From Nautiliaceae bacterium (GTDB taxonomy: Bacteria > Campylobacterota > Campylobacteria > Campylobacterales > Nautiliaceae), in NCBI GenBank assembly GCA_027038555.1, contig JALVVX010000008.1, positions 1-64,000 of the forward strand: 64,000 nucleotides of DNA, written 5' to 3'. Shown one piece after another: positions 1 through 64,000 of the stretch. The first letter of the stretch is position 1, and each line of letters opens with the position of its first letter. The notes beneath the pieces are model-generated. The model did not search any database, was not told the origin of the DNA, and worked only from the letters and a program-made list of their open reading frames with translations. The position numbers were made by a program, and so were the translations under genes.

Positions 1-181
1 TTACTTCCCCTTCATCAGGTCTCAAAAGTCCACAAATCAGATAAAAAGTTGTAGTTTTACCAGCCCCATTTGGACCAAGAAGTCCCACAACCTCCCCGGT
101 TTTTGCCTCAATGCTTACACCTTTGATGATTAATGTATTTTTAAAGGATTTTTTCAAATCCTTTGCAGCTAATACTGACAT
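1..181 (-). CDS. lptB: LPS export ABC transporter ATPase (partial, N-terminal 60 residues)
   Basis: Only the start of this gene lies in the window; it runs off the left edge. The visible 60 residues begin MSVLAAKDLKKSF and contain a Walker A loop GPNGAGKTT followed by TFYLICGLLRPDEGEV. That pattern is typical of LptB, the cytoplasmic ATPase that powers LptBFGC extraction of lipopolysaccharide from the inner membrane. The start ATG overlaps the end of tsaE by 13 bases, so the two are co-transcribed, as I recall for other Campylobacterota. Another branched-chain-type ABC ATPase is possible, but the TFYLICGL motif favours LptB. Confidence 0.85.
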   Translation of the reverse strand, partial: MSVLAAKDLKKSFKNTLIIKGVSIEAKTGEVVGLLGPNGAGKTTTFYLICGLLRPDEGEV

Positions 182-564
182 TCAATCTCCCTTATGCCGT
201 CATTAAATTTTATGTTTATTTTAACATAATCAAATCCGTAAAGTTTTAAAGCATCCTCAATCTCTTCTCCCCATTCAATAAAATGATAACCCTCTTTTTC
301 AAACTCTTCAAGCATACCGAGTGAAAAAAATTCATCTTTTTTTTGATAAACATCGTAATGATAAATATTCCCGTATCTGTTTTGTATTGAAAAAGTAGGC
401 GACGTTGCTTCTTCATCAATACCGTATGATTTTAAAAATTCTTTTACCAGCGTTGTTTTACCGCTTCCAAGTGTTCCGCTTAAAAGTATAATTTTTTTAC
501 CTGAATTTTTAATACACTTTATTATGGGTTTTAAATCTTCAATTGTTTTAACTTTAAATTTCAT
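169..564 (-). CDS. tsaE: tRNA threonylcarbamoyladenosine biosynthesis ATPase TsaE
   Basis: A 131-residue P-loop protein of the usual TsaE size. Walker A GTLGSGKTT is at residues 30-38, followed by the family block TSPTFSIQNRYG and the YHYDVYQ and FIEWGEEI motifs. TsaE drives turnover of the TsaBD complex that installs threonylcarbamoyl on A37 of ANN-decoding tRNAs. A clear Shine-Dalgarno AAAGGAT sits 3 bases before the ATG. It overlaps the start of lptB, so translational coupling is likely. tcdA and mtaB, which act later on the same nucleotide, are also in this window. Confidence 0.93.
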   Translation of the reverse strand: MKFKVKTIEDLKPIIKCIKNSGKKIILLSGTLGSGKTTLVKEFLKSYGIDEEATSPTFSIQNRYGNIYHYDVYQKKDEFFSLGMLEEFEKEGYHFIEWGEEIEDALKLYGFDYVKINIKFNDGIREIECQY

Positions 565-734
565 TTTATCCTTTCATTATTTTTTCATTAAAAAATCATT
601 AATTTTTCATTATTTTGGCTTATTTTGATAAATCAAAAAGTTAATATTACATATATCATTTAATTTTTCTTTAAGATAAGATAAGTTAAATTAAGTTAAA
701 TATGTTTCAATAGCTTAACATAATAATTTCACTC
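565..734. other. AT-rich intergenic stretch between tsaE and msrB
   Basis: 170 bases without a gene. It holds three loose copies of TTTTTCATTA near 580-625, short GATAA and AGTTAAATTA echoes near 675-700, and at its right end one copy of a dispersed repeat (715-740). The tsaE promoter must lie here but no convincing -35/-10 pair can be picked by eye in such AT-rich sequence. No hairpin terminator for msrB is evident. Confidence 0.5.
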
Positions 735-740
735 TCAATA
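715..740. repeat. Dispersed repeat copy A (TTAACATAATAAT...)
   Basis: One of three near-identical blocks in this window (others at 9896-9921 and 3980-4004). It starts TTAACATAATAATTTCACTC. The msrB stop codon falls exactly 20 bases into the block, the same offset at which the apt stop codon falls in copy B. Confidence 0.5.
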
Positions 741-1103
741 CTTAGGCTCAAATGTCAAACTCACTGAATTGATACAATATCTAAGTCCCGTCGGTGCAGG
801 ACCATCACCAAAAAGATGACCAAGATGTCCTTTGCAATTAGCACACATTACCTCAACTCTAAACATTCCGCCTTTTAAGTCAGGAGCTTCAAGTATTTCT
901 CCTACCGGCATATAAAAACTCGGCCAACCGGTTCCGCTGTCATATTTATGTTCACTTGAAAAAAGAGGTACCCCACAGCATTTACAAAAATAAATCCCGG
1001 GAGTTTTATTATTCCAATATTCATTATCAAATGCTCTTTCTGTCCCCTTTTCACAGATTACATACTTTTCAAAATCATTTAATTTGTTTTTACAGTTACA
1101 CAT
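735..1103 (-). CDS. msrB: Peptide-methionine (R)-S-oxide reductase MsrB
   Basis: A 122-residue MsrB with all family marks. Two zinc CxxC pairs are at C40/C43 and C87/C90, the block SGTGWPSF is at 57-63, HLGHLFGDGPAPTGLRYCINS follows, and the catalytic Cys is C110. It reduces methionine-R-sulfoxide in proteins using thioredoxin. It is a stand-alone MsrB, not fused to MsrA. It is divergent from recR, and its stop codon lies inside dispersed repeat copy A. There is no signal peptide, so it acts in the cytoplasm. Confidence 0.95.
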   Translation of the reverse strand: MCNCKNKLNDFEKYVICEKGTERAFDNEYWNNKTPGIYFCKCCGVPLFSSEHKYDSGTGWPSFYMPVGEILEAPDLKGGMFRVEVMCANCKGHLGHLFGDGPAPTGLRYCINSVSLTFEPKY

Positions 1104-1116
1104 TTATCACCTTTGA

Positions 1117-1122
1117 TATAAT
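1117..1122 (+). promoter_or_regulatory. -10 box of the recR promoter
   Basis: A perfect TATAAT within TTTGATATAATTTC, 31 bases before the recR ATG. The same TTTGATATAATTTC string precedes the HIT gene at 19671, and a GTTATAATTTC variant precedes the FetB-like gene. No -35 hexamer is obvious, which is normal for sigma-70 promoters in Campylobacterota. Confidence 0.55.
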
Positions 1123-1152
1123 TTCAAATATTTTATCCAAAATAGGAGTAAA

Positions 1153-1719
1153 ATGAAAGATTTAAAAAGCCTTAATCAGCTAATAGAAGTTCTTGAAGAA
1201 TTGCCAAGTATCGGTAAAAAAAGTGCAACAAGACTTGCAATTTCATTGGCAAAAGACAAATATAAAGCCTTAAAACTAATTAATGCTCTTGAAAACACAA
1301 TTTCAAGCATACAAGAATGTAAAATTTGCGGCAATTTCAGTGAACATGAAATTTGTGATATTTGTGATGACCCTATGAGAGATAAAACACTTGCGGTTGT
1401 AGAAAGTGCAAAAGATATTTTAACTATTGAAGAAAGCGGAAGTTATAGGGGATACTATTTTGTTTTAAATCATTTAGATGATGAAATGATTCAAAAATTA
1501 AAAGAAATCATTAAAGAAAAAGAGATAAAAGAAGTTATTTTTGCATTTCCTCCCTCAGTTGAGAGTGAAGCAAGAATTATGCTTTTAGAGGAGAGGCTAA
1601 AAGATATGAATATCCTATTCTCTCAAATAGCCCAGGGAGTGCCGACCGGCGTACATTTTGAAAATGTTGATATTAATTCTTTGGCAAAAGCCATCAAATT
1701 AAGAGTTAAACTTCACTAA
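1153..1719 (+). CDS. recR: Recombination protein RecR
   Basis: A 188-residue RecR with an N-terminal helix-hairpin-helix (LEELPSIGKKSATRLA, residues 14-29). It has a four-cysteine zinc motif C56/C59/C68/C71 and a Toprim domain with VVESAKDI and the conserved GVPTGVHFENVD block. RecR with RecO loads RecA at gaps. It is slightly shorter than the about 200-residue E. coli protein. SD AGGAG precedes the ATG. It converges on, and overlaps by 14 bases, the unknown gene on the other strand. Confidence 0.95.
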   Translation: MKDLKSLNQLIEVLEELPSIGKKSATRLAISLAKDKYKALKLINALENTISSIQECKICGNFSEHEICDICDDPMRDKTLAVVESAKDILTIEESGSYRGYYFVLNHLDDEMIQKLKEIIKEKEIKEVIFAFPPSVESEARIMLLEERLKDMNILFSQIAQGVPTGVHFENVDINSLAKAIKLRVKLH

Positions 1720-2155
1720 GTTCATCTCTATGAGGCTTCCAACATTCATTAAAAAATTTTGCCTCTTTTTTTAAAATTTCCTCATTGCAGTTTTCAATCA
1801 TATGTTTAGCCCATTCTTCTATTTTTTTGCCGATATCTTCACCAAATCTCAAAAAAACCGCTCTTTTATAATCATCGCTTGTATAAACTTTTCCTCCCAC
1901 ATAAGGCAGTCCGTCAAGTGATTTCAGTTTAAAAATTTCATATTTTTTTTCATCAAGCTGTTTTTCACCTTTATATTGTTTTATTACTTCTTCTTTTTCT
2001 TTTGCCACTCTTTTTTTATGTGAAAGATTTTTAAAAATTGCATATTTTGTCGCTTCTGCAATCCCTATCGCTTCGGCTATCTCCTTATCAAACCCGAGTT
2101 TTAACGCTCTAAATTTTTGTAATGCCGCCATTTTTGGAAATCTGTTAATTTTCAT
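1706..2155 (-). CDS. Unknown helical protein, 149 residues
   Basis: I do not recognise a family. The protein is Lys/Glu-rich and predicted mostly helical. It starts MKINRFPKMAALQKFRALKLGF and contains LKSLDGLPYVGGKVYTSDDYKRAVFLRFG and a C-terminal NECWKPHRDEL. It has no signal peptide or membrane segment. It overlaps the 3' end of the SEC-C gene by 11 bases on the same strand and the recR 3' end by 14 bases on the other. Co-expression with the SEC-C protein is therefore likely. The YVGGK and KPHRDEL motifs may help a distant search. Confidence 0.7.
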   Translation of the reverse strand: MKINRFPKMAALQKFRALKLGFDKEIAEAIGIAEATKYAIFKNLSHKKRVAKEKEEVIKQYKGEKQLDEKKYEIFKLKSLDGLPYVGGKVYTSDDYKRAVFLRFGEDIGKKIEEWAKHMIENCNEEILKKEAKFFNECWKPHRDELSEV

Positions 2156-2540
2156 TTTCAGCCTCTACATAATACCATTTGTCCTTTTTAATAAATCGGC
2201 TTTTTTCTTCCATTACATAATCATCAATATAAGCCCTAAATTTTACAAACGCCTCTTTTTCTCCGTCAATAAAGTTAATTATTTCAAGTTTCTTAAATTC
2301 GCTTTTTGAAAATTCTTTTATTGATTTTATCCACTCTTTTTTGTTTTCTTCAAAATGAGGAGAATTTTTGTGTGTTGTTTTGATTATATAATTCGCCTCC
2401 CCCACCGCATAAGCTGAAAATCTGCTTTTCATAAGTTCAAGAGCATTTTTAGGATTACTTCCTTTATGAAACTTAAAACAACACTCTTTATATTTTTTAC
2501 CGCTCCCGCAAGGACATTTTGAATTTTTAGATATTTTCAT
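2145..2540 (-). CDS. YchJ-like protein with N-terminal SEC-C zinc motif
   Basis: A 131-residue protein opening with a SEC-C motif (CPCGSGKKYKECC, residues 9-21). It continues as an NTF2-like domain with the YchJ/UPF0225 hallmarks ALELMKSRFSAYAVGEANYIIKTTH and FRAYID. The family function is unsettled; SEC-C motifs bind zinc and occur in SecA and stress-related proteins. E. coli YchJ carries a second SEC-C at its C-terminus, which is missing here. It is the first gene of a two-gene minus-strand operon with the unknown helical protein, and divergent from the beta-barrel gene at 2618. Confidence 0.82.
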   Translation of the reverse strand: MKISKNSKCPCGSGKKYKECCFKFHKGSNPKNALELMKSRFSAYAVGEANYIIKTTHKNSPHFEENKKEWIKSIKEFSKSEFKKLEIINFIDGEKEAFVKFRAYIDDYVMEEKSRFIKKDKWYYVEAENEN

Positions 2541-2617
2541 AAAAAACCTTTTTGTTTATTATAGATAATTTTAGATAAAAAATGGTAAAATTTTTCAATA
2601 AATAAAAAGGAAAAAAG

Positions 2618-3148
2618 ATGAAAAAATTTTTATTTACCATTTTGATACTTTTTGGAATATTAAACGCTTCATCAATTGAAAACGGTATAGGTTTTTATAT
2701 GAATATAGGCGGAGGATTTGACAAAAGAGATATAAATAACGACAAGACTTCTTTAAATATTTCCTACGGAGTGGGTGCCATAGCATATAACGTAAACGAA
2801 TATAAAATCTACTACGGACTTAAAGCCGGAGGAGACTTTGGAAAACTGAAATTTAAGAATAAAAACGATTTTAACACATTGAAAATTCAGGGAGAAATAG
2901 GTTTCAGAATCCTTCCAGAAAATAAAACCGATATTTATCTGATTTTAGGTTATGAAAAACTCCATATAAGCTATAACACCAAATCAAGAAACTACACAGG
3001 ATTCGGTATAGGAATAGGAGCGGCTAAAACCCTTGACGATTTATTCAGGGTATTTGCCGATTTGACAAATTTTTCGCTTGATAACGACTCCATTAACGAC
3101 ACCATTAATGACACAAGAGTCAATATAGGGATTATCATCAAAGACTAA
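2618..3148 (+). CDS. Small secreted beta-barrel-like outer membrane protein
   Basis: A 176-residue protein with a clean signal peptide (MKKFLFTILILFGILNA, cleavage near residue 18). Alternating hydrophobic/polar strands follow (GFYMNIGGGFD, YKIYYGLKAGGDFG, GEIGFRILPE, IYLILGYEK, FGIGIGAAKTL), ending in aromatic/hydrophobic strands. That pattern fits an 8-strand OmpA/porin-like barrel. No family can be named from sequence alone. SD AAAGGAAA precedes the ATG, and it is monocistronic. It converges with the 2OG oxygenase gene, overlapping by 4 bases. Confidence 0.75.
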   Translation: MKKFLFTILILFGILNASSIENGIGFYMNIGGGFDKRDINNDKTSLNISYGVGAIAYNVNEYKIYYGLKAGGDFGKLKFKNKNDFNTLKIQGEIGFRILPENKTDIYLILGYEKLHISYNTKSRNYTGFGIGIGAAKTLDDLFRVFADLTNFSLDNDSINDTINDTRVNIGIIIKD

Positions 3149-3801
3149 ATTACATTCCACCATTTTACAATGGCAAATCTATTTCCCTTTACTTTTTTTA
3201 CTTCATGGGCAAAAAGCCCATGACTTGGAAACACAATCATCTCTCCAGTTTTGGGTTTGAAAACAACCCTTTTGCCATCACTAAATCTTAAATGGGAAAA
3301 TTCAATTTCTCCGCCTTCAAAATCATCGTTTAAAAATAAAAGTGTCGTAATTTTTCTCTCCGGTTTAACTAATTTATAACCGGCTAATTTACCGTTAATA
3401 TATATTTCACTTGCATTATCCGCATGCCTTTTATAAAATCCGCCGTTTTTATATTCAAGTATTTGAATATCCGTCCCGCTTAGTAAGGAAACACCGAAAA
3501 ACTTTTCTATTTCGGCTTTTTTATCATTTATAACCATTTCAAAAAACTCTCTTATCTTTTTTGTAGGTTTATGAAGTATTGTTTTTCTTATTTCTTCATC
3601 AAGACCTTTATTAATAAGTTTTGCCGTATATTTTTCATCTGTTTTTAATGAATTAATAATTTTTTTGCAATCATTTTCACTTAATACATTCTCGAAAATC
3701 AAAAAAGGATATTCGTTATAAAAAGAAGCCAACGGGTATTTCTCAAAATCCATATCCCAAATTTCTTTTAGGGCATAGATTTTTTGAGAAATTTGGACCA
3801 T
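3145..3801 (-). CDS. 2OG-Fe(II) oxygenase (prolyl hydroxylase-like)
   Basis: A 218-residue double-stranded beta-helix oxygenase. The iron triad is visible as HAD (the HxD pair in YKRHADNAS) and the distal His in FPSHGLFAHEV. The 2-oxoglutarate-binding Arg is in GNRFAIVKWW. These enzymes need O2 to hydroxylate protein or small-molecule side chains; the substrate is not predictable. An unusually strong Shine-Dalgarno, AGGAGGTG, precedes the ATG. It is the last gene of the long minus-strand run. An O2-dependent enzyme suggests at least occasional exposure to oxygen. Confidence 0.85.
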   Translation of the reverse strand: MVQISQKIYALKEIWDMDFEKYPLASFYNEYPFLIFENVLSENDCKKIINSLKTDEKYTAKLINKGLDEEIRKTILHKPTKKIREFFEMVINDKKAEIEKFFGVSLLSGTDIQILEYKNGGFYKRHADNASEIYINGKLAGYKLVKPERKITTLLFLNDDFEGGEIEFSHLRFSDGKRVVFKPKTGEMIVFPSHGLFAHEVKKVKGNRFAIVKWWNVI

Positions 3802-3839
3802 TTACACCTCCTAAGGGTTAAATAGTCTTGTAAAATTTT

Positions 3840-5498
3840 TTACCTTTCATAATAACCATTCTCTCCTTTTGCTTTTAAAAACTCATTTATGACACTCCCG
3901 CCTTTTGCAAAAATTACATTTTCAGGAATATTTTTATTAAATTTAACCTTATCCATTCCAATATTTTTCTTCACCCAATTTAACATAATAATTTTACTCT
4001 TAGGATTTATATAAACATTTTCATCTCTTTGAAACTGTGAATTAAGAGCTTTTGAGTGTTTAGCCGTAACTATTTCAAAATCTTTCTTTTTATATTCAAA
4101 ATCTTCATTTAAAAAATGAAACTTTTTATCTTTTGTAAAAAATCCTTTTTCATAAGGGATTTTATTTACCGAAGGATTAATGCCCAACTCCCCGTCAATC
4201 CACTCTACATTTTTAGATAATTCATCTAAATATTCATCTTCACTCTTTAATCCGCTAAACCTAAATTCATCAAATAAAAATTTTGTTAATTCATATTCAC
4301 TTACACATTCTCCACTCTCCATTCTACATTCTCCATTTTTTAAAATGTATTCGTGAAAATAGCTTCCTCTTATATCTTTTTTTTCATAAAAATCTTTTGT
4401 CGGGATAAAAAGTGTGGCAATTTGAGCCGTTTCGTCATAATATTTTCCAAAAACAATTGTTGTTTTTTCTTTTAATTTTTGCCATTCATTTCTATTTACA
4501 AAACTTACAAGCGGATTTGCCCCTTGAATAAATACAACATCAAAATCATCCAAATTTACATCAAATAAAGGCACACTGTTTTTATGCTCTATTTTAAACG
4601 GGTTATTAAGCCCAAATGAACTGCTCCCAAGAAAAGCAACTCCTTGATTTTTTTTACCGAACATATCAAGCATAAAAGCCAAAGAATCGATAGCCCAGGT
4701 GGTTTTATAGCATTCTTTACATTTTGCAACCCCAAGTCCTTCAAGAATGACACCGCCTTCAAGAAGTTTTTCAAGTAAAATTTCCGCTTTATCAATATTT
4801 ACACCGCATTTTTTAATAAGTTCTTCAAAGGAATGACTCTGAACTATTTTTTTAAATTCTTCAAACCCGACCCCGTCATTTCTTTTAACCAAACCTTTTT
4901 TAAAAACAATCTTGGCTAAAAGAATTGCCAGATAATAATCACTATTTGGCTTAACTTGAATAAAAAAATCACTGTTTTTAGCTGTTTTTGTTTTTATGAC
5001 ATCAATCGTTAATATAAATTTATCTTTTATCATATCCAAAAGATGAATATTAGTTACATAAGGGTTTCTACCCCAAATAATGATATTTTTGGCATTTTTT
5101 ATAATCCAAGTAGGAAGTATTAACGATTTACCTCTTGCTTTATTTACACCCTTCTCCCCTATTCCGTCACATGTGGAACCTACTGCAAAAGTCGCACCGT
5201 ATTTTTCAAAAAAAAGTTTAGTCACATTTTGCATTAATCCTAAATTTCCTGAGCCTTTTATAAATAGCGCTCTTTTTGATTCTACATTTTTTAAAATTTC
5301 AATTAATTTCTTCAATCCATCACTTAACATAATATTCTTACTATTTATTTTAGCAGATACCTCACGGGGGAATTTGAAGTAATTATTCAGCTTCCAGCAA
5401 AGATAGGGAGAAAAATTATCTCCCCTGAATTTAATTCTTTCTTCTCTATTCTCAATTTTTAAACTACAAACATCCCAACAATCAAGCGGGCAAAACAT
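3840..5498 (-). CDS. Short molybdopterin-dependent oxidoreductase
   Basis: A 552-residue protein of the molybdopterin oxidoreductase (DMSO reductase) superfamily. The N-terminal [4Fe-4S] ligands are C3, C7, C11 and C34 (CPLDCWDVC ... YLCWK). Later motifs include ALFIKGSGNLG, GSTCDGIGEKG, NIIIWGRNPYVTN, the family-like VVFIQGANPLVSF, and a C-terminal segment ending near NSQFQRDENVYINPK. It lacks Tat or Sec signals, so it is cytoplasmic, and is about 150-250 residues shorter than formate or nitrate reductases. Partner and substrate are unknown. Its ATG overlaps the ychF stop (TAATG). Two 7-bp repeat arrays and one dispersed repeat lie inside the frame. Confidence 0.82.
   Translation of the reverse strand: MFCPLDCWDVCSLKIENREERIKFRGDNFSPYLCWKLNNYFKFPREVSAKINSKNIMLSDGLKKLIEILKNVESKRALFIKGSGNLGLMQNVTKLFFEKYGATFAVGSTCDGIGEKGVNKARGKSLILPTWIIKNAKNIIIWGRNPYVTNIHLLDMIKDKFILTIDVIKTKTAKNSDFFIQVKPNSDYYLAILLAKIVFKKGLVKRNDGVGFEEFKKIVQSHSFEELIKKCGVNIDKAEILLEKLLEGGVILEGLGVAKCKECYKTTWAIDSLAFMLDMFGKKNQGVAFLGSSSFGLNNPFKIEHKNSVPLFDVNLDDFDVVFIQGANPLVSFVNRNEWQKLKEKTTIVFGKYYDETAQIATLFIPTKDFYEKKDIRGSYFHEYILKNGECRMESGECVSEYELTKFLFDEFRFSGLKSEDEYLDELSKNVEWIDGELGINPSVNKIPYEKGFFTKDKKFHFLNEDFEYKKKDFEIVTAKHSKALNSQFQRDENVYINPKSKIIMLNWVKKNIGMDKVKFNKNIPENVIFAKGGSVINEFLKAKGENGYYER
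3980..4004. repeat. Dispersed repeat copy C, inside the molybdopterin gene
   Basis: TTAACATAATAATTTTACTC plus TTAGG. It matches copies A (715-740) and B (9896-9921) but lies within an open reading frame, encoding KSKIIMLN on the minus strand. Confidence 0.5.
4307..4341. repeat. 7-bp repeat array (ATTCTCC type), about five units, in the molybdopterin gene
   Basis: Units read ATTCTCC, ACTCTCC, ATTCTAC, ATTCTCC, then a decayed ATTTTTT, all in the same 7-base register. On the coding strand this gives KNGECRMESGEC at about residues 386-398. The frame is preserved. Confidence 0.8.
5434..5461. repeat. Second, more decayed 7-bp array in the molybdopterin gene
   Basis: Four units in register: ATTCTTT, CTTCTCT, ATTCTCA, ATTTTTA. 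They encode KIENREERIK at residues 14-23, immediately after the third Fe-S cysteine. It is the weakest of the four arrays in the window. Confidence 0.55.
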
Positions 5499-6592
5499 TA
5501 CACATTAAACCTAAAATGCATAATATCGCCGTCTTGAACCACATAATCTTTTCCTTCAAGTCTCATTTTACCGGCTTCCTTAGCGCCTTGTTCGCCTCCA
5601 TACTTAATAAAGTCTTCATAACTGATAACTTCCGCTCTAATGAATCCTTTTTCAAAATCAGTATGAATCACACCTGCCGCTTGCGGAGCTTTTGTTCCTC
5701 TTTTAATTGTCCAGCTTCTAACTTCAATTTTTCCTGCCGTAAAATATGAAATAAGACCGAGTTTTTCATACGCTTTTCTGATTATCTGGTCAAGCCCGCT
5801 CTCACTTGCTCCCATACTCTCTAAAAATTCGTGTCTTTCTTCATCACTCATTTCCACCATCTCTTCTTCAATTTTTGCACAAAGTTTAATTACTTCCCTG
5901 TTATGTTTAGCGGCATATTCTTTAAGGGCTTTTACATATTCGTTATCTTCTGCGAGTCCTTCTTCATCAACATTTGCACCGTAAAAGATTTCTTTGTTTG
6001 TAAGAAAATTGAGCTCTTTTTCAAGAATTTTAAATCCTTCTTCATCTCTTTTTGGAAAAGTAGAAACAGGATTTCCATCAGCCAGCCACTCCATAAGCTC
6101 TTCGGCAATTTCAAGCTGTGTTTTTGCCTCTTTGCTTCCTTTTGCCTGTTTTTTAAGTCTTTCGATTCTTTTTTCAAGAGTTTGAATATCCGCATATAAA
6201 AGTTCCTGCTCGATAATCTCCACATCTCTTATCGGGTCTACGCTGTTTTCGACATGTATTACATTTGGATCATCAAAACATCTTACCATATGAAGAATAA
6301 TATCCGTTTCACGGATATTTGCTAAAAACTGATTTCCAAGTCCTTCGCCTTTGCTTGCACCTTTAACAAGTCCTGCGATATCTACAAATTCAATTGTTGA
6401 ATATTGGATTCTTTCCGGTTTTACTATTTCGGCAAGTTTTTCAATTCTCTCATCTGGCACCGGCACAACCGCTTTATTTGGTTCAATTGTACAAAACGGA
6501 AAATTTGCCGCTTCTGCATTTTGTGTTTTTGTAAGTGCGTTAAATGTAGTGGATTTCCCCACATTTGGAAGTCCGACAATACCAACTTTCAT
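5498..6592 (-). CDS. ychF: Redox-regulated ATPase YchF (OLA1 family)
   Basis: A 364-residue Obg-related ATPase. It starts MKVGIVGLPNVGKSTTFNALT (P-loop 7-15), has DIAGLVKGASKGEGLGNQFL as switch II, and the C-terminal TGS-like domain with FTAGKIEVRSWTIKRGTKAPQAAGVIHTDFEKGFIRAEV. YchF prefers ATP over GTP, binds ribosomes and responds to oxidative stress. Full family length. It sits after pepA (42-base gap) and its stop overlaps the start of the molybdopterin enzyme. Confidence 0.97.
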   Translation of the reverse strand: MKVGIVGLPNVGKSTTFNALTKTQNAEAANFPFCTIEPNKAVVPVPDERIEKLAEIVKPERIQYSTIEFVDIAGLVKGASKGEGLGNQFLANIRETDIILHMVRCFDDPNVIHVENSVDPIRDVEIIEQELLYADIQTLEKRIERLKKQAKGSKEAKTQLEIAEELMEWLADGNPVSTFPKRDEEGFKILEKELNFLTNKEIFYGANVDEEGLAEDNEYVKALKEYAAKHNREVIKLCAKIEEEMVEMSDEERHEFLESMGASESGLDQIIRKAYEKLGLISYFTAGKIEVRSWTIKRGTKAPQAAGVIHTDFEKGFIRAEVISYEDFIKYGGEQGAKEAGKMRLEGKDYVVQDGDIMHFRFNV

Positions 6593-6634
6593 TAAATTCC
6601 TTTTTTTGTGAAATTATAACTAAAAAGGGAGAAA

Positions 6635-7999
6635 TTAAAGAGATTTTAGATAAGTAAGAATTGAATCAACCCCAAATCCGCTCGCTCCAAACGGATTATA
6701 TCCCCATTCTTTTTCTACATAAGCAGGTCCTGCTATGTCAAAGTGAGTCCATTTCTCTTTATTTTCAACAAATTCACTTAAAAAAAGTCCGGCTGTAAGT
6801 GCACCTCCGTATCTGCTTGATGCAATATTGCAAATATCAGCCACATTGCTTTTTAAAAGTTTTGGAAGATATTTATTAAACGGCAGATATGCAAAATGCT
6901 CGCCCGTTTTTTCACTTGTTTTAAGTATTTCGTTAATTTGTTCTTTATTAAAGCCCATAATTCCAGCCGTATATTCTCCAAGTCCCACAACACATGCACC
7001 TGTAAGAGTCGCAAAATCAAAAATCTTATCAAAATCTTTAATGTTTTCTTCTGCATAACAAAGGCAATCCGCCAATACAAGCCTACCCTCGGCATCCGTG
7101 TTTCTAACTTCAATAGTTTTACCGTTTTTTGCTTTTAATACATCGTCGGGTTTATAAGCGTTACCGCCTATCATATTCTCAGCAGCACCCAAAATTGCAT
7201 GAATTTCAACATCAAGCCCAAGTTCGCTTGCGGCTTTTATAATTCCAAGAACTGTCACGGCTCCTGATTTATCGCTTTTCATAGTAACCATATAATCGGC
7301 AGGTTTTAGGCTAAGACCTCCTGAATCGTAACACAAACCTTTTCCTACTAATACAATTTTTCTTTTTGCATTTTTCGGTTTATATGCCAGATGAATGAGT
7401 CTTGGAGGATTTGCACTAGCTTTTCCTACGCTGTAAAATGCGTGATATCCATTTTCATAAAGATAATTTTCATCATAAATTTTACATTCAAGGTTGTTTT
7501 CTTTTGCAATCTCCTCAGCTATTGCGGTAAGTTTTGCAGGAGTGATTTCATCAGGCATAGAATTGATGATATCTCTTACAAAATTAATATTTTTTGCCCT
7601 TATTTTTGCTTCTTTAATTATTTTATCAAAATTCCTCTTGGAGTTAATACATATTTCTTTTATCGGATGTTTAGCTTTTGTTGATTTATATTTGTCAAAT
7701 TCATAATCTCCAAGTAAAAAACCTTCGAAAAATGCAATTAATAAATCTTCATTTTCAGTATTAGGAGGAGTTATCTCAACACTTTCGAATTTGTATTTTT
7801 TAAGCGCTTTAATTATATTTGCCGTTGCTGTTTTTAAATTTTCAGCGTTAATTTCTTCTATACCGACATAGACCCTTTTTTTCTCAGGTAATACCAGTAT
7901 TTCCCCCTCTTTTCCTTCAAATCCGTATTCTTCAAACTTTTTTGCTCCGTTAACAACTATTTCAGCTTTAACTTCACCTTTCTTTTTACTGAATTTCAT
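6635..7999 (-). CDS. pepA: Leucyl aminopeptidase (M17 family)
   Basis: A 454-residue M17 metallopeptidase with an N-terminal macro-like domain and a C-terminal catalytic domain. The signature NTDAEGRLVLAD is present, along with KGLCYDSGGLSLKP, MKSDKSGA (catalytic Lys and metal ligand) and DFATLTGA. It removes N-terminal residues from peptides using two metal ions. The start ATG overlaps the dedA stop (ATGA). It is slightly shorter than the 503-residue E. coli PepA. Confidence 0.96.
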   Translation of the reverse strand: MKFSKKKGEVKAEIVVNGAKKFEEYGFEGKEGEILVLPEKKRVYVGIEEINAENLKTATANIIKALKKYKFESVEITPPNTENEDLLIAFFEGFLLGDYEFDKYKSTKAKHPIKEICINSKRNFDKIIKEAKIRAKNINFVRDIINSMPDEITPAKLTAIAEEIAKENNLECKIYDENYLYENGYHAFYSVGKASANPPRLIHLAYKPKNAKRKIVLVGKGLCYDSGGLSLKPADYMVTMKSDKSGAVTVLGIIKAASELGLDVEIHAILGAAENMIGGNAYKPDDVLKAKNGKTIEVRNTDAEGRLVLADCLCYAEENIKDFDKIFDFATLTGACVVGLGEYTAGIMGFNKEQINEILKTSEKTGEHFAYLPFNKYLPKLLKSNVADICNIASSRYGGALTAGLFLSEFVENKEKWTHFDIAGPAYVEKEWGYNPFGASGFGVDSILTYLKSL

Positions 8000-8640
8000 G
8001 ATTCCTCCTTTTTATTTATATAATATAAAATCCCCCAAATAATTAAAATTGATAAAATGCCCACATACCAATGATGTTTTAACCATTTTAAAATTTCAAG
8101 TATTTCTTCACCGAAATAATAACTTGGAATTATTGTCACACTTGCCCATACAAACGCACTGAAAAAATTTATAATAGCAAATTTTTTTGGGTCATATCCG
8201 CTAAGTCCAATAGTCATAGGGATAATCGTCCTCATTCCGTATATAAATCTTTGAATAAAAATAACCCATCCGCCGTATTTTCTAAGAAGAAGCCTGGCTT
8301 TTGCAAACTTCTTACGGTGTGCTTTAAATTCTTCCAAAACCCATTTTTTATTGACTCTTCCAAGATAGAAATATATCTGATCTCCTATAAACCCGCCAAG
8401 AGCGGCAACAACTATCGCAAGCCACAGATTCATATCTCCTGTATGAGCCAAAACTCCGGCCATTACAAGACCAGTTTCACCTTCAAATATAGACCAGACA
8501 AAAAGAATAATATAACCGTATTCTTTTAAAAGATGAATAAGATTTTCTTCAGAAAAAAATTCTTTGATTGAGTGAAAATCAAATCCGTAAAGAAAAGAGG
8601 CAAAAACGAATATAATAAAAATAATTTTTAGATATTTCAT
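7996..8640 (-). CDS. DedA family membrane protein
   Basis: A 214-residue polytopic inner-membrane protein of the DedA/SNARE-associated (VTT) family. The motifs GEGTG-like FEGETGLVMAGVLAHTGDMN and GGFIGDQIYFYLGRV are followed by FAKARLLLRKYGGWVIFIQRFIYGMRTIIPMTIG. The Arg pair in that last motif is essential in studied members. A signal-anchor MKYLKIIFIIFVFASFLYG starts the protein. DedA proteins are implicated in lipid-carrier flipping and membrane homeostasis. It lies between trpB and pepA, coupled to pepA by an ATGA overlap. Confidence 0.92.
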   Translation of the reverse strand: MKYLKIIFIIFVFASFLYGFDFHSIKEFFSEENLIHLLKEYGYIILFVWSIFEGETGLVMAGVLAHTGDMNLWLAIVVAALGGFIGDQIYFYLGRVNKKWVLEEFKAHRKKFAKARLLLRKYGGWVIFIQRFIYGMRTIIPMTIGLSGYDPKKFAIINFFSAFVWASVTIIPSYYFGEEILEILKWLKHHWYVGILSILIIWGILYYINKKEES

Positions 8641-8648
8641 AAAGCCCC

Positions 8649-9842
8649 TTAAAAATCAAGAAGGTTTTTCGCCTGAATCATATCTTTATCGCCTCTACCC
8701 GAGAGATTAACTATTACAATTTTATCTTTTATATCGGGTAATTTTTTAAGATATGCTACGGCATGTGAACTTTCAAATGCAGGGATTATTCCTTCTTTTT
8801 GAGAAAGCCATACAAAAGCATCAAGAGCTTCTTTATCAGTTATATAATCGTATTTTACCCTGTCTGCTTCAAAATGATAGGCATGTTCTGGTCCAATGCC
8901 AGGATAATCAAGTCCGGCAGAAATCGAATGCGCTTCAAGTATCTGACCATCATCATCTTGCAAAAGATAACTCATCTGTCCGTGAAGCACTCCGGGCTCT
9001 CCCGCGTTCAGACTTGCTCCGTGTTTACCGCTCTCAATCCCAAGTCCTCCCGCTTCAATTCCTATACATTGAACTTTTTCTTCTTCTAAAAAATGAGAAA
9101 AAATCCCCATTGCATTGCTTCCGCCGCCAATACATGCAATAACATAATCAGGGAGTCTGTTTTCCTTTGCAAGAATCTGTGCTTTTGCTTCATACCCGAT
9201 AATCGCCTGAAAATCTCTTACAAGCATAGGATATGGATGAGGTCCCGCAACGGTTCCTATTACATAAAAAGTATCTCTTGCATTTGTTACCCAGTATCTT
9301 ATGGCTTCATTCATTGCATCTTTAAGCGTTCTGCTGCCGCTTTTTACAGGATGAACCTTTGCACCTAAAAGTTTCATTCTAAATACATTGAGCTCTTGCC
9401 TTTTAACATCTTTTTCACCCATAAAAATTTCACATTCAAGCCCAAGAAGTGCCGCTGCTGTGGCAGTTGCCACTCCGTGCTGTCCCGCACCGGTTTCGGC
9501 AATTACTCTTTTTTTACCCATTTTTTTAGCAAGAAGCACTTGTCCGATAGTATTGTTTACTTTATGGGCTCCTGTATGATTTAAATCTTCTCTTTTAAAA
9601 TAAATTTTTGCACCTAATTCCTCGGAAATATTAGGTGCAAAATAAAGCCCTGTGGGTCTTCCTATATACTCTTTATAATAATAATCCATTTCCTTCCAAA
9701 AATCTTTATCAAAACGGATATTTTTATAAAACTTTTCAAGTTCAAACAAAACAGGCATTAACGTTTCAGGAACATATCTTCCTCCGAATTTATCAAAATG
9801 TCCTCTTTCATCTGGGTCATATATAGGTTTTGGAATATACAT
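8649..9842 (-). CDS. trpB: Tryptophan synthase beta chain
   Basis: A 397-residue TrpB1-type subunit with the PLP-lysine motif HTGAHKVNN, the [18 protein letters not shown] loop, and the phosphate-binding GGGSNAMG. It converts indole plus serine to tryptophan. No trpA is adjacent. It interrupts what I recall as the apt-dedA-pepA-ychF order of Campylobacter. trpE is found elsewhere in this window at 24.3 kb, so the trp genes are dispersed. Confidence 0.97.
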
Positions 9843-9895
9843 TATTTTCCTTTAATTTTCTAAATTTATAGTATAAAATATTTCATAAATTTAAG

Positions 9896-9921
9896 TTAAC
9901 ATAATAATATTACTCTTAATA
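9896..9921. repeat. Dispersed repeat copy B, at the end of apt
   Basis: It starts TTAACATAATAATATTACTC. It overlaps the apt stop codon at the same offset (20 bases) as copy A overlaps the msrB stop codon. Confidence 0.5.
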
Positions 9922-10443
9922 TTTTACAAGTGAGTCTACATTTATACCCATATTTCTAAGTTTGTCCGCACCTTCTAAAAAAGTAAGTTCAATTAAAAAT
10001 GCGGCGGCTACAACTTCGGCATTGAGTTTTCTTATAAGTTTAACCGCTGCTTCGGCAGTCCCGCCTGTGGCTATTAAATCATCTATTAGTAAAACTTTCG
10101 GATTTTTCACATTTTCAAAAGCATCAATATGAATTTCTATTTCATCAAAACCATATTCAAGTGCATATTTTTCCGCAACAGTAGTTGAAGGGAGTTTGCC
10201 TTTTTTTCTTATCGGAACAAAACCTTTTTTTATTTTTGCCGCTATGGCAGCTCCGAATATAAAGCCCCTACTCTCAATCCCGCATATAAAATCCACATCT
10301 TTATACTTCCCAGCAAAATAATCAATCACTTCGCTAAAAAGTTCGGCTTTATTTAAAAGTGTTGTAATATCTTTAAAAATTATTCCCTTTTTAGGAAAAT
10401 CAGGAATATCCCTGATGGCTTTTTTTACTCTTTCTTCAAGCAT
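9916..10443 (-). CDS. apt: Adenine phosphoribosyltransferase
   Basis: A 175-residue type I PRTase. It begins with [21 protein letters not shown] and contains [14 protein letters not shown], the flexible loop region [13 protein letters not shown] and the PRPP-binding motif [17 protein letters not shown]. It salvages adenine with PRPP to AMP. Two bases separate it from efp, so the genes are in one operon. Confidence 0.97.
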
Positions 10444-10445
10444 TT

Positions 10446-11009
10446 TTATTTCACTTTTTCTAAATAATCACCAGTTCTTGTATCTACTTTTATTCTATCC
10501 CCTTCAACAATATGACAAGGGACAGTCACTACGGCTCCTGTTTCAAGTTTTGCCGGTTTTCTACATGCCCCACTTCTGTCTCTGTTGCTTACCGGCTGAG
10601 TTTCTACTACTTCAAGTTCAACTTGCATTGGCAGTTCAACTCCTATAACTTTTCCGTTATGAAATAAAATATCCACTTCCATACCTTCAAGCAAAAAGCC
10701 TTTACTCTCTTCAAATACTTTTAAATCCACAGGAAGCATTTCATATGTTTCAGTATCCATAAAATAATAAATATCACCTTCATTATAAGAATATTGATAT
10801 TTTCTTCTTTCTAAATTAGGCTCATCAGCCTTATCACCTGCATGAAAAGTTTTTTCTATTACTCTCCCGTCAATCAAATTTTTTAGTTTTGTTCTGACAA
10901 ACGCCGCACCTTTTCCTGGTTTCACGTGATGATATTCAACAATTTTATACGGAATTCCATCAAGTTCTATATTTAAATATTTTTTTAAATCACTCATACT
11001 ATATGCCAT
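10446..11009 (-). CDS. efp: Elongation factor P
   Basis: A 187-residue EF-P with the KOW-like N-terminal domain carrying the tip-loop [20 protein letters not shown] (the modifiable Lys lies in PGKG). It is followed by two OB-type domains ending with the family C-terminus [14 protein letters not shown]. It relieves ribosome stalling at polyproline. The initial [12 protein letters not shown] matches Campylobacterota EF-P. SD AAGGAGAA precedes the ATG. Confidence 0.97.
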
Positions 11010-11031
11010 ATTTTCTCCTTTTGTGTTATTT

Positions 11032-12600
11032 TTAAATTTCAGCGTATCCGACGCTTAGCGCCGCTTTTAAGTTTCTAAGTTCGTTTAAAACTTCTTCATT
11101 AACATCATTATCGACAATAATCACCGCCATAGCCTGACCTTCTTTGTTTCTTCCAAGTCTGAAATCGGCTATATTTATATTGTATTTTGCCAAAGTCATT
11201 CCAACTTCTCCAATAACCCCCGGTACATCAGTATTTTTAAAGAAAATCATTTTACCCTTAGGCTCAAATTCAAGATCAAATTCTTTAAATTCAACAATTC
11301 TCGGATGTGTTTCAAGCATTGTCCCGCTTATTGAATACTCACCGCTATCAGCTAAAATTTTTAAATTAACAAGATTTTTATATGTAGGATTTTTCATCTC
11401 TTTTGTTTCAAGCTCAATTCCCTTCTCTTTTGCCAAAAACTCGGCATTTACATAGTTTACATTATCAGTAATATTTTTAAGAAGTCCGACAAGTGCAAAA
11501 GTCATAATAGATTTATCTTCTTTTACAATATCCCCGCTTAAATTGATTTTTACTTTTTTTACAGGTCCGTTAATAATTTGAGAAAGAAGATATCCCATTT
11601 TTTGTGAAAGTTCAAGATATTTTATAACCCACTCAGGCGTATTTGCAGTATTAATCGGTAAATTAAGTGCATTTGGATAACTACTACCTCTAAGCGCTTC
11701 AATAATAGCCTCAGCAGCTTGAATTGCAATTCTCTCTTGCGATTCACGGGTGTTTGCTCCGATATGAGGCGTAACGGATGTATTTTCAAGTTCAAAAAAA
11801 GGATGGTCTGTAACAGGTTCTTTTTCAAAAACATCAATTCCAAGCCATCTTATTTTTCCCGATTTAAGTCCTTCATAAACATCTTTTTCGTTATAAAGTC
11901 CCCCTCTTGCGCAGTTGATTAAAACAACTCCGTCTTTCATTTTTTCAATTTCTTTTTTTGTAATCATATTAATTGTCTCAGGAGTTTTAGGAGTATGAAT
12001 TGTTATAAAATCGCATTTCAAAATTTCTTCAAAATCAGTGGTATACTTACATCCTAAATCAGTAGCTTTACTCGGATCAATATATGGGTCATAAGCAATT
12101 ACATCCATTTCAAGCGCTTTTGCTCTAATTCCCACACGACTACCGATATTTCCAAAACCGATAATACCGAGTTTTTTACCTGCAAGTTCGATTCCAAGCC
12201 ATTTTTCTCTGTTCCATTCATGCTCTTTTTTGAGATTCCACACGGCATTTGTAAAACTTCTTGCGGAAGTCAATAAATGTGCCATTGTAAGTTCCACAGC
12301 CGCAAGAGTATTTGCAGTAGGCACATTCATAATAATAACACCTCTTTTGCTTGCTTCTTCAATATCTACATTATCAACACCAACCCCAGCTCTTACAACA
12401 GCTTTAAGTTTTTTTGCATGTTCTAAAAAATTTTTGTCCACAGGTGTAGGACTTCTTGTAATAACACCGTCTGCATCTTCAATAATTTTTAAAAGCTCGT
12501 TTTTTGGTGTTTTACTTGCATCTACAAGCTCAATATCCTTTGCCTTTTTAAGTATTTCAAATCCGGCTTCATGAATAGGGTCACAAACAACTACTTTCAT
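11032..12600 (-). CDS. serA: D-3-phosphoglycerate dehydrogenase
   Basis: A 522-residue long-form SerA. It has the NAD-binding fold GKKLGIIGFGNIGSRVG, catalytic Arg/Glu/His region (NCARGGLYNEKDV, HIGANTRESQERIA), an intervening ASB domain, and a C-terminal ACT domain (GKMIFFKNTDVPGVIGEVGMTLAKYNINIADFRLGR). It makes phosphohydroxypyruvate, the first step to serine. The ACT domain suggests serine feedback control. The start codon abuts the stop of the upstream small membrane protein. Confidence 0.97.
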   Translation of the reverse strand: MKVVVCDPIHEAGFEILKKAKDIELVDASKTPKNELLKIIEDADGVITRSPTPVDKNFLEHAKKLKAVVRAGVGVDNVDIEEASKRGVIIMNVPTANTLAAVELTMAHLLTSARSFTNAVWNLKKEHEWNREKWLGIELAGKKLGIIGFGNIGSRVGIRAKALEMDVIAYDPYIDPSKATDLGCKYTTDFEEILKCDFITIHTPKTPETINMITKKEIEKMKDGVVLINCARGGLYNEKDVYEGLKSGKIRWLGIDVFEKEPVTDHPFFELENTSVTPHIGANTRESQERIAIQAAEAIIEALRGSSYPNALNLPINTANTPEWVIKYLELSQKMGYLLSQIINGPVKKVKINLSGDIVKEDKSIMTFALVGLLKNITDNVNYVNAEFLAKEKGIELETKEMKNPTYKNLVNLKILADSGEYSISGTMLETHPRIVEFKEFDLEFEPKGKMIFFKNTDVPGVIGEVGMTLAKYNINIADFRLGRNKEGQAMAVIIVDNDVNEEVLNELRNLKAALSVGYAEI

Positions 12601-13038
12601 TTAAATCCTTTTTTTTATTTTTTCTATTTTTATATTGAAATTATACTCTTTAAATAAATTTAATACACTGTTTGCCTGCTCTAAATTTTTAAAAAAAATA
12701 TAAATTTCAGTTTTTTTAGCTTTAAATAGCGAATAAACAATTTTATTATTATCTAAAATTGTCTTTATATTAAAAATAGAGTATTTATCTAAATTTTTAA
12801 TTGTTATTTTATAGACAATTTCATATCTAAATTTATTAAAATCAATTTTCATATACAAAACTCTTGCCGGGAGATTTAAAATTTTCGGTTTTTTTATATC
12901 AAAAAAAGATTCTTTAAATGATATTTTCTTTTGTGATTTTGTATTTTGATTTATTTTCTCAGGCTTTGAAATTTGAAAATAAAAAAAAACAAGTCCCGAC
13001 AAAATAAAAAAAGAGAGAATAGAAATAAGATATTTCAT
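12601..13038 (-). CDS. Small membrane-anchored protein between rpsA and serA
   Basis: A 145-residue protein with one N-terminal membrane segment (residues 3-22, YLISILSFFILSGLVFFYF). A Lys-rich linker follows, then a soluble domain probably outside the cytoplasm, with LNLPARVLYMKIDFNKFRYEIVYKITI and a ferredoxin-like tail. I do not know the family. From memory an unnamed small protein occupies the same place in Campylobacter jejuni, so the gene is probably a conserved lineage-specific one. Its start overlaps the rpsA 3' end by 4 bases. Confidence 0.78.
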   Translation of the reverse strand: MKYLISILSFFILSGLVFFYFQISKPEKINQNTKSQKKISFKESFFDIKKPKILNLPARVLYMKIDFNKFRYEIVYKITIKNLDKYSIFNIKTILDNNKIVYSLFKAKKTEIYIFFKNLEQANSVLNLFKEYNFNIKIEKIKKRI

Positions 13039-14195
13039 TCTGAAAGTTTAATTCTATCCCCATTAATTTCAATAATTTTACCTTTAAACGTATCACCGAT
13101 ATTATATTCATTAGAATAATCTTCTTTTCTAACCAATGCTTCCACCTCTCCAAGGTCTACAAACATTCCAAAATCAGTGATATATTTAACTTTTCCTTCA
13201 ACTTCATCACCAACAGAATGATTTTTCGCAAAAATATCATAAGGATTTTCAATCGCATCTTTTCTTGAAATAATTACTTTGTTATTTTCTTCATCGATAG
13301 TAATAACTTTAAACTCCGCTTTATCCCCTATTTCAAAAACTTCGCTTGCTTTTTCACCTTTTTTAAATGAAACAAATTTATTTGGAAGCAGTACGCTTAT
13401 TCCGTCAATTTCTACAAATGCACCTACATTTATAAATTTGGTAATAATACCTTCTACAATATCTCCTACATTATATTTTTCAGAAAATATAGTTGCAGGT
13501 TTTGTTAAAAGATTTTTTCTTGTTACTCTTAATTTTTCTTCATCAGGATTAATCTCAACTACTTCCACTTCAATTTCTTCTCCCAAACTAAGGTCATTAA
13601 TACCATCCCAATTTATTTCACTAATATGTAAAAATCCCTCTACTCCGTTACCGATATCTACAAATGCCCCATATTCTGTTAAATGCGAAACTGTTGCTTT
13701 TATCCTATCTCCAACACTTAAATTTTTTACTTCATCCCAAGGATTAGGAAGTGTTCTTTTAATAGAAAATACCCTTCTTTCAGGATCAATTAACATAGCT
13801 TCAACCCTGTCGCCTTCTTCAAAATATTTTCTGTGGTCAATTTTTTTATAAAATATTTCTTCTTTTGGAATAAAACCGCTTATACCGTCCAAATCAATTA
13901 CAAGACCGTTTTTCTTAATTTTCGTAACAGTCGCATTTACAATTTTACCATCAAGGGAAGAGAGTTTTTCTTTTACATCGTTTAAATACGCTTTTCTATC
14001 AACTACCACCGAGTTTTGTTTAAATTCTTTTACTTTTGCTTTTATATTTTTACCAATAACACTCTCATCTTCTTTCAGACCGCTAAGACTTTTAGGAAGA
14101 AAAAATTCGATATCACCTTTGTGACCTAAAAATCCACCTTTAATTAATTTTTCGATTTGAAACTCTACAACGTCTCCGATTTGTAATTCTTTCAT
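13035..14195 (-). CDS. rpsA: 30S ribosomal protein S1, short form with five S1 repeats
   Basis: I choose the ATG at 14195 ([13 protein letters not shown]), which has AAGGAT upstream and overlaps the ispH stop as ATGA, giving 386 residues. Five S1 OB repeats can be counted (about residues 3-67, 81-148, 160-227, 240-308, 323-386). The best is LSVGDRIKATVSHLTEYGAF with GVEGFLHISEI. S1 binds mRNA leaders on the 30S subunit. Most Proteobacteria and, as I recall, Helicobacter have about 550 residues and six repeats, so this copy is clearly shortened at the C-terminus. Confidence 0.93.
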   Translation of the reverse strand: MKELQIGDVVEFQIEKLIKGGFLGHKGDIEFFLPKSLSGLKEDESVIGKNIKAKVKEFKQNSVVVDRKAYLNDVKEKLSSLDGKIVNATVTKIKKNGLVIDLDGISGFIPKEEIFYKKIDHRKYFEEGDRVEAMLIDPERRVFSIKRTLPNPWDEVKNLSVGDRIKATVSHLTEYGAFVDIGNGVEGFLHISEINWDGINDLSLGEEIEVEVVEINPDEEKLRVTRKNLLTKPATIFSEKYNVGDIVEGIITKFINVGAFVEIDGISVLLPNKFVSFKKGEKASEVFEIGDKAEFKVITIDEENNKVIISRKDAIENPYDIFAKNHSVGDEVEGKVKYITDFGMFVDLGEVEALVRKEDYSNEYNIGDTFKGKIIEINGDRIKLSE

Positions 14196-15022
14196 GTTAA
14201 ATCCTTTATCCTTGATATTATTTTTTCGACAAGCCACTCCGGCGTACTTGCACCAGCACTTACACCACAAAGCTCTTTACCCTCAAACCACTCTTTTTTT
14301 ATTTCGTCTTCACTTTCAACAAGATGAGCATCACTATTTTCTTTTGCAATATTAAAAAGCTGTTTGGTATTTGATGAATTTTTACCACCAACTATTATCA
14401 TAACATCAGCTTCACGACTGAGTTCTCTAACTGCATCCTGATTTTCAAAAGTTGCATTGCATATTGTATTAAAAACCCTTACTTCTTTATAATTACTAAT
14501 AAGATAATTTGCAATTTCAAGATAATCCGATATTTTTCTTGTAGTTTGTGCAACAGTGGCTATTTTATCCCTTAAATGAATATCTTTAAGTTCGTTCACA
14601 TCTAAAACAACATAAACCCTCTCGTGGACACTATAACTCATTACGCCTTGAATTTCCGGATGGTTTTTATCACCGAAAATAACAATATCATATCCTTCTT
14701 TACTCATTTTCTCAACAATTTCCTGAGGTTTTTTTACAAAAGGACAAGTAGCATCAATTACTTCTACGTTTTTATTTAAAAGTTCATTATATTTATTTTT
14801 TGGAATTCCGTGCGTTCTGACTATTACTCTTTTTATTTTTTCATCAACTTCATCTGTGGAGTTTACATATTTTACATTATAATTTTTTGAAAGTCTTTCA
14901 ATTTCAAGTGGATTATGTATTAAAGGGCCGAGAGTTACGGCATTCTTAGAATTCTCAGCTATTTCAACAGCCCTTTTTACACCGAAACAAAACCCGTAAC
15001 TTTTAGCTTTTTTAATCAGCAT
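14192..15022 (-). CDS. ispH: 4-hydroxy-3-methylbut-2-enyl diphosphate reductase
   Basis: A 276-residue IspH with three Fe-S cysteines in [28 protein letters not shown] and [12 protein letters not shown]. The conserved THGIPK and [10 protein letters not shown] are present, and [12 protein letters not shown] sits near the end. It catalyses the last MEP-pathway step to IPP/DMAPP through a [4Fe-4S] cluster. It overlaps aroA by 11 bases upstream and rpsA by 4 bases downstream. The ispH-rpsA linkage is known in several phyla. Confidence 0.97.
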
Positions 15023-16310
15023 CTGTTATCCTGTAATCGGCTATTTTTTTAAAAAGCTCAAAAAAATTAGGGAATGAAGTATATATAGATTCGGCTTTAT
15101 GAATTTTCATAGGAGCAAGAAGTCCAAGTATAGCAAAACTCATAGCAATTCTATGATCTCCAAAAGAATCAATTTCGGCACTTTTAACTTCTCCTCCTAT
15201 AATTTCATATCCGTCTTCAAATTCTTTTGCATCAATCCCACACTTTTGTAGATTTTCCACTACTGCTTTTATTCTATCAGATTCTTTAACTCTTAATTCT
15301 TTTGCATTTTTTACTACACTTTTGCCCTGCGCAACAGCCATAGCCATAGCAAGAGCCGGAAGTTCATCTATTAGCCACGGTATATTCTCACTTACCACAA
15401 TGCCTTTTAATTTATTACCTTTTATAATAATATCGCCAATTGGCTCATATTGGTCTTCATGTAAAATATATTCAACCTCAGCACCCATTTTTTCAAGCAT
15501 TCTGTAACTTTCAATTCTTGTAGGATTAAGTGTTACGTTTTTTATAACGGCTTTTGAATTTGTTATAGCCGCCGCTACCGCAAAGAAAAAAGCACTACTT
15601 GGGTCATTTGGCACAGTAATATTTAAAGGGGATAATTTCTTTTCAAGAGGATATATTTCAATTTCGCATTCATTATTCTCGGTAAGTTTTTGATTTATTT
15701 TTGCACCCATACCTTTTAGCATTCTTTCGGTATGGTCTCTACTTAAAAAAGGCTCTTTATAAAAAGAAGGTTTGTTTGCGTGAAGTGCCGCTAAAATCAA
15801 AGCTGATTTAACCTGTGCTGATGCAACCGGACTTACATAATTGAAATTTTTAAGTTTGTTTCCCCTTATTGCAATAGGTGCAAGATTTCCATTTTCTCTT
15901 GCATCAATATTTGCACCTACATCACTCAACGGTTTAATAACTCTTCTCATTGGACGACGTCTTAAATACTCATCACCTGTTAAAACATAAAAACCTTCAT
16001 TCGAAGCCAAAAGCCCCATATAAATTCTTATTGTAGTACCTGAATTTCCACAATAAAGAACATCATCAGGCTCTTTTATCTTTTGAGGTGCTATTATTGT
16101 AATTACACCTCCTTCTTTTTTGACCTCAGCTCCTAGTTTTTTGGCTATTTCAAGTGAATTCAAAGTATCTTCGGCATGTAAATAATTTTTGATTTTATTT
16201 TCACCTTCACTAAGAAGTGAAAAAATTGCACATCTGTGTGAAATAGATTTATCGGCATCAACTACAAACTCTTCATTGAATTTTCTTCCTCTTATCACAT
16301 CCAATATCAT
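15012..16310 (-). CDS. aroA: 3-phosphoshikimate 1-carboxyvinyltransferase (EPSP synthase)
   Basis: A 432-residue EPSP synthase with [64 protein letters not shown] and the C-terminal [11 protein letters not shown] and [13 protein letters not shown]. It condenses shikimate-3-phosphate with PEP. The AGLL region (YMGLLAS) resembles class II enzymes more than the E. coli class I. It overlaps pheT by 4 bases. Confidence 0.97.
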
Positions 16311-18547
16311 CTAAGCCTAATTCCTTTTTCTTCCAGTGCTTTTAAAATTTTTTCCATTATATCATTAATTTCATTTTCTTGTAAAGTTTTCTGACCTTGT
16401 AATTTAAATCTTACGGTTAATGAGTTTTTATCACCCAAATCAAATATATCAATTGGATAAAAATCTTTAAGTTCCTCAATATTGAGATTTGAAATTATTT
16501 CATAAATATTTTTATATGATATATCTTTATCAACAACAAGGCTCAAATCTCTTGTAACTTTTTGAAATCTGTTTATTTCTTTCGCCTGTTTTGATTTTTT
16601 ATCTAATTTATCAAGGTCAATCTCGGCGAAATATGTATCGTCAATATCAAAATCTTTCGCAACTTTTGGATGCAATTTAGCAATCACACCTATTTTTTCT
16701 CCGTCTTTAATAACATCGGCACACTGATATGGATGTGCTATCGAATGTTTGCCTTCGGTAAGCTTAAAATCACCTATAAGCTGAGAGAGTTTATCAACTG
16801 CATCTTTAAATTGAACTTTTTGAGGTTTACCGTGATTTATAGGATTTTCATAATCAGCATACCCGTTTAACACAAAAGCAAACTGCTCTTTTTCCTCTCT
16901 TTTTGAATTATATACGCTTCCGGCAGTAAAAAGATAAACTCTTTTATAATCATTAGCTCTGTTATATCTTACATCATCAAGTAATTGCAATAAAAGAGTG
17001 CTTCTAAGAGTATCAAGCTCATTTGCTATCGGATTTATCAAATCAAGATTATCATCCACAACTTCAAAACCGTATTTTTTGAGTCTTTGTTTATCTTCAA
17101 ATACAAAATGAATAACTTCGTAAAATCCGTTTGCAACAGCTTTAAGTTTTAATTCATTAAGAAATTCAATTTTTTTTATATTGTCGTTAATTCTGTTTTT
17201 TTCTTCAAAAACAAGTGGTTTACTTGGAATATTGTCAATTCCGTAAATCCTTAAAATCTCTTCTGTGATATCTTGAATATTTTCAATATCGTGCCTAAAT
17301 ACTGGAATTGCAACTTTTAAAGATTCGTCAGTAATAGATTTAATTTCAAAATCTAACCTTTTAAGTATTTCTACAATACTTTTTTCATCAATCTCAAAAC
17401 CAATTATCTCTTTTACTTCATTTATATTTATATTAATAATTTTTGGTTTTAAATCATTTGAGAGATCAATATCTCCGCTGAAAACAGGCAGTTTCATTTC
17501 ATTTAAAAGATAATTCATACCGAAATTTAAATCCGGTTCACTACCCCTGCTCGCTCTGAAAAAATATTCATCAGTTTTTAAACCGTTTAAAAACACAATT
17601 TCGCTCACGTATTTCGGATTGATAAAATTTGCATCAATTAAATATTTACCGTTTTCTTCAACAACAATATCATTTTTTATACCTACATAATATTTTCCGA
17701 AACATTTAACAACATCGGCTCCGTTTTCATTATCAAGCTCAATATTGCATATATTCATAGGAGTCAAAAGCACTCCGGTTGCGTGCATTGCATATTTAAT
17801 AAATTTGTCTATTTTATTTTTTGCTTCTTCTTCGATTAATGCAAGTCTGTATTCAATTTTAAAAGGAACATTAAACTCACCTTCAACCGCTCTTAAAAGA
17901 TGCGAAGATTTTTTAAGCTCATTTTTATCTATATTTACAACTCTTCCTATACCTTCTTGCATTTCTTCATAATTAAATTCCAAAGATTTAAGAGATTTGT
18001 TAATTCCGGCACTAAGTTCTCTTGCTATACCATAAATACTAAAACTATCACCCCTGTTTGCAGTTACACCGAGTTCAATAATTTCATCATTGAGATATTT
18101 TCCTACATATTCTCCTATTTTAAGCTTACCCAAAGAATCATCTAAAACCATAATACCTTCATGAAAATCAGGTAGTCCTATCTCTCTTGCGGCACATATC
18201 ATACCAAATGACTCTACACCTCTTAATTTAGCTTTTTTAATTTTAAGTTCAGGCAGTTGCGCACCTATTTTTGCTACTGCAACCCTCTGCCCAGCTGCTA
18301 CATTTATAGCACCGCATATAATTTGGAGTTCTTCATCCCCCACGTTTACTTTACATAAATTAAGTTTATCGGCATTTGGATGTTTTTCACATTCGATAAC
18401 TTCACCAATCACAACATTTTGAGGTATTTCTATTTTTTTATATCCTTCTACTTCTTGGCCTATTCTGTTTAGCGTAAGAATAATTTCATCAGTTTCAATA
18501 CCTTCTAAATCTATAAATTCTTCCAGCCATTTTCTTGTTACTATCAT
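16307..18547 (-). CDS. pheT: Phenylalanyl-tRNA synthetase beta subunit
   Basis: A 746-residue PheT. The N-terminal tRNA-binding (EMAP-like) domain spans about residues 40-150 ([26 protein letters not shown]). B3/B4 and B5 domains ([16 protein letters not shown]) follow, and the C-terminal FDX-ACB domain ([25 protein letters not shown]). It pairs with PheS in the alpha2-beta2 enzyme. At about 50 residues shorter than E. coli PheT it is normal for the phylum. It overlaps pheS by 4 bases. Confidence 0.97.
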
Positions 18548-19527
18548 TTAAACTGCTCCATTAGTCTGATATCTCCTTCATACATACTTCTTAAATCATT
18601 AATTCTATTAAGAAGCATTGCAAATCTCTCAACCCCAAGACCAAAAGCATAACCACTTACATTTTCATAGCCGACCGCTTTAAATACATTAGGGTCAACC
18701 ACTCCACATCCGAGCACTTCAAGCCATCCTGTATGTGAACATACTCTACAACCTTCTCCTTTACAAAATATACAGCTTATATCAACTTCCGCACTTGGTT
18801 CCGTAAAAGGAAAAAAAGAAGGTCTAAATCTAACCTTTACATCACCAAACATATGTATTAAAAAAGATTCAAGTATAAATTTAAGATTTGCAAAACTCAC
18901 TTTTCCTTTTTCATCTACTACAAGTCCCTCAACTTGATGAAACATAGGTGTATGTGTAAGGTCGTAATCTCTTCTGAAAACCGCCCCAGGACTTATCATT
19001 CTAATAGGAGGTTTTTGTTTAAGCATTGTTCTAATTTGTACCGGAGAAGTATGTGTTCTAAGAAGAGTTCCGTCTTTGAAATAAAAAGTATCCTGCATAT
19101 CGCGAGCTGGATGATATTTAGGCAGATTCAATGCTTCAAAATTGTGAAAATCGTCTTCCACAAGAGGACCGGTTTCCACTGAAAAATTCAGTTTTGTAAA
19201 AAAATCTATAATTTTATTCATAGTATCGCTAATCGGATGTATCGCCCCCGTTGGTTTGGGATTAAAAAGCGTAACGTCTATTCGCTCCGATTTTAGTTTC
19301 ATATTTAAAAGTTCTTCTTCAAGCTCATATTTTTTTTGAGAAATAAGTTCAAGCGCTTTTTCTTTTAGTTCATTAAGTTCTTTTGCAACTTTTTTCTTTT
19401 CTTCATTTGAGAGATTTTTCAATTCTTTGAATCTTTTGGTAATTATTCCGTTTTTTCCAAGAAGAGAAACTCTTATTTTTTCAAGCTCTTCAAGAGAAGC
19501 GGCTTTTTTAATTTGGTCCAAATCCAC
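18544..19527 (-). CDS. pheS: Phenylalanyl-tRNA synthetase alpha subunit
   Basis: The catalytic subunit, about 327 residues. It has an N-terminal coiled coil and class II motifs including [47 protein letters not shown] and the C-terminal [19 protein letters not shown] prefer the GTG at 19527, five bases after SD AAGGAG; an in-frame TTG lies one codon upstream at 19530. It heads the long minus-strand run reaching serA and probably beyond. No leader attenuator is apparent upstream. Confidence 0.96.
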
Positions 19528-19697
19528 CAAAACTCCTTAAAATTTTTGAAAATCATACCAAAAATAGAACACTTTTTCAAAAGATTTTTTTAATTGTTTT
19601 TAATCAAATCCTTATTTTCACATTTACACCCATCTCCTCATCCACCCATCCACTCTCTTATTCTTTTTGATATAATTTCTCAAAAAAAGGAAATAAA
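19528..19697. other. Divergent intergenic region pheS / HIT gene
   Basis: About 167 bases. The right part contains the HIT promoter -10 (19671). The left part must hold the pheS promoter; AT-rich with runs of T/A and no unambiguous box. The block CATCTCCTCATCCACCCATC near 19630 is locally C-rich but forms no clear repeat or hairpin. No T-box or terminator is seen. Confidence 0.5.
19671..19676 (+). promoter_or_regulatory. -10 box of the HIT/nfo/murA promoter
   Basis: TATAAT within TTTTTGATATAATTTCTC, 22 bases before the ATG at 19698. The context is the same as the recR promoter. Confidence 0.55.
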
Positions 19698-20033
19698 ATG
19701 GATTGTATTTTTTGTAAAATAGTAAAAGGAGAAATTCCAAGCAATAAAGTCAATGAAAATGAAAAATTCTTGGCCTTTCACGACATCAATCCAACAGCAC
19801 CAATACACATACTTGTAATACCAAAAGAACATTATGAAAAATTTGATGAAACACCCGAAGAATTATTCCCAGAAATGGCAAAATTTATAAAAGATACTGC
19901 CAAAAAATTAAATATTACAGATTACAGACTCATTACAAACAACGGTAAAAATGCTGGACAAGAAGTTTTTCATCTGCATATTCATATGGTTGCAAATCCT
20001 GATGGTAAACTTAAATGGCCTAAATTAGTTTAA
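19698..20033 (+). CDS. HIT family nucleotide-binding hydrolase (HinT type)
   Basis: A 111-residue HIT protein. It begins [16 protein letters not shown] (the two Cys are a partial zinc site), has [19 protein letters not shown], and ends with the histidine triad [17 protein letters not shown]. HinT proteins hydrolyse purine phosphoramidates. It is first in a plus-strand set with nfo (10-base gap) and murA. A HIT gene divergent from pheS is, from memory, shared with Campylobacter. Confidence 0.94.
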
Positions 20034-20043
20034 AGGAGATATA

Positions 20044-20886
20044 TTGAAATATATAGGAGCTCATGTCAGTGCCGCTGGTGGAGTTGAAAACGCAGTAAAA
20101 AACGCAGTAGAAATTGGAGCTGACGGATTTGCACTTTTTACAAAAAACCAAAGACAGTGGTTTGCTAAACCCCTAAGCGAAGAGAGTGTTAAAAAATTTA
20201 AAGAATATATGAAAATGCACGGGTTTACTCCCGATGCAGTACTACCTCATGACAGTTATCTAATAAATTTAGGACATCCGGAAGAAGAGAAAAGAGAAAA
20301 ATCCCTGAATTCATTTATTGACGAGGCAAGAAGGGTTGAAGCTCTTGGTTTAAAATATTTAAATTTTCATCCGGGAAGCCATCTTAAAAAAATAGATGAA
20401 GAAGAGTGCCTTGATTTGATAAGTGAAAGTATTAATAAAGCTATAAAAGAAACCGATTCTTGTATATTTGTAATAGAAACAACAGCTGGACAAGGTAGTA
20501 ATCTCGGCTATAAATTTGAACAACTCGCGCATATTATAGATAAAATAACAGACAAGGAAAGAATAGGAGTTTGCATAGACACAGCACACATATTTGCCGC
20601 AGGATATGATATCCGCACAAAAGAGGCTTATGAACAAACAATGAAAAAATTTGACGAAACAGTAGGATTTAAATACCTTAAAGGTATGCATATAAACGAT
20701 TCGAAAGCAAAATTTGCAAGCCGTGTTGATAGACATCATTCTCTTGGAAAAGGCGAAATAGGAATAGATGCATTTAAATTTATTATGCAAGATAAAAGGA
20801 TAGATAACATTCCGCTTGTTTTAGAAACAATCGAACCTGAAATATGGGCTGATGAAATAAAACTTCTTAGGAGTTTTGATGTATAA
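20044..20886 (+). CDS. nfo: Deoxyribonuclease IV (AP endonuclease)
   Basis: A 280-residue Nfo with the TIM-barrel zinc motifs [84 protein letters not shown] and PLVLETIEP. It nicks DNA 5' to abasic sites using three zinc ions. The start is TTG at 20044, preceded by AAAGGAG at a good distance. Its stop overlaps the start of murA. Confidence 0.97.
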
Positions 20887-22147
20887 ATATTTAAAAATCT
20901 ATAATTCTCCACAATTAAAAGGAGATGTAAAAATTAGTGGTGCTAAAAATGCCGCTTTGCCTCTTATCGCATCTTCGATTCTTTCGAAAAAAGAAGTAAC
21001 ATTTACAAATGTTCCGGAAGTAGCGGATGTAAAAACTCTGCTTAAACTGCTTAAAAATTTAGGGGCTGAATTTGAATTTGAAAACCATACATTAAAAATC
21101 GATACATCTAATATAAACAAAACTACCGCAGTTTATGAAATTGTAAAAACAATGAGGGCTTCAATTCTTGTTTTAGGTCCTTTACTCGCCAGATTCGGAC
21201 ACTGTAAAGTCTCTCTTCCGGGAGGCTGTGCAATAGGTGCAAGACCAGTTGATTTGCATTTAAAAGCCCTTAAACTTATGGGTGCTGACATTACAATTGA
21301 AAAAGGTTATATCAATGCAACAGGTAAATTAAAGGGTACCGATATTATTTTTGACAAAATAACGGTAACCGGTACCGAAAATATTTTAATGGCGGCAAGT
21401 CTTGCAAAAGGTAAAACAAGAATTATCAATGCAGCAAAAGAGCCGGAAGTTACTCAAATGTGTGACGTACTTAAAAATGCAGGAATCGAAATTGAAGGAA
21501 TAGGAAGTGATGAAATAATAATTTACGGAACAGACGGCGAACTTTTGGAATTTAAACCTACCGAAATTATTCCCGATAGAATAGAAGCAGGAACTTATCT
21601 TGCCGCCGGTGCCATTACCAATAGTAAGATAACTTTAAACAATGTAAATACCGAACATCTTGAAGGAATATTGGTAAAATTCCGGGAAATGGGATTTGAT
21701 TTTGAAGAAAACAAAGATAATTTGACTTTATTACCGGCAAAAAAAATCGAACCTGTAAAAATAATCACAACAGAATATCCCGGATTTCCTACTGATATGC
21801 AAGCACAGTTTATGGCTATTGCAACGCAAGCAAACGGTATAAGCGTAATAGAAGAGAGACTTTTTGAAAACAGATTTATGCATGTACCCGAACTCAACAG
21901 ACTCGGTGCAAATATTTCAATAAACGGTAAAGTAGCCACAATTATAGGACCAAACGAACTTATAGGTGCCGATGTTATGGCTACGGACCTTAGAGCAAGT
22001 TCTGCACTCGTATTGGCAGGACTTATAGCAAAAGGTGAAACAAATATTCACAGAATATATCATCTTTTTAGAGGTTATGAAAATTTTGTGGAAAAATTCA
22101 AAAAATTAGGGGCAAAAATGGAGATTTTAAACGAGGAAATGCCTTAA
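20879..22147 (+). CDS. murA: UDP-N-acetylglucosamine 1-carboxyvinyltransferase
   Basis: A 422-residue MurA with [13 protein letters not shown] and the catalytic loop [19 protein letters not shown] (Cys present, so fosfomycin-sensitive type). The C-terminal [16 protein letters not shown] and [17 protein letters not shown] are also present. It makes the first committed peptidoglycan precursor. I take the ATG at 20879, five bases after AGGAG; an in-frame TTG sits one codon earlier. The start lies within the last codons of nfo, and the 3' end overlaps convergent aroE by 4 bases. Confidence 0.97.
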
Positions 22148-22914
22148 TTTCTTAAAATCTCAAAATAAATTTGCTCGACCTCTTTTTTATCAAGATTTTC
22201 TCCTAAAAAAAGTTCCATAGCCAAAATCCCCTGATAGACAAGAAGATAAAGCCCGTCTCTTGTTTGAAGATTATATTGTTCAGCCAGTTTTAAAAAAGGT
22301 GTTTTTTTGCCGTATACTACATCTACCGCATATTTTGCATTTTGAAAAATTTTTTCAAGCATTTTTTTAGGCATAGGTAAATTTTCATCTTTTAATCCGG
22401 CTGATGTTGTATTTATAATTAAATCATAATTTTTAAATTCGAAAGTATCCCATGTGTAAGTATTAAACCCTCTTTGTTTAAAAAATTCAAGTCTTTTTTC
22501 ACTTCTGTTTACAATATCCGCCTTTAAAAGAAAAGAAATTGCCCTTGCAGTCCCGCCGGCACCTATTATTAGAGGATTTTTATAATCAAATGCCTTAATA
22601 ACCTCCATAAATCCCGGACCGTCTGTATTATAACCGATAACTTTGCCGTTTTCCAAAACAAGGGTATTAACCGCACCCATCTCTTTTGCCACGCCTCTTA
22701 CTTCATCGGCTTTTTTATACGCCCATTCTTTATGAGGAACCGTAACATTTGCACCTTTTAATTTAAGCTCTTTGAATTTTTGTATAATTTGACTTCCATC
22801 TTCTAAAAGATATCTTGTGTAACAATGATTTAAGTCTTTCTTTTTAAAAAAGTGATTATGCATAAGAGGTGATTTTGAATGCTCTACGGGATTTCCGAAA
22901 ATAGTAAAAATCAT
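22144..22914 (-). CDS. aroE: Shikimate dehydrogenase
   Basis: A 256-residue AroE. Key blocks are [15 protein letters not shown] (shikimate-binding SxS), [13 protein letters not shown] (catalytic Lys), NTDGPGF, the NADP-binding [13 protein letters not shown], and NTTSAGL. It reduces 3-dehydroshikimate. It is last in the minus run that begins upstream of lysS. It lies 4 bases from the STAS-CheX gene. Confidence 0.96.
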
Positions 22915-22918
22915 TTGT

Positions 22919-24292
22919 TTACCTTACCAAATAAAAATAAAATTCTTCTTTTTCAAAATAAAATTTCACCTCTACGCCTTTGCGATTAACTACAATATTT
23001 TTTAAATTGTTAATTTCATCAAAAACTTTTGGCAAAGTTATATTAATTCTTAAATTATGTTTTTGAACTTCTCTTTTAACAGTACCTACTATTATATTTG
23101 CAAACTCATTTACAAGATCATTTAATTCTTCTTTGGTTTTGTATTCTTCGCCGATTAAAATTTTTGATATTTGTTTCGTAAGGTTTTCACTTAAAATTAA
23201 AATCATCATTCCATCCATATCACCGTAAAAACCTATTGAGCTTGCAACATAATTTTTATTGGTATCAATCGTAACTTCGGTAATTTTAGGAGCTTCTTTT
23301 TTAGCTTCCACACCTGTCATAAGTTGAATTGTAGAAATAGTCGAATTTACGAAATATGGCAAAAGTTTTACAAAATCTTTTGTAATTTTTTTACCTTTTT
23401 TATAAATTACATCATTCGAATTTATAGCTTCGTCATACTCTTTTGAATTGAAAAGCTCTTTTTCGTCAGGGAAAAAAAGATATCCCATATCCAAAAGCTC
23501 TTGAATAAGGTTTGGTTGAATGCTTTTTTTATTAAGTCCTACAATTGCCAAAAGCGCACCGTATTCCGCTGCTTCAACGCCAAGTGTTTTTAAAAACCTT
23601 ACAGAATGAATATTCATACCTTTTACGGATTTCATATCAAAAACAAAAATTTTAAAACCAATCAAAAGATTTCTTCTGAAATATTCAATATCAAACATAT
23701 TCGATAGATTTGCATCCAAAAAACCGTCAAAGAAAAAATATACAATTGAATTTTTAACAACTGCTCCGATTCTGTTTGAAACTTTTAAAATTATCGAATT
23801 TTTAATAATTACGGCATCTTCATTAATTTCTTCTTCATTATTAACGATTTTTGGAGAATATCCTCTTTTTACAAGATAATAAACAAGCATATTTTTGTTC
23901 TGCTCGTCATTTATACAACAAATATAAATAGGCTTTTCTTCTAAATATTCTTCGTCAAAAAAAATTTTTTCGATATGTTCGTTTTCAAAAATATTAAAAT
24001 ACAAATCATTAAGATTGCTTATCATTTGTAATATATTTCTATTAGGATTAAATATACAACTTTCAACATTTTCTTTTTTAAAAAGATTTTCAAGAACATC
24101 GTTTAAAAACCTTAATGCATTCATATTAGCACTGATTATTTTTGAAAAATCTATACTTACATATTTAATGTTTCTTTTCTTAATTTTGTCTATATCAAGA
24201 GGAGTTATCAGCTCAGATGCAGCATTAGCATCCAAAAACCCCTGGGGTTTTATTAAAAGTTTATTATTTATAATATTTTTAATTACCCCCAT
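22919..24292 (-). CDS. STAS-STAS-CheX fusion protein (putative CheY-type phosphatase)
   Basis: About 457 residues. The C-terminal 140 residues match a CheX/CheC-like domain. The phosphatase motif ExxN is visible as NEFANIIVG (Glu near 396, Asn near 399), and GFYGDMDGMMILILS is the CheX core. Upstream are two STAS-like segments: YVSIDFSKIISANMNALRFL near residue 50, and FVFDMKSVKGMNIHSVRFLKTLG near 215. The phosphorylatable Ser of classic anti-sigma-antagonist STAS domains is not present in either. I choose the ATG at 24292 because SD AAGGA is 8 bases upstream; a TTG at 24298 is too close. It overlaps trpE by 14 bases. The role may be dephosphorylating a response regulator. Confidence 0.8.
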   Translation of the reverse strand: MGVIKNIINNKLLIKPQGFLDANAASELITPLDIDKIKKRNIKYVSIDFSKIISANMNALRFLNDVLENLFKKENVESCIFNPNRNILQMISNLNDLYFNIFENEHIEKIFFDEEYLEEKPIYICCINDEQNKNMLVYYLVKRGYSPKIVNNEEEINEDAVIIKNSIILKVSNRIGAVVKNSIVYFFFDGFLDANLSNMFDIEYFRRNLLIGFKIFVFDMKSVKGMNIHSVRFLKTLGVEAAEYGALLAIVGLNKKSIQPNLIQELLDMGYLFFPDEKELFNSKEYDEAINSNDVIYKKGKKITKDFVKLLPYFVNSTISTIQLMTGVEAKKEAPKITEVTIDTNKNYVASSIGFYGDMDGMMILILSENLTKQISKILIGEEYKTKEELNDLVNEFANIIVGTVKREVQKHNLRINITLPKVFDEINNLKNIVVNRKGVEVKFYFEKEEFYFYLVR

Positions 24293-25691
24293 TTTCAAGT
24301 TCCTTTAATGTAGCTACAAGTGCTCCAAGTTTATTATTTACTTCTTTATATTCAAGTTCAGGTTTGGAATCCGCTACAATTCCGGCACCGGCTTGAAAAA
24401 TAATTTCATCGTTTTTTACAAGTGCAGTCCTTATGGTAATAGCGCTGTCCATATTTCCATCAAATCCGAAATATCCTATACTTCCGGCATAGTATCCTCT
24501 TTTTAAACCTTCATACTTTGCAATAAGTTCCATTGCTTTTATTTTAGGAGCACCTGTCATTGTTCCTGCTGTAAAAGTAGCCTTAAATAAATCAAACATA
24601 TCGTATTTCTCATCAAGCTCACCCACTACATCGCTTACCATATGCATAACATGTGAATATCTCTCAACTCTCATAAGTTCTTCAACTTTTACACTTCCAG
24701 GCTTACTTACCCTGCCGACATCGTTTCTTCCAAGATCAACAAGCATTATGTGTTCAGCAACTTCTTTTGGGTCATTAATCATATCTTTTTCAAGTTCTAT
24801 ATCCCTGATGAGATTTTCTCCTCTTTTTCTTGTCCCCGCTATTGGTCTAAGTAAAATTGCACCGTCTGTGAGTCTTACCATAACTTCGGGTGAGCTTCCT
24901 ATAATTGCAAATTCGTCAATATCAAGATAATAAAGATAAGGTGAAGGATTTTTACTTCTAAGTTTTCTATAAAAAGAAAGCCTATCGATATCAGCTTTTA
25001 CTTTTAATCTGTTTGAAAGCACTATTTGAAAAATATCTCCCGCTTTTATATTTTCTTTTGCATTTTTAACCATATCGAAAAATTTTTCCCTGCTAAAAAC
25101 AAATTCAGGTTCTTTTTTTATTTTTACAGGTTTTAAAGGATGATGTATATAAGTAGAAGTTATTTTGTTTTTTATTTCGGCAAGAGTATGTTTATATTCT
25201 TCATCATTTATAATAACTGTCAGTTCGGAAGATTTGTGTGAATAGCCAATGACGATTTTGGGTCTAATCATATACAAATCGGGAATATCTGTTTCATCTT
25301 TTAATTTATCCATTACAGGTTGTAAAACAGGTTCGAATATTTTTACCATATCATATCCGATATACCCTATAAATCCGTCAACAAAACCTATACTAAGCTC
25401 TTTTGTGAGTTTTCTGTATTTTTCTTTGTCAATTTTTTTATAATATTCTTTTAAAAAAGAAAAAGGATCGATATCCAATACCTCTTCTTTCTCGCCGTTA
25501 AAAAAATAAGTTTTGTAATCTTTATATTTTATTCTTTCCTTCTCACCTATAACTATAAAAGAGTAATTTCCGTCTGTATTGTTAATTACACTTTCAAATA
25601 AAAAAATTCGTTCATTTTTAAAAAAATCTTTTAACTGATTATAAATTGCTATTACCGATAATTCATCAACTAAAAACTTATCAAAAACCAT
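24279..25691 (-). CDS. trpE: Anthranilate synthase component I
   Basis: A 470-residue chorismate-binding enzyme. LFESVINNTDGNYSFI contains the tryptophan-sensing LES region. The catalytic C-terminal part has GDIFQIVLSNRL, PIAGTRKRGEN (PIAGT is the TrpE form; PabB has PIKGT), DLGRNDVGRVS, and TFTAGTMTGAPKIKAMELI. With TrpG it forms anthranilate. No trpG is adjacent. The ATG overlaps the SPOR gene stop as TAATG. Confidence 0.94.
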   Translation of the reverse strand: MVFDKFLVDELSVIAIYNQLKDFFKNERIFLFESVINNTDGNYSFIVIGEKERIKYKDYKTYFFNGEKEEVLDIDPFSFLKEYYKKIDKEKYRKLTKELSIGFVDGFIGYIGYDMVKIFEPVLQPVMDKLKDETDIPDLYMIRPKIVIGYSHKSSELTVIINDEEYKHTLAEIKNKITSTYIHHPLKPVKIKKEPEFVFSREKFFDMVKNAKENIKAGDIFQIVLSNRLKVKADIDRLSFYRKLRSKNPSPYLYYLDIDEFAIIGSSPEVMVRLTDGAILLRPIAGTRKRGENLIRDIELEKDMINDPKEVAEHIMLVDLGRNDVGRVSKPGSVKVEELMRVERYSHVMHMVSDVVGELDEKYDMFDLFKATFTAGTMTGAPKIKAMELIAKYEGLKRGYYAGSIGYFGFDGNMDSAITIRTALVKNDEIIFQAGAGIVADSKPELEYKEVNNKLGALVATLKELENGGN

Positions 25692-26455
25692 TATTTGGCC
25701 TTAAATATAAATGCATTTTGTGTAATATATTTTTTTATTTTTGATAGTTCTTTTTTAGCGTCGTTTTTAGATGCAAAAGGCCCTATTAATAATTTATTCA
25801 TTTTTATTGTTTTACCGTTTTTGTTTATTGAAACTGGATAAAGTTTGTAATGATATCCATATTTTCTTATAATTGCCAAAAATTTTTTATTTGGTTTTGT
25901 ATATTTCATAAGCGCTGCCACCTGAATATAATAATTACCTTTTGAAATATAATTTTTATTTTTTGTAGTTTTTTTCATTGTAATTTTAGTATTAGCCTCA
26001 GTATCTTTTTTTTCAATTTTCACAGGAATAACTTTTACCTCTTTTTTTATAATCGGCTTAACATTTGTTTGTTTAAATGTTTGTTTGTTAGAATTTACAA
26101 TTTGTGACTGTTGTATATTAGAATTGTTATTTTCTTTTAATACCGGCTTTTTAATTATATTGGCTTCTTCTTTAAAATTTTTTTGATTTTGAATGTTTTC
26201 TACATTATCATTTTTATTTTCATTGTTAGCTTTTTCAGTGCTATTTTGTTCAATAGGAATTTCTTTAAACAAAGGTTCTTCTTTAACCTGAGGAGGAATT
26301 ACAGCATTGTTTTGTGACGAAGTATTTCCCTGAATAACTGCAAAAACAATTACAGAAACAACAAATATCAAAAAAGCGGCTGCTCCGTATATTAATATTT
26401 TTTTAGGATTTTTTTTATTGTTGTCTAAATTTAATAAATCTTCTTTGTTTTCCAT
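25691..26455 (-). CDS. SPOR-domain cell-division/envelope protein
   Basis: A 254-residue bitopic membrane protein. It has a short cytoplasmic N-terminus and a TM helix at about 20-42 (ILIYGAAAFLIFVVSVIVFAV). A long low-complexity Asn/Lys/Glu linker (about 50-170) follows, then a C-terminal SPOR domain (YYIQVAALMKYTKPNKKF ... LLIGPFASKNDAKKELSKIKK). SPOR domains bind denuded peptidoglycan at the septum. It lies between the DUF1882-like gene and trpE, a position I recall for the C. jejuni homologue as well. Confidence 0.9.
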   Translation of the reverse strand: MENKEDLLNLDNNKKNPKKILIYGAAAFLIFVVSVIVFAVIQGNTSSQNNAVIPPQVKEEPLFKEIPIEQNSTEKANNENKNDNVENIQNQKNFKEEANIIKKPVLKENNNSNIQQSQIVNSNKQTFKQTNVKPIIKKEVKVIPVKIEKKDTEANTKITMKKTTKNKNYISKGNYYIQVAALMKYTKPNKKFLAIIRKYGYHYKLYPVSINKNGKTIKMNKLLIGPFASKNDAKKELSKIKKYITQNAFIFKAK

Positions 26456-26465
26456 AATATCTCCT

Positions 26466-27014
26466 TTACATATGGCGCGCCCAAGAAGCGCCTCTTTCTT
26501 TTTTGTATAAACCGTACGGTAAATTTAATATATTAAATTCAGAAGGAAGTTCATCAGTAGGAAATACCCTCCACTGCTTAGGAAGCTTTGCTGAAAGCTT
26601 AGCTGAAATTTTTTTGCCGAGTTGTATAGCCTCATTGAGCTGTGTATGTCCTTTATGGATATAAAGATGTAAATGTCCCGGGGTTTTTGAATCATAAGCC
26701 GTAAAATTTAAAAAACCTTCTTCTCTTAAAAGAAGACTTGCTCTGTTCCAAAATCTTTCAGGGTCTCTTCCGTTATAATCAATTACAATGTTTTCCACTA
26801 TGTTTCTTTGCCTATTGATTAAATCATGAGCGATTACTTTTTTTCTTTCCATATGTTCGTTCATAATCTGTAAAGTCATGGGCTTATCTATTTTTTCATA
26901 TTTATCAAAAAAAGTTCTACCTTTGTAAACAATTTTTTTAACAATTGTTCCTTTGTATTCAAAATAATAATTTCTATTCATTTTAATCATCGAAATTTCA
27001 ACATTATAAGCCAT
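26466..27014 (-). CDS. DUF1882-like conserved Campylobacterota protein
   Basis: I use the ATG at 27014 (MAYNVEISMIKMNRNYYFEYKG), which has AAGGTG upstream; a GTG at 27035 is less likely. The protein is 182 residues and soluble. It has conserved-looking GRDPERFWNRASLLLREEGF, TPGHLHLYIHKGHTQLNEA and PKQWRVFPTDELPSEFNILNLPYGLY. From memory this is the uncharacterised protein found between glyA and the SPOR gene in Campylobacter (DUF1882). Function unknown. Confidence 0.82.
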   Translation of the reverse strand: MAYNVEISMIKMNRNYYFEYKGTIVKKIVYKGRTFFDKYEKIDKPMTLQIMNEHMERKKVIAHDLINRQRNIVENIVIDYNGRDPERFWNRASLLLREEGFLNFTAYDSKTPGHLHLYIHKGHTQLNEAIQLGKKISAKLSAKLPKQWRVFPTDELPSEFNILNLPYGLYKKERGASWARHM

Positions 27015-27046
27015 TTTTACACCTTTATATCCCACAAAGGGGGAAA

Positions 27047-28297
27047 TTAATAAGTCGGTCTGTCGTAAATTACGAATTTACTTGCTAAATCTTTAAGCTC
27101 TTTTGCAACTTTTTCTTGAAGTTCAAGATTATAAATATCATCTAAAACATCGGCAATTTTAGTAGCTATAAATCTAAATTCCTCTTCTTTCATTCCTCTT
27201 GCCGTAAGGGCTGGGCTTCCTATTCTGATACCGCTTGTTACAAACGGACTTCTTTTTTCACCCGGAACTGTATTTTTATTTACAGTAATTCCGGCTCTTC
27301 CAAGAGCTTCTTCTGCTTCTTTACCGCTAAATTCTTTATCAAGGAAACTTACAAGTACCAAATGATTATCAGTTCCACCGCTTACCAAATTATAACCTCT
27401 TTCAAGAAGCACATCGGCTAAAACTCTTGCGTTTTTCTTAACTTGTTTTGCATAATCCTTCCAAGAATCTTCTAAATTCATTTTAAATCCTACCGCTTTT
27501 GCCGCGATAACATGAACAAGCGGTCCGCCTTGAATTCCAGGGAAAATAGCACTGTTTATTTTTTTAGCATATTCTTCATTGTTTGTAAGAATAAGCCCTC
27601 CTCTTGGACCTCTTAGAGTTTTATGAGTCGTAGTCGTTACCACATCACAATGAGGGAAAGGATTTGGATGTTCTCCTGCTACAACAAGACCGGCGATATG
27701 CGCAACATCAGCCATTAAAATAGCGCCAACTTCATCTGCAATTTCTTTGAATTTTGCAAAATCAATCTCTCTTGGATACGCACTTGCACCACAAACAAGC
27801 ATTTGCGGTTTGACTATTTTTGCAATATCTCTAACTCTGTCATAATCAATTCTACCTGTTTTTTCATCAATACCGTAAGAGAAACTTCTGTAATGTTTAC
27901 CTGAAAAGTTAACTTTCGCTCCGTGTGTTAAATGTCCGCCGTTACTTAAATCCATACCAAGAAGTTTTTCATAAGGTTTCATTAAAGCAACATAAACAGC
28001 TCCGTTTGCCTGGCTACCTGAGTGAGGCTGAACATTTGCATATTCACATCCAAACAGTGCTTTTGCCCTATCAATTGCAAGTTGTTCAATCATATCTGCG
28101 TATTCGCATCCGCCATAATATCTTTTATTTGGATACCCTTCTGCATATTTGTTTGTAAAAACGCTTCCCATTGCTTCCATAACTTCTGGAAGTGTGAAGT
28201 TTTCACTTGCTATCATTTCAAGATGATTTGTTTGTCTTTCAAGCTCTTTTTCCAAAATCGAATAAACATCCGCGTCATAATTTTTAAGTAAACTCAT
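27047..28297 (-). CDS. glyA: Serine hydroxymethyltransferase
   Basis: A 416-residue GlyA with [53 protein letters not shown] and [19 protein letters not shown]. The PLP-lysine motif [19 protein letters not shown] is also present. It interconverts serine and glycine while charging tetrahydrofolate. It lies 12 bases after lysS in the conserved lysS-glyA order. Confidence 0.98.
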
Positions 28298-28309
28298 TTT
28301 TAATCTCCT

Positions 28310-29818
28310 TTATTGTATATTGTCTTTATCTTTATTTTCAGTTTTTGGTTTCATTGTCGGGAACAAAATCACATCTTTAATAGTATGTGAATTTGTAAGA
28401 AGCATCACAAGCCTGTCAATTCCTATTCCCTCCCCTGCTGTCGGAGGCATTCCGTATTGAAGGGCACGGATATAATCATAATCCATATCCATCCCTTCTT
28501 CATCCCCTTTTGCTTTTGCTTCAAGCTGAGCTTTGAATCTCTCATACTGATCAAGTGGGTCATTTAACTCGTTAAATCCGTTTGCTATTTCACGTCCTGC
28601 TATAAATAATTCAAATCTCTCTGCAAATTCTGGATTTTCATCGCTTCTTCTTGCAAGAGGAGATATATCAATCGGAAATTCCGTTACAAAAGTAGGATTT
28701 ATAAGTTTACTTTCTACAAATTCATCAAAAAGTTCAGCCCATAACTTACCTTTTGAGTCGATATGTTCTTCAATCTCAACTCCTGCATCTTTTAGATATT
28801 TTTTCATAGCTTCAACATCATCTAAAATCTCTTGCGGAACTTCTCCAATTTTAATTAAGGCATCTTTATATGTAATCATTTTCCAGTCATTAAAGTCAAT
28901 AATCATATCGCCGTATTCCAATTTTTTAGGAAGATTAAGTTTTTCAAATAAAAAGTCAAACAATTCTTTTGTAAGTTTCATCAAATCTTCCATCGTATGA
29001 TAAGCCCAATAAAATTCAATCATTGTAAACTCTGGATTATGAGTATAATCTATACCTTCGTTTCTGAAATTTCTATTTAATTCAAATACAGCTTCAAATC
29101 CGCCTACAATAAGTCTTTTTAAGAAAAGTTCAGGTGCAATTCTTAAATTCATATCGATATCAAGAGCATTATGATGTGTCATAAATGGTCTTGCATTAGC
29201 TCCTCCTACAATCGTATGAAGCATAGGAGTTTCAACTTCCAAAAATCCTTTATTCAAGAAAAATTCTCTTACAAGAGACACAATTTGACTTCTTAATTTA
29301 AATCTTTTTCTTGTATCTTCATTCATTATCATATCAAGATATCTCTGGCGATATTTTGTCTCTATATCTTGAAGTCCGTGAAATTTTTCAGGAAGAGGAT
29401 GTATGGCTTTTGTCAATATTTTAACATCATCGGCATGAATTGATAGCTCTCCTGTTTTAGTTACAAACGGATAACCGCTCACTTCCACAATATCACCTAC
29501 TTCAAGGGTCTTTTTAAGAAGATTAAATTTATCTCCCAAATCGTTTTTGCTCATATAAACCTGTAAAATACCGCTTTCGTCTTCTATTTTAAAAAATGCA
29601 GCTTTACCCATAAGTCTAAGGAATTTAACTCTTCCTGCAACGGTGTATTTTCTGTTTTCATCTCTTTTGTTTTCAAAATCAAAAACATCTTTGTTTTTTT
29701 CTAAAAATTCTGAAATTTTTGTATTTCTTTTTGAATAATGTCCGTATGGATTAATTCCCGCTTCTTTTAATTTTTCGGCTTTTGCCATTCTTTGTTTTAC
29801 ATATTCGTTTGAAAACAT
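28310..29818 (-). CDS. lysS: Lysyl-tRNA synthetase, class II
   Basis: About 502 residues. It has an OB-fold anticodon-binding domain ([23 protein letters not shown]) and class II motifs [45 protein letters not shown] and [17 protein letters not shown] take the ATG at 29818; an in-frame TTG one codon upstream is only 2 bases from the AGGAG. It lies 8 bases after cvpA. In C. jejuni I recall fur between cvpA and lysS; it is absent here. Confidence 0.97.
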
Positions 29819-29828
29819 CAATCTCCTT

Positions 29829-30356
29829 TTATTTATTTAGTGAAATTTTAACATTTTTAATACTGTTTTGAATGTCATGAGGTTTTAAATTTATTATCTC
29901 ATCACCTATTTTCAACATAATAGGAAAAACATACGAACTTTTTGTAAATTTTTCTATTTTCTCTTTAATAAACTCTATTTTATATAAAAGCGCAAATATA
30001 ATGCCAACTAAAATAAAAAATTTCGCACCTGCAAATATAAATCCAAGAATTTTATCGAATATACCAAGAGAACTTATTTTTAAAATTTTCCCAAGTAAAA
30101 ACCCGATAAAAACGGCAATAATCCAAAATCCTATAAAAACAGCAATAAATCCCACCAAATCAATTGCAGAAGGATTTTTGATTGTAATAAGATTGGAATT
30201 AATATACATTCCCGCTTGATGATAAAATTTCGAAGCTAAAAAAAGTCCGCCGATAATTCCTACCAATCCTGCAATTTCTTTTAAAAAACCGTTAAAAAAA
30301 CCTTTTATTGCAAGTATAAGTGTTATTGCTATTATTATACCGTCAAACAGACTCAT
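29829..30356 (-). CDS. cvpA: CvpA family membrane protein
   Basis: A 175-residue protein with four hydrophobic segments. It begins [40 protein letters not shown], the CvpA hallmark. CvpA proteins affect colicin V production, stress tolerance and envelope homeostasis in Enterobacteria; the biochemical role is unresolved. Its ATG overlaps the 3' end of the GGDEF gene by 4 bases and it leads into lysS. Confidence 0.9.
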
Positions 30357-31234
30357 GATTTTACTTTCAAAGTATTTTTTGTGATTTTTGCCTCATAAAG
30401 CGCTTCATCGGCCCTATGAATTATCGACTCGACATCATCGTTTTTTTTATGACAAGTTATACCTGCCGATACGGTTATTTGAATCATATAATCTTTATAT
30501 TTAAGTTTTGTTTTTCCGATTTTATTTAAGATTCTTTCTATACTTTTTTTTGCATTATTCAAATTAGACCTGTTGAAAACAATAATAAATTCATCCCCAC
30601 CGTATCTGTATATTTTATCGCTGCTTCTAATAAGTGAGCTGATTATCTGAACAAATTTGATTAAAACATAATCTCCCACTATATGCCCATAATTATCATT
30701 AATAAACTTAAAATTATCCAAATCAACAATTGCAATACATAAATCCAAATCTCTCTCTTTACCTTTTTCCAAAATTTCAAGTAAATCTTTTTCTAATGCT
30801 TTTCGGTTATGTGCTTTTGTCAACGGATCAATCAAAAGTTCTTTGTATGCTTTGTCAAGTTCACTTTCAAGCTCTTTGATTTTATTTTCCATTTCTTCAA
30901 TATTTTGAATCAAAAAAGCTGAAAATCTGATTATATTTGATTTTAAATTCTCAGGGTCAACTTCTTCTATCTCTTCGATTATTTCTTTGGAAGAATTTTT
31001 TATTTCATATGTTCTTTTATGAACATCTTCAATCGTATTTTTTGTCAAACTGACAAGTTTTTCATCAAAAGTAGGTTTTTCACATAACAGTTTTGGATTG
31101 AGCTGATTTAAAATATGCATATCAGATGCAATACAATTAAAAATTTCTTTGTAATACAGCGGATACGGAGGTTTTTTGGCTTTTTTAAGTTCTTCTAATG
31201 TTTTTTGGGAAATATCATTAATTAATTCTTCCAT
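30353..31234 (-). CDS. Soluble diguanylate cyclase
   Basis: A 293-residue protein with no membrane segment. A helical N-terminal region of about 130 residues ends in a coiled coil (NIEEMENKIKELESELDKAYKEL), then a GGDEF domain. The active motif RYGGDEF is intact, the product-inhibition I-site RSSD lies exactly five residues upstream, and DNFKFINDNYGH supplies the metal site. It should make c-di-GMP with feedback inhibition. It heads the cvpA-lysS-glyA run and is divergent from mqnC. Confidence 0.92.
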   Translation of the reverse strand: MEELINDISQKTLEELKKAKKPPYPLYYKEIFNCIASDMHILNQLNPKLLCEKPTFDEKLVSLTKNTIEDVHKRTYEIKNSSKEIIEEIEEVDPENLKSNIIRFSAFLIQNIEEMENKIKELESELDKAYKELLIDPLTKAHNRKALEKDLLEILEKGKERDLDLCIAIVDLDNFKFINDNYGHIVGDYVLIKFVQIISSLIRSSDKIYRYGGDEFIIVFNRSNLNNAKKSIERILNKIGKTKLKYKDYMIQITVSAGITCHKKNDDVESIIHRADEALYEAKITKNTLKVKS

Positions 31235-31292
31235 ATTTTAACCTTTTTTGATATTATCTATAAAATGTATTATACAAAAAAAAGGAGCAAAT

Positions 31293-32339
31293 TTGAGACT
31301 CAGTAAAAAAGATGCAGTGGATTTAATAAAAAATAAAGATTTAATCAGCCTTGGTAAAATGGCATTTGAAAAAAAAAGAGAACTTCATCCCCAAAAAATC
31401 ACTACTTTTATAGTCGACAGAAATATAAACTACACCAATATATGTTGGGTAGATTGTAAATTCTGCGCGTTTTACAGACACAAAAAAGACGAAGACGCTT
31501 ATATACTGAGTTTTGAAGAAATTGACAAAAAAATAGACGAATTACTTGATATTGGAGGGACTCAAATACTGTTTCAAGGGGGAGTTCATCCAAATCTTAA
31601 AATTGACTATTATGAAAAACTTGTAGAACATATTCATAATAAATACCCTCAAATTACAATACACGGTTTTTCGGCACCTGAAATTGATTATATTGCAAAA
31701 ATAAGTAAAATAAGTATAAAAGAAGTTTTACAAAGACTCAAAGAAAAAGGACTAAGCTCAATTCCCGGAGCCGGAGCTGAGATATTAAGCGACCGGGTAA
31801 GAGATATTATCGCTCCTAAAAAAATAGATTCCCAAAAGTGGCTTGAAATCCATAAAACAGCTCACGAAATCGGTATGAAAACAACCGCCACAATGATGTT
31901 TGGTACAGTTGAAACAATAGAAGAAGTGGTAGAGCACTGGGATAAAATAAGAAGACTTCAAGATGAAACCGGAGGTTTTAGGGCATTTATTATGTGGTCT
32001 TTTCAACCTTATAATACAGCACTTATGCAAGAAGGAATCGTAACACAAAAAACTTCTCCAAACAGATATTTAAGATATCTTGCGGTTGCGAGACTTTTTT
32101 TGGATAATTTCAAAAACATCCAAAGCTCATGGGTTACTCAGGGAAGCTATATAGGACAAATGGCACTGTTGTATGGGGCAAATGATTTAGGTTCGACTAT
32201 GATGGAAGAAAATGTTGTAAGAAGTGCGGGAGCGCAAAACAGAATGAATCAAGAAGAGATGATAAGACTTATTAAAGACATCGGAGAAATACCTGCAAAA
32301 AGAAATACTGCTTATGAAATATTAGAAGTGTTTGATTGA
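31293..32339 (+). CDS. mqnC: Cyclic dehypoxanthinyl futalosine synthase (MqnC)
   Basis: A 348-residue radical SAM enzyme with the cluster motif CWVDCKFCAFY (Cx3Cx2C). Further MqnC-specific blocks are GGTQILFQGGVHPNL, SSIPGAGAEILSDRVRDIIAPKK, TTATMMFGTVETIEEVVEHW and GFRAFIMWSFQPYNTAL. It acts in the futalosine route to menaquinone, the usual one in Campylobacterota. I choose the TTG at 31293 (LRLSKKDAV), six bases after AAAGGAG; the upstream extension lacks an SD. A TTTGATATTATCT promoter-like block lies at 31247-31259. It converges with the nitrilase-fold gene, overlapping by 18 bases. Confidence 0.95.
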   Translation: MRLSKKDAVDLIKNKDLISLGKMAFEKKRELHPQKITTFIVDRNINYTNICWVDCKFCAFYRHKKDEDAYILSFEEIDKKIDELLDIGGTQILFQGGVHPNLKIDYYEKLVEHIHNKYPQITIHGFSAPEIDYIAKISKISIKEVLQRLKEKGLSSIPGAGAEILSDRVRDIIAPKKIDSQKWLEIHKTAHEIGMKTTATMMFGTVETIEEVVEHWDKIRRLQDETGGFRAFIMWSFQPYNTALMQEGIVTQKTSPNRYLRYLAVARLFLDNFKNIQSSWVTQGSYIGQMALLYGANDLGSTMMEENVVRSAGAQNRMNQEEMIRLIKDIGEIPAKRNTAYEILEVFD

Positions 32340-33098
32340 TTTGTTAAGTTCAAGAAATTTCCACTCTTTTTTTGCTTCCTTAATCTTATCTTTTGAAATA
32401 TTAAAAATTCCTATTTCTTCTTTATTGCCAAGAATTTCAAGTATTTTACCCTCAGGATCAATCCCGAAACTTCTGCCATAAAATTCCCAATCCTCGAAAT
32501 TTCCAATTCTGTTTGCTCTTATAACATATTTATGATTTAAAAATGCCTTTGTTTTCAGCATATCAAGCCATCTTTGATGTGAATTAAAAGCTCCAACACT
32601 CGGTATTAAGACACAATCAACATTTTTTTCATTAAAATAATTCCAGAATTTTTCAATATGAGATTCAAATCCGAACATAACTCCAAATTTTATATTTTCC
32701 AATGAAAAAACAAGAGGAAACGACTCGTTTATATCAAAAAATTTATCTTCTCTCCAATGCGTATAAGGCATATAAACCTGCTGGTAATAATATTTGACTT
32801 TTTCACCGTCAATTTTTGCAATTGCTTTGTATTTTTTATCTTTTATTATTTTAATGATAGGAGCGATTATGGTCACAGAATAAACTTTTGAGAGCTGTTT
32901 TAAAAGTTTCATCTGATGTTTGCTCTGGTCTTTTATAAAACTCAGAGGCATTTTTTCAAGTTCTTTAAAAAATCTGTTTAATACATATTCCGGCAGTAAA
33001 ATAAGTTTTACATTTTCTTTTTTTGCCCTTTGTATTAAAAAACTGAGTTTTGCTTTGTCATAAGGAAGATTATCAGTTTGTATAACCGCTATATTCAA
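32322..33098 (-). CDS. Nitrilase-fold protein lacking catalytic Lys and Cys
   Basis: A 258-residue carbon-nitrogen hydrolase superfamily protein. The first catalytic residue is kept (Glu37 in LILLPEYVL). The usual Lys region reads YYYQQVYMPYTHW, with Gln107 where Lys is expected. The nucleophile region reads FGVMFGFESHIEKF, with Gly143 where Cys is expected and Glu145 for Asp. The fold elements VDCVLIPSVGAF and KAFLNHKYVIRANRIGN are well preserved, so this looks like a pseudoenzyme rather than a decaying gene. It overlaps xseB by 4 bases in an operon with metX. Confidence 0.82.
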   Translation of the reverse strand: MNIAVIQTDNLPYDKAKLSFLIQRAKKENVKLILLPEYVLNRFFKELEKMPLSFIKDQSKHQMKLLKQLSKVYSVTIIAPIIKIIKDKKYKAIAKIDGEKVKYYYQQVYMPYTHWREDKFFDINESFPLVFSLENIKFGVMFGFESHIEKFWNYFNEKNVDCVLIPSVGAFNSHQRWLDMLKTKAFLNHKYVIRANRIGNFEDWEFYGRSFGIDPEGKILEILGNKEEIGIFNISKDKIKEAKKEWKFLELNKSIKHF

Positions 33099-33277
33099 TT
33101 ACTACCTTTTATTTCTTCAAATTCAAGTTTTGCTTCTTCAATCATTTTAGAGGCTTCTTCAAGAAGTTTTATGCCTTTTTTATAATACTGCATTGCATCA
33201 TAAAGCGTAATTTCAGGGTCGTTAAGTTTTTCCAGAAGTTTTTTTGCCTCTTCAAGTTTTTTTTCAAAATCCTGCAT
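33095..33277 (-). CDS. xseB: Exodeoxyribonuclease VII small subunit
   Basis: A 60-residue protein with the XseB pattern FEKKLEEAKKLLEKLNDPEITLYDAMQYYKKGIKLLEEASKMIEEAK. It binds XseA to form the single-strand exonuclease VII. It overlaps metX by 14 bases and the nitrilase-fold gene by 4 bases. No xseA is in the window. Confidence 0.92.
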   Translation of the reverse strand: MQDFEKKLEEAKKLLEKLNDPEITLYDAMQYYKKGIKLLEEASKMIEEAKLEFEEIKGSN

Positions 33278-34370
33278 CTTTGTCTCCTTTTAAAATATCC
33301 CTTATAAGAAAATCAAATTTATCAATTTCCACCAAAAAACTGTCATGTCCATAATCACTGTCAATTTCAAAATATTGGCATCTTCCGCCTACTTTGTCCA
33401 TATATTTTTTTATATCTCTCATCTCCTGAGGGAAAAAAAGCGTATCACCGCTAAAACTTATTAAAAACATTTTATCAGATATCTGCTTAAAGGCATCTTC
33501 TAATGAATTAAATCCTCTGCTTATATCAAAAAGTGAAATCGCTTTTAAAAGATATATGTAACTTAAAGCATCAAACCATTTAGGAAAATTCGCACCGTTA
33601 TATTCTAAATAGCTCTCAACTTGAAATCTTCCAAAAAGCTCAAACATTCCATCTGTTTTTACATATTCTCTTCCGAATTTTTTCTCAAATGTCGATGGTG
33701 AAATATAATTAAGATATCCTATCATTCTGGCAGCCGCAAGACCTTTTAAATCTGCCCCAGGAGGATAGTTTCCATTTTTAAACTCTTTATCGGCCCGTAT
33801 TGCCTCCATCATCGCTCTATTTATAGCAATAACATAAGGCTTGGTTTGGTAAGTTGTGGCAATAGGAATTATATATTCGGCAAATCCGGGATAATCAACT
33901 GCAAGTCTTAGGGCCTGCATACCTCCCATACTGCCGCCGATAACGGCTTTTAGCTTTTTAATTCCCAACGAATCAAGAAGTATTTTTTGTGCTTTTACCA
34001 TATCTTTTATTGTAATAACAGGAAATTTTAGCCTGTATCTCTCATCACTGCCGGGATAAATCGGACTCATAGGACCGGTTGAACCAAAACAGCTACCTAT
34101 GACATTTGTAGCAATAACAAAATATTTACTCGTATCAATGGCTTTTGCGTCTCCTATCAATCCGTCCCACCATCCGGGCTTTCTGTCACCTTCATACATC
34201 CCTGCCGCATGATGAGAGCCTGATAGTGCATGAGTTACCAAAATAACATTTGATTTATCTTCATTTAATTCACCATATGTTTCATACATTATCTGCCAAG
34301 GTTCAAGTATACGGCCGCTTTCAAGATATAAAGGCTTGGTAAATTTTGCAAGCTTTGTTTCAATCTTCAT
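33264..34370 (-). CDS. metX: Homoserine O-acetyltransferase
   Basis: A 368-residue alpha/beta hydrolase of the MetX family. It has ILVTHALSGSHHAAGMY and the nucleophile elbow AVIGGSMGGMQALRLAVDYP. Downstream it carries FLISFSGDTLFFPQEM (Asp) and a C-terminal DYGHDSFLVE (His). It acetylates (or in some lineages succinylates) homoserine, supplying MetY, which is also in this window. It overlaps the GGDEF-EAL gene upstream by 11 bases. Confidence 0.94.
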   Translation of the reverse strand: MKIETKLAKFTKPLYLESGRILEPWQIMYETYGELNEDKSNVILVTHALSGSHHAAGMYEGDRKPGWWDGLIGDAKAIDTSKYFVIATNVIGSCFGSTGPMSPIYPGSDERYRLKFPVITIKDMVKAQKILLDSLGIKKLKAVIGGSMGGMQALRLAVDYPGFAEYIIPIATTYQTKPYVIAINRAMMEAIRADKEFKNGNYPPGADLKGLAAARMIGYLNYISPSTFEKKFGREYVKTDGMFELFGRFQVESYLEYNGANFPKWFDALSYIYLLKAISLFDISRGFNSLEDAFKQISDKMFLISFSGDTLFFPQEMRDIKKYMDKVGGRCQYFEIDSDYGHDSFLVEIDKFDFLIRDILKGDKDAGF

Positions 34371-36555
34371 TATCGCCTTTTTTAGATGACATTTTATCTT
34401 TTTTTACAATTTTTTCCAAAGGTTCAGGTTCACAAAAATAATAACCTTGAAATTCATCAACTCCAAGTTTCAAAAGTTTTTCAAAAACTTCTTTTGAATC
34501 TACATATTCGGCAATAACCTTAATACCGTATCTATGGGAGAAATTAATTATCATTTTCACTATATCCTGATATTTAGAATTGTTTATATTTTGAATAAGT
34601 GATGCATCGATTTTAATATAATCGGGAGATAAATCGAGCACAACAACAAAATTGGAATAACCGCTTCCAAAATCGTCAATTGCAATTTTTACTCCTCTTT
34701 TTTTCATATTAAAAATAAAATCTTTAACTAACTCAAAATCATTAATACTTTCACTTTCCAAAATTTCAACTATAAGTTTTTCACCTGTTTTTTGATCGAT
34801 ATAATTGTATAACATATTTCTTGTTATTTCATCACTTATATCTTCAAATGAAACATTTATTGAAGCTTTTTTAATAAATCCTTTTTTTAAATCGTTTATT
34901 ACTTTCATAAACATATTTCTTGAAAAGGCGTTATACAACTCAGATTCTTTCATATAATCCATAAAATAATAAGGAGAATATATTTTTTCTGCGTCTACTA
35001 TTCTCATTAATGATTCGTATTTGATAATTTCTCTGTTTCGATTTACTATACACTGATAAAAAGGTTTTATTTTATCATTAATTAAAACATCTTTTAAAAA
35101 TTCTATTTTTTTATATTTTTCTATTTGTGACTTTTCAATCTCTTTATTAAAAAGCATATATCCTTTGTTACTCGCTTTTGCATATGAAAGCGCAATTTCA
35201 GCAGTTTTTAACAGTTTATTTTTTTCATTGCTTGCACCGATTATAAAAGTAACGGTTATAAAACTGTTATAATTAAAAATCAATGAATGATACTCTATGG
35301 AAATTTCTTCTTCACTTAAAGGCTTCTCAAATAAAACCGCAAATTCGTCATCGCCGATTCTATAAACGTTTGTATATAATTCTTTTAATGATTCCCCGAT
35401 AAAATTCAATACTTTATCACCTGTTTCATAACCGTAAAACTCATTAATATGAGAAAAATTTTTTATATCTATTATCATTACTGATTTGGCATTTTTTTCA
35501 TCTTTAATCAATTTATTTCTATTAGGCAAATTTGTAACACTGTCATTATAATATTTATTTTCGAGTTCGTTTTTTAATTTTTCATATTCATCAATAAGTG
35601 ATTTTTTTATTTTTTTAAGAAACAAATAAAAAACCCCCATAAAAAATAAAAAAATTATTAAATATATTATTACCGACATAAAAACCATTTTAGTTATATC
35701 ATTTATATATTTTTCGGCTTTTATATTAAAAGTTTTTTTCAATTGTGATTCATAAATTCCGCTTAAAATAATAAACTTATAATATTTATTAAATGTGACA
35801 TACGAGAGTTTTTCTTCTATTTGTTTGTTTGAAGGATTAAAATAATAATAATTTAAAAAACAGCTCTTACCATGTTTAATGCATTCAAAATATTTTTTTC
35901 TAAAATAATTACCCTTTACATCCGGATTATAAATTGATAAAACCTCACCTTCTTTATGCTTCATAAATGGCGGCATATATACGATTTTAGCAAAATTCCC
36001 GCCTTTTCCAGGATTTAATGTCAAAAGTTTTGATATGTCAAAATAATATCTATTTCCAATTGTCGAATCAAGATATTTCCTAAGATGAGACACCACTATA
36101 TCATCTATAAATTTTTTACTAATTGCTGCAATATAAATATTTTTATTTTTATTTTTTAAATAAGCAAGATAAAGTTTATTTTTGTGTCTTAAAAATTTAG
36201 TATTGAAAATTTTATATTCTAATTTTTTATTTTGAGGAATTTTTCCTATTATCAATTTCGGGGTTTCATATAAAGTATCACTGTGAAGTTTTATATATAA
36301 ATCCAAAAATTGTTCTAATTCTTTAACAGAAGTGGAATATGCGGTTTTTCTTATTAAATCAATCAAAGAATTTATATTATTTACCCTGTTTTTTAATTCC
36401 TCTTTTTTTTCCGTTAAAATTTCTTGTTTTATTTCTAAAATTTTTCTGTTGAATTCTTTTTTTAGAATGAAATACATACTTAAAAAATATATGAATGAAA
36501 CTAAAATAAAAAAAATCATAGGAAGATAAAAAAGTTTTAGGATATTACGTTTCAT
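34360..36555 (-). CDS. Membrane GGDEF-EAL protein, copy 1 (GDDEF, ESL)
   Basis: About 731 residues from the ATG at 36555 (MKRNILKLFYLPMIF). TM1 is at 5-27, a roughly 270-residue periplasmic Cache-like sensor carries a Cys pair (CIKHGKSC), TM2 follows, then GGDEF and EAL domains. The cyclase motif is degenerate (RIGDDEF, no I-site). The EAL domain starts KYESLMRI and keeps NVSFED, EILESES, AIDDFGSGYSN, KIDASLI, IAEY and FQGYY. Phosphodiesterase activity is plausible, cyclase activity unlikely. It is followed by metX. A tandem paralogue lies directly upstream. Confidence 0.9.
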   Translation of the reverse strand: MKRNILKLFYLPMIFFILVSFIYFLSMYFILKKEFNRKILEIKQEILTEKKEELKNRVNNINSLIDLIRKTAYSTSVKELEQFLDLYIKLHSDTLYETPKLIIGKIPQNKKLEYKIFNTKFLRHKNKLYLAYLKNKNKNIYIAAISKKFIDDIVVSHLRKYLDSTIGNRYYFDISKLLTLNPGKGGNFAKIVYMPPFMKHKEGEVLSIYNPDVKGNYFRKKYFECIKHGKSCFLNYYYFNPSNKQIEEKLSYVTFNKYYKFIILSGIYESQLKKTFNIKAEKYINDITKMVFMSVIIYLIIFLFFMGVFYLFLKKIKKSLIDEYEKLKNELENKYYNDSVTNLPNRNKLIKDEKNAKSVMIIDIKNFSHINEFYGYETGDKVLNFIGESLKELYTNVYRIGDDEFAVLFEKPLSEEEISIEYHSLIFNYNSFITVTFIIGASNEKNKLLKTAEIALSYAKASNKGYMLFNKEIEKSQIEKYKKIEFLKDVLINDKIKPFYQCIVNRNREIIKYESLMRIVDAEKIYSPYYFMDYMKESELYNAFSRNMFMKVINDLKKGFIKKASINVSFEDISDEITRNMLYNYIDQKTGEKLIVEILESESINDFELVKDFIFNMKKRGVKIAIDDFGSGYSNFVVVLDLSPDYIKIDASLIQNINNSKYQDIVKMIINFSHRYGIKVIAEYVDSKEVFEKLLKLGVDEFQGYYFCEPEPLEKIVKKDKMSSKKGDNED
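34408..34454. repeat. 47-bp segment identical to 36641-36687
   Basis: The 3' ends of the two GGDEF-EAL genes share 47 identical bases, encoding FQGYYFCEPEPLEKI. A second shared block of about 32 bases covers the DDFGSGYSNF region in both genes. Confidence 0.85.
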
Positions 36556-36628
36556 TATACCTCTTTTTACAAGTTTTATTTCACTCAAAAATTAAATATA
36601 AAATCGGCTTTTATTTAGAAAAATTAAT

Positions 36629-38779
36629 TTAATTAATAATAATTTTTTCCAAAGGTTCAGGTTCACAAAAATAATAACCTTGAAATTGGTCTAATCCCAT
36701 ATTTTTTAATACATTAAATTTTTTTTCATCACTTACGTATTCGGCAACAACTTTTAAATTGAATTCTTTTGCAAATTTTACAATAAGCTCTACAAGTTTA
36801 TAATTTTTTTCTTCATATAATGCTTTTATTAAACTTTCATCAATTTTAATAATATCAGGATTTAATTTCATAATCTTAACAAAATTGGAATAACCGCTTC
36901 CAAAATCGTCTATTGCTATTTCAACTCCCTTATTTTTTACATCGTCGATAAATTTTTTTATCAATTTATAATCCTTAATGCTTTCACTTTCAAGTATTTC
37001 AAAAATTATTTTATTTGCATTTTTTTCGTTAATAAGATTTAAAATGTAATTTTTCATCTCAATATTTGCTATATCCTCAAAAGATAAGTTAATAGTAACT
37101 TTTTTGTCTATTTTTTCCAAATTGTCAAATACTTTTTTCAACATAATTTTTGAAAAAGGAATATAAAGTTTTGCTTCTTTAATCAAATCCATAAAAAAAT
37201 GAGGAGATTTTATTTTATTGTCTATTTTTATTCTCATTAAAGCTTCATATTTTATAATATGTCCATATTTATCAACTATACATTGATAATAAGGAATTAC
37301 ATCCCCTTTTCTTAAAACTTCTCGTAATTTTCTGATTTTCGATAGTCTATTTTTTTGAATATCAAGCATATGTGTATCGTAAAGTTTATATTTTGTTCCG
37401 TAAATATAAGCTTCTTTTAATGCAAGCTCACAGCTTTCCAAAAGTCTTTGTTTATAATTACTTGCTCCCATTACAAAACTTATATAAATATCATCATATG
37501 TAATCTCCAAAGATGAAATTTCATCCAATAATTTTTTATCTATTTTTTTATCAAATAATATTACAAATTCATCACTTCCAACCCTATATACGTTTTGGTA
37601 TTTTCTTTTTAAAATAAAAGCTGTTATTTTAAGTATTTCATCACCTGCTTCAAATCCATATATATCATTTATCTGAGTGAAATTGTCGATATCCATTAAA
37701 ACAAGAGCTTCTGCTTGATTAATATCTTCTAATAATTTGTTCCTGTTAGGTAAATTAGTTAATTTGTCATAATAAACTCTTTTTATAAGTTCGTCTTCAA
37801 GTTTGAAATAGTCTTTTAATAAATTTTCTTTTGTTTTATTGAGCATCAAATAAAGTAAAATCAAAAAGCCGATATATAAAATAAAAAAAATAAATAAAAA
37901 TGCATAAACCAAACTTTTAATATAACTTATTCTTGCATTGATATCTTTATCTATAAAATTTCTTATTTGAGAAGCATAAATCCCTTTTAATAAAATAAAA
38001 TTATAATCTTTAATAAAATCGAAATATGAAATTTTCTCTTCAACTTTGCCGGTTTTAGGATTTTTAAAATGATATTTAATAAAACATGGGGTGTTTTGTT
38101 TAAAACATTTAAAATATTCTTTTCGATAATAAAATCCTTTAACATCCGGAGTATTTATTGATAACAGTTTTCCTTCGAGGCATTTTAATTTTTGCGGCAT
38201 ATAAAAAACATAACCGAAAGTTCCATTTTTACTTGGATTTAAATTAGTAACTTTACCGATTGCAATATAGCTTATTTGATTTTTATTATATTTATTTAAA
38301 AATTTTAAAAAATTAAAAATAACTATATCATCTAAAAATTTTTTATTTACCCCGAAAATATAAATTTTTTTCCCTACATTTTTTAATACAACCAAATATT
38401 TTCTATTATTGAAATTTGCAAAAATATAATTGTTTTTTACTGAATATTCTATTTTTCTATCAACAAGTCCATACAAAAATTTTTTATCAACAATCAAACG
38501 TTTAATATCCTCTCTTATAGGAATATTTACAAATTTTAAGAATTCTTCTGTATTTGTAGAATAAATTGAATCTTTTATAAACTCAAAAATGTATTTTACA
38601 TTTTCAAGTTGTTTTTTTAACTCTTTCTTTTTGTTGATAATTACAATATTTTGAATATTTTTTATTTCATATTTAATTTTTTTGTTTAAAAATATTTCTG
38701 TAATCATTATATAAGCAAGTCCGAAAATCAAAAAAACAATCAGATAAATATAAAAATATTTTAAAATATTTTTTTTCAT
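36629..38779 (-). CDS. Membrane GGDEF-EAL protein, copy 2 (GSDEF, EAL)
   Basis: 716 residues with the same layout as copy 1: TM1 at 7-29, a periplasmic sensor with Cys pair CFKQNTPC, TM2 near 285-310, GGDEF, EAL. The cyclase motif reads RVGSDEF with no I-site. The EAL motif is canonical (KYEALMRI) with NLSFED, EILESES, AIDDFGSGYSNF, KIDESLI, VAEY and FQGYY. A phosphodiesterase is more likely than a cyclase. The Shine-Dalgarno is weak. It lies 5 bases after metY and 74 bases before copy 1. Tandem duplication with sensor divergence suggests two ligands. Confidence 0.9.
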   Translation of the reverse strand: MKKNILKYFYIYLIVFLIFGLAYIMITEIFLNKKIKYEIKNIQNIVIINKKKELKKQLENVKYIFEFIKDSIYSTNTEEFLKFVNIPIREDIKRLIVDKKFLYGLVDRKIEYSVKNNYIFANFNNRKYLVVLKNVGKKIYIFGVNKKFLDDIVIFNFLKFLNKYNKNQISYIAIGKVTNLNPSKNGTFGYVFYMPQKLKCLEGKLLSINTPDVKGFYYRKEYFKCFKQNTPCFIKYHFKNPKTGKVEEKISYFDFIKDYNFILLKGIYASQIRNFIDKDINARISYIKSLVYAFLFIFFILYIGFLILLYLMLNKTKENLLKDYFKLEDELIKRVYYDKLTNLPNRNKLLEDINQAEALVLMDIDNFTQINDIYGFEAGDEILKITAFILKRKYQNVYRVGSDEFVILFDKKIDKKLLDEISSLEITYDDIYISFVMGASNYKQRLLESCELALKEAYIYGTKYKLYDTHMLDIQKNRLSKIRKLREVLRKGDVIPYYQCIVDKYGHIIKYEALMRIKIDNKIKSPHFFMDLIKEAKLYIPFSKIMLKKVFDNLEKIDKKVTINLSFEDIANIEMKNYILNLINEKNANKIIFEILESESIKDYKLIKKFIDDVKNKGVEIAIDDFGSGYSNFVKIMKLNPDIIKIDESLIKALYEEKNYKLVELIVKFAKEFNLKVVAEYVSDEKKFNVLKNMGLDQFQGYYFCEPEPLEKIIIN
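36641..36687. repeat. 47-bp segment identical to 34408-34454
   Basis: Second copy of the shared 3'-coding block of the paralogous GGDEF-EAL genes. Identity is perfect at the DNA level while flanking codons differ, which suggests recent gene conversion or strong constraint. Confidence 0.85.
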
Positions 38780-38783
38780 ATTT

Positions 38784-40034
38784 TCATAGTGCCCTTTTCA
38801 AATCTTCAATCAAATCTTCAACATCTTCAAGCCCTATGCTAAGCCTTATAAGACCTTCGGGAACACCTGCATTTATAAGCTCTTCTTTGCTTAATTGCTG
38901 ATGCGTAGTGCTTGCCGGATGTGTTACAAGGGATTTTGAATCGGCTATGTTTGTTACAAGAGAAAATATTTTAAGTTTTTTTACAAATTCTTTTGCCCTT
39001 TCATAGCTTTCAAGCTCAAAACTTATTATACCGCTTGCCAGTTTTAAATATTTTTTTGCCCTTTTATAATTTTCGTTTCCTTCTAAAAACGGATAATTGA
39101 CATTTTTTACATTAGGGTGTGTTGATAAAAATTTTGCTATTTTCATCGCATTGTCACTATGTGCTTTTATTCTTAAATGAAGAGTTTCAAGTCCCAATAT
39201 CAAAAGCCATGCATTAAAAGGTGAAAGAACGGCACCAAAATCTCTAAGCAGTGCAAGCCTTGCCCTTGCAATAAACGGATTGTCAAATTTTTCGTTATAC
39301 ACAAGGCCGTGATAACTCTCATCTGGCTCGTTAAAATGAGAATATCGTTTTGTTTTTAATTTTTCTTTTGCAAAAGGTGCTTCAATTATACACCCGGCAA
39401 TCGCAGATGAATTTCCAACAATATATTTGCTGGCACTGTGAACAACAATATCAACTCCCAAATCAATAGGTTTTACCCCATAAGGAGTGGCAATTGTATT
39501 ATCACAAATCGTAATAACGCCTTTTTTATTTGCAATCTTAACTATTTCATCGAATTCAGGAACTGTAAGTGCCGGGTTTGCAATACTTTCAAAAAGAATC
39601 GCTTTTGTGTTTTCATCTATTAAATCATTAAGTTCTTCCGGGTTTGTAGAATCAAAATATTTTGCACTTATTCCGAATTGTTTAAGTGTTTGGGTCGAGA
39701 GTGTAATGCTTCCGCCGTATAATTTATTTGAAATAATTATGTTATCACCGTTTTTTACAAGATTGGCAATTGAATAAAACACCGCTCCCATTCCGCTTGC
39801 TGTTGCCAAAGAGTCAATTCCGTTTTCAAGGGCTGAAATTCTTTTTTCAAAAACTCTTGTTGTTGGATTTCCTATACGGGTATAAATATTACCCTCTTCT
39901 TCCAAAGCAAAAAGCCTTGCCGCATGGTCCGTATCGTTGTATTCATAAGCCGTAGTCATATAAATTGGAACCTGCATTGACTTTTGCAAATCTTTATCAT
40001 AGCCTATATGCAATGCTTTTGTAGGGTCTTTCAT
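38784..40034 (-). CDS. metY: O-acetylhomoserine sulfhydrylase / Cys-Met PLP enzyme
   Basis: A 416-residue PLP enzyme starting at the ATG at 40034 (MKDPTKALHIGYDKDLQKSMQVPIYMTTAYEYNDTDHAA), after AAAGGCAG. Upstream in-frame codons are unlikely. The PLP-lysine motif is DIVVHSASKYIVGNSSAIAG, with AIRIGNPT-like TRIGNPTTRVFEKR and LSIGLEDVEDLIEDL at the end. Its length (over 410) and the roughly 50-residue insertion favour MetY over MetB/MetC. With metX it makes homocysteine directly from sulfide, apt for a sulfidic habitat. It is divergent from cmoA, whose TTG is 50 bases away. Confidence 0.92.
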   Translation of the reverse strand: MKDPTKALHIGYDKDLQKSMQVPIYMTTAYEYNDTDHAARLFALEEEGNIYTRIGNPTTRVFEKRISALENGIDSLATASGMGAVFYSIANLVKNGDNIIISNKLYGGSITLSTQTLKQFGISAKYFDSTNPEELNDLIDENTKAILFESIANPALTVPEFDEIVKIANKKGVITICDNTIATPYGVKPIDLGVDIVVHSASKYIVGNSSAIAGCIIEAPFAKEKLKTKRYSHFNEPDESYHGLVYNEKFDNPFIARARLALLRDFGAVLSPFNAWLLILGLETLHLRIKAHSDNAMKIAKFLSTHPNVKNVNYPFLEGNENYKRAKKYLKLASGIISFELESYERAKEFVKKLKIFSLVTNIADSKSLVTHPASTTHQQLSKEELINAGVPEGLIRLSIGLEDVEDLIEDLKRAL

Positions 40035-40084
40035 AAAACTGCCTTTTTTGATAAAATCAATTAAAATTATAACAAAGGACAAAG

Positions 40085-40789
40085 TTGAAAGACAATATTT
40101 TCAATAAACCTATAAAAAAACAGTTTGAATTTGACGAAGAAGTTGCCGGTGTTTTTGATGATATGCTTTTAAGAAGTGTTCCTTTTTACAAAGAAAATAT
40201 AAAACTGCAAATTGATATCTTAAAAAATCTTCTTGAAAACAAAGACAAAGTAATAGACCTTGGAAGCTCAACCGGTACTTTTTTGATTGAACTAAGTAAA
40301 CAAAAAGAAAATCTTCAATTAATAGGCATTGACAATTCAGGGGCAATGATAAAAAAAGCAAAACAAAAAGCAAGAGCATTTGGCAGCAGTGCAAAATTTA
40401 TCGAATCCGATTTTCTTGAATATGATTTAAACGGTGCAAAAGCAATAGTGGCAAATTACACAATACAGTTTATAAGACCCTTAAAAAGAGAAAAACTAAT
40501 ACAAAAAATTTATAATTCGCTTGAAAAAAACGGATTTTTTTTAATGAGTGAAAAACTTGTATCTGAAAATAAAAAACTTAACAAAATTATGATAGATATC
40601 TATTACAACTTTAAAAAAGAAAAAGGTTACAGTGAATATGAAATAGCACAAAAAAGAGAAGCCCTTGAAAACGTACTTATTCCATATACAATGAATGAAA
40701 ACATTGAAATGCTTAAAAACGCGGGGTTTAAAGATATTGATGTTATATTTCGATGGAATAATTTTGCTACATTTATAGCATTTAAGTAA
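40085..40789 (+). CDS. cmoA: Carboxy-S-adenosyl-L-methionine synthase CmoA
   Basis: A 234-residue SAM-fold protein. It has [57 protein letters not shown] and NYTIQFI; CmoA uses SAM plus prephenate to make carboxy-SAM. Carboxy-SAM feeds CmoB for U34 wobble modification. The start is TTG after AAAGGAC. It overlaps the flhA 3' end by 8 bases (convergent). Confidence 0.93.
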
Positions 40790-42944
40790 AATCGATTGAA
40801 ATAGTTCCTAAAACTTCAAATTTTGTATTCGGGTCTATTTCAGAATGTGAAAGTACCACCACATCAACTCCGAATCTCTCTAAAATTTCCGCAAGAGGCT
40901 TTCTTATTAAAGGGTCAACTATCAAAACGACAGGCGCAATGCCTTTATTAAGTATTTCCGCTGCGGCAGTATTTATCTCTTCGACAAGTTTATTCATCTC
41001 AGCAACCGTTAAAATAAACTGTTTTTGCTCACCCTGCTGTTTTAGTTTGTTCATAAGAAACTGTTCTGTCGGAGCGTCAAATGTTATAAGTCTTAGTGTC
41101 CCGCTCTCATCCGCATACAGTTTTGTAATAACACGGCTTAATGCGCTTCTTACCTGTTCTGTTATCACATCAGGATTTTTTGTATACTCGGCAAGGTCGG
41201 CTATTGTTTCAAGAATTGTTATCATATCTTTTATCGGAACTTTTTCATGTAAAAGGTTTTTCAAAACTCTTTGAATAAGCCCTATATTTGCCACTTTCAA
41301 AGCATCATCTACAATTGCCGGGAAATCTTTTTTAACTCTATCCAACAGCTCTTGAATATCCTGACGCGTAATAAGCTCTTCTGCATATTTTTTGATAATT
41401 TCATTAAGATGTGTAACTATTACTGTTGAGGGGTCCACTACCGTATATCCGTTCATAAGGGCTTCTTCTTTTTTATCTTCATCTATCCAAAGCGCATCAA
41501 TCCCAAATGCCGGCTCTTTTACATTGATTCCTTCAATTTCTTCCATAACCATTGGAGTAGCCATTGCAAGATACTTATCCGGAAAAACTTCCCCTTTAGC
41601 AACTTCAACACCTTTTAGCAGTATTTGATATTCTGTCGGTTTTAAATTCAAATTGTCCTTAATTCTTATTTGAGGGACCAAAAATCCGTATTCGCTTGCA
41701 ACTTTTTTCCTCATGGCTTTGATTCTCTCAAGCAAATCCCCTCCCTGATTAGGGTCAGCTATTTTGATTAGCTGATATCCAATATCAAGTTCAAGAATTT
41801 CTACTTTCAAAACTTCTTCAAGAACTTTTTTTTCATCCTCGGCAGAGAGCGCTTTTTGTTCTTTTTTTTCTTCTTTAATCTCTTTTTCCGTTTTTTTAGG
41901 TGGTGGCAGAGGTTTTTTTCTAAATTTACTAATAAATGACTCGATAGGATCAACTCCTTTTTGTGTCTCCATCATCAAATATCCGGCTATCAAGAAAATC
42001 ACTCCCACAAAAATCATACTTCCTGTGGGAAATCCTGGGATAAAAGCCATAAATATAAGGATAGTACCGACTATAAACATTACTTTGTAATCTTTTACAA
42101 GCTGTTTGATAACGCCCTGTGCAAAATTAGTTTCATCTTTTGTGGCACGTGTAATTATAATACCAGTCGCAGTTGAGGTCATTAGTGCCGGAAGCTGGGA
42201 TACAAGCCCATCACCTATTGTAAGGATTGTATAAGTTTGCGCGGCCTGGGCTAAATCCATACCGTATTGGAAAACTCCGATTAAAAACCCGGCTATAATA
42301 TTTACAGTGGTAATGATAATCCCGGCTATGGCATCGCCTTTTACAAATTTACTCGCACCATCCATTGCACCGTAAAAATTTGCTTCTTTTATAAGCTCTT
42401 CCCTTCTTCTTTTAGCCTCCGCTTCATCAATAAGCCCCGCGTTTAAATCCGCATCAATAGCCATCTGTTTACCAGGCAGGGCATCAAGAGTAAATCTTGC
42501 CGCAACTTCGGCAACCCTTGTAGAACCCTGTGTAATTACCAAAAAGTTAATTACCACAAGTATGATAAATACGATAATACCGATTATATAATTTCCGCCT
42601 ACGACAAATTCTCCAAACGCCGTAATTATCTTGCTAACTGCATCAGGACCTTCATACCCTTTGCTTAAAATCATTCTTGTAGTGGCAATATTAAGTGAAA
42701 GTCTATATAATGTTACGATTAAAATAAGTGTAGGAAATGTTGTAAAGTCAGTAGGTTTTGGTATGTATAACGATAAAAGCAGTATCAAAACGGAAACGGC
42801 AAGTGATATTGTAAGAAAAAAATCCAAAAATGAATTTGGAAGGGGTATTATAATTATTAAAAGTATTGAAAATACAAAAACAACAACCCCTAAATCCGTA
42901 ATTTCGCTAAGAAGTTTTAATGAATTTTTTATTTTATTTATCAG
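40782..42944 (-). CDS. flhA: Flagellar export apparatus protein FlhA with a non-standard start
   Basis: FlhA, the export-gate subunit of the flagellar type III system. TM helices fill the first half. The FHIPEP signature region appears as [35 protein letters not shown], followed by FHIPEP cytoplasmic domains. The first ATG/GTG/TTG in frame is a TTG at 42827, giving 681 residues and cutting off the first TM helix. The frame stays open upstream to 42953 and encodes [20 protein letters not shown], matching the FlhA N-terminus. The likeliest start is CTG at 42944 (6 bases after AAGGA), or ATA at 42941, giving about 720 residues. This overlaps the rrf2 stop by 11 bases. Confidence 0.93.
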
Positions 42945-43350
42945 GTTTAATCCTTATCACATCAGCTAATGTATATTTTTCAATAATTTTTTCGATTTCA
43001 TTTTCAAGAATAGTAAAAAAAGGTATTGTCGAACAAACTGCACTTCTTTGCCTGGTACAATTCTCGGCATTTGAAGAACAATAAAAAACAAGAGAATCTT
43101 TATCTTCTATTGTTTTAAAAATATCAAGTATTTTTATATCTTCCGGTTTTTTTGTAAGCAAAAAACCACCGTGAATACCTTTATATGATTTTATAATATT
43201 TTTTTTGGATAAATTTTGAAGTAACTTTGCCAAAAAAGGTTTTGGAATTTCCGTTTTTTCGGACAGAGTATTTACATCCACCGGTTTTTCGTATGTAGAT
43301 AGTTCTATAAGTGCTTGCAAGGCGTAAGCAGTAGATTTGGTAAAAAGCAT
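42934..43350 (-). CDS. Rrf2 family transcriptional regulator with three-Cys motif
   Basis: A 138-residue Rrf2 protein. A winged helix-turn-helix ([51 protein letters not shown]) is followed by [16 protein letters not shown] Cys triad C-x6-C-x7-C lies in [17 protein letters not shown]. That layout is typical of Fe-S sensing Rrf2 proteins (IscR, NsrR, RirA), so redox, NO or iron sensing is inferred. From memory an Rrf2 gene sits between flhA and rpsO in Campylobacter too. Confidence 0.92.
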
Positions 43351-43386
43351 ATATATCCTTTTTTAAAAATTATACCAATTTTATCT

Positions 43387-45018
43387 TTATTTAAAAGCGA
43401 GAATAATCCGTTTTTTGTCATATTCGACATTAATATTAAAAATTTTTTCGATTTTCTTTTTTAAATTATCAATTTCGTCAACCATTTCATCAAAATATTC
43501 AATTATTATATGTTCTTGGGAAATAATTATTTTTGAATTTTCTTTCAAAAAATTAATTATAATTTCAGTAAATAAAATTTTATCGAAATTAACTTCAAAA
43601 TCATCTCCTGAAACTTCGATATTTTGAATAAATTTAGTCATTTTCAAAATTTCAATCAAATTTTCAATTCTCTGTTTAATATAAAAATTTTCATCTGTTT
43701 CAAATGAATTTTCACAAAAATTAACAATATTTTCTATAATATCCGCATTTTTTTTACATTGTTCGTTTTTTTTAATCTCGTAAGTGATTATTTTAAGATT
43801 TTTTAACATAAATTTCAGTATATTTCCGATAGCATCGGTTTTAATTTGTATATACTCAGAATATTTTTTGCTAAATTCATTGAATTTTTCTTTTATATCT
43901 TTTTCAAGATTTCTATTCGCATCAATAATTTTGTCACTATATTTTCTCAGTTTGTAATTTTTAATAAGCAAAATAATTACAAATACTAATAAAACAAACA
44001 AAACAACACCTGTAAATGTTATATATTTTTTATACAATTCGAAAATACTTTTTGGTTTGTTAACATAAATAGCGTTTTTATATCCCAAATCATCTACATT
44101 AATATTAAACTTTTCAAGATTTTTTATATTTAAATACATTTTATTTGCTTTTTCATAAGTCAACGGAATATTACTTATTTTTTCGCCGTTTAAATACAAC
44201 AACACCTTTTTGCTTACACTTTCCCCTTGTGATAACGCATCAGTTACCTTACCTCCAATTATATTACTATTTGGTAAAGAAGCTAAAATATCAGTATGAA
44301 TAACAATAGGACTTTTATATATATCAGAAATTGTTTCTATGGCTTTTTTATAATTTATATGATTTGAATCAAAATTAAAACTAAAAGGCGTCAAAAGCAG
44401 CATACCGCTTTGTTTGTAATTTTTTATTTTCGATAATATTTCGTTTAAATCACTATTATTAATATACTCGAATTTTAAGTTGTTTATATTTTTAAAAGCT
44501 TTTTTATATTCGCTCATTACAGCCTTGGCAGAATTAGAATTATCCGCTACGACATATACTTTTTTTAAATTTTTAACAGATTTTTTTAAAAACGCTAAAT
44601 TTGCAAGAGGTTCTTTTTTTTCAAAAACACCAGTAAATTCATTTCTGTCGATTTTATTTTTTATTGAAAGATTATTAACCCCTGCAAAAAAAACTTTTGA
44701 GTTTTTAAAAAAGTCGTTTTTATGTTCGATTACAAAATTCAATGCATTGTCATCAGTTGTAATTACCGCTTCGAAATGAACTTTTTTATATTTTTTCAAA
44801 ATGTAATTATAAAAATTGTTTAAATATTCAGGAGTCGGTGCAAATAGTTTCGTATCCATAAATTCGATATATATTTTAAGGTTTTTGTCTTTTAAATTTT
44901 TAAGTATTCCTTCAACTTCTCCTCTTGTCCAAGGAAATTGGACCGAATAAGAATTTAATATCAATATATTTTTCGAAAAAACAAAAACCGTAAATAAAAA
45001 AACAACTAAATACTTCAT
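43387..45018 (-). CDS. ABC substrate-binding-like sensor with degenerate kinase domain
   Basis: 543 residues. Signal peptide YLVVFLFTVFVFS; a periplasmic ABC_sub_bind-type domain (NILILNSYSVQFPWTRGEVEGI to about 320); TM helix near 335-357 (FTGVVLFVLLVFVIILLI); a coiled coil; then a kinase-like region. The dimerisation helix lacks the phospho-His/WRQPL motif, an N-box-like LFTEIIINFLKENSK remains, and no G boxes follow. It is thus unlikely to autophosphorylate. I pick the ATG at 45018, five bases after AAAGG; a GTG lies one codon upstream. It is monocistronic, divergent from rpsO. Confidence 0.8.
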   Translation of the reverse strand: MKYLVVFLFTVFVFSKNILILNSYSVQFPWTRGEVEGILKNLKDKNLKIYIEFMDTKLFAPTPEYLNNFYNYILKKYKKVHFEAVITTDDNALNFVIEHKNDFFKNSKVFFAGVNNLSIKNKIDRNEFTGVFEKKEPLANLAFLKKSVKNLKKVYVVADNSNSAKAVMSEYKKAFKNINNLKFEYINNSDLNEILSKIKNYKQSGMLLLTPFSFNFDSNHINYKKAIETISDIYKSPIVIHTDILASLPNSNIIGGKVTDALSQGESVSKKVLLYLNGEKISNIPLTYEKANKMYLNIKNLEKFNINVDDLGYKNAIYVNKPKSIFELYKKYITFTGVVLFVLLVFVIILLIKNYKLRKYSDKIIDANRNLEKDIKEKFNEFSKKYSEYIQIKTDAIGNILKFMLKNLKIITYEIKKNEQCKKNADIIENIVNFCENSFETDENFYIKQRIENLIEILKMTKFIQNIEVSGDDFEVNFDKILFTEIIINFLKENSKIIISQEHIIIEYFDEMVDEIDNLKKKIEKIFNINVEYDKKRIILAFK

Positions 45019-45120
45019 CACTGCCTTTTTTTGTGAATTTTATCAAAAATTTGCTTTTTTACATAAAAACGGATATACTTTCAATTCATGAAAATGAAAT
45101 TTACCAATCAGGAGGCTTAC

Positions 45121-45396
45121 ATGGCTTTGGATTCGGCGAAAAAAAGAGAAATTATCGCTAAATTCGGAAATGATGAAAAAGATACTGGAAGTCCTGCGGT
45201 TCAAATCGCACTTTTGACTGAAAGAATCAATGAAATCAACGAACATCTTAAAAAACACAAACACGACCATTCAAGCAGACTTGGTCTACTTAAACTTGTA
45301 GGTCAAAGAAAAAGACTTATGAGATATCTTAAAAGAAAAGATCACGCTAAATATTTAGAAGTAATTAGCGCTCTTGATCTTAGAGACAGAGTTTAA
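45121..45396 (+). CDS. rpsO: 30S ribosomal protein S15
   Basis: A 91-residue S15 starting at the ATG at 45121 ([16 protein letters not shown]), with SD AGGAGG five bases upstream. The upstream in-frame ATG at 45088 is rejected. Family blocks [50 protein letters not shown] are complete. S15 nucleates the 30S platform. A TATACT -10 box is at 45073-45078. A terminator hairpin overlaps the stop codon. Confidence 0.98.
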
Positions 45397-45410
45397 TTCT
45401 GTCTTTATTT
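45384..45410 (+). terminator. Rho-independent terminator of rpsO
   Basis: A 7-bp perfect stem AGACAGA (45384-45390) / TCTGTCT (45398-45404) with loop GTTTAAT, followed by TTATTT. The loop contains the rpsO stop codon. Confidence 0.7.
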
Positions 45411-45824
45411 ATTTAACGCTTCTTTTTCCAATTTATCTAATATATTTTTGTATTCTAAATTCGAAGGCAATAACTTTCCATGATATATATCGAATAATTT
45501 TTTCGAACGATTTTTATGATTTAAAACTTTTTTAAATAACTCAAAAGATTTTTTTTCATTATCTTTGATTTTAAAATTCTTCAAAAAATATTCCAATGTA
45601 AAAATCAAATCATTTGTATTTGAATTTTTGTTATTTGCAATAGTTATCAAATCATCTATTGTAAGCTCTTTTTTGGATTCCTGAGGTTTTTCTTTTTTCT
45701 TCATTTTAGAAATGAGATAAATCAAAAAAATCGAAAAAAATGTTACAAAAGCCAAATATAAAATAAAAACAACACCGTTTGAAGGAAGAAGAGAGATTAA
45801 AAAATCACTAACCTCTTCTACCAT
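45405..45824 (-). CDS. Small membrane-anchored protein downstream of hisD
   Basis: 139 residues with one N-terminal TM helix (about residues 16-39, GVVFILYLAFVTFFSIFLIYLI). It is followed by KMKKKEK and a soluble helical domain (TIDDLITIANNKNSNTNDLIFTLEYFLKNFK ... KKLFDIYHGKLLPSN). The positive residues after the helix put the C-terminal domain in the cytoplasm. I do not recognise the family. It overlaps hisD by 17 bases on the same strand. Confidence 0.75.
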   Translation of the reverse strand: MVEEVSDFLISLLPSNGVVFILYLAFVTFFSIFLIYLISKMKKKEKPQESKKELTIDDLITIANNKNSNTNDLIFTLEYFLKNFKIKDNEKKSFELFKKVLNHKNRSKKLFDIYHGKLLPSNLEYKNILDKLEKEALNK

Positions 45825-47109
45825 TTAAACGCTCTAATACCGATTTTTCATGAGCCGTAAGCATTTCGGTATGAGCTAAAAGCGCACACTCTTCGCCCAT
45901 CTCCTCTATCGCATCTTTACTGAAATATATTATTGAAGATTTTTTCATAAACACCTCAACATTCAGAGGCGAATAAAATTTAGCGGTACCTCCTGTCGGA
46001 AGTGTGTGATTTGGTCCTGCAATATAATCTCCTATCGGCTCAGGAGTGTTTTCTCCAAGGAAAATCGCTCCGGCGTTTTTGATTTTAGGCAAAAGTTCAA
46101 AAGGGTTTTTTGTCATAATTTCAAGATGTTCCGGTGCGATTTTATTCATAAGCTCAACAGCTTCATCCATATCGTTTGTTACGATTATTGCACCTCTTTC
46201 TTCAATAGATTTTCTTGCAATCTTAGCTCTATCAAGCTCTTTTAAAAATTCTTCAACTTTCACGGCCGTTAAATCAGCAACTTCTTTTGAATCCGTTATC
46301 AAAATAGAACTTGCCATTTCATCGTGTTCCGCTTGTGAGAGCAAATCAATAGCCAAATAATTCGGCTTAGCACTCTCATCCGCAAGTATTCCTATTTCAC
46401 TCGGACCTGCTATCATATCGATATTAACTTCTCCGTAAACTAACTTTTTAGCAGTAGCGACAAAAATATTTCCAGGACCAGTAATTACGTCAACTTTCGG
46501 AATACTCTCGGTTCCGTAAGCCATAGCAGCAATCGCACTTGCACCTCCTACTTTAAACGTCCTTGGCATACCACAAATATATAAAGCTGCAAGCAACAGC
46601 TCATTTGGCTCATTTTCAATAACAGGAGTCGTTACAATCACCTCATCAACACCCGCCACAAGTGCCGGTATTACATTCATAAGAAGTGAACTTGGATAAA
46701 AGGCCTTGCCACCCGGTACATACACTCCGGCTCTTTCAACCGGGGTTACTTTTTGACCTAAGACTGTTCCGTTTTTTTCATAATCCATCCAAGATTTCGG
46801 AAGCTGTTTTTCATGATATGCTTTTATTCTATCATATGCCAAATGAAGTGCTTTTTTAAGTTTTTCATCAAGATTCTCATATGCTTTTTTCATTAAATTT
46901 TTATCAATTTCCAAATCACTCTCTGTTTTTGGCTCCCACTTGTCAAATTTGGCAATATGCCTAAAAAGTGCTCTGTTCCCTTCATTTTTTACTTCATTTA
47001 TTATATTTTTAACAATTCCTTCAACCCCTTCAATATCCATTTTACCTCTGTTTAGAATCTCTTCAAACTCTTTTTCAAATCCGGGATTATTAATATCAAG
47101 TATTTTCAT
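45808..47109 (-). CDS. hisD: Histidinol dehydrogenase
   Basis: A 433-residue HisD from the ATG at 47109 (MKILDINNPGFEKEFEEIL). An in-frame upstream extension to 47262 has no SD and is rejected. The motifs ERAGVYVPGGKAFYPSSLLM, DVITGPGNIFVATAKKLVYG, IDMIAGPSEIGILAD, QAEHDEMASSILIT and PEPIGDYIAGPNHTLPTGGTAKFYSPLNVEVF are complete. It performs the last two oxidations to histidine with zinc and NAD. There are no other his genes nearby. It is divergent from the response regulator. Confidence 0.97.
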   Translation of the reverse strand: MKILDINNPGFEKEFEEILNRGKMDIEGVEGIVKNIINEVKNEGNRALFRHIAKFDKWEPKTESDLEIDKNLMKKAYENLDEKLKKALHLAYDRIKAYHEKQLPKSWMDYEKNGTVLGQKVTPVERAGVYVPGGKAFYPSSLLMNVIPALVAGVDEVIVTTPVIENEPNELLLAALYICGMPRTFKVGGASAIAAMAYGTESIPKVDVITGPGNIFVATAKKLVYGEVNIDMIAGPSEIGILADESAKPNYLAIDLLSQAEHDEMASSILITDSKEVADLTAVKVEEFLKELDRAKIARKSIEERGAIIVTNDMDEAVELMNKIAPEHLEIMTKNPFELLPKIKNAGAIFLGENTPEPIGDYIAGPNHTLPTGGTAKFYSPLNVEVFMKKSSIIYFSKDAIEEMGEECALLAHTEMLTAHEKSVLERLNGRRG

Positions 47110-47162
47110 ACTTTGCCTTTTTTTAAAGAATTTTATTATAAAATTACAAAAAAAGGAAATTA

Positions 47163-47789
47163 ATGAAAATTCTACTTTTGGAAGATGATTACGCTTTGGC
47201 ACACACCTTAAAAGAGATACTTGAAATTGAAGGATTTGATGTCGATATTGCCCAAAATGCAAATGAAGCGTATGAAAAAACGTATAATAAAAAATACGAC
47301 TTATATATTTTTGATATAAACTTACCCGATGAAAACGGAATAGAAGTTCTTAAAAGTCTAAAAAATGCTGATGATGATACTCCTACTGTTTTTATTACAG
47401 CATTAACCGACTTAAATACTATGGCAAAAGCATTTGAAGCGGGAAGCGATGATTATATAAAAAAACCGTTTGAACCAGAAGAGCTTATAATCAGAATAAA
47501 AGCCAAAATACAAAAAAACGGAAATTTAATAAAATTTAACGGATTTGAATATAACCCTAATGAAAAAACATTAACAAAAAACGGTAAAATTATACCGATA
47601 AGCCAAACGTTAAAAGAGATATTACACGAACTTATTATGAATAAAAACAAAATTGTTTCAAAAGAAAGACTGCTGGATATAACCGATTCAACCGAAGCGT
47701 CTTTAAGAGTGAATATAAACAAATTAAAAAACAAACTCGGAATAGATATTAAAAATATAAGAGGCGAAGGATATTTAATTGAGATTTGA
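47163..47789 (+). CDS. OmpR-family response regulator
   Basis: A 208-residue regulator. The receiver domain has the acidic pair in LLLEDDYAL, phospho-Asp52 in YIFDINLPDENGIEVL, Thr/Ser in FITALTD, and Lys in DDYIKKPFEPEEL. A winged-helix output domain follows (FNPNEKTL-like start, SKERLLDI, LRVNINKLKNKLGIDIKNIRGEGYLIEI). AAAAGGAAAT is the SD. It overlaps the kinase gene by 11 bases. Its likely target is the paired element at 48813-48849 just downstream of the kinase gene. Confidence 0.95.
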   Translation: MKILLLEDDYALAHTLKEILEIEGFDVDIAQNANEAYEKTYNKKYDLYIFDINLPDENGIEVLKSLKNADDDTPTVFITALTDLNTMAKAFEAGSDDYIKKPFEPEELIIRIKAKIQKNGNLIKFNGFEYNPNEKTLTKNGKIIPISQTLKEILHELIMNKNKIVSKERLLDITDSTEASLRVNINKLKNKLGIDIKNIRGEGYLIEI

Positions 47790-48816
47790 AAAGAAATTTT
47801 TATTATATTCATTTATTATTATATTTTCACTTTTAACGGCATTAACGGGCTCCATTCTTTACAATTTTTATATAAAAGAAAAACATTTTTTGATTGATAA
47901 AATAAAAAAAGACTTAGAGATATGTTCTTATAAATTAAACTGCAAAAATATAAAAATAGATTTCATTGAAAAAAAGAGCAATTTGAAAATTTTACATTTA
48001 TATAAAACAGACAAAAATTTTTATATGCTTTTTAATATACAGAAATTTAAAAAATACTATTTAAAACTTTCAGTTTCTAAAATATATTATCTTGGTAAAC
48101 TTGAAAAATTAAAATTAAAACTTTTAAAAATGTTTTTATTAATTCTATTTATCAATTTAATTATAACAGCAGTTTTTATTTACATTCTGCTTTTACCGTT
48201 AAAAGAAGCATATAAAATAAATGAAACATTTATCAAAGATATTCTTCACGACTTAAACACTCCTCTTACCACACTAAAAATGAATCTGTATCTTTTTAGA
48301 AAAAAACCGGATATAAAAAGAATAGATGAAATGGAAAAAAACATCCGGCGGATTTTAAAATATCAGGAAAATTTAAAAAATTTTTTATCAATGAATCCGA
48401 ATCAGATTGAAAATTTTGACATAAAAGAGCTAATTGAAGAAAAATTGAAATTTTACTCTTCTATTTATCCTGACATAAAATATGAAAACAAAGCAAGATG
48501 CAATATTTCAATTAATAAAAACGCATTTAATTCAATAATTGAAAATATAATAAGCAATGCTTTTAAATACAATAAAAAAAACGGTTACGTTAAAGTTTAT
48601 TTAGAAAATAAAAAACTGATTATCGAAGATAGCGGAATAGGTATAAAAAATCCGAAAAAAATATTTAACCGTTTTTATAAAGAACACGAGCGTGGGACAG
48701 GTATTGGTATGAATATTGTTAAAAAACTAAGTGATGAGCTTAATATTCCTATAAGAGTCGAATCAAAATTAAATACAGGAACAAAAATAATTTTGGATTT
48801 GAAAAATTACTGTTAA
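47779..48816 (+). CDS. Sensor histidine kinase of the same two-component system
   Basis: 345 residues from a TTG start inside the regulator gene. TM1 is at about 8-30, a short sensor loop of about 80 residues contains the Cys pair CSYKLNCKN, and TM2 at about 115-140. A HisKA domain follows with phospho-His in FIKDILHDLNTPLTTLK. The HATPase has N-box NIISNAFKYNKK, G1 IEDSGIGIKNP and G2 ERGTGIGMNIVKKL. It is short of a HAMP domain. The periplasmic loop is small, which suits envelope or metal sensing, but the signal is not evident. Confidence 0.94.
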   Translation: MRFEKKFLLYSFIIIFSLLTALTGSILYNFYIKEKHFLIDKIKKDLEICSYKLNCKNIKIDFIEKKSNLKILHLYKTDKNFYMLFNIQKFKKYYLKLSVSKIYYLGKLEKLKLKLLKMFLLILFINLIITAVFIYILLLPLKEAYKINETFIKDILHDLNTPLTTLKMNLYLFRKKPDIKRIDEMEKNIRRILKYQENLKNFLSMNPNQIENFDIKELIEEKLKFYSSIYPDIKYENKARCNISINKNAFNSIIENIISNAFKYNKKNGYVKVYLENKKLIIEDSGIGIKNPKKIFNRFYKEHERGTGIGMNIVKKLSDELNIPIRVESKLNTGTKIILDLKNYC

Positions 48817-48849
48817 CATTTTGTTTATATTACATTAACAAACCGTTTA
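48813..48849 (+). promoter_or_regulatory. Paired operator TTAACA-N4-GTTTA x2, 22-bp spacing
   Basis: Two 15-bp elements, TTAACATTTTGTTTA (48813-48827) and TTAACAAACCGTTTA (48835-48849), start exactly 22 bp apart, i.e. two helical turns. Each is also an imperfect inverted repeat (TTAAC...GTTTA). The downstream element covers the place of the -35 box for the TATAAT at 48861. This fits a tandem-dimer OmpR-type activator site. Confidence 0.65.
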
Positions 48850-48860
48850 CACTTTTACTT

Positions 48861-48866
48861 TATAAT
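48861..48866 (+). promoter_or_regulatory. -10 box of the secreted-protein operon
   Basis: Perfect TATAAT, 37 bases before the ATG at 48903 and 12 bases after the second operator element. No consensus -35, consistent with an activator-dependent promoter. Confidence 0.65.
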
Positions 48867-48902
48867 TTCAATGCAACAAAAAAAAAGAAAAAGGAGTTTA
48901 AG

Positions 48903-49565
48903 ATGAAACTTAAATTATCAGTAATTACATTAGGATTATTAGTAACAGGAGCTTTTGCTCAAACAAATATTGATACAACACAAAACACACAAGTAAATGT
49001 AGCAAATACACAAGCTAATGCTCAAACAAACACACAAGTAAATGTAGCAAATGCACAAGCTAATGCTCAAACAGATACACAAGTAAATATTGCAAACACA
49101 AAAACCGACGCTCAAACAGATACACAAACAAGTGCATCAAATAATAACAATAAAAAACAAGCAAAAAATATAAATCCGAAAGATATTGAAAAACAAATTC
49201 AAGAAATACAAAAATTACCAATCGACCAAAGAATTCAAAAAATGAACGAATTAAAAAAAGAATTAAGATCTTTAAATAAAGAACAAAGAGAAGAAATTTT
49301 AAGAAACATCGCAAGAGAACATCACATAAATACAGAATCAAAAGAAAAAATGCATAACCAAAAAGATCACGCCAAAGAAAAAATGCACAATCATATGAAA
49401 GATATGGAACATAACGGAATGATAGATGATAATGAAATTTATCATGATGAAATGAATAACAACGCTCAACATGACAAAGCTGAAAAAAACGACAGAACAG
49501 AAAAACACGATAATGCTGAAAGAAATGACAGAACAGATAAAAATGAACACAATAAAGGTAAATAA
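48903..49565 (+). CDS. Secreted repeat and His-rich protein, possibly Spy/CpxP-like
   Basis: 220 residues. A signal peptide (MKLKLSVITLGLLVTGAFA) is followed by three 15-residue repeats at 28-72 (NTQVNVANTQANAQT and variants). A Lys/Asn linker leads to a helical region, LPIDQRIQKMNELKKELRSL and NKEQREEILRNIAREHHI. That recalls the LTxxQ helices of Spy/CpxP periplasmic chaperones. The tail (about 145-220) is dominated by His, Met, Asp, Lys and Asn (HNQKDHAKEKMHNHMKDMEH), a plausible metal-binding tail. SD AAAAGGAG is good. It overlaps the next gene by 1 base. It is preceded by a dedicated promoter and the two-component genes. No confident family. Confidence 0.8.
   Translation: MKLKLSVITLGLLVTGAFAQTNIDTTQNTQVNVANTQANAQTNTQVNVANAQANAQTDTQVNIANTKTDAQTDTQTSASNNNNKKQAKNINPKDIEKQIQEIQKLPIDQRIQKMNELKKELRSLNKEQREEILRNIAREHHINTESKEKMHNQKDHAKEKMHNHMKDMEHNGMIDDNEIYHDEMNNNAQHDKAEKNDRTEKHDNAERNDRTDKNEHNKGK
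48984..49118 (+). repeat. Three tandem 45-bp repeats
   Basis: In-frame 45-bp units encoding NTQVNVANTQANAQT, NTQVNVANAQANAQT and DTQVNIANTKTDAQT. Units 1 and 2 are nearly identical in DNA and unit 3 is diverged. Copy number could vary between strains by slippage. Confidence 0.9.
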
Positions 49566-50332
49566 TGAAGAAATTAATTTTCTTAGGGCTAAGCGCCCTT
49601 TTTGCTTTTGCCAATGCTGCTGATAGTGACTTAGACGGTGTACCAGATAATCTTGATATATGCCCTAATACCCCTTTTTTAGAAACAGTAAATAAACAGG
49701 GATGCTCACAATCACAACTAAAAAAAATAAAAAAGAAAAAAATAAAATTTAATATCAGTGCAGGATATGAATATGATCATTATAAAAATTCAAAAAGCTC
49801 TAAATTGTTTTTTACATCTTTATCTGCTAAAAAAAATAATTTTAAATTAAGTTTATATTATTCAATATTACACGACGGATACAATAGCGGATACAAATCA
49901 AACGATTTAATAACATCACTTTATTATTATAATTATTCTCTAAACAATACATCGCTAAAATTCGGAGCCAAAATATATCTCCCCACCTTTTTCAATGATA
50001 AAACAGATTATGCTCTTTTTATACAAGGAATTTATTTCTTTGATAAATTTGATATAGGACTTAGCGAAAAACACAAAATTTACGGTGAAAGCGGAACAAA
50101 CGCAAAAGACACCATTACGGCTTTTGCAGATTTTTATTATAAAAAACTGACAATCTCTCCTTATGCTTATACTGAAAATTCTGCTTATGATTCATCTACT
50201 TGGAATAAATATGCCGGTATTACACTGTTTTATTCAATTAACAAAAAAATAGGAATAATGCTTGATTCCTCTATCGATATGGAAGAGAGTAAAAATTATA
50301 CTATTGACGGAAGTATAAGTTACGGTTTTTAA
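49565..50332 (+). CDS. Outer-membrane protein with TSP3-type calcium repeat and beta-barrel
   Basis: 255 residues. Signal peptide MKKLIFLGLSALFAFANA. A thrombospondin type-3 unit, DSDLDGVPDNLDICPNTP (about 20-38), follows, with a closing Cys in NKQGC as in OmpA-linked TSP3 domains. A beta-strand-rich barrel domain starts KIKFNISAGYEYDHYKNSK and ends in an aromatic strand, GSISYGF, a good BAM signal. There is no OmpA peptidoglycan domain. Its start overlaps the stop of the repeat/His-rich gene, so both should be co-induced. Confidence 0.85.
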   Translation: MKKLIFLGLSALFAFANAADSDLDGVPDNLDICPNTPFLETVNKQGCSQSQLKKIKKKKIKFNISAGYEYDHYKNSKSSKLFFTSLSAKKNNFKLSLYYSILHDGYNSGYKSNDLITSLYYYNYSLNNTSLKFGAKIYLPTFFNDKTDYALFIQGIYFFDKFDIGLSEKHKIYGESGTNAKDTITAFADFYYKKLTISPYAYTENSAYDSSTWNKYAGITLFYSINKKIGIMLDSSIDMEESKNYTIDGSISYGF

Positions 50333-50343
50333 TCCTCTTCCGT

Positions 50344-50349
50344 TATAAT
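50344..50349 (+). promoter_or_regulatory. -10 box of the FetB-like gene
   Basis: TATAAT in CCGTTATAATTTC, 18 bases before the ATG at 50367. The short distance implies a very short leader. Confidence 0.45.
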
Positions 50350-50366
50350 TTCAAAAAAGGCTGTTG

Positions 50367-51089
50367 ATGCAGTTTGATATTGTCGCGCTCTCATTTATTC
50401 TTGTTTTGATACCTCTTTTGATTTCATATAAAATGGGTATCGGCATTGAAAAAGAACTGTTTAAAAATTCAATAAGGGCTTTTTTACAATTAACGGTACT
50501 TGGTTTCATACTCGGCTTTTTATTTAAAATCAAAAATCCGCTCTGGTATATCCCAATTATAATTTTTATGCTTTTATATTCAGCCAATATAGCAAAAAAA
50601 AGAACTCACTTTTCTTTTAAAGCGGCTTTTTATTCAATCTCACTTGCAACAGTTATAATTCTTTCAATTCTTGTAGGATTAAAAATAATTTCATTTAAAC
50701 CTTATGAATTTATCCCGATAGCAGGTATGATAATAGGAAATTCGCTAAATACTTACACTTTAACTATTGAGAGATTAAAAAGGGAAATTGAACTTCAAAA
50801 AGAACTTATCGAAGCGTTTATTTCAATCGGGGCGAGTTTGGATAAAGCCTATAAAATTATGCAAAAAGAAGCGATAAAAGCGGCATTGATACCGGTTAAT
50901 AATATGTTACAAACCATAGGTGTAGTAGCAATACCCGGTATTACCACCGGTATGCTTTTAGCCGGCGCATCTCCTCTTATGGCGGTTAGTTATCAGATAG
51001 TTATTATTTATATGCTTGTAAGTATTAATCTTTTCAGTGCACTTTTTGGAAGTCTTTTTTATCTGCGCCAAAAAGAAAAATCTTTTTGA
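50367..51089 (+). CDS. FetB/UPF0014-type ABC transporter permease, no ATPase partner nearby
   Basis: About 240 residues with six or seven TM helices. The UPF0014/FetB family blocks are IRAFLQLTVLGFILG, IPIAGMIIGNSLNTYTLTIERL, EAFISIGASLDKAYK and ALIPVNNMLQTIGVVAIPGITTGMLLAGASPLMAVSYQIVIIYMLV. E. coli FetAB exports iron under oxidative stress. I use the ATG at 50367 (AAAGG six bases upstream); a TTG lies one codon earlier. No FetA-like ATPase gene is adjacent. It converges on gpmA. Confidence 0.9.
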   Translation: MQFDIVALSFILVLIPLLISYKMGIGIEKELFKNSIRAFLQLTVLGFILGFLFKIKNPLWYIPIIIFMLLYSANIAKKRTHFSFKAAFYSISLATVIILSILVGLKIISFKPYEFIPIAGMIIGNSLNTYTLTIERLKREIELQKELIEAFISIGASLDKAYKIMQKEAIKAALIPVNNMLQTIGVVAIPGITTGMLLAGASPLMAVSYQIVIIYMLVSINLFSALFGSLFYLRQKEKSF

Positions 51090-51091
51090 CG

Positions 51092-51781
51092 TCAGTCAAG
51101 ATTATATACGTTTTTTATATGCAGAGCTTCATCAAATTCATATACTCTTGGAACACCTGTTGCAATTTCGAATTTCGGAATATCTTCATCAGATATGTTA
51201 TCAAATTCTTTTACCATACCTCTTATTGTATTTCCGTGAGCCGTGATTAAAACATCTTTACCTTCAACAAGTAAAGGAGCCACTCTTTCATGAAATGCAG
51301 CCATTGAACGAATTTGATTGTCTTTAAGAGACTCGGTATTTGGAATAAGTTCAATAGGTAAATTTTTATATTTAGGATCAAATCTCGGATGTCTCGGATC
51401 GTCTTCACTAAGCGGCGGAGGCGGAACATCATAACTTCTTCTGTAAAGCAAGAATTTTTCTTCTCCAAGTTCTTTTTTTACTTCATCTTTATTAAGCCCT
51501 GTAAGCGCCCCATAAAATCTTTCATTGAATCTCCAATCTTTGAGATGATCCAACCACAACAAATCAAGCTCTTCTAAAATAATTATTCCGGTTTTAATAG
51601 CTCTTTTTAAATAACTGCTAAAACAAACATCAAAAGCAAATCCCGCATTTTTTAGTCTCTGACCTGCTTTTTTTGCTTCTTCTATCCCCTCAGGTGCCAA
51701 ATCAACATCAACCCATCCCGTAAATCTGTTTTGTTTATTCCATTCACTCTTACCATGTCTTACCAAAACAAGTTTTGCCAT
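51092..51781 (-). CDS. gpmA: 2,3-bisphosphoglycerate-dependent phosphoglycerate mutase
   Basis: A 229-residue dPGM from the ATG at 51781 (MAKLVLVRHGKSEWNKQNRFTGWVDVDL), after GGAGAA; the upstream extension is rejected. The phospho-His is in VRHGKSEW, the second His is in DVLITAHGNTIRGMVKEFDNISDEDIPKFEIATG, and RRSYDVPPPPLSEDDPRHPRFD is typical. It interconverts 3- and 2-phosphoglycerate. Many Campylobacterota use the cofactor-independent GpmI, so this enzyme may have been acquired. The ATG overlaps the stop of the upstream unknown gene (TAATG). Confidence 0.95.
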   Translation of the reverse strand: MAKLVLVRHGKSEWNKQNRFTGWVDVDLAPEGIEEAKKAGQRLKNAGFAFDVCFSSYLKRAIKTGIIILEELDLLWLDHLKDWRFNERFYGALTGLNKDEVKKELGEEKFLLYRRSYDVPPPPLSEDDPRHPRFDPKYKNLPIELIPNTESLKDNQIRSMAAFHERVAPLLVEGKDVLITAHGNTIRGMVKEFDNISDEDIPKFEIATGVPRVYEFDEALHIKNVYNLD

Positions 51782-52296
51782 TAATTCTCCTTTTTTTGAA
51801 ATTTTATCAAATTTTCCGCTCCAGCGCGGTTTTTCCACTCTGCAAGTTTTATAAGTGCAAGATTTAAATCATATTCTTTATTAATCATAGGGAAAATTAT
51901 CTCGCCTTTATTCGCAATAAAAAAGTTTTCGTCATAATCTTTATAGTCTTTTCTTTGAACAATCAGATAAGTAAGTGAGTTATCTATAATTCTCGGAATT
52001 GATTTATCCACACAAACCCCTATCTGTTCTCTTATGAATGAATTTAGAAAATATAAATAATTTAAAACCACATCTTCATAACTAAGCTCAATTCCTTCAT
52101 TATTAAAAAACTCTAATTCATTAATTCTAAATTCTCCATTCTCAATTCTACACTTCTTTGCCCATACTCCGTAATCATAATGTTTTAATTTCTTTAAAAA
52201 TTCTTCTTTATTCTCACAAACATCGGCAAAAGGAGCTTTAAAATTTGATAAAATCTTAATATTGATATCATCTCTTAAAAATTTAGAATATTGCAT
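51781..52296 (-). CDS. Unknown soluble protein with a 7-bp repeat insertion
   Basis: 171 residues, no signal or TM segment, family not recognised. It has DINIKILSNFKAPFADVCENKEEF, DVVLNYLYFLNSFIREQIGVCVDKSIPRIIDNSLTYLIVQRKDYKDYD and the C-terminal ALIKLAEWKNRAGAENLIKF. Residues 49-58 (CRIENGEFRIN) come from a heptamer array and are probably an inserted surface loop. It is translationally coupled to gpmA and divergent from surE. The function cannot be inferred. Confidence 0.75.
   Translation of the reverse strand: MQYSKFLRDDINIKILSNFKAPFADVCENKEEFLKKLKHYDYGVWAKKCRIENGEFRINELEFFNNEGIELSYEDVVLNYLYFLNSFIREQIGVCVDKSIPRIIDNSLTYLIVQRKDYKDYDENFFIANKGEIIFPMINKEYDLNLALIKLAEWKNRAGAENLIKFQKKEN
52124..52151. 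repeat. 7-bp repeat array (ATTCTCC type), four units
   Basis: Units ATTCTAA, ATTCTCC, ATTCTCA, ATTCTAC in register, inside the unknown gene upstream of gpmA. They encode CRIENGEFRIN on the minus strand without breaking the frame. Confidence 0.8.
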
Positions 52297-52333
52297 ATTA
52301 AACCTTTTTTGAAATTATACTAAAAGGAATTAA

Positions 52334-53107
52334 ATGAAAATTTTAATAACAAACGACGATTCATATGAAGCAAAAGGGCTTGAAGTTTTAGCTGATGCCG
52401 TAAAAGATTTGGGCGAAGTTTATGTAGTGGCACCTGCGCATCCGAAAAGTGCATGTTCGCATTCTCTAACAATCACAAAACCTTTAAGATTCAAAAAATT
52501 AGATAATAATTTTTACAAACTTGATGACGGAACACCAACGGACTCAGTTTATCTCTCATTCCCCGAACTTTTTAACGGAGAAAAACCCGATTTGGTACTA
52601 AGCGGTATAAATCACGGTGCAAATTTAGGTGAAGACGTGACATACTCTGGAACGGCAGGCGGAGCGATGGAAGGAGCGCTTCACGGTATACCTTCAATCG
52701 CTTTTTCTCAGCTTTTAAAAAGCTATGACACCCCGCCAAGCGAGATAAACTGGGAAAATGCAAAAAAAGCCGTAAGGGAAATTGTAAAAAGAGTTATAAA
52801 CAATGAAATACAAATACCCCACAGACACATTTTAAATGTAAACATACCAAATACTCATAAAATAAAAGGAGTTAAATTTACAAAACTCGGATACAGACTA
52901 TACGGCAACGACGCTCATAAACACAAAGACCCAAGAGGTGATGAATATTACTGGATAGGACTTCATCCTTTGGCTTTTAAAGAAGAAAAGGGTACCGATT
53001 TTGATGCCGTAAAAAACGGATTTGTTTCAATAACCCCTATAAAACTTGATTTGACTTCTTATGAAGCGCTTGAAAATTTAAAAAACAAAGAATTTGAAAT
53101 TGAATAA
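52334..53107 (+). CDS. surE: 5'/3'-nucleotidase SurE
   Basis: A 257-residue SurE with ILITNDDSYEAKGLEVLADAV (metal Asp pair), VVAPAHPKSACSHSLTI, LVLSGINHGANLGEDVTYSGTAGGAMEGALHGIPSIAFS, and YWIGLHPLAFKEEKGTDFDAVKNGFVSITPI. It dephosphorylates nucleoside monophosphates and is linked to stationary survival. TATACT at 52317-52322 is a plausible -10. It overlaps ycaO by 14 bases. Confidence 0.96.
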   Translation: MKILITNDDSYEAKGLEVLADAVKDLGEVYVVAPAHPKSACSHSLTITKPLRFKKLDNNFYKLDDGTPTDSVYLSFPELFNGEKPDLVLSGINHGANLGEDVTYSGTAGGAMEGALHGIPSIAFSQLLKSYDTPPSEINWENAKKAVREIVKRVINNEIQIPHRHILNVNIPNTHKIKGVKFTKLGYRLYGNDAHKHKDPRGDEYYWIGLHPLAFKEEKGTDFDAVKNGFVSITPIKLDLTSYEALENLKNKEFEIE

Positions 53108-54209
53108 TCTTTTTAATTTGGAAAAAGAGATAAAAATAAAGCCTTTTAGGAATATATTTACTGCCGAAATTTCGCTTAAAAACCTTCCTTTCCGCTCTTT
53201 TGGCAAAGGTTTCAACAAAGAAGAGGCTCTCATTTCGGCATATGGCGAAATGTATGAAAGAATTTTACTTAAAAATTATTTTGAAGATTACGCCATTGAA
53301 AATCTTTATCACGACCAGGAAGTTAAAAGTTTCGACATTAAAAAATTTTACGATTTAGACATCGAAAAAGAAGACTTGATTGATTTTAATTCCAATTCAC
53401 TTGAAATACTATCAATCCCTTTTGGCGATACCTTTTTTCCCATAAATTTAATTCAAAATCTTTTTGCAAGCAACGGTATGGCTTTTCACAAAAGCTATGA
53501 AGAGGCTTATTACAATGCAAAATGCGAAATAGTTGAAAGATATGTAAAATTCAAAGTCTTAAAAGAAAAAATACCGCTTGAAAAAATTAAACACAGATAT
53601 AACGATGAAAATATACAAATTTACCGTGCAACCCTTGATAAATATCCTGTAATGGCGGCAAGTTTTATAAAAGGAAATAAAATTATTTTATCGTTTGGCT
53701 GTGATATTGATGAAGAAAGCGCAATTGACAAAGCCTATTTGGAGCTTTTACAAACCGAATTTAAAGAGTTTGGAGAGTTTGGAGAAACTGATGAATTTGA
53801 ACTTGAAAAACATTTTGTAAATTTAAGCGGTAATGTGCCAAAAAAAGTAATATCAGGTAATGCAAAATACAAGAGCATAACGACACTGCCAAAGCTAAAC
53901 GAATACATAAGAAGAGTTGATTATAAAAATTATACAGCAGTGCATATAATTGTACCGAATTTCAGTGAGGTTTACCCTGTTGATGATTTGATTTACAACA
54001 ACAAAAATTTTGGCAAATTTGTAAGACTTGATATTTTGAATAAAAAAGATATCAATTTTACCCCTTATGAGCTTGGAAGTTTGTGCGGATATATTTTTAA
54101 AAAACCTTTTTATTATGATGATTATATAAAAAACAAAAAAATTACCGAGTTTGATGAAAAATATATAAACCTTATCAATTTCAACAAGGAACTAAACAAT
54201 GAGATTTGA
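53094..54209 (+). CDS. ycaO: YcaO-domain ATP-dependent enzyme (short form)
   Basis: 371 residues. Both ATP/Mg-binding ExxER motifs of YcaO are present: GKGFNKEEALISAYGEMYERILLKNYF near 38-63, and EEAYYNAKCEIVERYVKF near 137-154. They align by eye with E. coli YcaO (GKGATKKAALASALGEYFER and SEVFERYVK). YcaO proteins activate amide oxygens with ATP; E. coli YcaO assists RimO in S12 methylthiolation. The E. coli protein is about 586 residues, so the C-terminal TPR-like half is missing here. The start is TTG (53094 or 53100). It is sandwiched between surE and tcdA with overlaps on both sides. Confidence 0.83.
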   Translation: MKLNNLFNLEKEIKIKPFRNIFTAEISLKNLPFRSFGKGFNKEEALISAYGEMYERILLKNYFEDYAIENLYHDQEVKSFDIKKFYDLDIEKEDLIDFNSNSLEILSIPFGDTFFPINLIQNLFASNGMAFHKSYEEAYYNAKCEIVERYVKFKVLKEKIPLEKIKHRYNDENIQIYRATLDKYPVMAASFIKGNKIILSFGCDIDEESAIDKAYLELLQTEFKEFGEFGETDEFELEKHFVNLSGNVPKKVISGNAKYKSITTLPKLNEYIRRVDYKNYTAVHIIVPNFSEVYPVDDLIYNNKNFGKFVRLDILNKKDINFTPYELGSLCGYIFKKPFYYDDYIKNKKITEFDEKYINLINFNKELNNEI

Positions 54210-54825
54210 CAGATGCCGTAAACTTTTTTCAAAATTCGAAAAATTACAGCAATTAAATATTTTAATATGCGGTGTGGGAGGGGTAGGAGGACATGCGCTT
54301 GAATGTCTTTATAAAAGCGGAGTTAGAAATATAACTATTATAGATTATGACACATACGATATCACAAATCAAAACAGACAAATAGGAAGCGAATTCGTAG
54401 GAAGAAAAAAAGTTGAAATCTTGACTCAGCTATATCCCGGAATAACACCGATCGATATGAAACTGACACCTGAAAACATTAAAGAAATCAACTTTAAAAA
54501 ATATGATATCGTTATAGACGCTATTGATGATATAAAAGCCAAAATTGCACTTATTACAAACGCTTATCCAAAAATTATATCTTCAATGGGAGCGGCAAAA
54601 AGAATAGACCCAACCAAAATAAAAATAACATCTATCTGGAAAACAGACACCGACCCCTTTGCAAGAAAAATAAGACAGGAACTAAAAAAAATAAAATTTA
54701 AAGGTGATTTTAAAGTGGTTTTTTCAACTGAAAAACCGATTGAATGTGATATGGGCAGTTTCATAGGTGTCACAGGGGCGTTTGGATTCGCCCTGTGCAG
54801 TGAAGTATTAAAAGATTTCGTCTGA
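54199..54825 (+). CDS. tcdA: tRNA threonylcarbamoyladenosine dehydratase (ThiF/MoeB-like E1)
   Basis: 208 residues. It has an E1-like adenylation fold with ILICGVGGVGGHALECLYKSGVRNITIIDYDTYDITNQNRQIGS, IDAIDDIKAKIALI and SSMGAAKRIDPTKIKITSIWKTDTDPFARKIR. The CDMGSFIGVTGAFGF C-terminus matches TcdA (YgdL/CsdL) closely. It cyclises t6A37 to ct6A using ATP. It is about 55 residues shorter than E. coli TcdA. It overlaps ycaO by 11 bases. SD AAGGA is 8 bases upstream. A general ThiF partner for YcaO is the alternative reading. Confidence 0.88.
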   Translation: MRFDRCRKLFSKFEKLQQLNILICGVGGVGGHALECLYKSGVRNITIIDYDTYDITNQNRQIGSEFVGRKKVEILTQLYPGITPIDMKLTPENIKEINFKKYDIVIDAIDDIKAKIALITNAYPKIISSMGAAKRIDPTKIKITSIWKTDTDPFARKIRQELKKIKFKGDFKVVFSTEKPIECDMGSFIGVTGAFGFALCSEVLKDFV

Positions 54826-55914
54826 TTAATCTACGATAAATCCTTTATCTCTGATATCAAGATACCATTTTGGAAGAGTATCTGTCCATTTTCTGATTTT
54901 TGGAAAGAAAGATTTGATATTATCATAAACCATTGCGAAATCTTTATATTTATTTGCATATTCGTTAAGGATTTCCTGAGTCGCTTTTTTAGCCGCTTCA
55001 TTAACATCATCAGGGAAGTTTCCAAGCACTACATCATATTTACCGCTAAGAAGCTCTTGAAGTTTAACGGCATTTTGATATTGGAACTGATTAAATATTC
55101 TTGTATGCATTTCTCTGCTTGCCGCTTCGAGAATTGCCTGATGCTCTTTTGGAAGTCTTTCGAATTTTTTCTTGTTAAATGTAAGTTCAAGTAAACTTCC
55201 TGGCTCATGCCATCCAGTATAGTAATATTTTGCAACTTTTTGGAATCCCATAATCAAATCAAGGCTTGGTCCAACCCATTCAGTTGCATCAATTACACCT
55301 CTTTCAAGAGCTGTATAAATTTCACCTCCCGGAATATTTACAGGTTTTACTCCAAGTTTTGCCATAACTTCCCCGCCAAGACCAGGAATTCTCATTTTAA
55401 GACCTTTTAAATCGTTAAGGCTTTTTATAGGTTTTCTAAACCATCCTCCCATTTGGTTTCCGGTATTTCCGCCTTTAAACGGTAAAAGATTATATTTTGC
55501 ATAAAGCTTTCTCCAAATATCCATTCCTCCGCCAAAATCAAACCAAGGGTCTATTTCATCATAAACCATTCCAAAAGGAAAAGCACTGAAAAGCGAAAAC
55601 GCCATATTTTTACCCTTCCAGTAATAAGGGCCTGAATGGAAACCGTCAATTAGTCCTTTACTACAAGCATCAAACACTCCAAGAGCCGGTACAAGTTCGT
55701 TTGCTCCGTAAATTTTAACTTTTAAACTTCCACCGCTAAGTTCTTTAACCCTATCGGCAAACCATAAAGCACCTTCACCCATAATCGGCAGGGTTTTAGG
55801 CCATGAAAGACATACTTTAAGAGTTTTTGAAGTTTTCGCATAAAGATTAGTAGTAAATGCGGCACTTGCAGTAGCACCTACCGCTGCGGTTTTAAGGAAT
55901 TTTCTTCTATCCAT
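54826..55914 (-). CDS. TRAP transporter solute-binding protein with Tat signal, orphan
   Basis: 362 residues from the ATG at 55914 (SD AAAAGGAG); the longer frame is rejected. It starts with a twin-arginine signal, MDRRKFLKTAAVGATASAAFTTNLYA. The DctP fold follows: VCLSWPKTLPIMGEGALWFADRVKELSGGSLKVKIYGANELVP, GMDIWRKLYAKYNLLPFKGGNTGNQMGGWFRKPIKSLNDLKGLKMRIPGLGGEVMAKLG, and GEIYTALERGVIDATEWVGPSLDL. It resembles 2-oxoacid/lactate-type TRAP proteins (TakP-like), but the ligand is unproven. No DctQ/DctM genes are nearby. It converges with tcdA. Confidence 0.92.
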   Translation of the reverse strand: MDRRKFLKTAAVGATASAAFTTNLYAKTSKTLKVCLSWPKTLPIMGEGALWFADRVKELSGGSLKVKIYGANELVPALGVFDACSKGLIDGFHSGPYYWKGKNMAFSLFSAFPFGMVYDEIDPWFDFGGGMDIWRKLYAKYNLLPFKGGNTGNQMGGWFRKPIKSLNDLKGLKMRIPGLGGEVMAKLGVKPVNIPGGEIYTALERGVIDATEWVGPSLDLIMGFQKVAKYYYTGWHEPGSLLELTFNKKKFERLPKEHQAILEAASREMHTRIFNQFQYQNAVKLQELLSGKYDVVLGNFPDDVNEAAKKATQEILNEYANKYKDFAMVYDNIKSFFPKIRKWTDTLPKWYLDIRDKGFIVD

Positions 55915-56008
55915 TTTTTCTCCTTTTTGTTTTAAGTTTATAACAAAATAAGATTTTTGGCAAAGAAAAAGAAGAAAAAAAGAGAAAAACAATAATAAAA
56001 TGTGTAAA

Positions 56009-57136
56009 TTAGTAAAAAATAGCTATTACCGCATAACTTAAAAATATCATCAAATGCGATAAGCCTTCAAGATAATTTGTCTCCCCATCCTCAGTCGTTT
56101 TCCATACAAGAAGAATGGTAAGTAAAAGTGCACCAACTTGTAAAGGTGAAAAGTCAAGTGTCAGTTTTATACCGACTATCAAAGATAAAAAGATAAGAAT
56201 TGGTACGGTCAAAAGAATCGATACTGTACTCGCGCCCATGGCTATATTGATAACTCTTTGCATTTCATCGTTTTTAGCAGCTCTTAGTGCAGTAAAAAGT
56301 TCTGGTGCAACTGTCACAAAAGCTATCAAAATACCAACAAACCCTGCCGTTAAGCCGAAACTTTTAAATACTTTAACTCCATCATCTGCAAAAATTTCAG
56401 AAAGTACCCCTATCAAAACCAATAAAAACACCAAAAATAAAATCAAAAAGAGAGAACTTTTTTTATCAAAATAATAATCGTCGTCTTCATCTTCTTTTTG
56501 ATATTTTTTTACCCTGCTTCTTTTTGTAAATTTGAAAAAATGCACATGTGTGCCTGTTTGGAATTTGAAAATAAAAAAGTAATATATAAAAAGTAAAACC
56601 GAAATAATAATACTTGCTTTATAAAGAGCCTCTGGTGATGAATGAAGTGATATAGTCGTAGGCACCAAAAGCATAGCCGCGGCTACAAAAAGCACCGTCG
56701 TATAACTCGCCGAAGTATCTTCGTTATGCTCTTGTTCTTTGAAATTAAGACCTCCCACAAATACGGCAAGACCAAGAAGAGCATTCAAATCCACAAGCAC
56801 TGTCGCAACAATACCGTTTTTGACGGTATCCATAACTTCCGGATGATGTTTTGCTTCCAAAACAACCATAAAAAGTATAAGAATTTCTACCAAAACCGCA
56901 CTGAACGTCAAAACAAGACTTCCAAAAGGTTCTCCAAACCTCTCAGCCAGAATTTCCGCAATTTCAGATATTGTAACAGCCAATGCACCTATGCCCACCG
57001 CCGCAAAAATTGTTGCCAAAATCGGAAAATGATATAAATGAAAAACAATTGCCAAAGGTAAAACAATAAATCCTGTAATAATATCCCAATAATCAATAAA
57101 AACATCACTTAATTTATGTTTCCGCTGTCCGCTCAA
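56009..57136 (-). CDS. Ca2+/H+ (ChaA-type) cation antiporter
   Basis: 375 residues, about 10-11 TM helices in two inverted halves typical of the CaCA superfamily. The two alpha-repeats are ISEIAEILAERFGEPFGSLVLTFSAVLVEILIL and VGILIAFVTVAPELFTALRAAKNDEMQRVINIAMGASTVSILLTVPI. A charged cytoplasmic linker (KYQKEDEDDDYYFDKKS) joins the halves. ChaA exchanges Ca2+/Na+/K+ for protons at high pH. The start is TTG at 57136, five bases after AAGGAG embedded in the last codons of bioV. Confidence 0.9.
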   Translation of the reverse strand: MSGQRKHKLSDVFIDYWDIITGFIVLPLAIVFHLYHFPILATIFAAVGIGALAVTISEIAEILAERFGEPFGSLVLTFSAVLVEILILFMVVLEAKHHPEVMDTVKNGIVATVLVDLNALLGLAVFVGGLNFKEQEHNEDTSASYTTVLFVAAAMLLVPTTISLHSSPEALYKASIIISVLLFIYYFFIFKFQTGTHVHFFKFTKRSRVKKYQKEDEDDDYYFDKKSSLFLILFLVFLLVLIGVLSEIFADDGVKVFKSFGLTAGFVGILIAFVTVAPELFTALRAAKNDEMQRVINIAMGASTVSILLTVPILIFLSLIVGIKLTLDFSPLQVGALLLTILLVWKTTEDGETNYLEGLSHLMIFLSYAVIAIFY

Positions 57137-57137
57137 T

Positions 57138-57662
57138 CTAACTCCTTAAAAAATGATTTGCTTTTTTTATAAAATATACATCACCGTAATTTACAAAAAA
57201 ATCACGCGCTTTTTTTAAAGCGATAATTTTATCATATTCTCCTAAAAAAACTTCAATTTTTATATCTTTAATTTTTGATATTCTTTCCCACTCAAAAGTA
57301 AACAATTTATATAAATCATTTTCATCACATTTTGTAATTTGTATATTTTCTTCATCAATTCTCCATTCTCCATTCTCCATTTTCCATTTATTAATCCCGG
57401 CTTTTGTAAGGAAATTTTTAATATATGAATTTTTATCTTTTTTAAATGCGTTAATATTTAATTCAATTATTTTTTGGCTGTATGTAAAAAATGCAGGAGA
57501 GAGAAGTTGGAGTTTATCAACTCTTTTTGAAGTGTTTAAAACATAATCAACCGCCTTTTGAGCCCCGTAGCTAAACCCGGCTGTGACAAATTCTTTATCT
57601 TCTATATATTCTTTGAAAAAACTTTTATCAATATCTACACAAAAACCGCTAAAAAATTTCAT
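57138..57662 (-). CDS. bioV: BioV-like pimeloyl-ACP methyl ester esterase
   Basis: A 174-residue small alpha/beta hydrolase. The nucleophile elbow is AGFSYGAQKAVDYVL (Ser in GFSYG), an Asp is in FLGEYDKII, and the His is in KKANHFL. It starts MKFFSGFCVDIDKSFFKEYI, which resembles Helicobacter BioV. BioV releases pimeloyl-ACP for biotin synthesis in place of BioH. Residues 93-102 (KMENGEWRID) come from a heptamer repeat array. It overlaps the FtsH-like gene by 14 bases upstream; ChaA follows 1 base later. Confidence 0.82.
   Translation of the reverse strand: MKFFSGFCVDIDKSFFKEYIEDKEFVTAGFSYGAQKAVDYVLNTSKRVDKLQLLSPAFFTYSQKIIELNINAFKKDKNSYIKNFLTKAGINKWKMENGEWRIDEENIQITKCDENDLYKLFTFEWERISKIKDIKIEVFLGEYDKIIALKKARDFFVNYGDVYFIKKANHFLRS
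57358..57385. repeat. 7-bp repeat array (ATTCTCC x3 + ATTTTCC) in bioV
   Basis: Three perfect ATTCTCC units and one ATTTTCC, followed by decayed ATTTATT. The most regular of the four arrays. On the coding strand it gives KMENGEWRID, a probable inserted loop in the lid of the hydrolase. Confidence 0.88.
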
Positions 57663-59136
57663 TTTTTATTTTTTCTATATCTTCTTTATGAAGAACTTCG
57701 TTTTTAAGCATAATTTCATAAGCCTTTTCAATAATTCCTTTATTGCTTGCATAAAGAACCTGTGTTTCTTTATAGGCGATATTTAATATTTCAGCAACTT
57801 CCCTTTCATCACCTACAACATTTTCTCCCATTCCGTAATCTTTTATCATTCCAAGGGCAATTTCCCTTGCTTTTTTCAAATCTTTATGGGCGTTTGAGAA
57901 TTTTTCGTTAAATTTGTCTTCTACTGCGACCCTTCCGGCAAGGTAAGTTTCAATTTTGCTCATAAGCTCCGTTTTTGAGACAATTTCTTTATCTTCTTCC
58001 TTAAAATCATCTTTTACAAGTGAAATTCTTTCAAAATCAACCCCAAGCCAATGGGCTATTACCGCTTTTGCGGCCTGATAATAACTTAAAATTTCTTTTT
58101 CTTTGTCACTGTAAGTGTTTAGTCTTTTTTTACCTATCAAAACTTTGTCTTTTACAGCATAAAAATCCTCTTCTTCAAGATACGGTTTATTGTGTTTTAA
58201 GGCATGAATACTCGCTTCATTTACCAGACTTGCAAGTGCGGCACCTGAAAATCCCACCGTCATTTTGGCAATATTTTCAAGATTACCTTTAAAAGGTCTG
58301 TTTTTCATATGAACTTTAAGAATTTCAAGCCTGTCATTAAGCCCCGGAAGTTCCACAAAAACGCGCCTGTCAAACCTTCCGGGTCTAAGAAGAGCCTCAT
58401 CTAAAAGCTCGACTTTATTTGTAGCGCCTATTACTATAACACCTTCACTTCCCTCAAAACCGTCCATTTCAGTTAAAAGCTGATTAAGCGTAGCCTCTCT
58501 TTCGTCATTTCTGAGATTGCCTCTGGCTTTTCCAATTGCATCAATTTCATCGATAAATATAATACTTGGCGCCATTGCTTTTGCTTTGCTAAATAAATCT
58601 CTTACTCTTTTTGCCCCGACTCCTACATACATCTGCACAAAACTGCTGCCGCTTTGATAAAAAAACGGCACTCCGGCTTCTCCGGCAAGCGCTTTTGCTA
58701 TCAAAGTTTTTCCAACTCCCGGAGGTCCTACAAGAAGCACCCCTTTTGGAAGATTTATACCAAAACTTCTATATTTTTCAGGATTTTTTAAAAAATCCAC
58801 AATTTCTACAAGTTCTTCTTTTACTTCGCTTATACCGGCAACATCTTTAAATGTAACATTTGATGTTGTCGGAGTTATTACAAAATCTTTTTCAATTCCA
58901 GTATTCATCTCCACCTGCACCTGTTGGGGCTGTTGAGGAGGAGGCAGAAGTTTTTTTAAAAGAAGAATAAAAAATATAAAAAACCCAAGTACAATTAATA
59001 CAGCTACAATCTGTGTAATAAGCATTCCGGCATTCAAATCCCCGCTTTTAAAAGCCGCCAATATTAAAAGAGCAAATAAAATCCCTACTATCGTACTTAT
59101 AATAAGTGAATTTTTTTTCTTTTTATCCTGCAACAT
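57649..59136 (-). CDS. FtsH-like AAA+ ATPase with inactive protease site
   Basis: 495 residues. Two TM helices (about 10-28 and 38-62) have only a ten-residue loop between them, unlike the about 70-residue periplasmic domain of FtsH. The AAA module is intact: GPPGVGKT (137-144), IIFIDEIDAIG (192-202), and SRH with Arg fingers ATNKVELLDEALLRPGRFDRR (238-258). The protease-domain fold is recognisable (MKNRPFKGNLENIAKMTVGFSGAALASLVNEA; AGRVAVEDKF). The HEAGH zinc motif is replaced by YQAAK (353-357). It probably unfolds or extracts membrane proteins without cleaving them. It overlaps mtaB by 14 bases. Confidence 0.9.
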   Translation of the reverse strand: MLQDKKKKNSLIISTIVGILFALLILAAFKSGDLNAGMLITQIVAVLIVLGFFIFFILLLKKLLPPPQQPQQVQVEMNTGIEKDFVITPTTSNVTFKDVAGISEVKEELVEIVDFLKNPEKYRSFGINLPKGVLLVGPPGVGKTLIAKALAGEAGVPFFYQSGSSFVQMYVGVGAKRVRDLFSKAKAMAPSIIFIDEIDAIGKARGNLRNDEREATLNQLLTEMDGFEGSEGVIVIGATNKVELLDEALLRPGRFDRRVFVELPGLNDRLEILKVHMKNRPFKGNLENIAKMTVGFSGAALASLVNEASIHALKHNKPYLEEEDFYAVKDKVLIGKKRLNTYSDKEKEILSYYQAAKAVIAHWLGVDFERISLVKDDFKEEDKEIVSKTELMSKIETYLAGRVAVEDKFNEKFSNAHKDLKKAREIALGMIKDYGMGENVVGDEREVAEILNIAYKETQVLYASNKGIIEKAYEIMLKNEVLHKEDIEKIKNEIF

Positions 59137-60331
59137 TGATGTCTTCCTTTACTTCATATTTTTCTACTCTCACCCATTCTCCTTTTTCAAAATTTTTAGC
59201 CAGTTTCATCTTGTTGTAATATTCATCATAACCGTATAAAAATCCGTTTTTTTCATCTTCGATATGGACTAAAAGAGGCATTTTTCTGCTTCTGAATATA
59301 AAATTGTTTTTTTTGACAATCTCTTCTAATGTTTTAGCCCTTTTTTTTGCCACATCTCCCGGTACGTCCTGTTTCATTTTGCTGCTTAATGTCCCCTCGC
59401 GCGGAGAATAGCGGAAAATATGTATGTGTGTGAGCGGATATTTTTTGAAATTTTCAAGCGCTTCTCTCCATCTCTCTTCACTCTCTCCCGGATGTCCCAC
59501 AATAAAATCCGTACCAAGTGCAATACCCATATCTGCCAGCTTTTCAAAAAGAGGAAGAGTCGTTTTAACTCTGTTTCTTCTTTTCATAATTCTCAGCATC
59601 TCATCGCTTGTATGTTGAAGTGCAATGTGAAGATGTTTTTCAAGTATTCCGTTTTGAGTAAGTTCAATCAGCTCTTCATCAACCTGGCTCGGTTCAAGGC
59701 TTCCGAGCCTTATTCTTTTTACTCCTCTTATATCGCTTAATTTTTTTACAAGTTTTGCAAGGTTTGTGCCTGTATCTTTACCGTAACTTCCCATATTTAT
59801 ACCAGTGAGTACAAATTCTTTAATTCCATTTTCAGCTAAATATTTAACCTCATCAAGTATCACACTCTCTTCAATACTTCTTGAATGCCCACGAACTGAT
59901 GGGATAATACAATAAGCACATTCAAAATCACATCCTTCTTGTATTTTTATAAACGCTTTGCTTTTATGAATCTCTTTTAATGTCTCTTTATTTTTAAAAT
60001 CAAAATCTCCAAGTATTATACCTTTAAAATCCAGAAATTTATCAATCTCTTCTTTGTATTTGTGCCCGAGCACCGCTTTTACTTTTCCTTCGTTATAGAG
60101 CTTTTCTCCTTGTGTATAAGCCCCGCACCCTGTAAAAATGATATTTTTATTTTGCCATTTGTTGATATACTGTCTTATATCCCTGTCGGCAAAATTGGTT
60201 ACGGTACACGAATTTACAATAATAATATCCGCTTCTTCTTCATTTTTAGCTAAATTATCTAACCTGTTTTTCATAATTTCACTATCAAATATATTACTTC
60301 TGCATCCAAATGTCTTAATAAATACTTTCAT
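59123..60331 (-). CDS. mtaB: tRNA t6A37 methylthiotransferase MtaB
   Basis: 402 residues. The UPF0004 domain carries three Cys (KTFGCRSN, VNSCTVTN, FTGCGAYTQGE). The radical SAM motif is IQEGCDFECAYCIIPSVRGHSRS, with RIRLGSLEPSQV, LHIALQHTSDEMLRIMKRR and GTDFIVGHPGESEERW. A C-terminal TRAM-like domain is short. The CRSN and NFADRD features favour MtaB (t6A to ms2t6A) over MiaB or RimO. Its ATG overlaps the reconstructed toxin stop (ATGA). Confidence 0.94.
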   Translation of the reverse strand: MKVFIKTFGCRSNIFDSEIMKNRLDNLAKNEEEADIIIVNSCTVTNFADRDIRQYINKWQNKNIIFTGCGAYTQGEKLYNEGKVKAVLGHKYKEEIDKFLDFKGIILGDFDFKNKETLKEIHKSKAFIKIQEGCDFECAYCIIPSVRGHSRSIEESVILDEVKYLAENGIKEFVLTGINMGSYGKDTGTNLAKLVKKLSDIRGVKRIRLGSLEPSQVDEELIELTQNGILEKHLHIALQHTSDEMLRIMKRRNRVKTTLPLFEKLADMGIALGTDFIVGHPGESEERWREALENFKKYPLTHIHIFRYSPREGTLSSKMKQDVPGDVAKKRAKTLEEIVKKNNFIFRSRKMPLLVHIEDEKNGFLYGYDEYYNKMKLAKNFEKGEWVRVEKYEVKEDINVAG

Positions 60332-60667
60332 TTTATTATCTCACATAACGCATTTTTGATGATTTCCATTTCATCATCACTTACTTTTGCAAGCTTTTGT
60401 TTAATTCTTATCTTACTAAGGGCTCTGATTTCGTATATACATGCATGCATTTGAATCTTTTAAGAGTTTATCTCTTTTAGAGATAAAAACCCTGTAAGGA
60501 TATGCATTATCTACCAAAACGGTAGATAAAGGAATTACTATTACCGTTTCAAGTATCTCATTATCTTCATTTCCGCTTATAATAATTGCAGGTCTGAATT
60601 TTCCTATCTCTTTTCCTTTTGAAGGATTGAAATTAACTAAAACAATATCCCCTTTATTCAATATCAT
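60328..60667 (-). pseudogene. MazF/PemK-like toxin, frameshifted by a 4-bp duplication
   Basis: The first part reads MILNKGDIVLVNFNPSKGKEIGKFRPAIIIS and VIVIPLSTVLVDNAYPYRVFI, a MazF/PemK ribonuclease toxin. The frame then stops prematurely at 60416 after KDSNACMYIRNQSP. The neighbouring frame continues as IYEIRALSKIRIKQKLAKVS and DDEMEIIKNALCEIIK, the expected MazF C-terminus. Removing one ATGC from the tandem ATGCATGCAT at 60441-60450 restores a 111-residue toxin ending at 60328 on the mtaB start. I take the ATG at 60667, 9 bases after GAGG, rather than 60676. The break could be real inactivation or a sequence error. Confidence 0.85.
60441..60450. repeat. 4-bp tandem duplication ATGCATGCAT causing the toxin frameshift
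   Basis: Two and a half ATGC units. Deleting one unit gives AAATGCATGTATATAC and an uninterrupted MazF frame through the conserved IRALSK segment. Confidence 0.8.
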
Positions 60668-60896
60668 CAAAAACATCCTCTATTTTATCAGCCTTTTGTG
60701 CTTTTGCAATTTTTTTTAACAGTTCTCTTTTTTTCTTTTTTTCAAGTTCATTAAGAAATATTTCAAACTCTTTTTCATAACATTTTGGCACAAAGTATCC
60801 AAGCACTTTATTCTTTTTGTTATTTACAATAGTTAAAATTTCCTTTTTTTCAAAGATTAAAGGATTTCTGATTTCGGAAACCGTAACATTTGTCAT
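60654..60896 (-). CDS. Antitoxin of the MazF-like pair (Phd/AbrB-like)
   Basis: 80 residues. The N-terminal DNA-binding-like region is VTVSEIRNPLIFEKKEILTIVNNKKNKVLGYFVP. A Lys/Glu helical and acidic tail (KIAKAQKADKIEDVFDDIE) should wrap the toxin. The start VTVSEIR resembles Phd/YefM more than MazE, but the class is uncertain. SD AAGGAG lies 5 bases before the ATG. It overlaps the toxin frame by 14 bases. A direct-repeat promoter is just upstream. Confidence 0.82.
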   Translation of the reverse strand: MTNVTVSEIRNPLIFEKKEILTIVNNKKNKVLGYFVPKCYEKEFEIFLNELEKKKKRELLKKIAKAQKADKIEDVFDDIE

Positions 60897-60910
60897 ATCA
60901 TCTCCTTACT

Positions 60911-60945
60911 ATTTGTCAAAAACATTATAAATCATTTGTCAAAAA
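60911..60945 (-). promoter_or_regulatory. Toxin-antitoxin promoter with flanking direct repeats
   Basis: On the minus strand, two copies of TTTTTGACAAAT (60934-60945 and 60911-60922) lie 23 bp apart on either side of a perfect TATAAT (60924-60929). The -10 is about 28 bases before the antitoxin ATG. Repeats bracketing the -10 fit an autoregulatory operator. The upstream copy overlaps the last codons of the RND gene (IFDK). Confidence 0.6.
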
Positions 60946-63900
60946 TTTGCAACTTTTTCCTATTAAGCATATAATAAAAAACAGGCAGATAAAATAAATT
61001 AAGCAAAGTCCCCCATAAAAGCCCGAATCCAAGTGCAATGGCAAGAGGCTGTAAGATAGCACTCTGACCGTAAGGGAAAAACATAAGCGTAATAAGACCG
61101 AAAAATGTCGTAATTGACGTAAGAAGTATCGGTCTTAGGCGTCTTGATGCAAAAAGCACAATCTCTTCTATGTTTTTTGCTTTTTTAATAAAATCGACCA
61201 TCACAATTCCGTCATTTACCACAACCCCGGCAAGCCCGACAACTCCTATCATTCCAAGCATAGTCATATTCATATCCATTATATAATTTCCTATAATAAC
61301 CCCTAAAAACGAAAGCGGAATTACGGAAATTATTACAAACGGCAATATTGCCGAATTAAACATCAAAACAAGTATCAAAAATATCAAAAGAATTGCAACA
61401 ACAAGCGATTCTTTTAAATCCCTCATAAAATTTTTGCTGGTTTTTGCCGCTCCGCCAATTATAATATCAAGACCTTTTGATTTTATTTTTTTCAAAACGG
61501 GATTTATTTTTTTATAAAAATCGCTGACAGTTATTATTTTTTTATTTAGACTTGCATAAACGCTTTTTGCCGCAATTCCATTGTATTTATGTATTTTTTT
61601 AAATGAGCGGTATGTGATGAAATCGGCAATTTTATTAAGTTCTATATATTTATCGCTTCCCGGGATATTCACTCTGAAATATTTAAGCTCATTAAATTTG
61701 TCTTTATTGACATCTTTTAATATTATTTTTACAATTCCGTCTTTATCAAATGTCTTATCATATTCGGCTTCTCCAAAAAACGCCCTTAACTGATTAAAAA
61801 GATTTCCTTCGCTAAATCCGAGTTTCTCACCATAAGGACTGATTTTGAGCTTTAATTCATATGCCCCAAGCTCTGCATCGTCGTAAATATTATAAACGCC
61901 TTTTATTTTTTGCATCTCTTTTTCAAGAAGATGTATAGCCCAAAGTGTTTTTCTCTGGTCGTTGCCGACTATTCCTATTACAATATCGCTTTTTACAATT
62001 CCTGCCTGAGGGACGATTACATTAAGTTCTTTTATACCTTTAATATTCAGCTTTGAAAGCTCTTTTTTAATCTCACTTGCAAGCTGTTGAGCCGTCACTT
62101 CTCTTGATTGATGCGTGACTTTTACAGGCTGAAAAACAGGAGCAATATATTTATTGTAGAAATCGGTTGGTTTTTTATCATACAAATCTACAAAAATATG
62201 AAAATAATTCTCACCCGTATTCGCTTCGCCTTTATTGTTCATTTTCATACCCACAACCGTCGTGAAACCTTCTACGTCTTTACCGAGAAATTTTTTAAGT
62301 TCGTTTTCAATAGGCTTCATTGCCTCGGCAGTCTGCTTAATTGTATAATTTGTATCAAATTTCCCGTTTACATATATCTGACTTGCGTCAAAATTAGGAA
62401 AAAGCTGAAATTTTGAATGTTTCATACCGACAAATGTAAGATACGGCACTACTAAAAGGAAAAAAACAAGTACAATATACCTGAACTTAAAAAACAACCA
62501 TAAAATTTTTCTGTAAAACGCCTGAAATTTTTCCCAAAAAATCTCTTTTTTATCATTTTTATAAACTTTTAACATCTCTTTTGAATGAAGAGGTAAAAAT
62601 ACAAACGCTTCAAGAAGCGAGCTTAATATCAAAATCGTAATCATGACCGGTAAAATCTTTATAAATACGCCAATTTCTCCTTTTATCAAAAGCATAGGCA
62701 AAAATGCAAGAATTGTAGTAAGAGCAGATGCCACAACAGGCCAGAAAACTTCCATACTCCCATCAATTGCGGCTGTGAGCCTGTCTTTTCCCATTTCCAT
62801 ATGACGGTATATGTTCTCTCCGACCACAATAGCTTCATCCACAATCATACCAAGGGCTATGAGGGCTCCGAGCATCGAAAGAAGATTAAGTGAAAAATCG
62901 AAATAATCAAGAAAAATCAAAGCAATTGCAAAAGATGTCGGAATTCCAAGAGTTACAACAAAAGAAATTCTCCAATTCAAAAATATCCACATTACAAAAA
63001 AGACCAAAATAAGCCCGAATATTATATTACTAACAACAGTATTAAACCTGTTTGCAACCCATTTGCTTGTATCTGTGGAAATTCCGAATATCACCTCAGG
63101 ATGCTTTTGATGATACTCTTTTAAAATTTCCCTGATTTTTTTACTAAGGGCTATCGCATCTCCGCCCTCGCCTTTTCTTACATCGATTGTAAGGTTTGGA
63201 ATACCGTTATATTTACCTATTTGTGTAGGTGTGGCATATGTTTTTTTAATTATTGCAATATCACCGAGTCTTATAACTTTATTGCCGATTTTTATTAATG
63301 TATTTTTAAAATCTTTTACCCCCTGTGGGAAAAAAGAGATAAAAAAGTGTTTATTTCCTTCTATTTTTCCGACAGGAAATATTGTGTTTACCGAACTTAA
63401 AGCGGAAATTACAAGATTTTTATCAAGTCCTAAACTCTCAATTTTTTGATTATCAAGTTCAAAATAGATATTTTTATCGCTTTTGCCCCTTATATCGATT
63501 TTGCTTAAATCTTTAAGTTTTGAGAGTTCTTTTTTTACTTCCTCCGCCGCATTTAAGAGTTCGTCTTTATTTAATTTTTCGCTTGCTACTGAAATAAACA
63601 TCAAAGGAAAGGCTTTTTTAGCAATTGTGACAGTCGGCTCGTCCATATCGCTTGGAAGGTCTCTTTTAAGATTTGATACGATATTTTTAAAATCGCTCAA
63701 TAATTCAAGTTTATTACTGCCAGGTTTAATATCTACTGTAATTACAAAATTACCGTTGCTTATAACACTTTCAATTTTAGAAACTTCGGGATAGTTTTTT
63801 ATTTCATCTTCTATTTGAGTAACAGCCATTTTATCAAGTGTCTCGGGAGATGCCCCCGGATACGCGCCTTGAATCAGTATTTTATCAAGTACTGCCGGAG

Positions 63901-64000
63901 GAAAAAGTTCTTTTGGAACATTTCTGTATGCAATAATCGACATCAATATGACAATCACAAAAAGAGTATGTGTAAATACTGAGTTTTTTAAAAAAAATTC
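60932..64000 (-). CDS. RND superfamily efflux permease (partial, N-terminus beyond the window)
   Basis: At least 1022 residues; the frame is still open at the right edge, reading FFLKNSVFTHTLFVIVILMSIIAYRNVPKELFPPAVLDKILIQGAYPGASPETLDKM. Two six-TM halves with large periplasmic loops follow the AcrB/MexB plan. The TM4 motif is LGMIVDEAIVVGENIYRHME (Asp-Glu, not Asp-Asp) and the TM10 motif is VGLAGVVVNDGIVMVDFI (Asn-Asp instead of Lys). The proton relay is thus of the MdtB/heavy-metal-like variant type. The partner periplasmic adaptor should lie beyond 64000. Substrate unknown. Confidence 0.9.
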   Translation of the reverse strand, partial: EFFLKNSVFTHTLFVIVILMSIIAYRNVPKELFPPAVLDKILIQGAYPGASPETLDKMAVTQIEDEIKNYPEVSKIESVISNGNFVITVDIKPGSNKLELLSDFKNIVSNLKRDLPSDMDEPTVTIAKKAFPLMFISVASEKLNKDELLNAAEEVKKELSKLKDLSKIDIRGKSDKNIYFELDNQKIESLGLDKNLVISALSSVNTIFPVGKIEGNKHFFISFFPQGVKDFKNTLIKIGNKVIRLGDIAIIKKTYATPTQIGKYNGIPNLTIDVRKGEGGDAIALSKKIREILKEYHQKHPEVIFGISTDTSKWVANRFNTVVSNIIFGLILVFFVMWIFLNWRISFVVTLGIPTSFAIALIFLDYFDFSLNLLSMLGALIALGMIVDEAIVVGENIYRHMEMGKDRLTAAIDGSMEVFWPVVASALTTILAFLPMLLIKGEIGVFIKILPVMITILILSSLLEAFVFLPLHSKEMLKVYKNDKKEIFWEKFQAFYRKILWLFFKFRYIVLVFFLLVVPYLTFVGMKHSKFQLFPNFDASQIYVNGKFDTNYTIKQTAEAMKPIENELKKFLGKDVEGFTTVVGMKMNNKGEANTGENYFHIFVDLYDKKPTDFYNKYIAPVFQPVKVTHQSREVTAQQLASEIKKELSKLNIKGIKELNVIVPQAGIVKSDIVIGIVGNDQRKTLWAIHLLEKEMQKIKGVYNIYDDAELGAYELKLKISPYGEKLGFSEGNLFNQLRAFFGEAEYDKTFDKDGIVKIILKDVNKDKFNELKYFRVNIPGSDKYIELNKIADFITYRSFKKIHKYNGIAAKSVYASLNKKIITVSDFYKKINPVLKKIKSKGLDIIIGGAAKTSKNFMRDLKESLVVAILLIFLILVLMFNSAILPFVIISVIPLSFLGVIIGNYIMDMNMTMLGMIGVVGLAGVVVNDGIVMVDFIKKAKNIEEIVLFASRRLRPILLTSITTFFGLITLMFFPYGQSAILQPLAIALGFGLLWGTLLNLFYLPVFYYMLNRKKLQIFDK

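Follow-up and report, generated by a model that had tools for sequence, protein, structure and literature searches.

A two-component system with its own two-gene envelope output in a Nautiliaceae bacterium and its relatives: a probable copper/soft-metal or thiol-redox response circuit

What is controlled, and in response to what, by a two-component system whose genes are followed by those of an unnamed secreted protein and of an outer-membrane protein with a TSP3 motif? The question is raised by a locus in the 64,000-nucleotide stretch of DNA analysed here as a whole (the window), which belongs to a Nautiliaceae-like genome of 1.48 Mb. The first gene of the locus (47163..47789, + strand) encodes a response regulator (RR) of the OmpR/PhoB class, a protein of 208 aa with a receiver domain carrying D51 (PF00072, 100.7 bits) and a short winged-helix domain (PF00486, 27.3 bits against a cut-off of 26.2). 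Its overlap with the next gene, which the first-pass annotation had already noticed, measures 11 bp, and this second gene encodes a 345-aa sensor histidine kinase (HK; 47779..48816, + strand; H157), which scores above cut-off with PF00512 and PF02518 and represents a family found throughout the order. All four standard domains of such systems, namely the receiver with its Asp, Trans_reg_C, HisKA and HATPase_c, exceed their Pfam cut-offs, and by sequence RR and HK make up an OmpR/PhoB-class two-component system. None of the named two-component equivalogs was reached at cut-off by either protein.

In the AF2 model of HK (mean pLDDT 88), TM1 is followed by a small periplasmic beta domain of ∼45 residues and by TM2, which runs straight into the dimerisation helix; no HAMP domain is predicted. 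A fold search with HK matched generic kinase cores only and was uninformative as to the sensor domain. The codons of C49-x5-C55 (CSYKLNC; 47923..47943, + strand) specify a candidate metal or redox sensing pair, which is invariant in the main kinase clade (65 aligned kinases) and present in 80/80 family kinases of the named loci. In the predicted structure, C49 occupies the end of the TM1 helix, and the loop ahead of the beta domain (residues 58-100) contains C55, a placement open to disulfide formation, and a role of the two residues as a disulfide or metal site seems plausible. The absence of C-x5-C from a sister kinase subclade that retains the secreted protein has to be counted against the reading preferred below.

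The gene of the secreted protein (SP; 48903..49565, + strand) encodes 220 aa, in which a signal peptide, a Gln/Asn repeat, a helical core and a His/Met-rich tail can be distinguished. Alignments of relatives delimit SP as an unnamed family: no Pfam or NCBIfam family was matched, searches with the relatives returned scattered low-complexity matches only, and no PDB fold was found with E below 1. The PDB sequence matches of the SP profile (Protein A and similar) look compositional and were rejected. Repeat detection located the Gln/Asn-rich tandem repeat (45 bp × 3.2) at 48983..49127 (+ strand), and composition places the Cys-free, His/Met-rich tail at 49347..49562 (+ strand), with 20% His+Met, 12.5% His and 25% Asp/Glu; the earlier description of a secreted, repeat-containing and His/Met-rich protein was therefore correct. 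The enrichment is shared by the relatives: His+Met makes up on average 15% of SP tails, compared with 4.4% of 87 secreted-like neighbours (p=4e-22), and the tails are nearly free of Cys. The proposal that the repeats buffer metal or misfolded proteins fared worse. The repeat is lineage-specific, being missing in both relatives whose SP is readable through that region (G002 and G011), while other T/A/Q-rich insertions occupy the same place elsewhere; since orthologues do without the repeats, these were rejected as the functional element. What is conserved is a helical core of ∼50 aa (49173..49346, + strand; I99, M114, N115, K118, R129), as judged by alignments, an order-wide profile and structure prediction. 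Moreover, core-only proteins of 74-81 aa stand behind the same operator beside the kinase in two families, f9 (Arcobacteraceae-like by gene content) and f20, and their homology to SP has a probability of 95% in profile comparison, which argues that conservation in SP resides in the core rather than in the repeats or the tail.

The structure prediction that the first-pass annotation had called for gave three helices, yet it was confident in the core only and not in the repeat region or the tail. The helical nature of the core agrees with the “Spy/CpxP-like helices” of that annotation, but homology to Spy/CpxP was rejected on Pfam, profile-profile and fold comparisons: the LTXXQ domain (PF07813) was not found in SP (hhalign probability 1.1%), nor was the cradle-shaped Spy/CpxP/ZraP fold detected in the predicted structure or by the PDB fold search.

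The SP gene shares one base (TAATG) with the next gene (49565..50332, + strand), the product of which is a 255-aa TSP3-motif protein with a signal peptide and a terminal F. The one-base overlap had been reported before; the accompanying designation as a TSP3 beta-barrel gene needs to be softened, as the motif occurs in a single copy and remains below the Pfam curated cut-off (PF02412, 21.6 bits versus 25, E=1.8e-4), although its residues are invariant in 10 homologues. The signal peptide, the terminal SYGF, a strand-like pattern and the GYYF ends conserved in the homologue alignment suggest a putative outer-membrane beta-barrel. A limited literature search found no report linking thrombospondin with Sulfurimonas. 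After a 34-bp gap, the TSP3 gene is followed by a UPF0014/FetB-like permease gene (50367..51089, + strand; PF03649, 208.8 bits; best NCBIfam match FetB, 150.7 bits, below the cut-off of 410), which is the conserved next gene in Nautiliaceae and is possibly co-transcribed with the SP-TSP3 pair.

At the junction of the HK and SP genes lies an array of four direct heptamers (GTTAACA, GTTTATA, ATTAACA and GTTTACA; 48812..48851, + strand) with an 11-bp period, and 9 bp past the last heptamer a -10 box, TATAAT (48861..48866, + strand), is recognised from the upstream sequence and from order-wide comparison. Both the strong -10 and the operator of the earlier description are thus confirmed, except that the “paired” operator consists of four direct heptamers. 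Part of the first heptamer is shared with the final codon and the stop codon of HK; in some Sulfuricurvum loci, too, the array and the 3' end of the kinase gene overlap. The window contains the four-heptamer pattern only once when ≤3 mismatches are allowed (0.01 expected from shuffles), and its two-heptamer-plus-minus-10 form has a single match in the own genome, located exactly at SP. Conservation is order-wide: among 65 non-redundant SP upstream regions, 39 contain at least two in-phase heptamers (shuffles: mean 1.1, maximum 5) and 29 the -10 at the fixed spacing (mean 0.11, maximum 1), 11 bp being by far the commonest heptamer spacing; the heptamer used for this count starts with C, G or A, the T-initial copies of the window itself being left uncounted. 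Across the order the operator pattern was detected in 115/399 genomes, against ∼20 matches of a reversed-pattern control, so that single matches can be due to chance. In G009, a second match at a PqqD-like/ATP-grasp operon (L221) is unexplained and was not used as evidence.

PhoB/OmpR sites such as the pho box are built of 7-bp direct repeats that recur every 11 bp immediately ahead of the -10. The array resembles them in its direct heptamers, their period and their position close upstream of the -10, and differs in the heptamer itself, which is (C/T)TAACAC-like and present in two to four copies. By sequence, a direct-repeat operator with an 11-bp period is present at the target promoter; this architecture, being like that of PhoB/OmpR sites, ties the regulator to SP and suggests that RR binds there.

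Is this arrangement more than local? Matches of the SP core profile were found in 119/399 genomes of the order, representing 33 genera, and in a phylum sample all 65 of the 65 genomes with an SP match belong to the same order. At least 91 of 139 SP matches lie ≤5 kb from a kinase of the family, with 91 on the same strand and 0 on the opposite one, 75 of them downstream and 16 upstream. In the 80 named kinase loci the recurring gene orders, where SP is present, are mostly RR-HK-SP-TSP3 or SP-TSP3-RR-HK; the order RR-HK-SP-TSP3-UPF0014 is shared with another Nautiliaceae genus, and fragments in three further genomes are consistent with it. One must bear in mind that neighbouring loci are related by descent and that, consequently, the locus counts do not represent independent events. 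In a tree of 107 kinases, the SP-linked members are scattered over most of the family, while clades without an adjacent SP are formed by Sulfurovum (25 rows) and Nitratiruptor-like (8 rows) kinases, a few of the “no SP” labels being contig ends. Two observations weigh against the preferred reading, namely the many Sulfurovum kinases of the named loci that have no adjacent SP and the Nitratiruptor-like genomes, in which SP-TSP3 stands alone at a different site, away from RR-HK; a search for the operator upstream of this lone pair found none. As it persists there on its own, SP-TSP3 is the stable pair. Co-occurrence across relatives had been chosen beforehand as the check on which the module could fail, and the genes turned out to be neighbours across the order. 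The circuit leading from the two-component system to SP/TSP3 is therefore well supported, and the initial view of a compact system with its own two-gene envelope output is backed by both the linkage and the dedicated operator.

The nature of the signal is suggested by the neighbours of the module in relatives. In Sulfurimonas the order is ArsR/SmtB, SO_0444 Cu/Zn exporter, outer-membrane factor, adaptor, CusA/CzcA and then SP-TSP3-RR-HK, where CusA/CzcA (930 bits, cut-off 701), SO_0444 (393, cut-off 300) and ArsR/SmtB (86, cut-off 55) are all recognised in the genes directly upstream. At three loci, of which two also carry TonB, an OprC-like receptor gene lies next to a no-Cys variant of the module, and in three families of the order genes of such receptors are preceded by the operator pattern. 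The copper site of OprC is formed by a CxxxM/HxM-type motif (PMC8610252), and CxxxM and HxM are kept in 7/7 OprC-like receptors inspected; one receptor passes the TonB-copper model (648 versus a cut-off of 472), for which the others give their best match, yet below cut-off. The OprC-linked operators are of a TTAACAC variant, a point against the preferred reading, and could belong to a sibling regulator. Two families have NosL as a neighbour of either SP-TSP3 or RR-HK. The operator matches just one further site in G002, 30 bp upstream of a secreted protein with 17% Met and 21% Gln; in G212 it is situated between HK and the genes of two Met-rich proteins, a cytochrome c and an LTXXQ protein. The commonest extra neighbour is DUF2202 (15/55 loci), with the operator on some of its genes; in a limited literature search, nothing was found to link DUF2202 with copper. 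The metal theme raised from the window sequence thus agrees with genomic context in the relatives (efflux cassettes, OprC-like receptors, NosL). In this species the case for copper is one of homology, since no CusA/CzcA above cut-off was found in Nautiliaceae and the FetB-like neighbour stays below its cut-off. Genes for efflux and for import are both found close to the module; this, too, counts against our reading, as the response could have either polarity.

Taken together, we consider it rather probable that the locus encodes a dedicated envelope two-component system which responds to copper or another soft metal, or to thiol redox state, and drives SP-TSP3. What the sequences themselves show is the set of genes and its linkage throughout the order, the operator and where it is placed, the Cys pair, the enrichment in His/Met and, in relatives, metal genes that adjoin the module or stand behind its operator; that copper or a similar metal is the signal we infer from these, for the family of the window by homology. 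HK would sense the periplasm via its very small domain, where the C49-x5-C55 thiol pair most likely binds a soft metal, Cu(I)/Ag(I), or switches between disulfide and dithiol. HK would then phosphorylate the PhoB-like RR, which may bind the 11-bp-spaced heptamer array next to the -10 and presumably activate, rather than repress, the SP-TSP3 operon. Once exported, SP would probably engage the kinase or another envelope partner by its helical core, possibly in a feedback of the CpxP/ZraP type, while its variable His/Met-rich tail would bind metal and the putative TSP3 barrel would act as its outer-membrane partner. Of the overall reading proposed at first, the private two-component system with an envelope output, probably concerned with metal, is retained; the kinship with Spy/CpxP and the importance of the repeats are not.

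Among the alternatives, a thiol-redox or folding envelope stress system, in which C-x5-C is a disulfide switch, SP is a chaperone-like helical protein that acts as Spy/CpxP do without being related to them and the nearby metal genes are secondary, is unlikely but deserves serious attention. The predicted placement of the two cysteines would suit it, as would a helical core that is conserved down to the core-only proteins of the Arcobacteraceae-like family while the tail varies, and the LTXXQ protein of G212 is a true one in the same operator-linked place; however, SP itself has no homology to Spy/CpxP/ZraP, and neither metal genes recurring in independent clades nor Met/His enrichment would be expected from such a system alone. 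Somewhat more doubtful is the possibility that zinc, nickel or iron is sensed instead of copper, or different metals by the same circuit in different lineages. The His- and Asp/Glu-rich, Cys-free tail of the window SP would point to such a metal, as would the FetB-like permease, a neighbour in four Nautiliaceae genomes, and Cu or Zn is the substrate of SO_0444 exporters, whereas the OprC-type receptors with their copper motif, NosL elsewhere and the Met-rich operator-linked protein of G002, a member of the same family as the window, point away from them. Finally, that SP-TSP3 is a surface/adhesion module merely parked beside a generic two-component system is highly improbable, for although TSP3 proteins are frequent at other sites of these genomes and the pair occurs alone in Nitratiruptor-like ones, the order-wide linkage on the same strand and the operator conserved at SP speak against it.

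The preferred reading, a dedicated copper/soft-metal or thiol-redox circuit, invites comparison with systems already described. Like CusRS-CusCFBA of E. coli and the heavy-metal two-component systems of TIGR01386/TIGR01387, the module combines an OmpR-class regulator with a periplasm-sensing kinase, and in some relatives it is linked to an efflux cassette of the CusA type as well as to a periplasmic protein rich in Met; the link to heavy-metal efflux was found in some Sulfurimonas but, at cut-off, not in Nautiliaceae. Nevertheless, RR and HK score far below the CusRS/CopRS cut-offs (92.6 versus 279.2 and 51.5 versus 292.55), and the sensor domain is much smaller than that of CusS, with C-x5-C and no predicted HAMP, while the sensor sites described for CusS are His/Met (PMC10100754). 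With CpxRA-CpxP, ZraSR-ZraP and Spy the module shares a small helical periplasmic protein encoded alongside a two-component system, but SP differs in both domain and fold, and the Cpx equivalogs are not approached (CpxR 86.8 versus 341; CpxA 63 versus 486). CrdRS-CrdA of H. pylori is similar in that it unites Campylobacterota, copper and a two-component system with a Met-rich periplasmic protein. CrdA is CopC/PcoC-like and devoid of His (PMC9182242), a published description that sets it apart from the helical SP with its His/Met tail. By the tests run, the module would work like CusRS or CpxRA-CpxP while being a member of neither, and a limited literature search found, in accordance with the first impression, no described system with this combination.

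Tentatively, and with slightly more doubt than belief, we propose that SP represents a new protein family, in which a minimal helical core reports to a C-x5-C kinase and carries an exchangeable metal-binding tail, with the TSP3 barrel as partner. In Campylobacterota of vents and sediments these parts may constitute a so far undescribed route for handling copper (soft metal) across the envelope, in which outputs without mutual homology (SP, Met-rich LTXXQ, DUF2202, OprC-like) are swapped behind one conserved operator. The module would provide families that lack a name (SP) or a known function (DUF2202, TSP3 barrels) with an order-wide regulon and a readable operator in bacteria that dominate hydrothermal vents, and its small two-Cys periplasmic sensor and core-plus-swappable-tail output would be testable gene by gene.

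The gene for the secreted His/Met-rich protein (SP), either alone or together with its outer-membrane partner TSP3, is present in tandem duplicate at loci L151, L184, L186 and L198 of related genomes, and every SP copy of L151 and L184 has a separate predicted operator. In families f9 (Arcobacteraceae-like) and f20, an additional small SP-like gene (83-85 aa) lies immediately 5' of the response regulator gene (L283, L284, L291, L302), being the second such gene beside the operator-linked core-only one. Nitratiruptor-like loci L225, L229 and L231 retain the SP-TSP3 pair without the regulator, the kinase and the operator; beyond the pair, L229 extends into ExbB/ExbD/TonB-like genes and NosL.

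In the window itself, the minus-strand gene at 43387-45021 encodes a secreted or membrane protein, the by-eye domain reading of which looks like an ABC-type substrate-binding-like N-terminus followed by a C-terminal degenerate-kinase-like module. As a neighbouring gene, it is also kept in a relative's genome (G009, L044). The RND transporter at the window end (60950-64009, minus strand) matches CusA/CzcA weakly (213 bits against a cut-off of 701), which by this score places it outside the heavy-metal class.

Operator-like sites were also detected before other genes. One of them (L221:111-143, one mismatch) precedes a G009 operon with PqqD-like and ATP-grasp genes, and others lie before DUF2202 proteins of Sulfurimonas-like genomes (L287, L300, L301). 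The latter adjoin multiple CxxCH-containing proteins, possibly representing an electron-transfer cluster.
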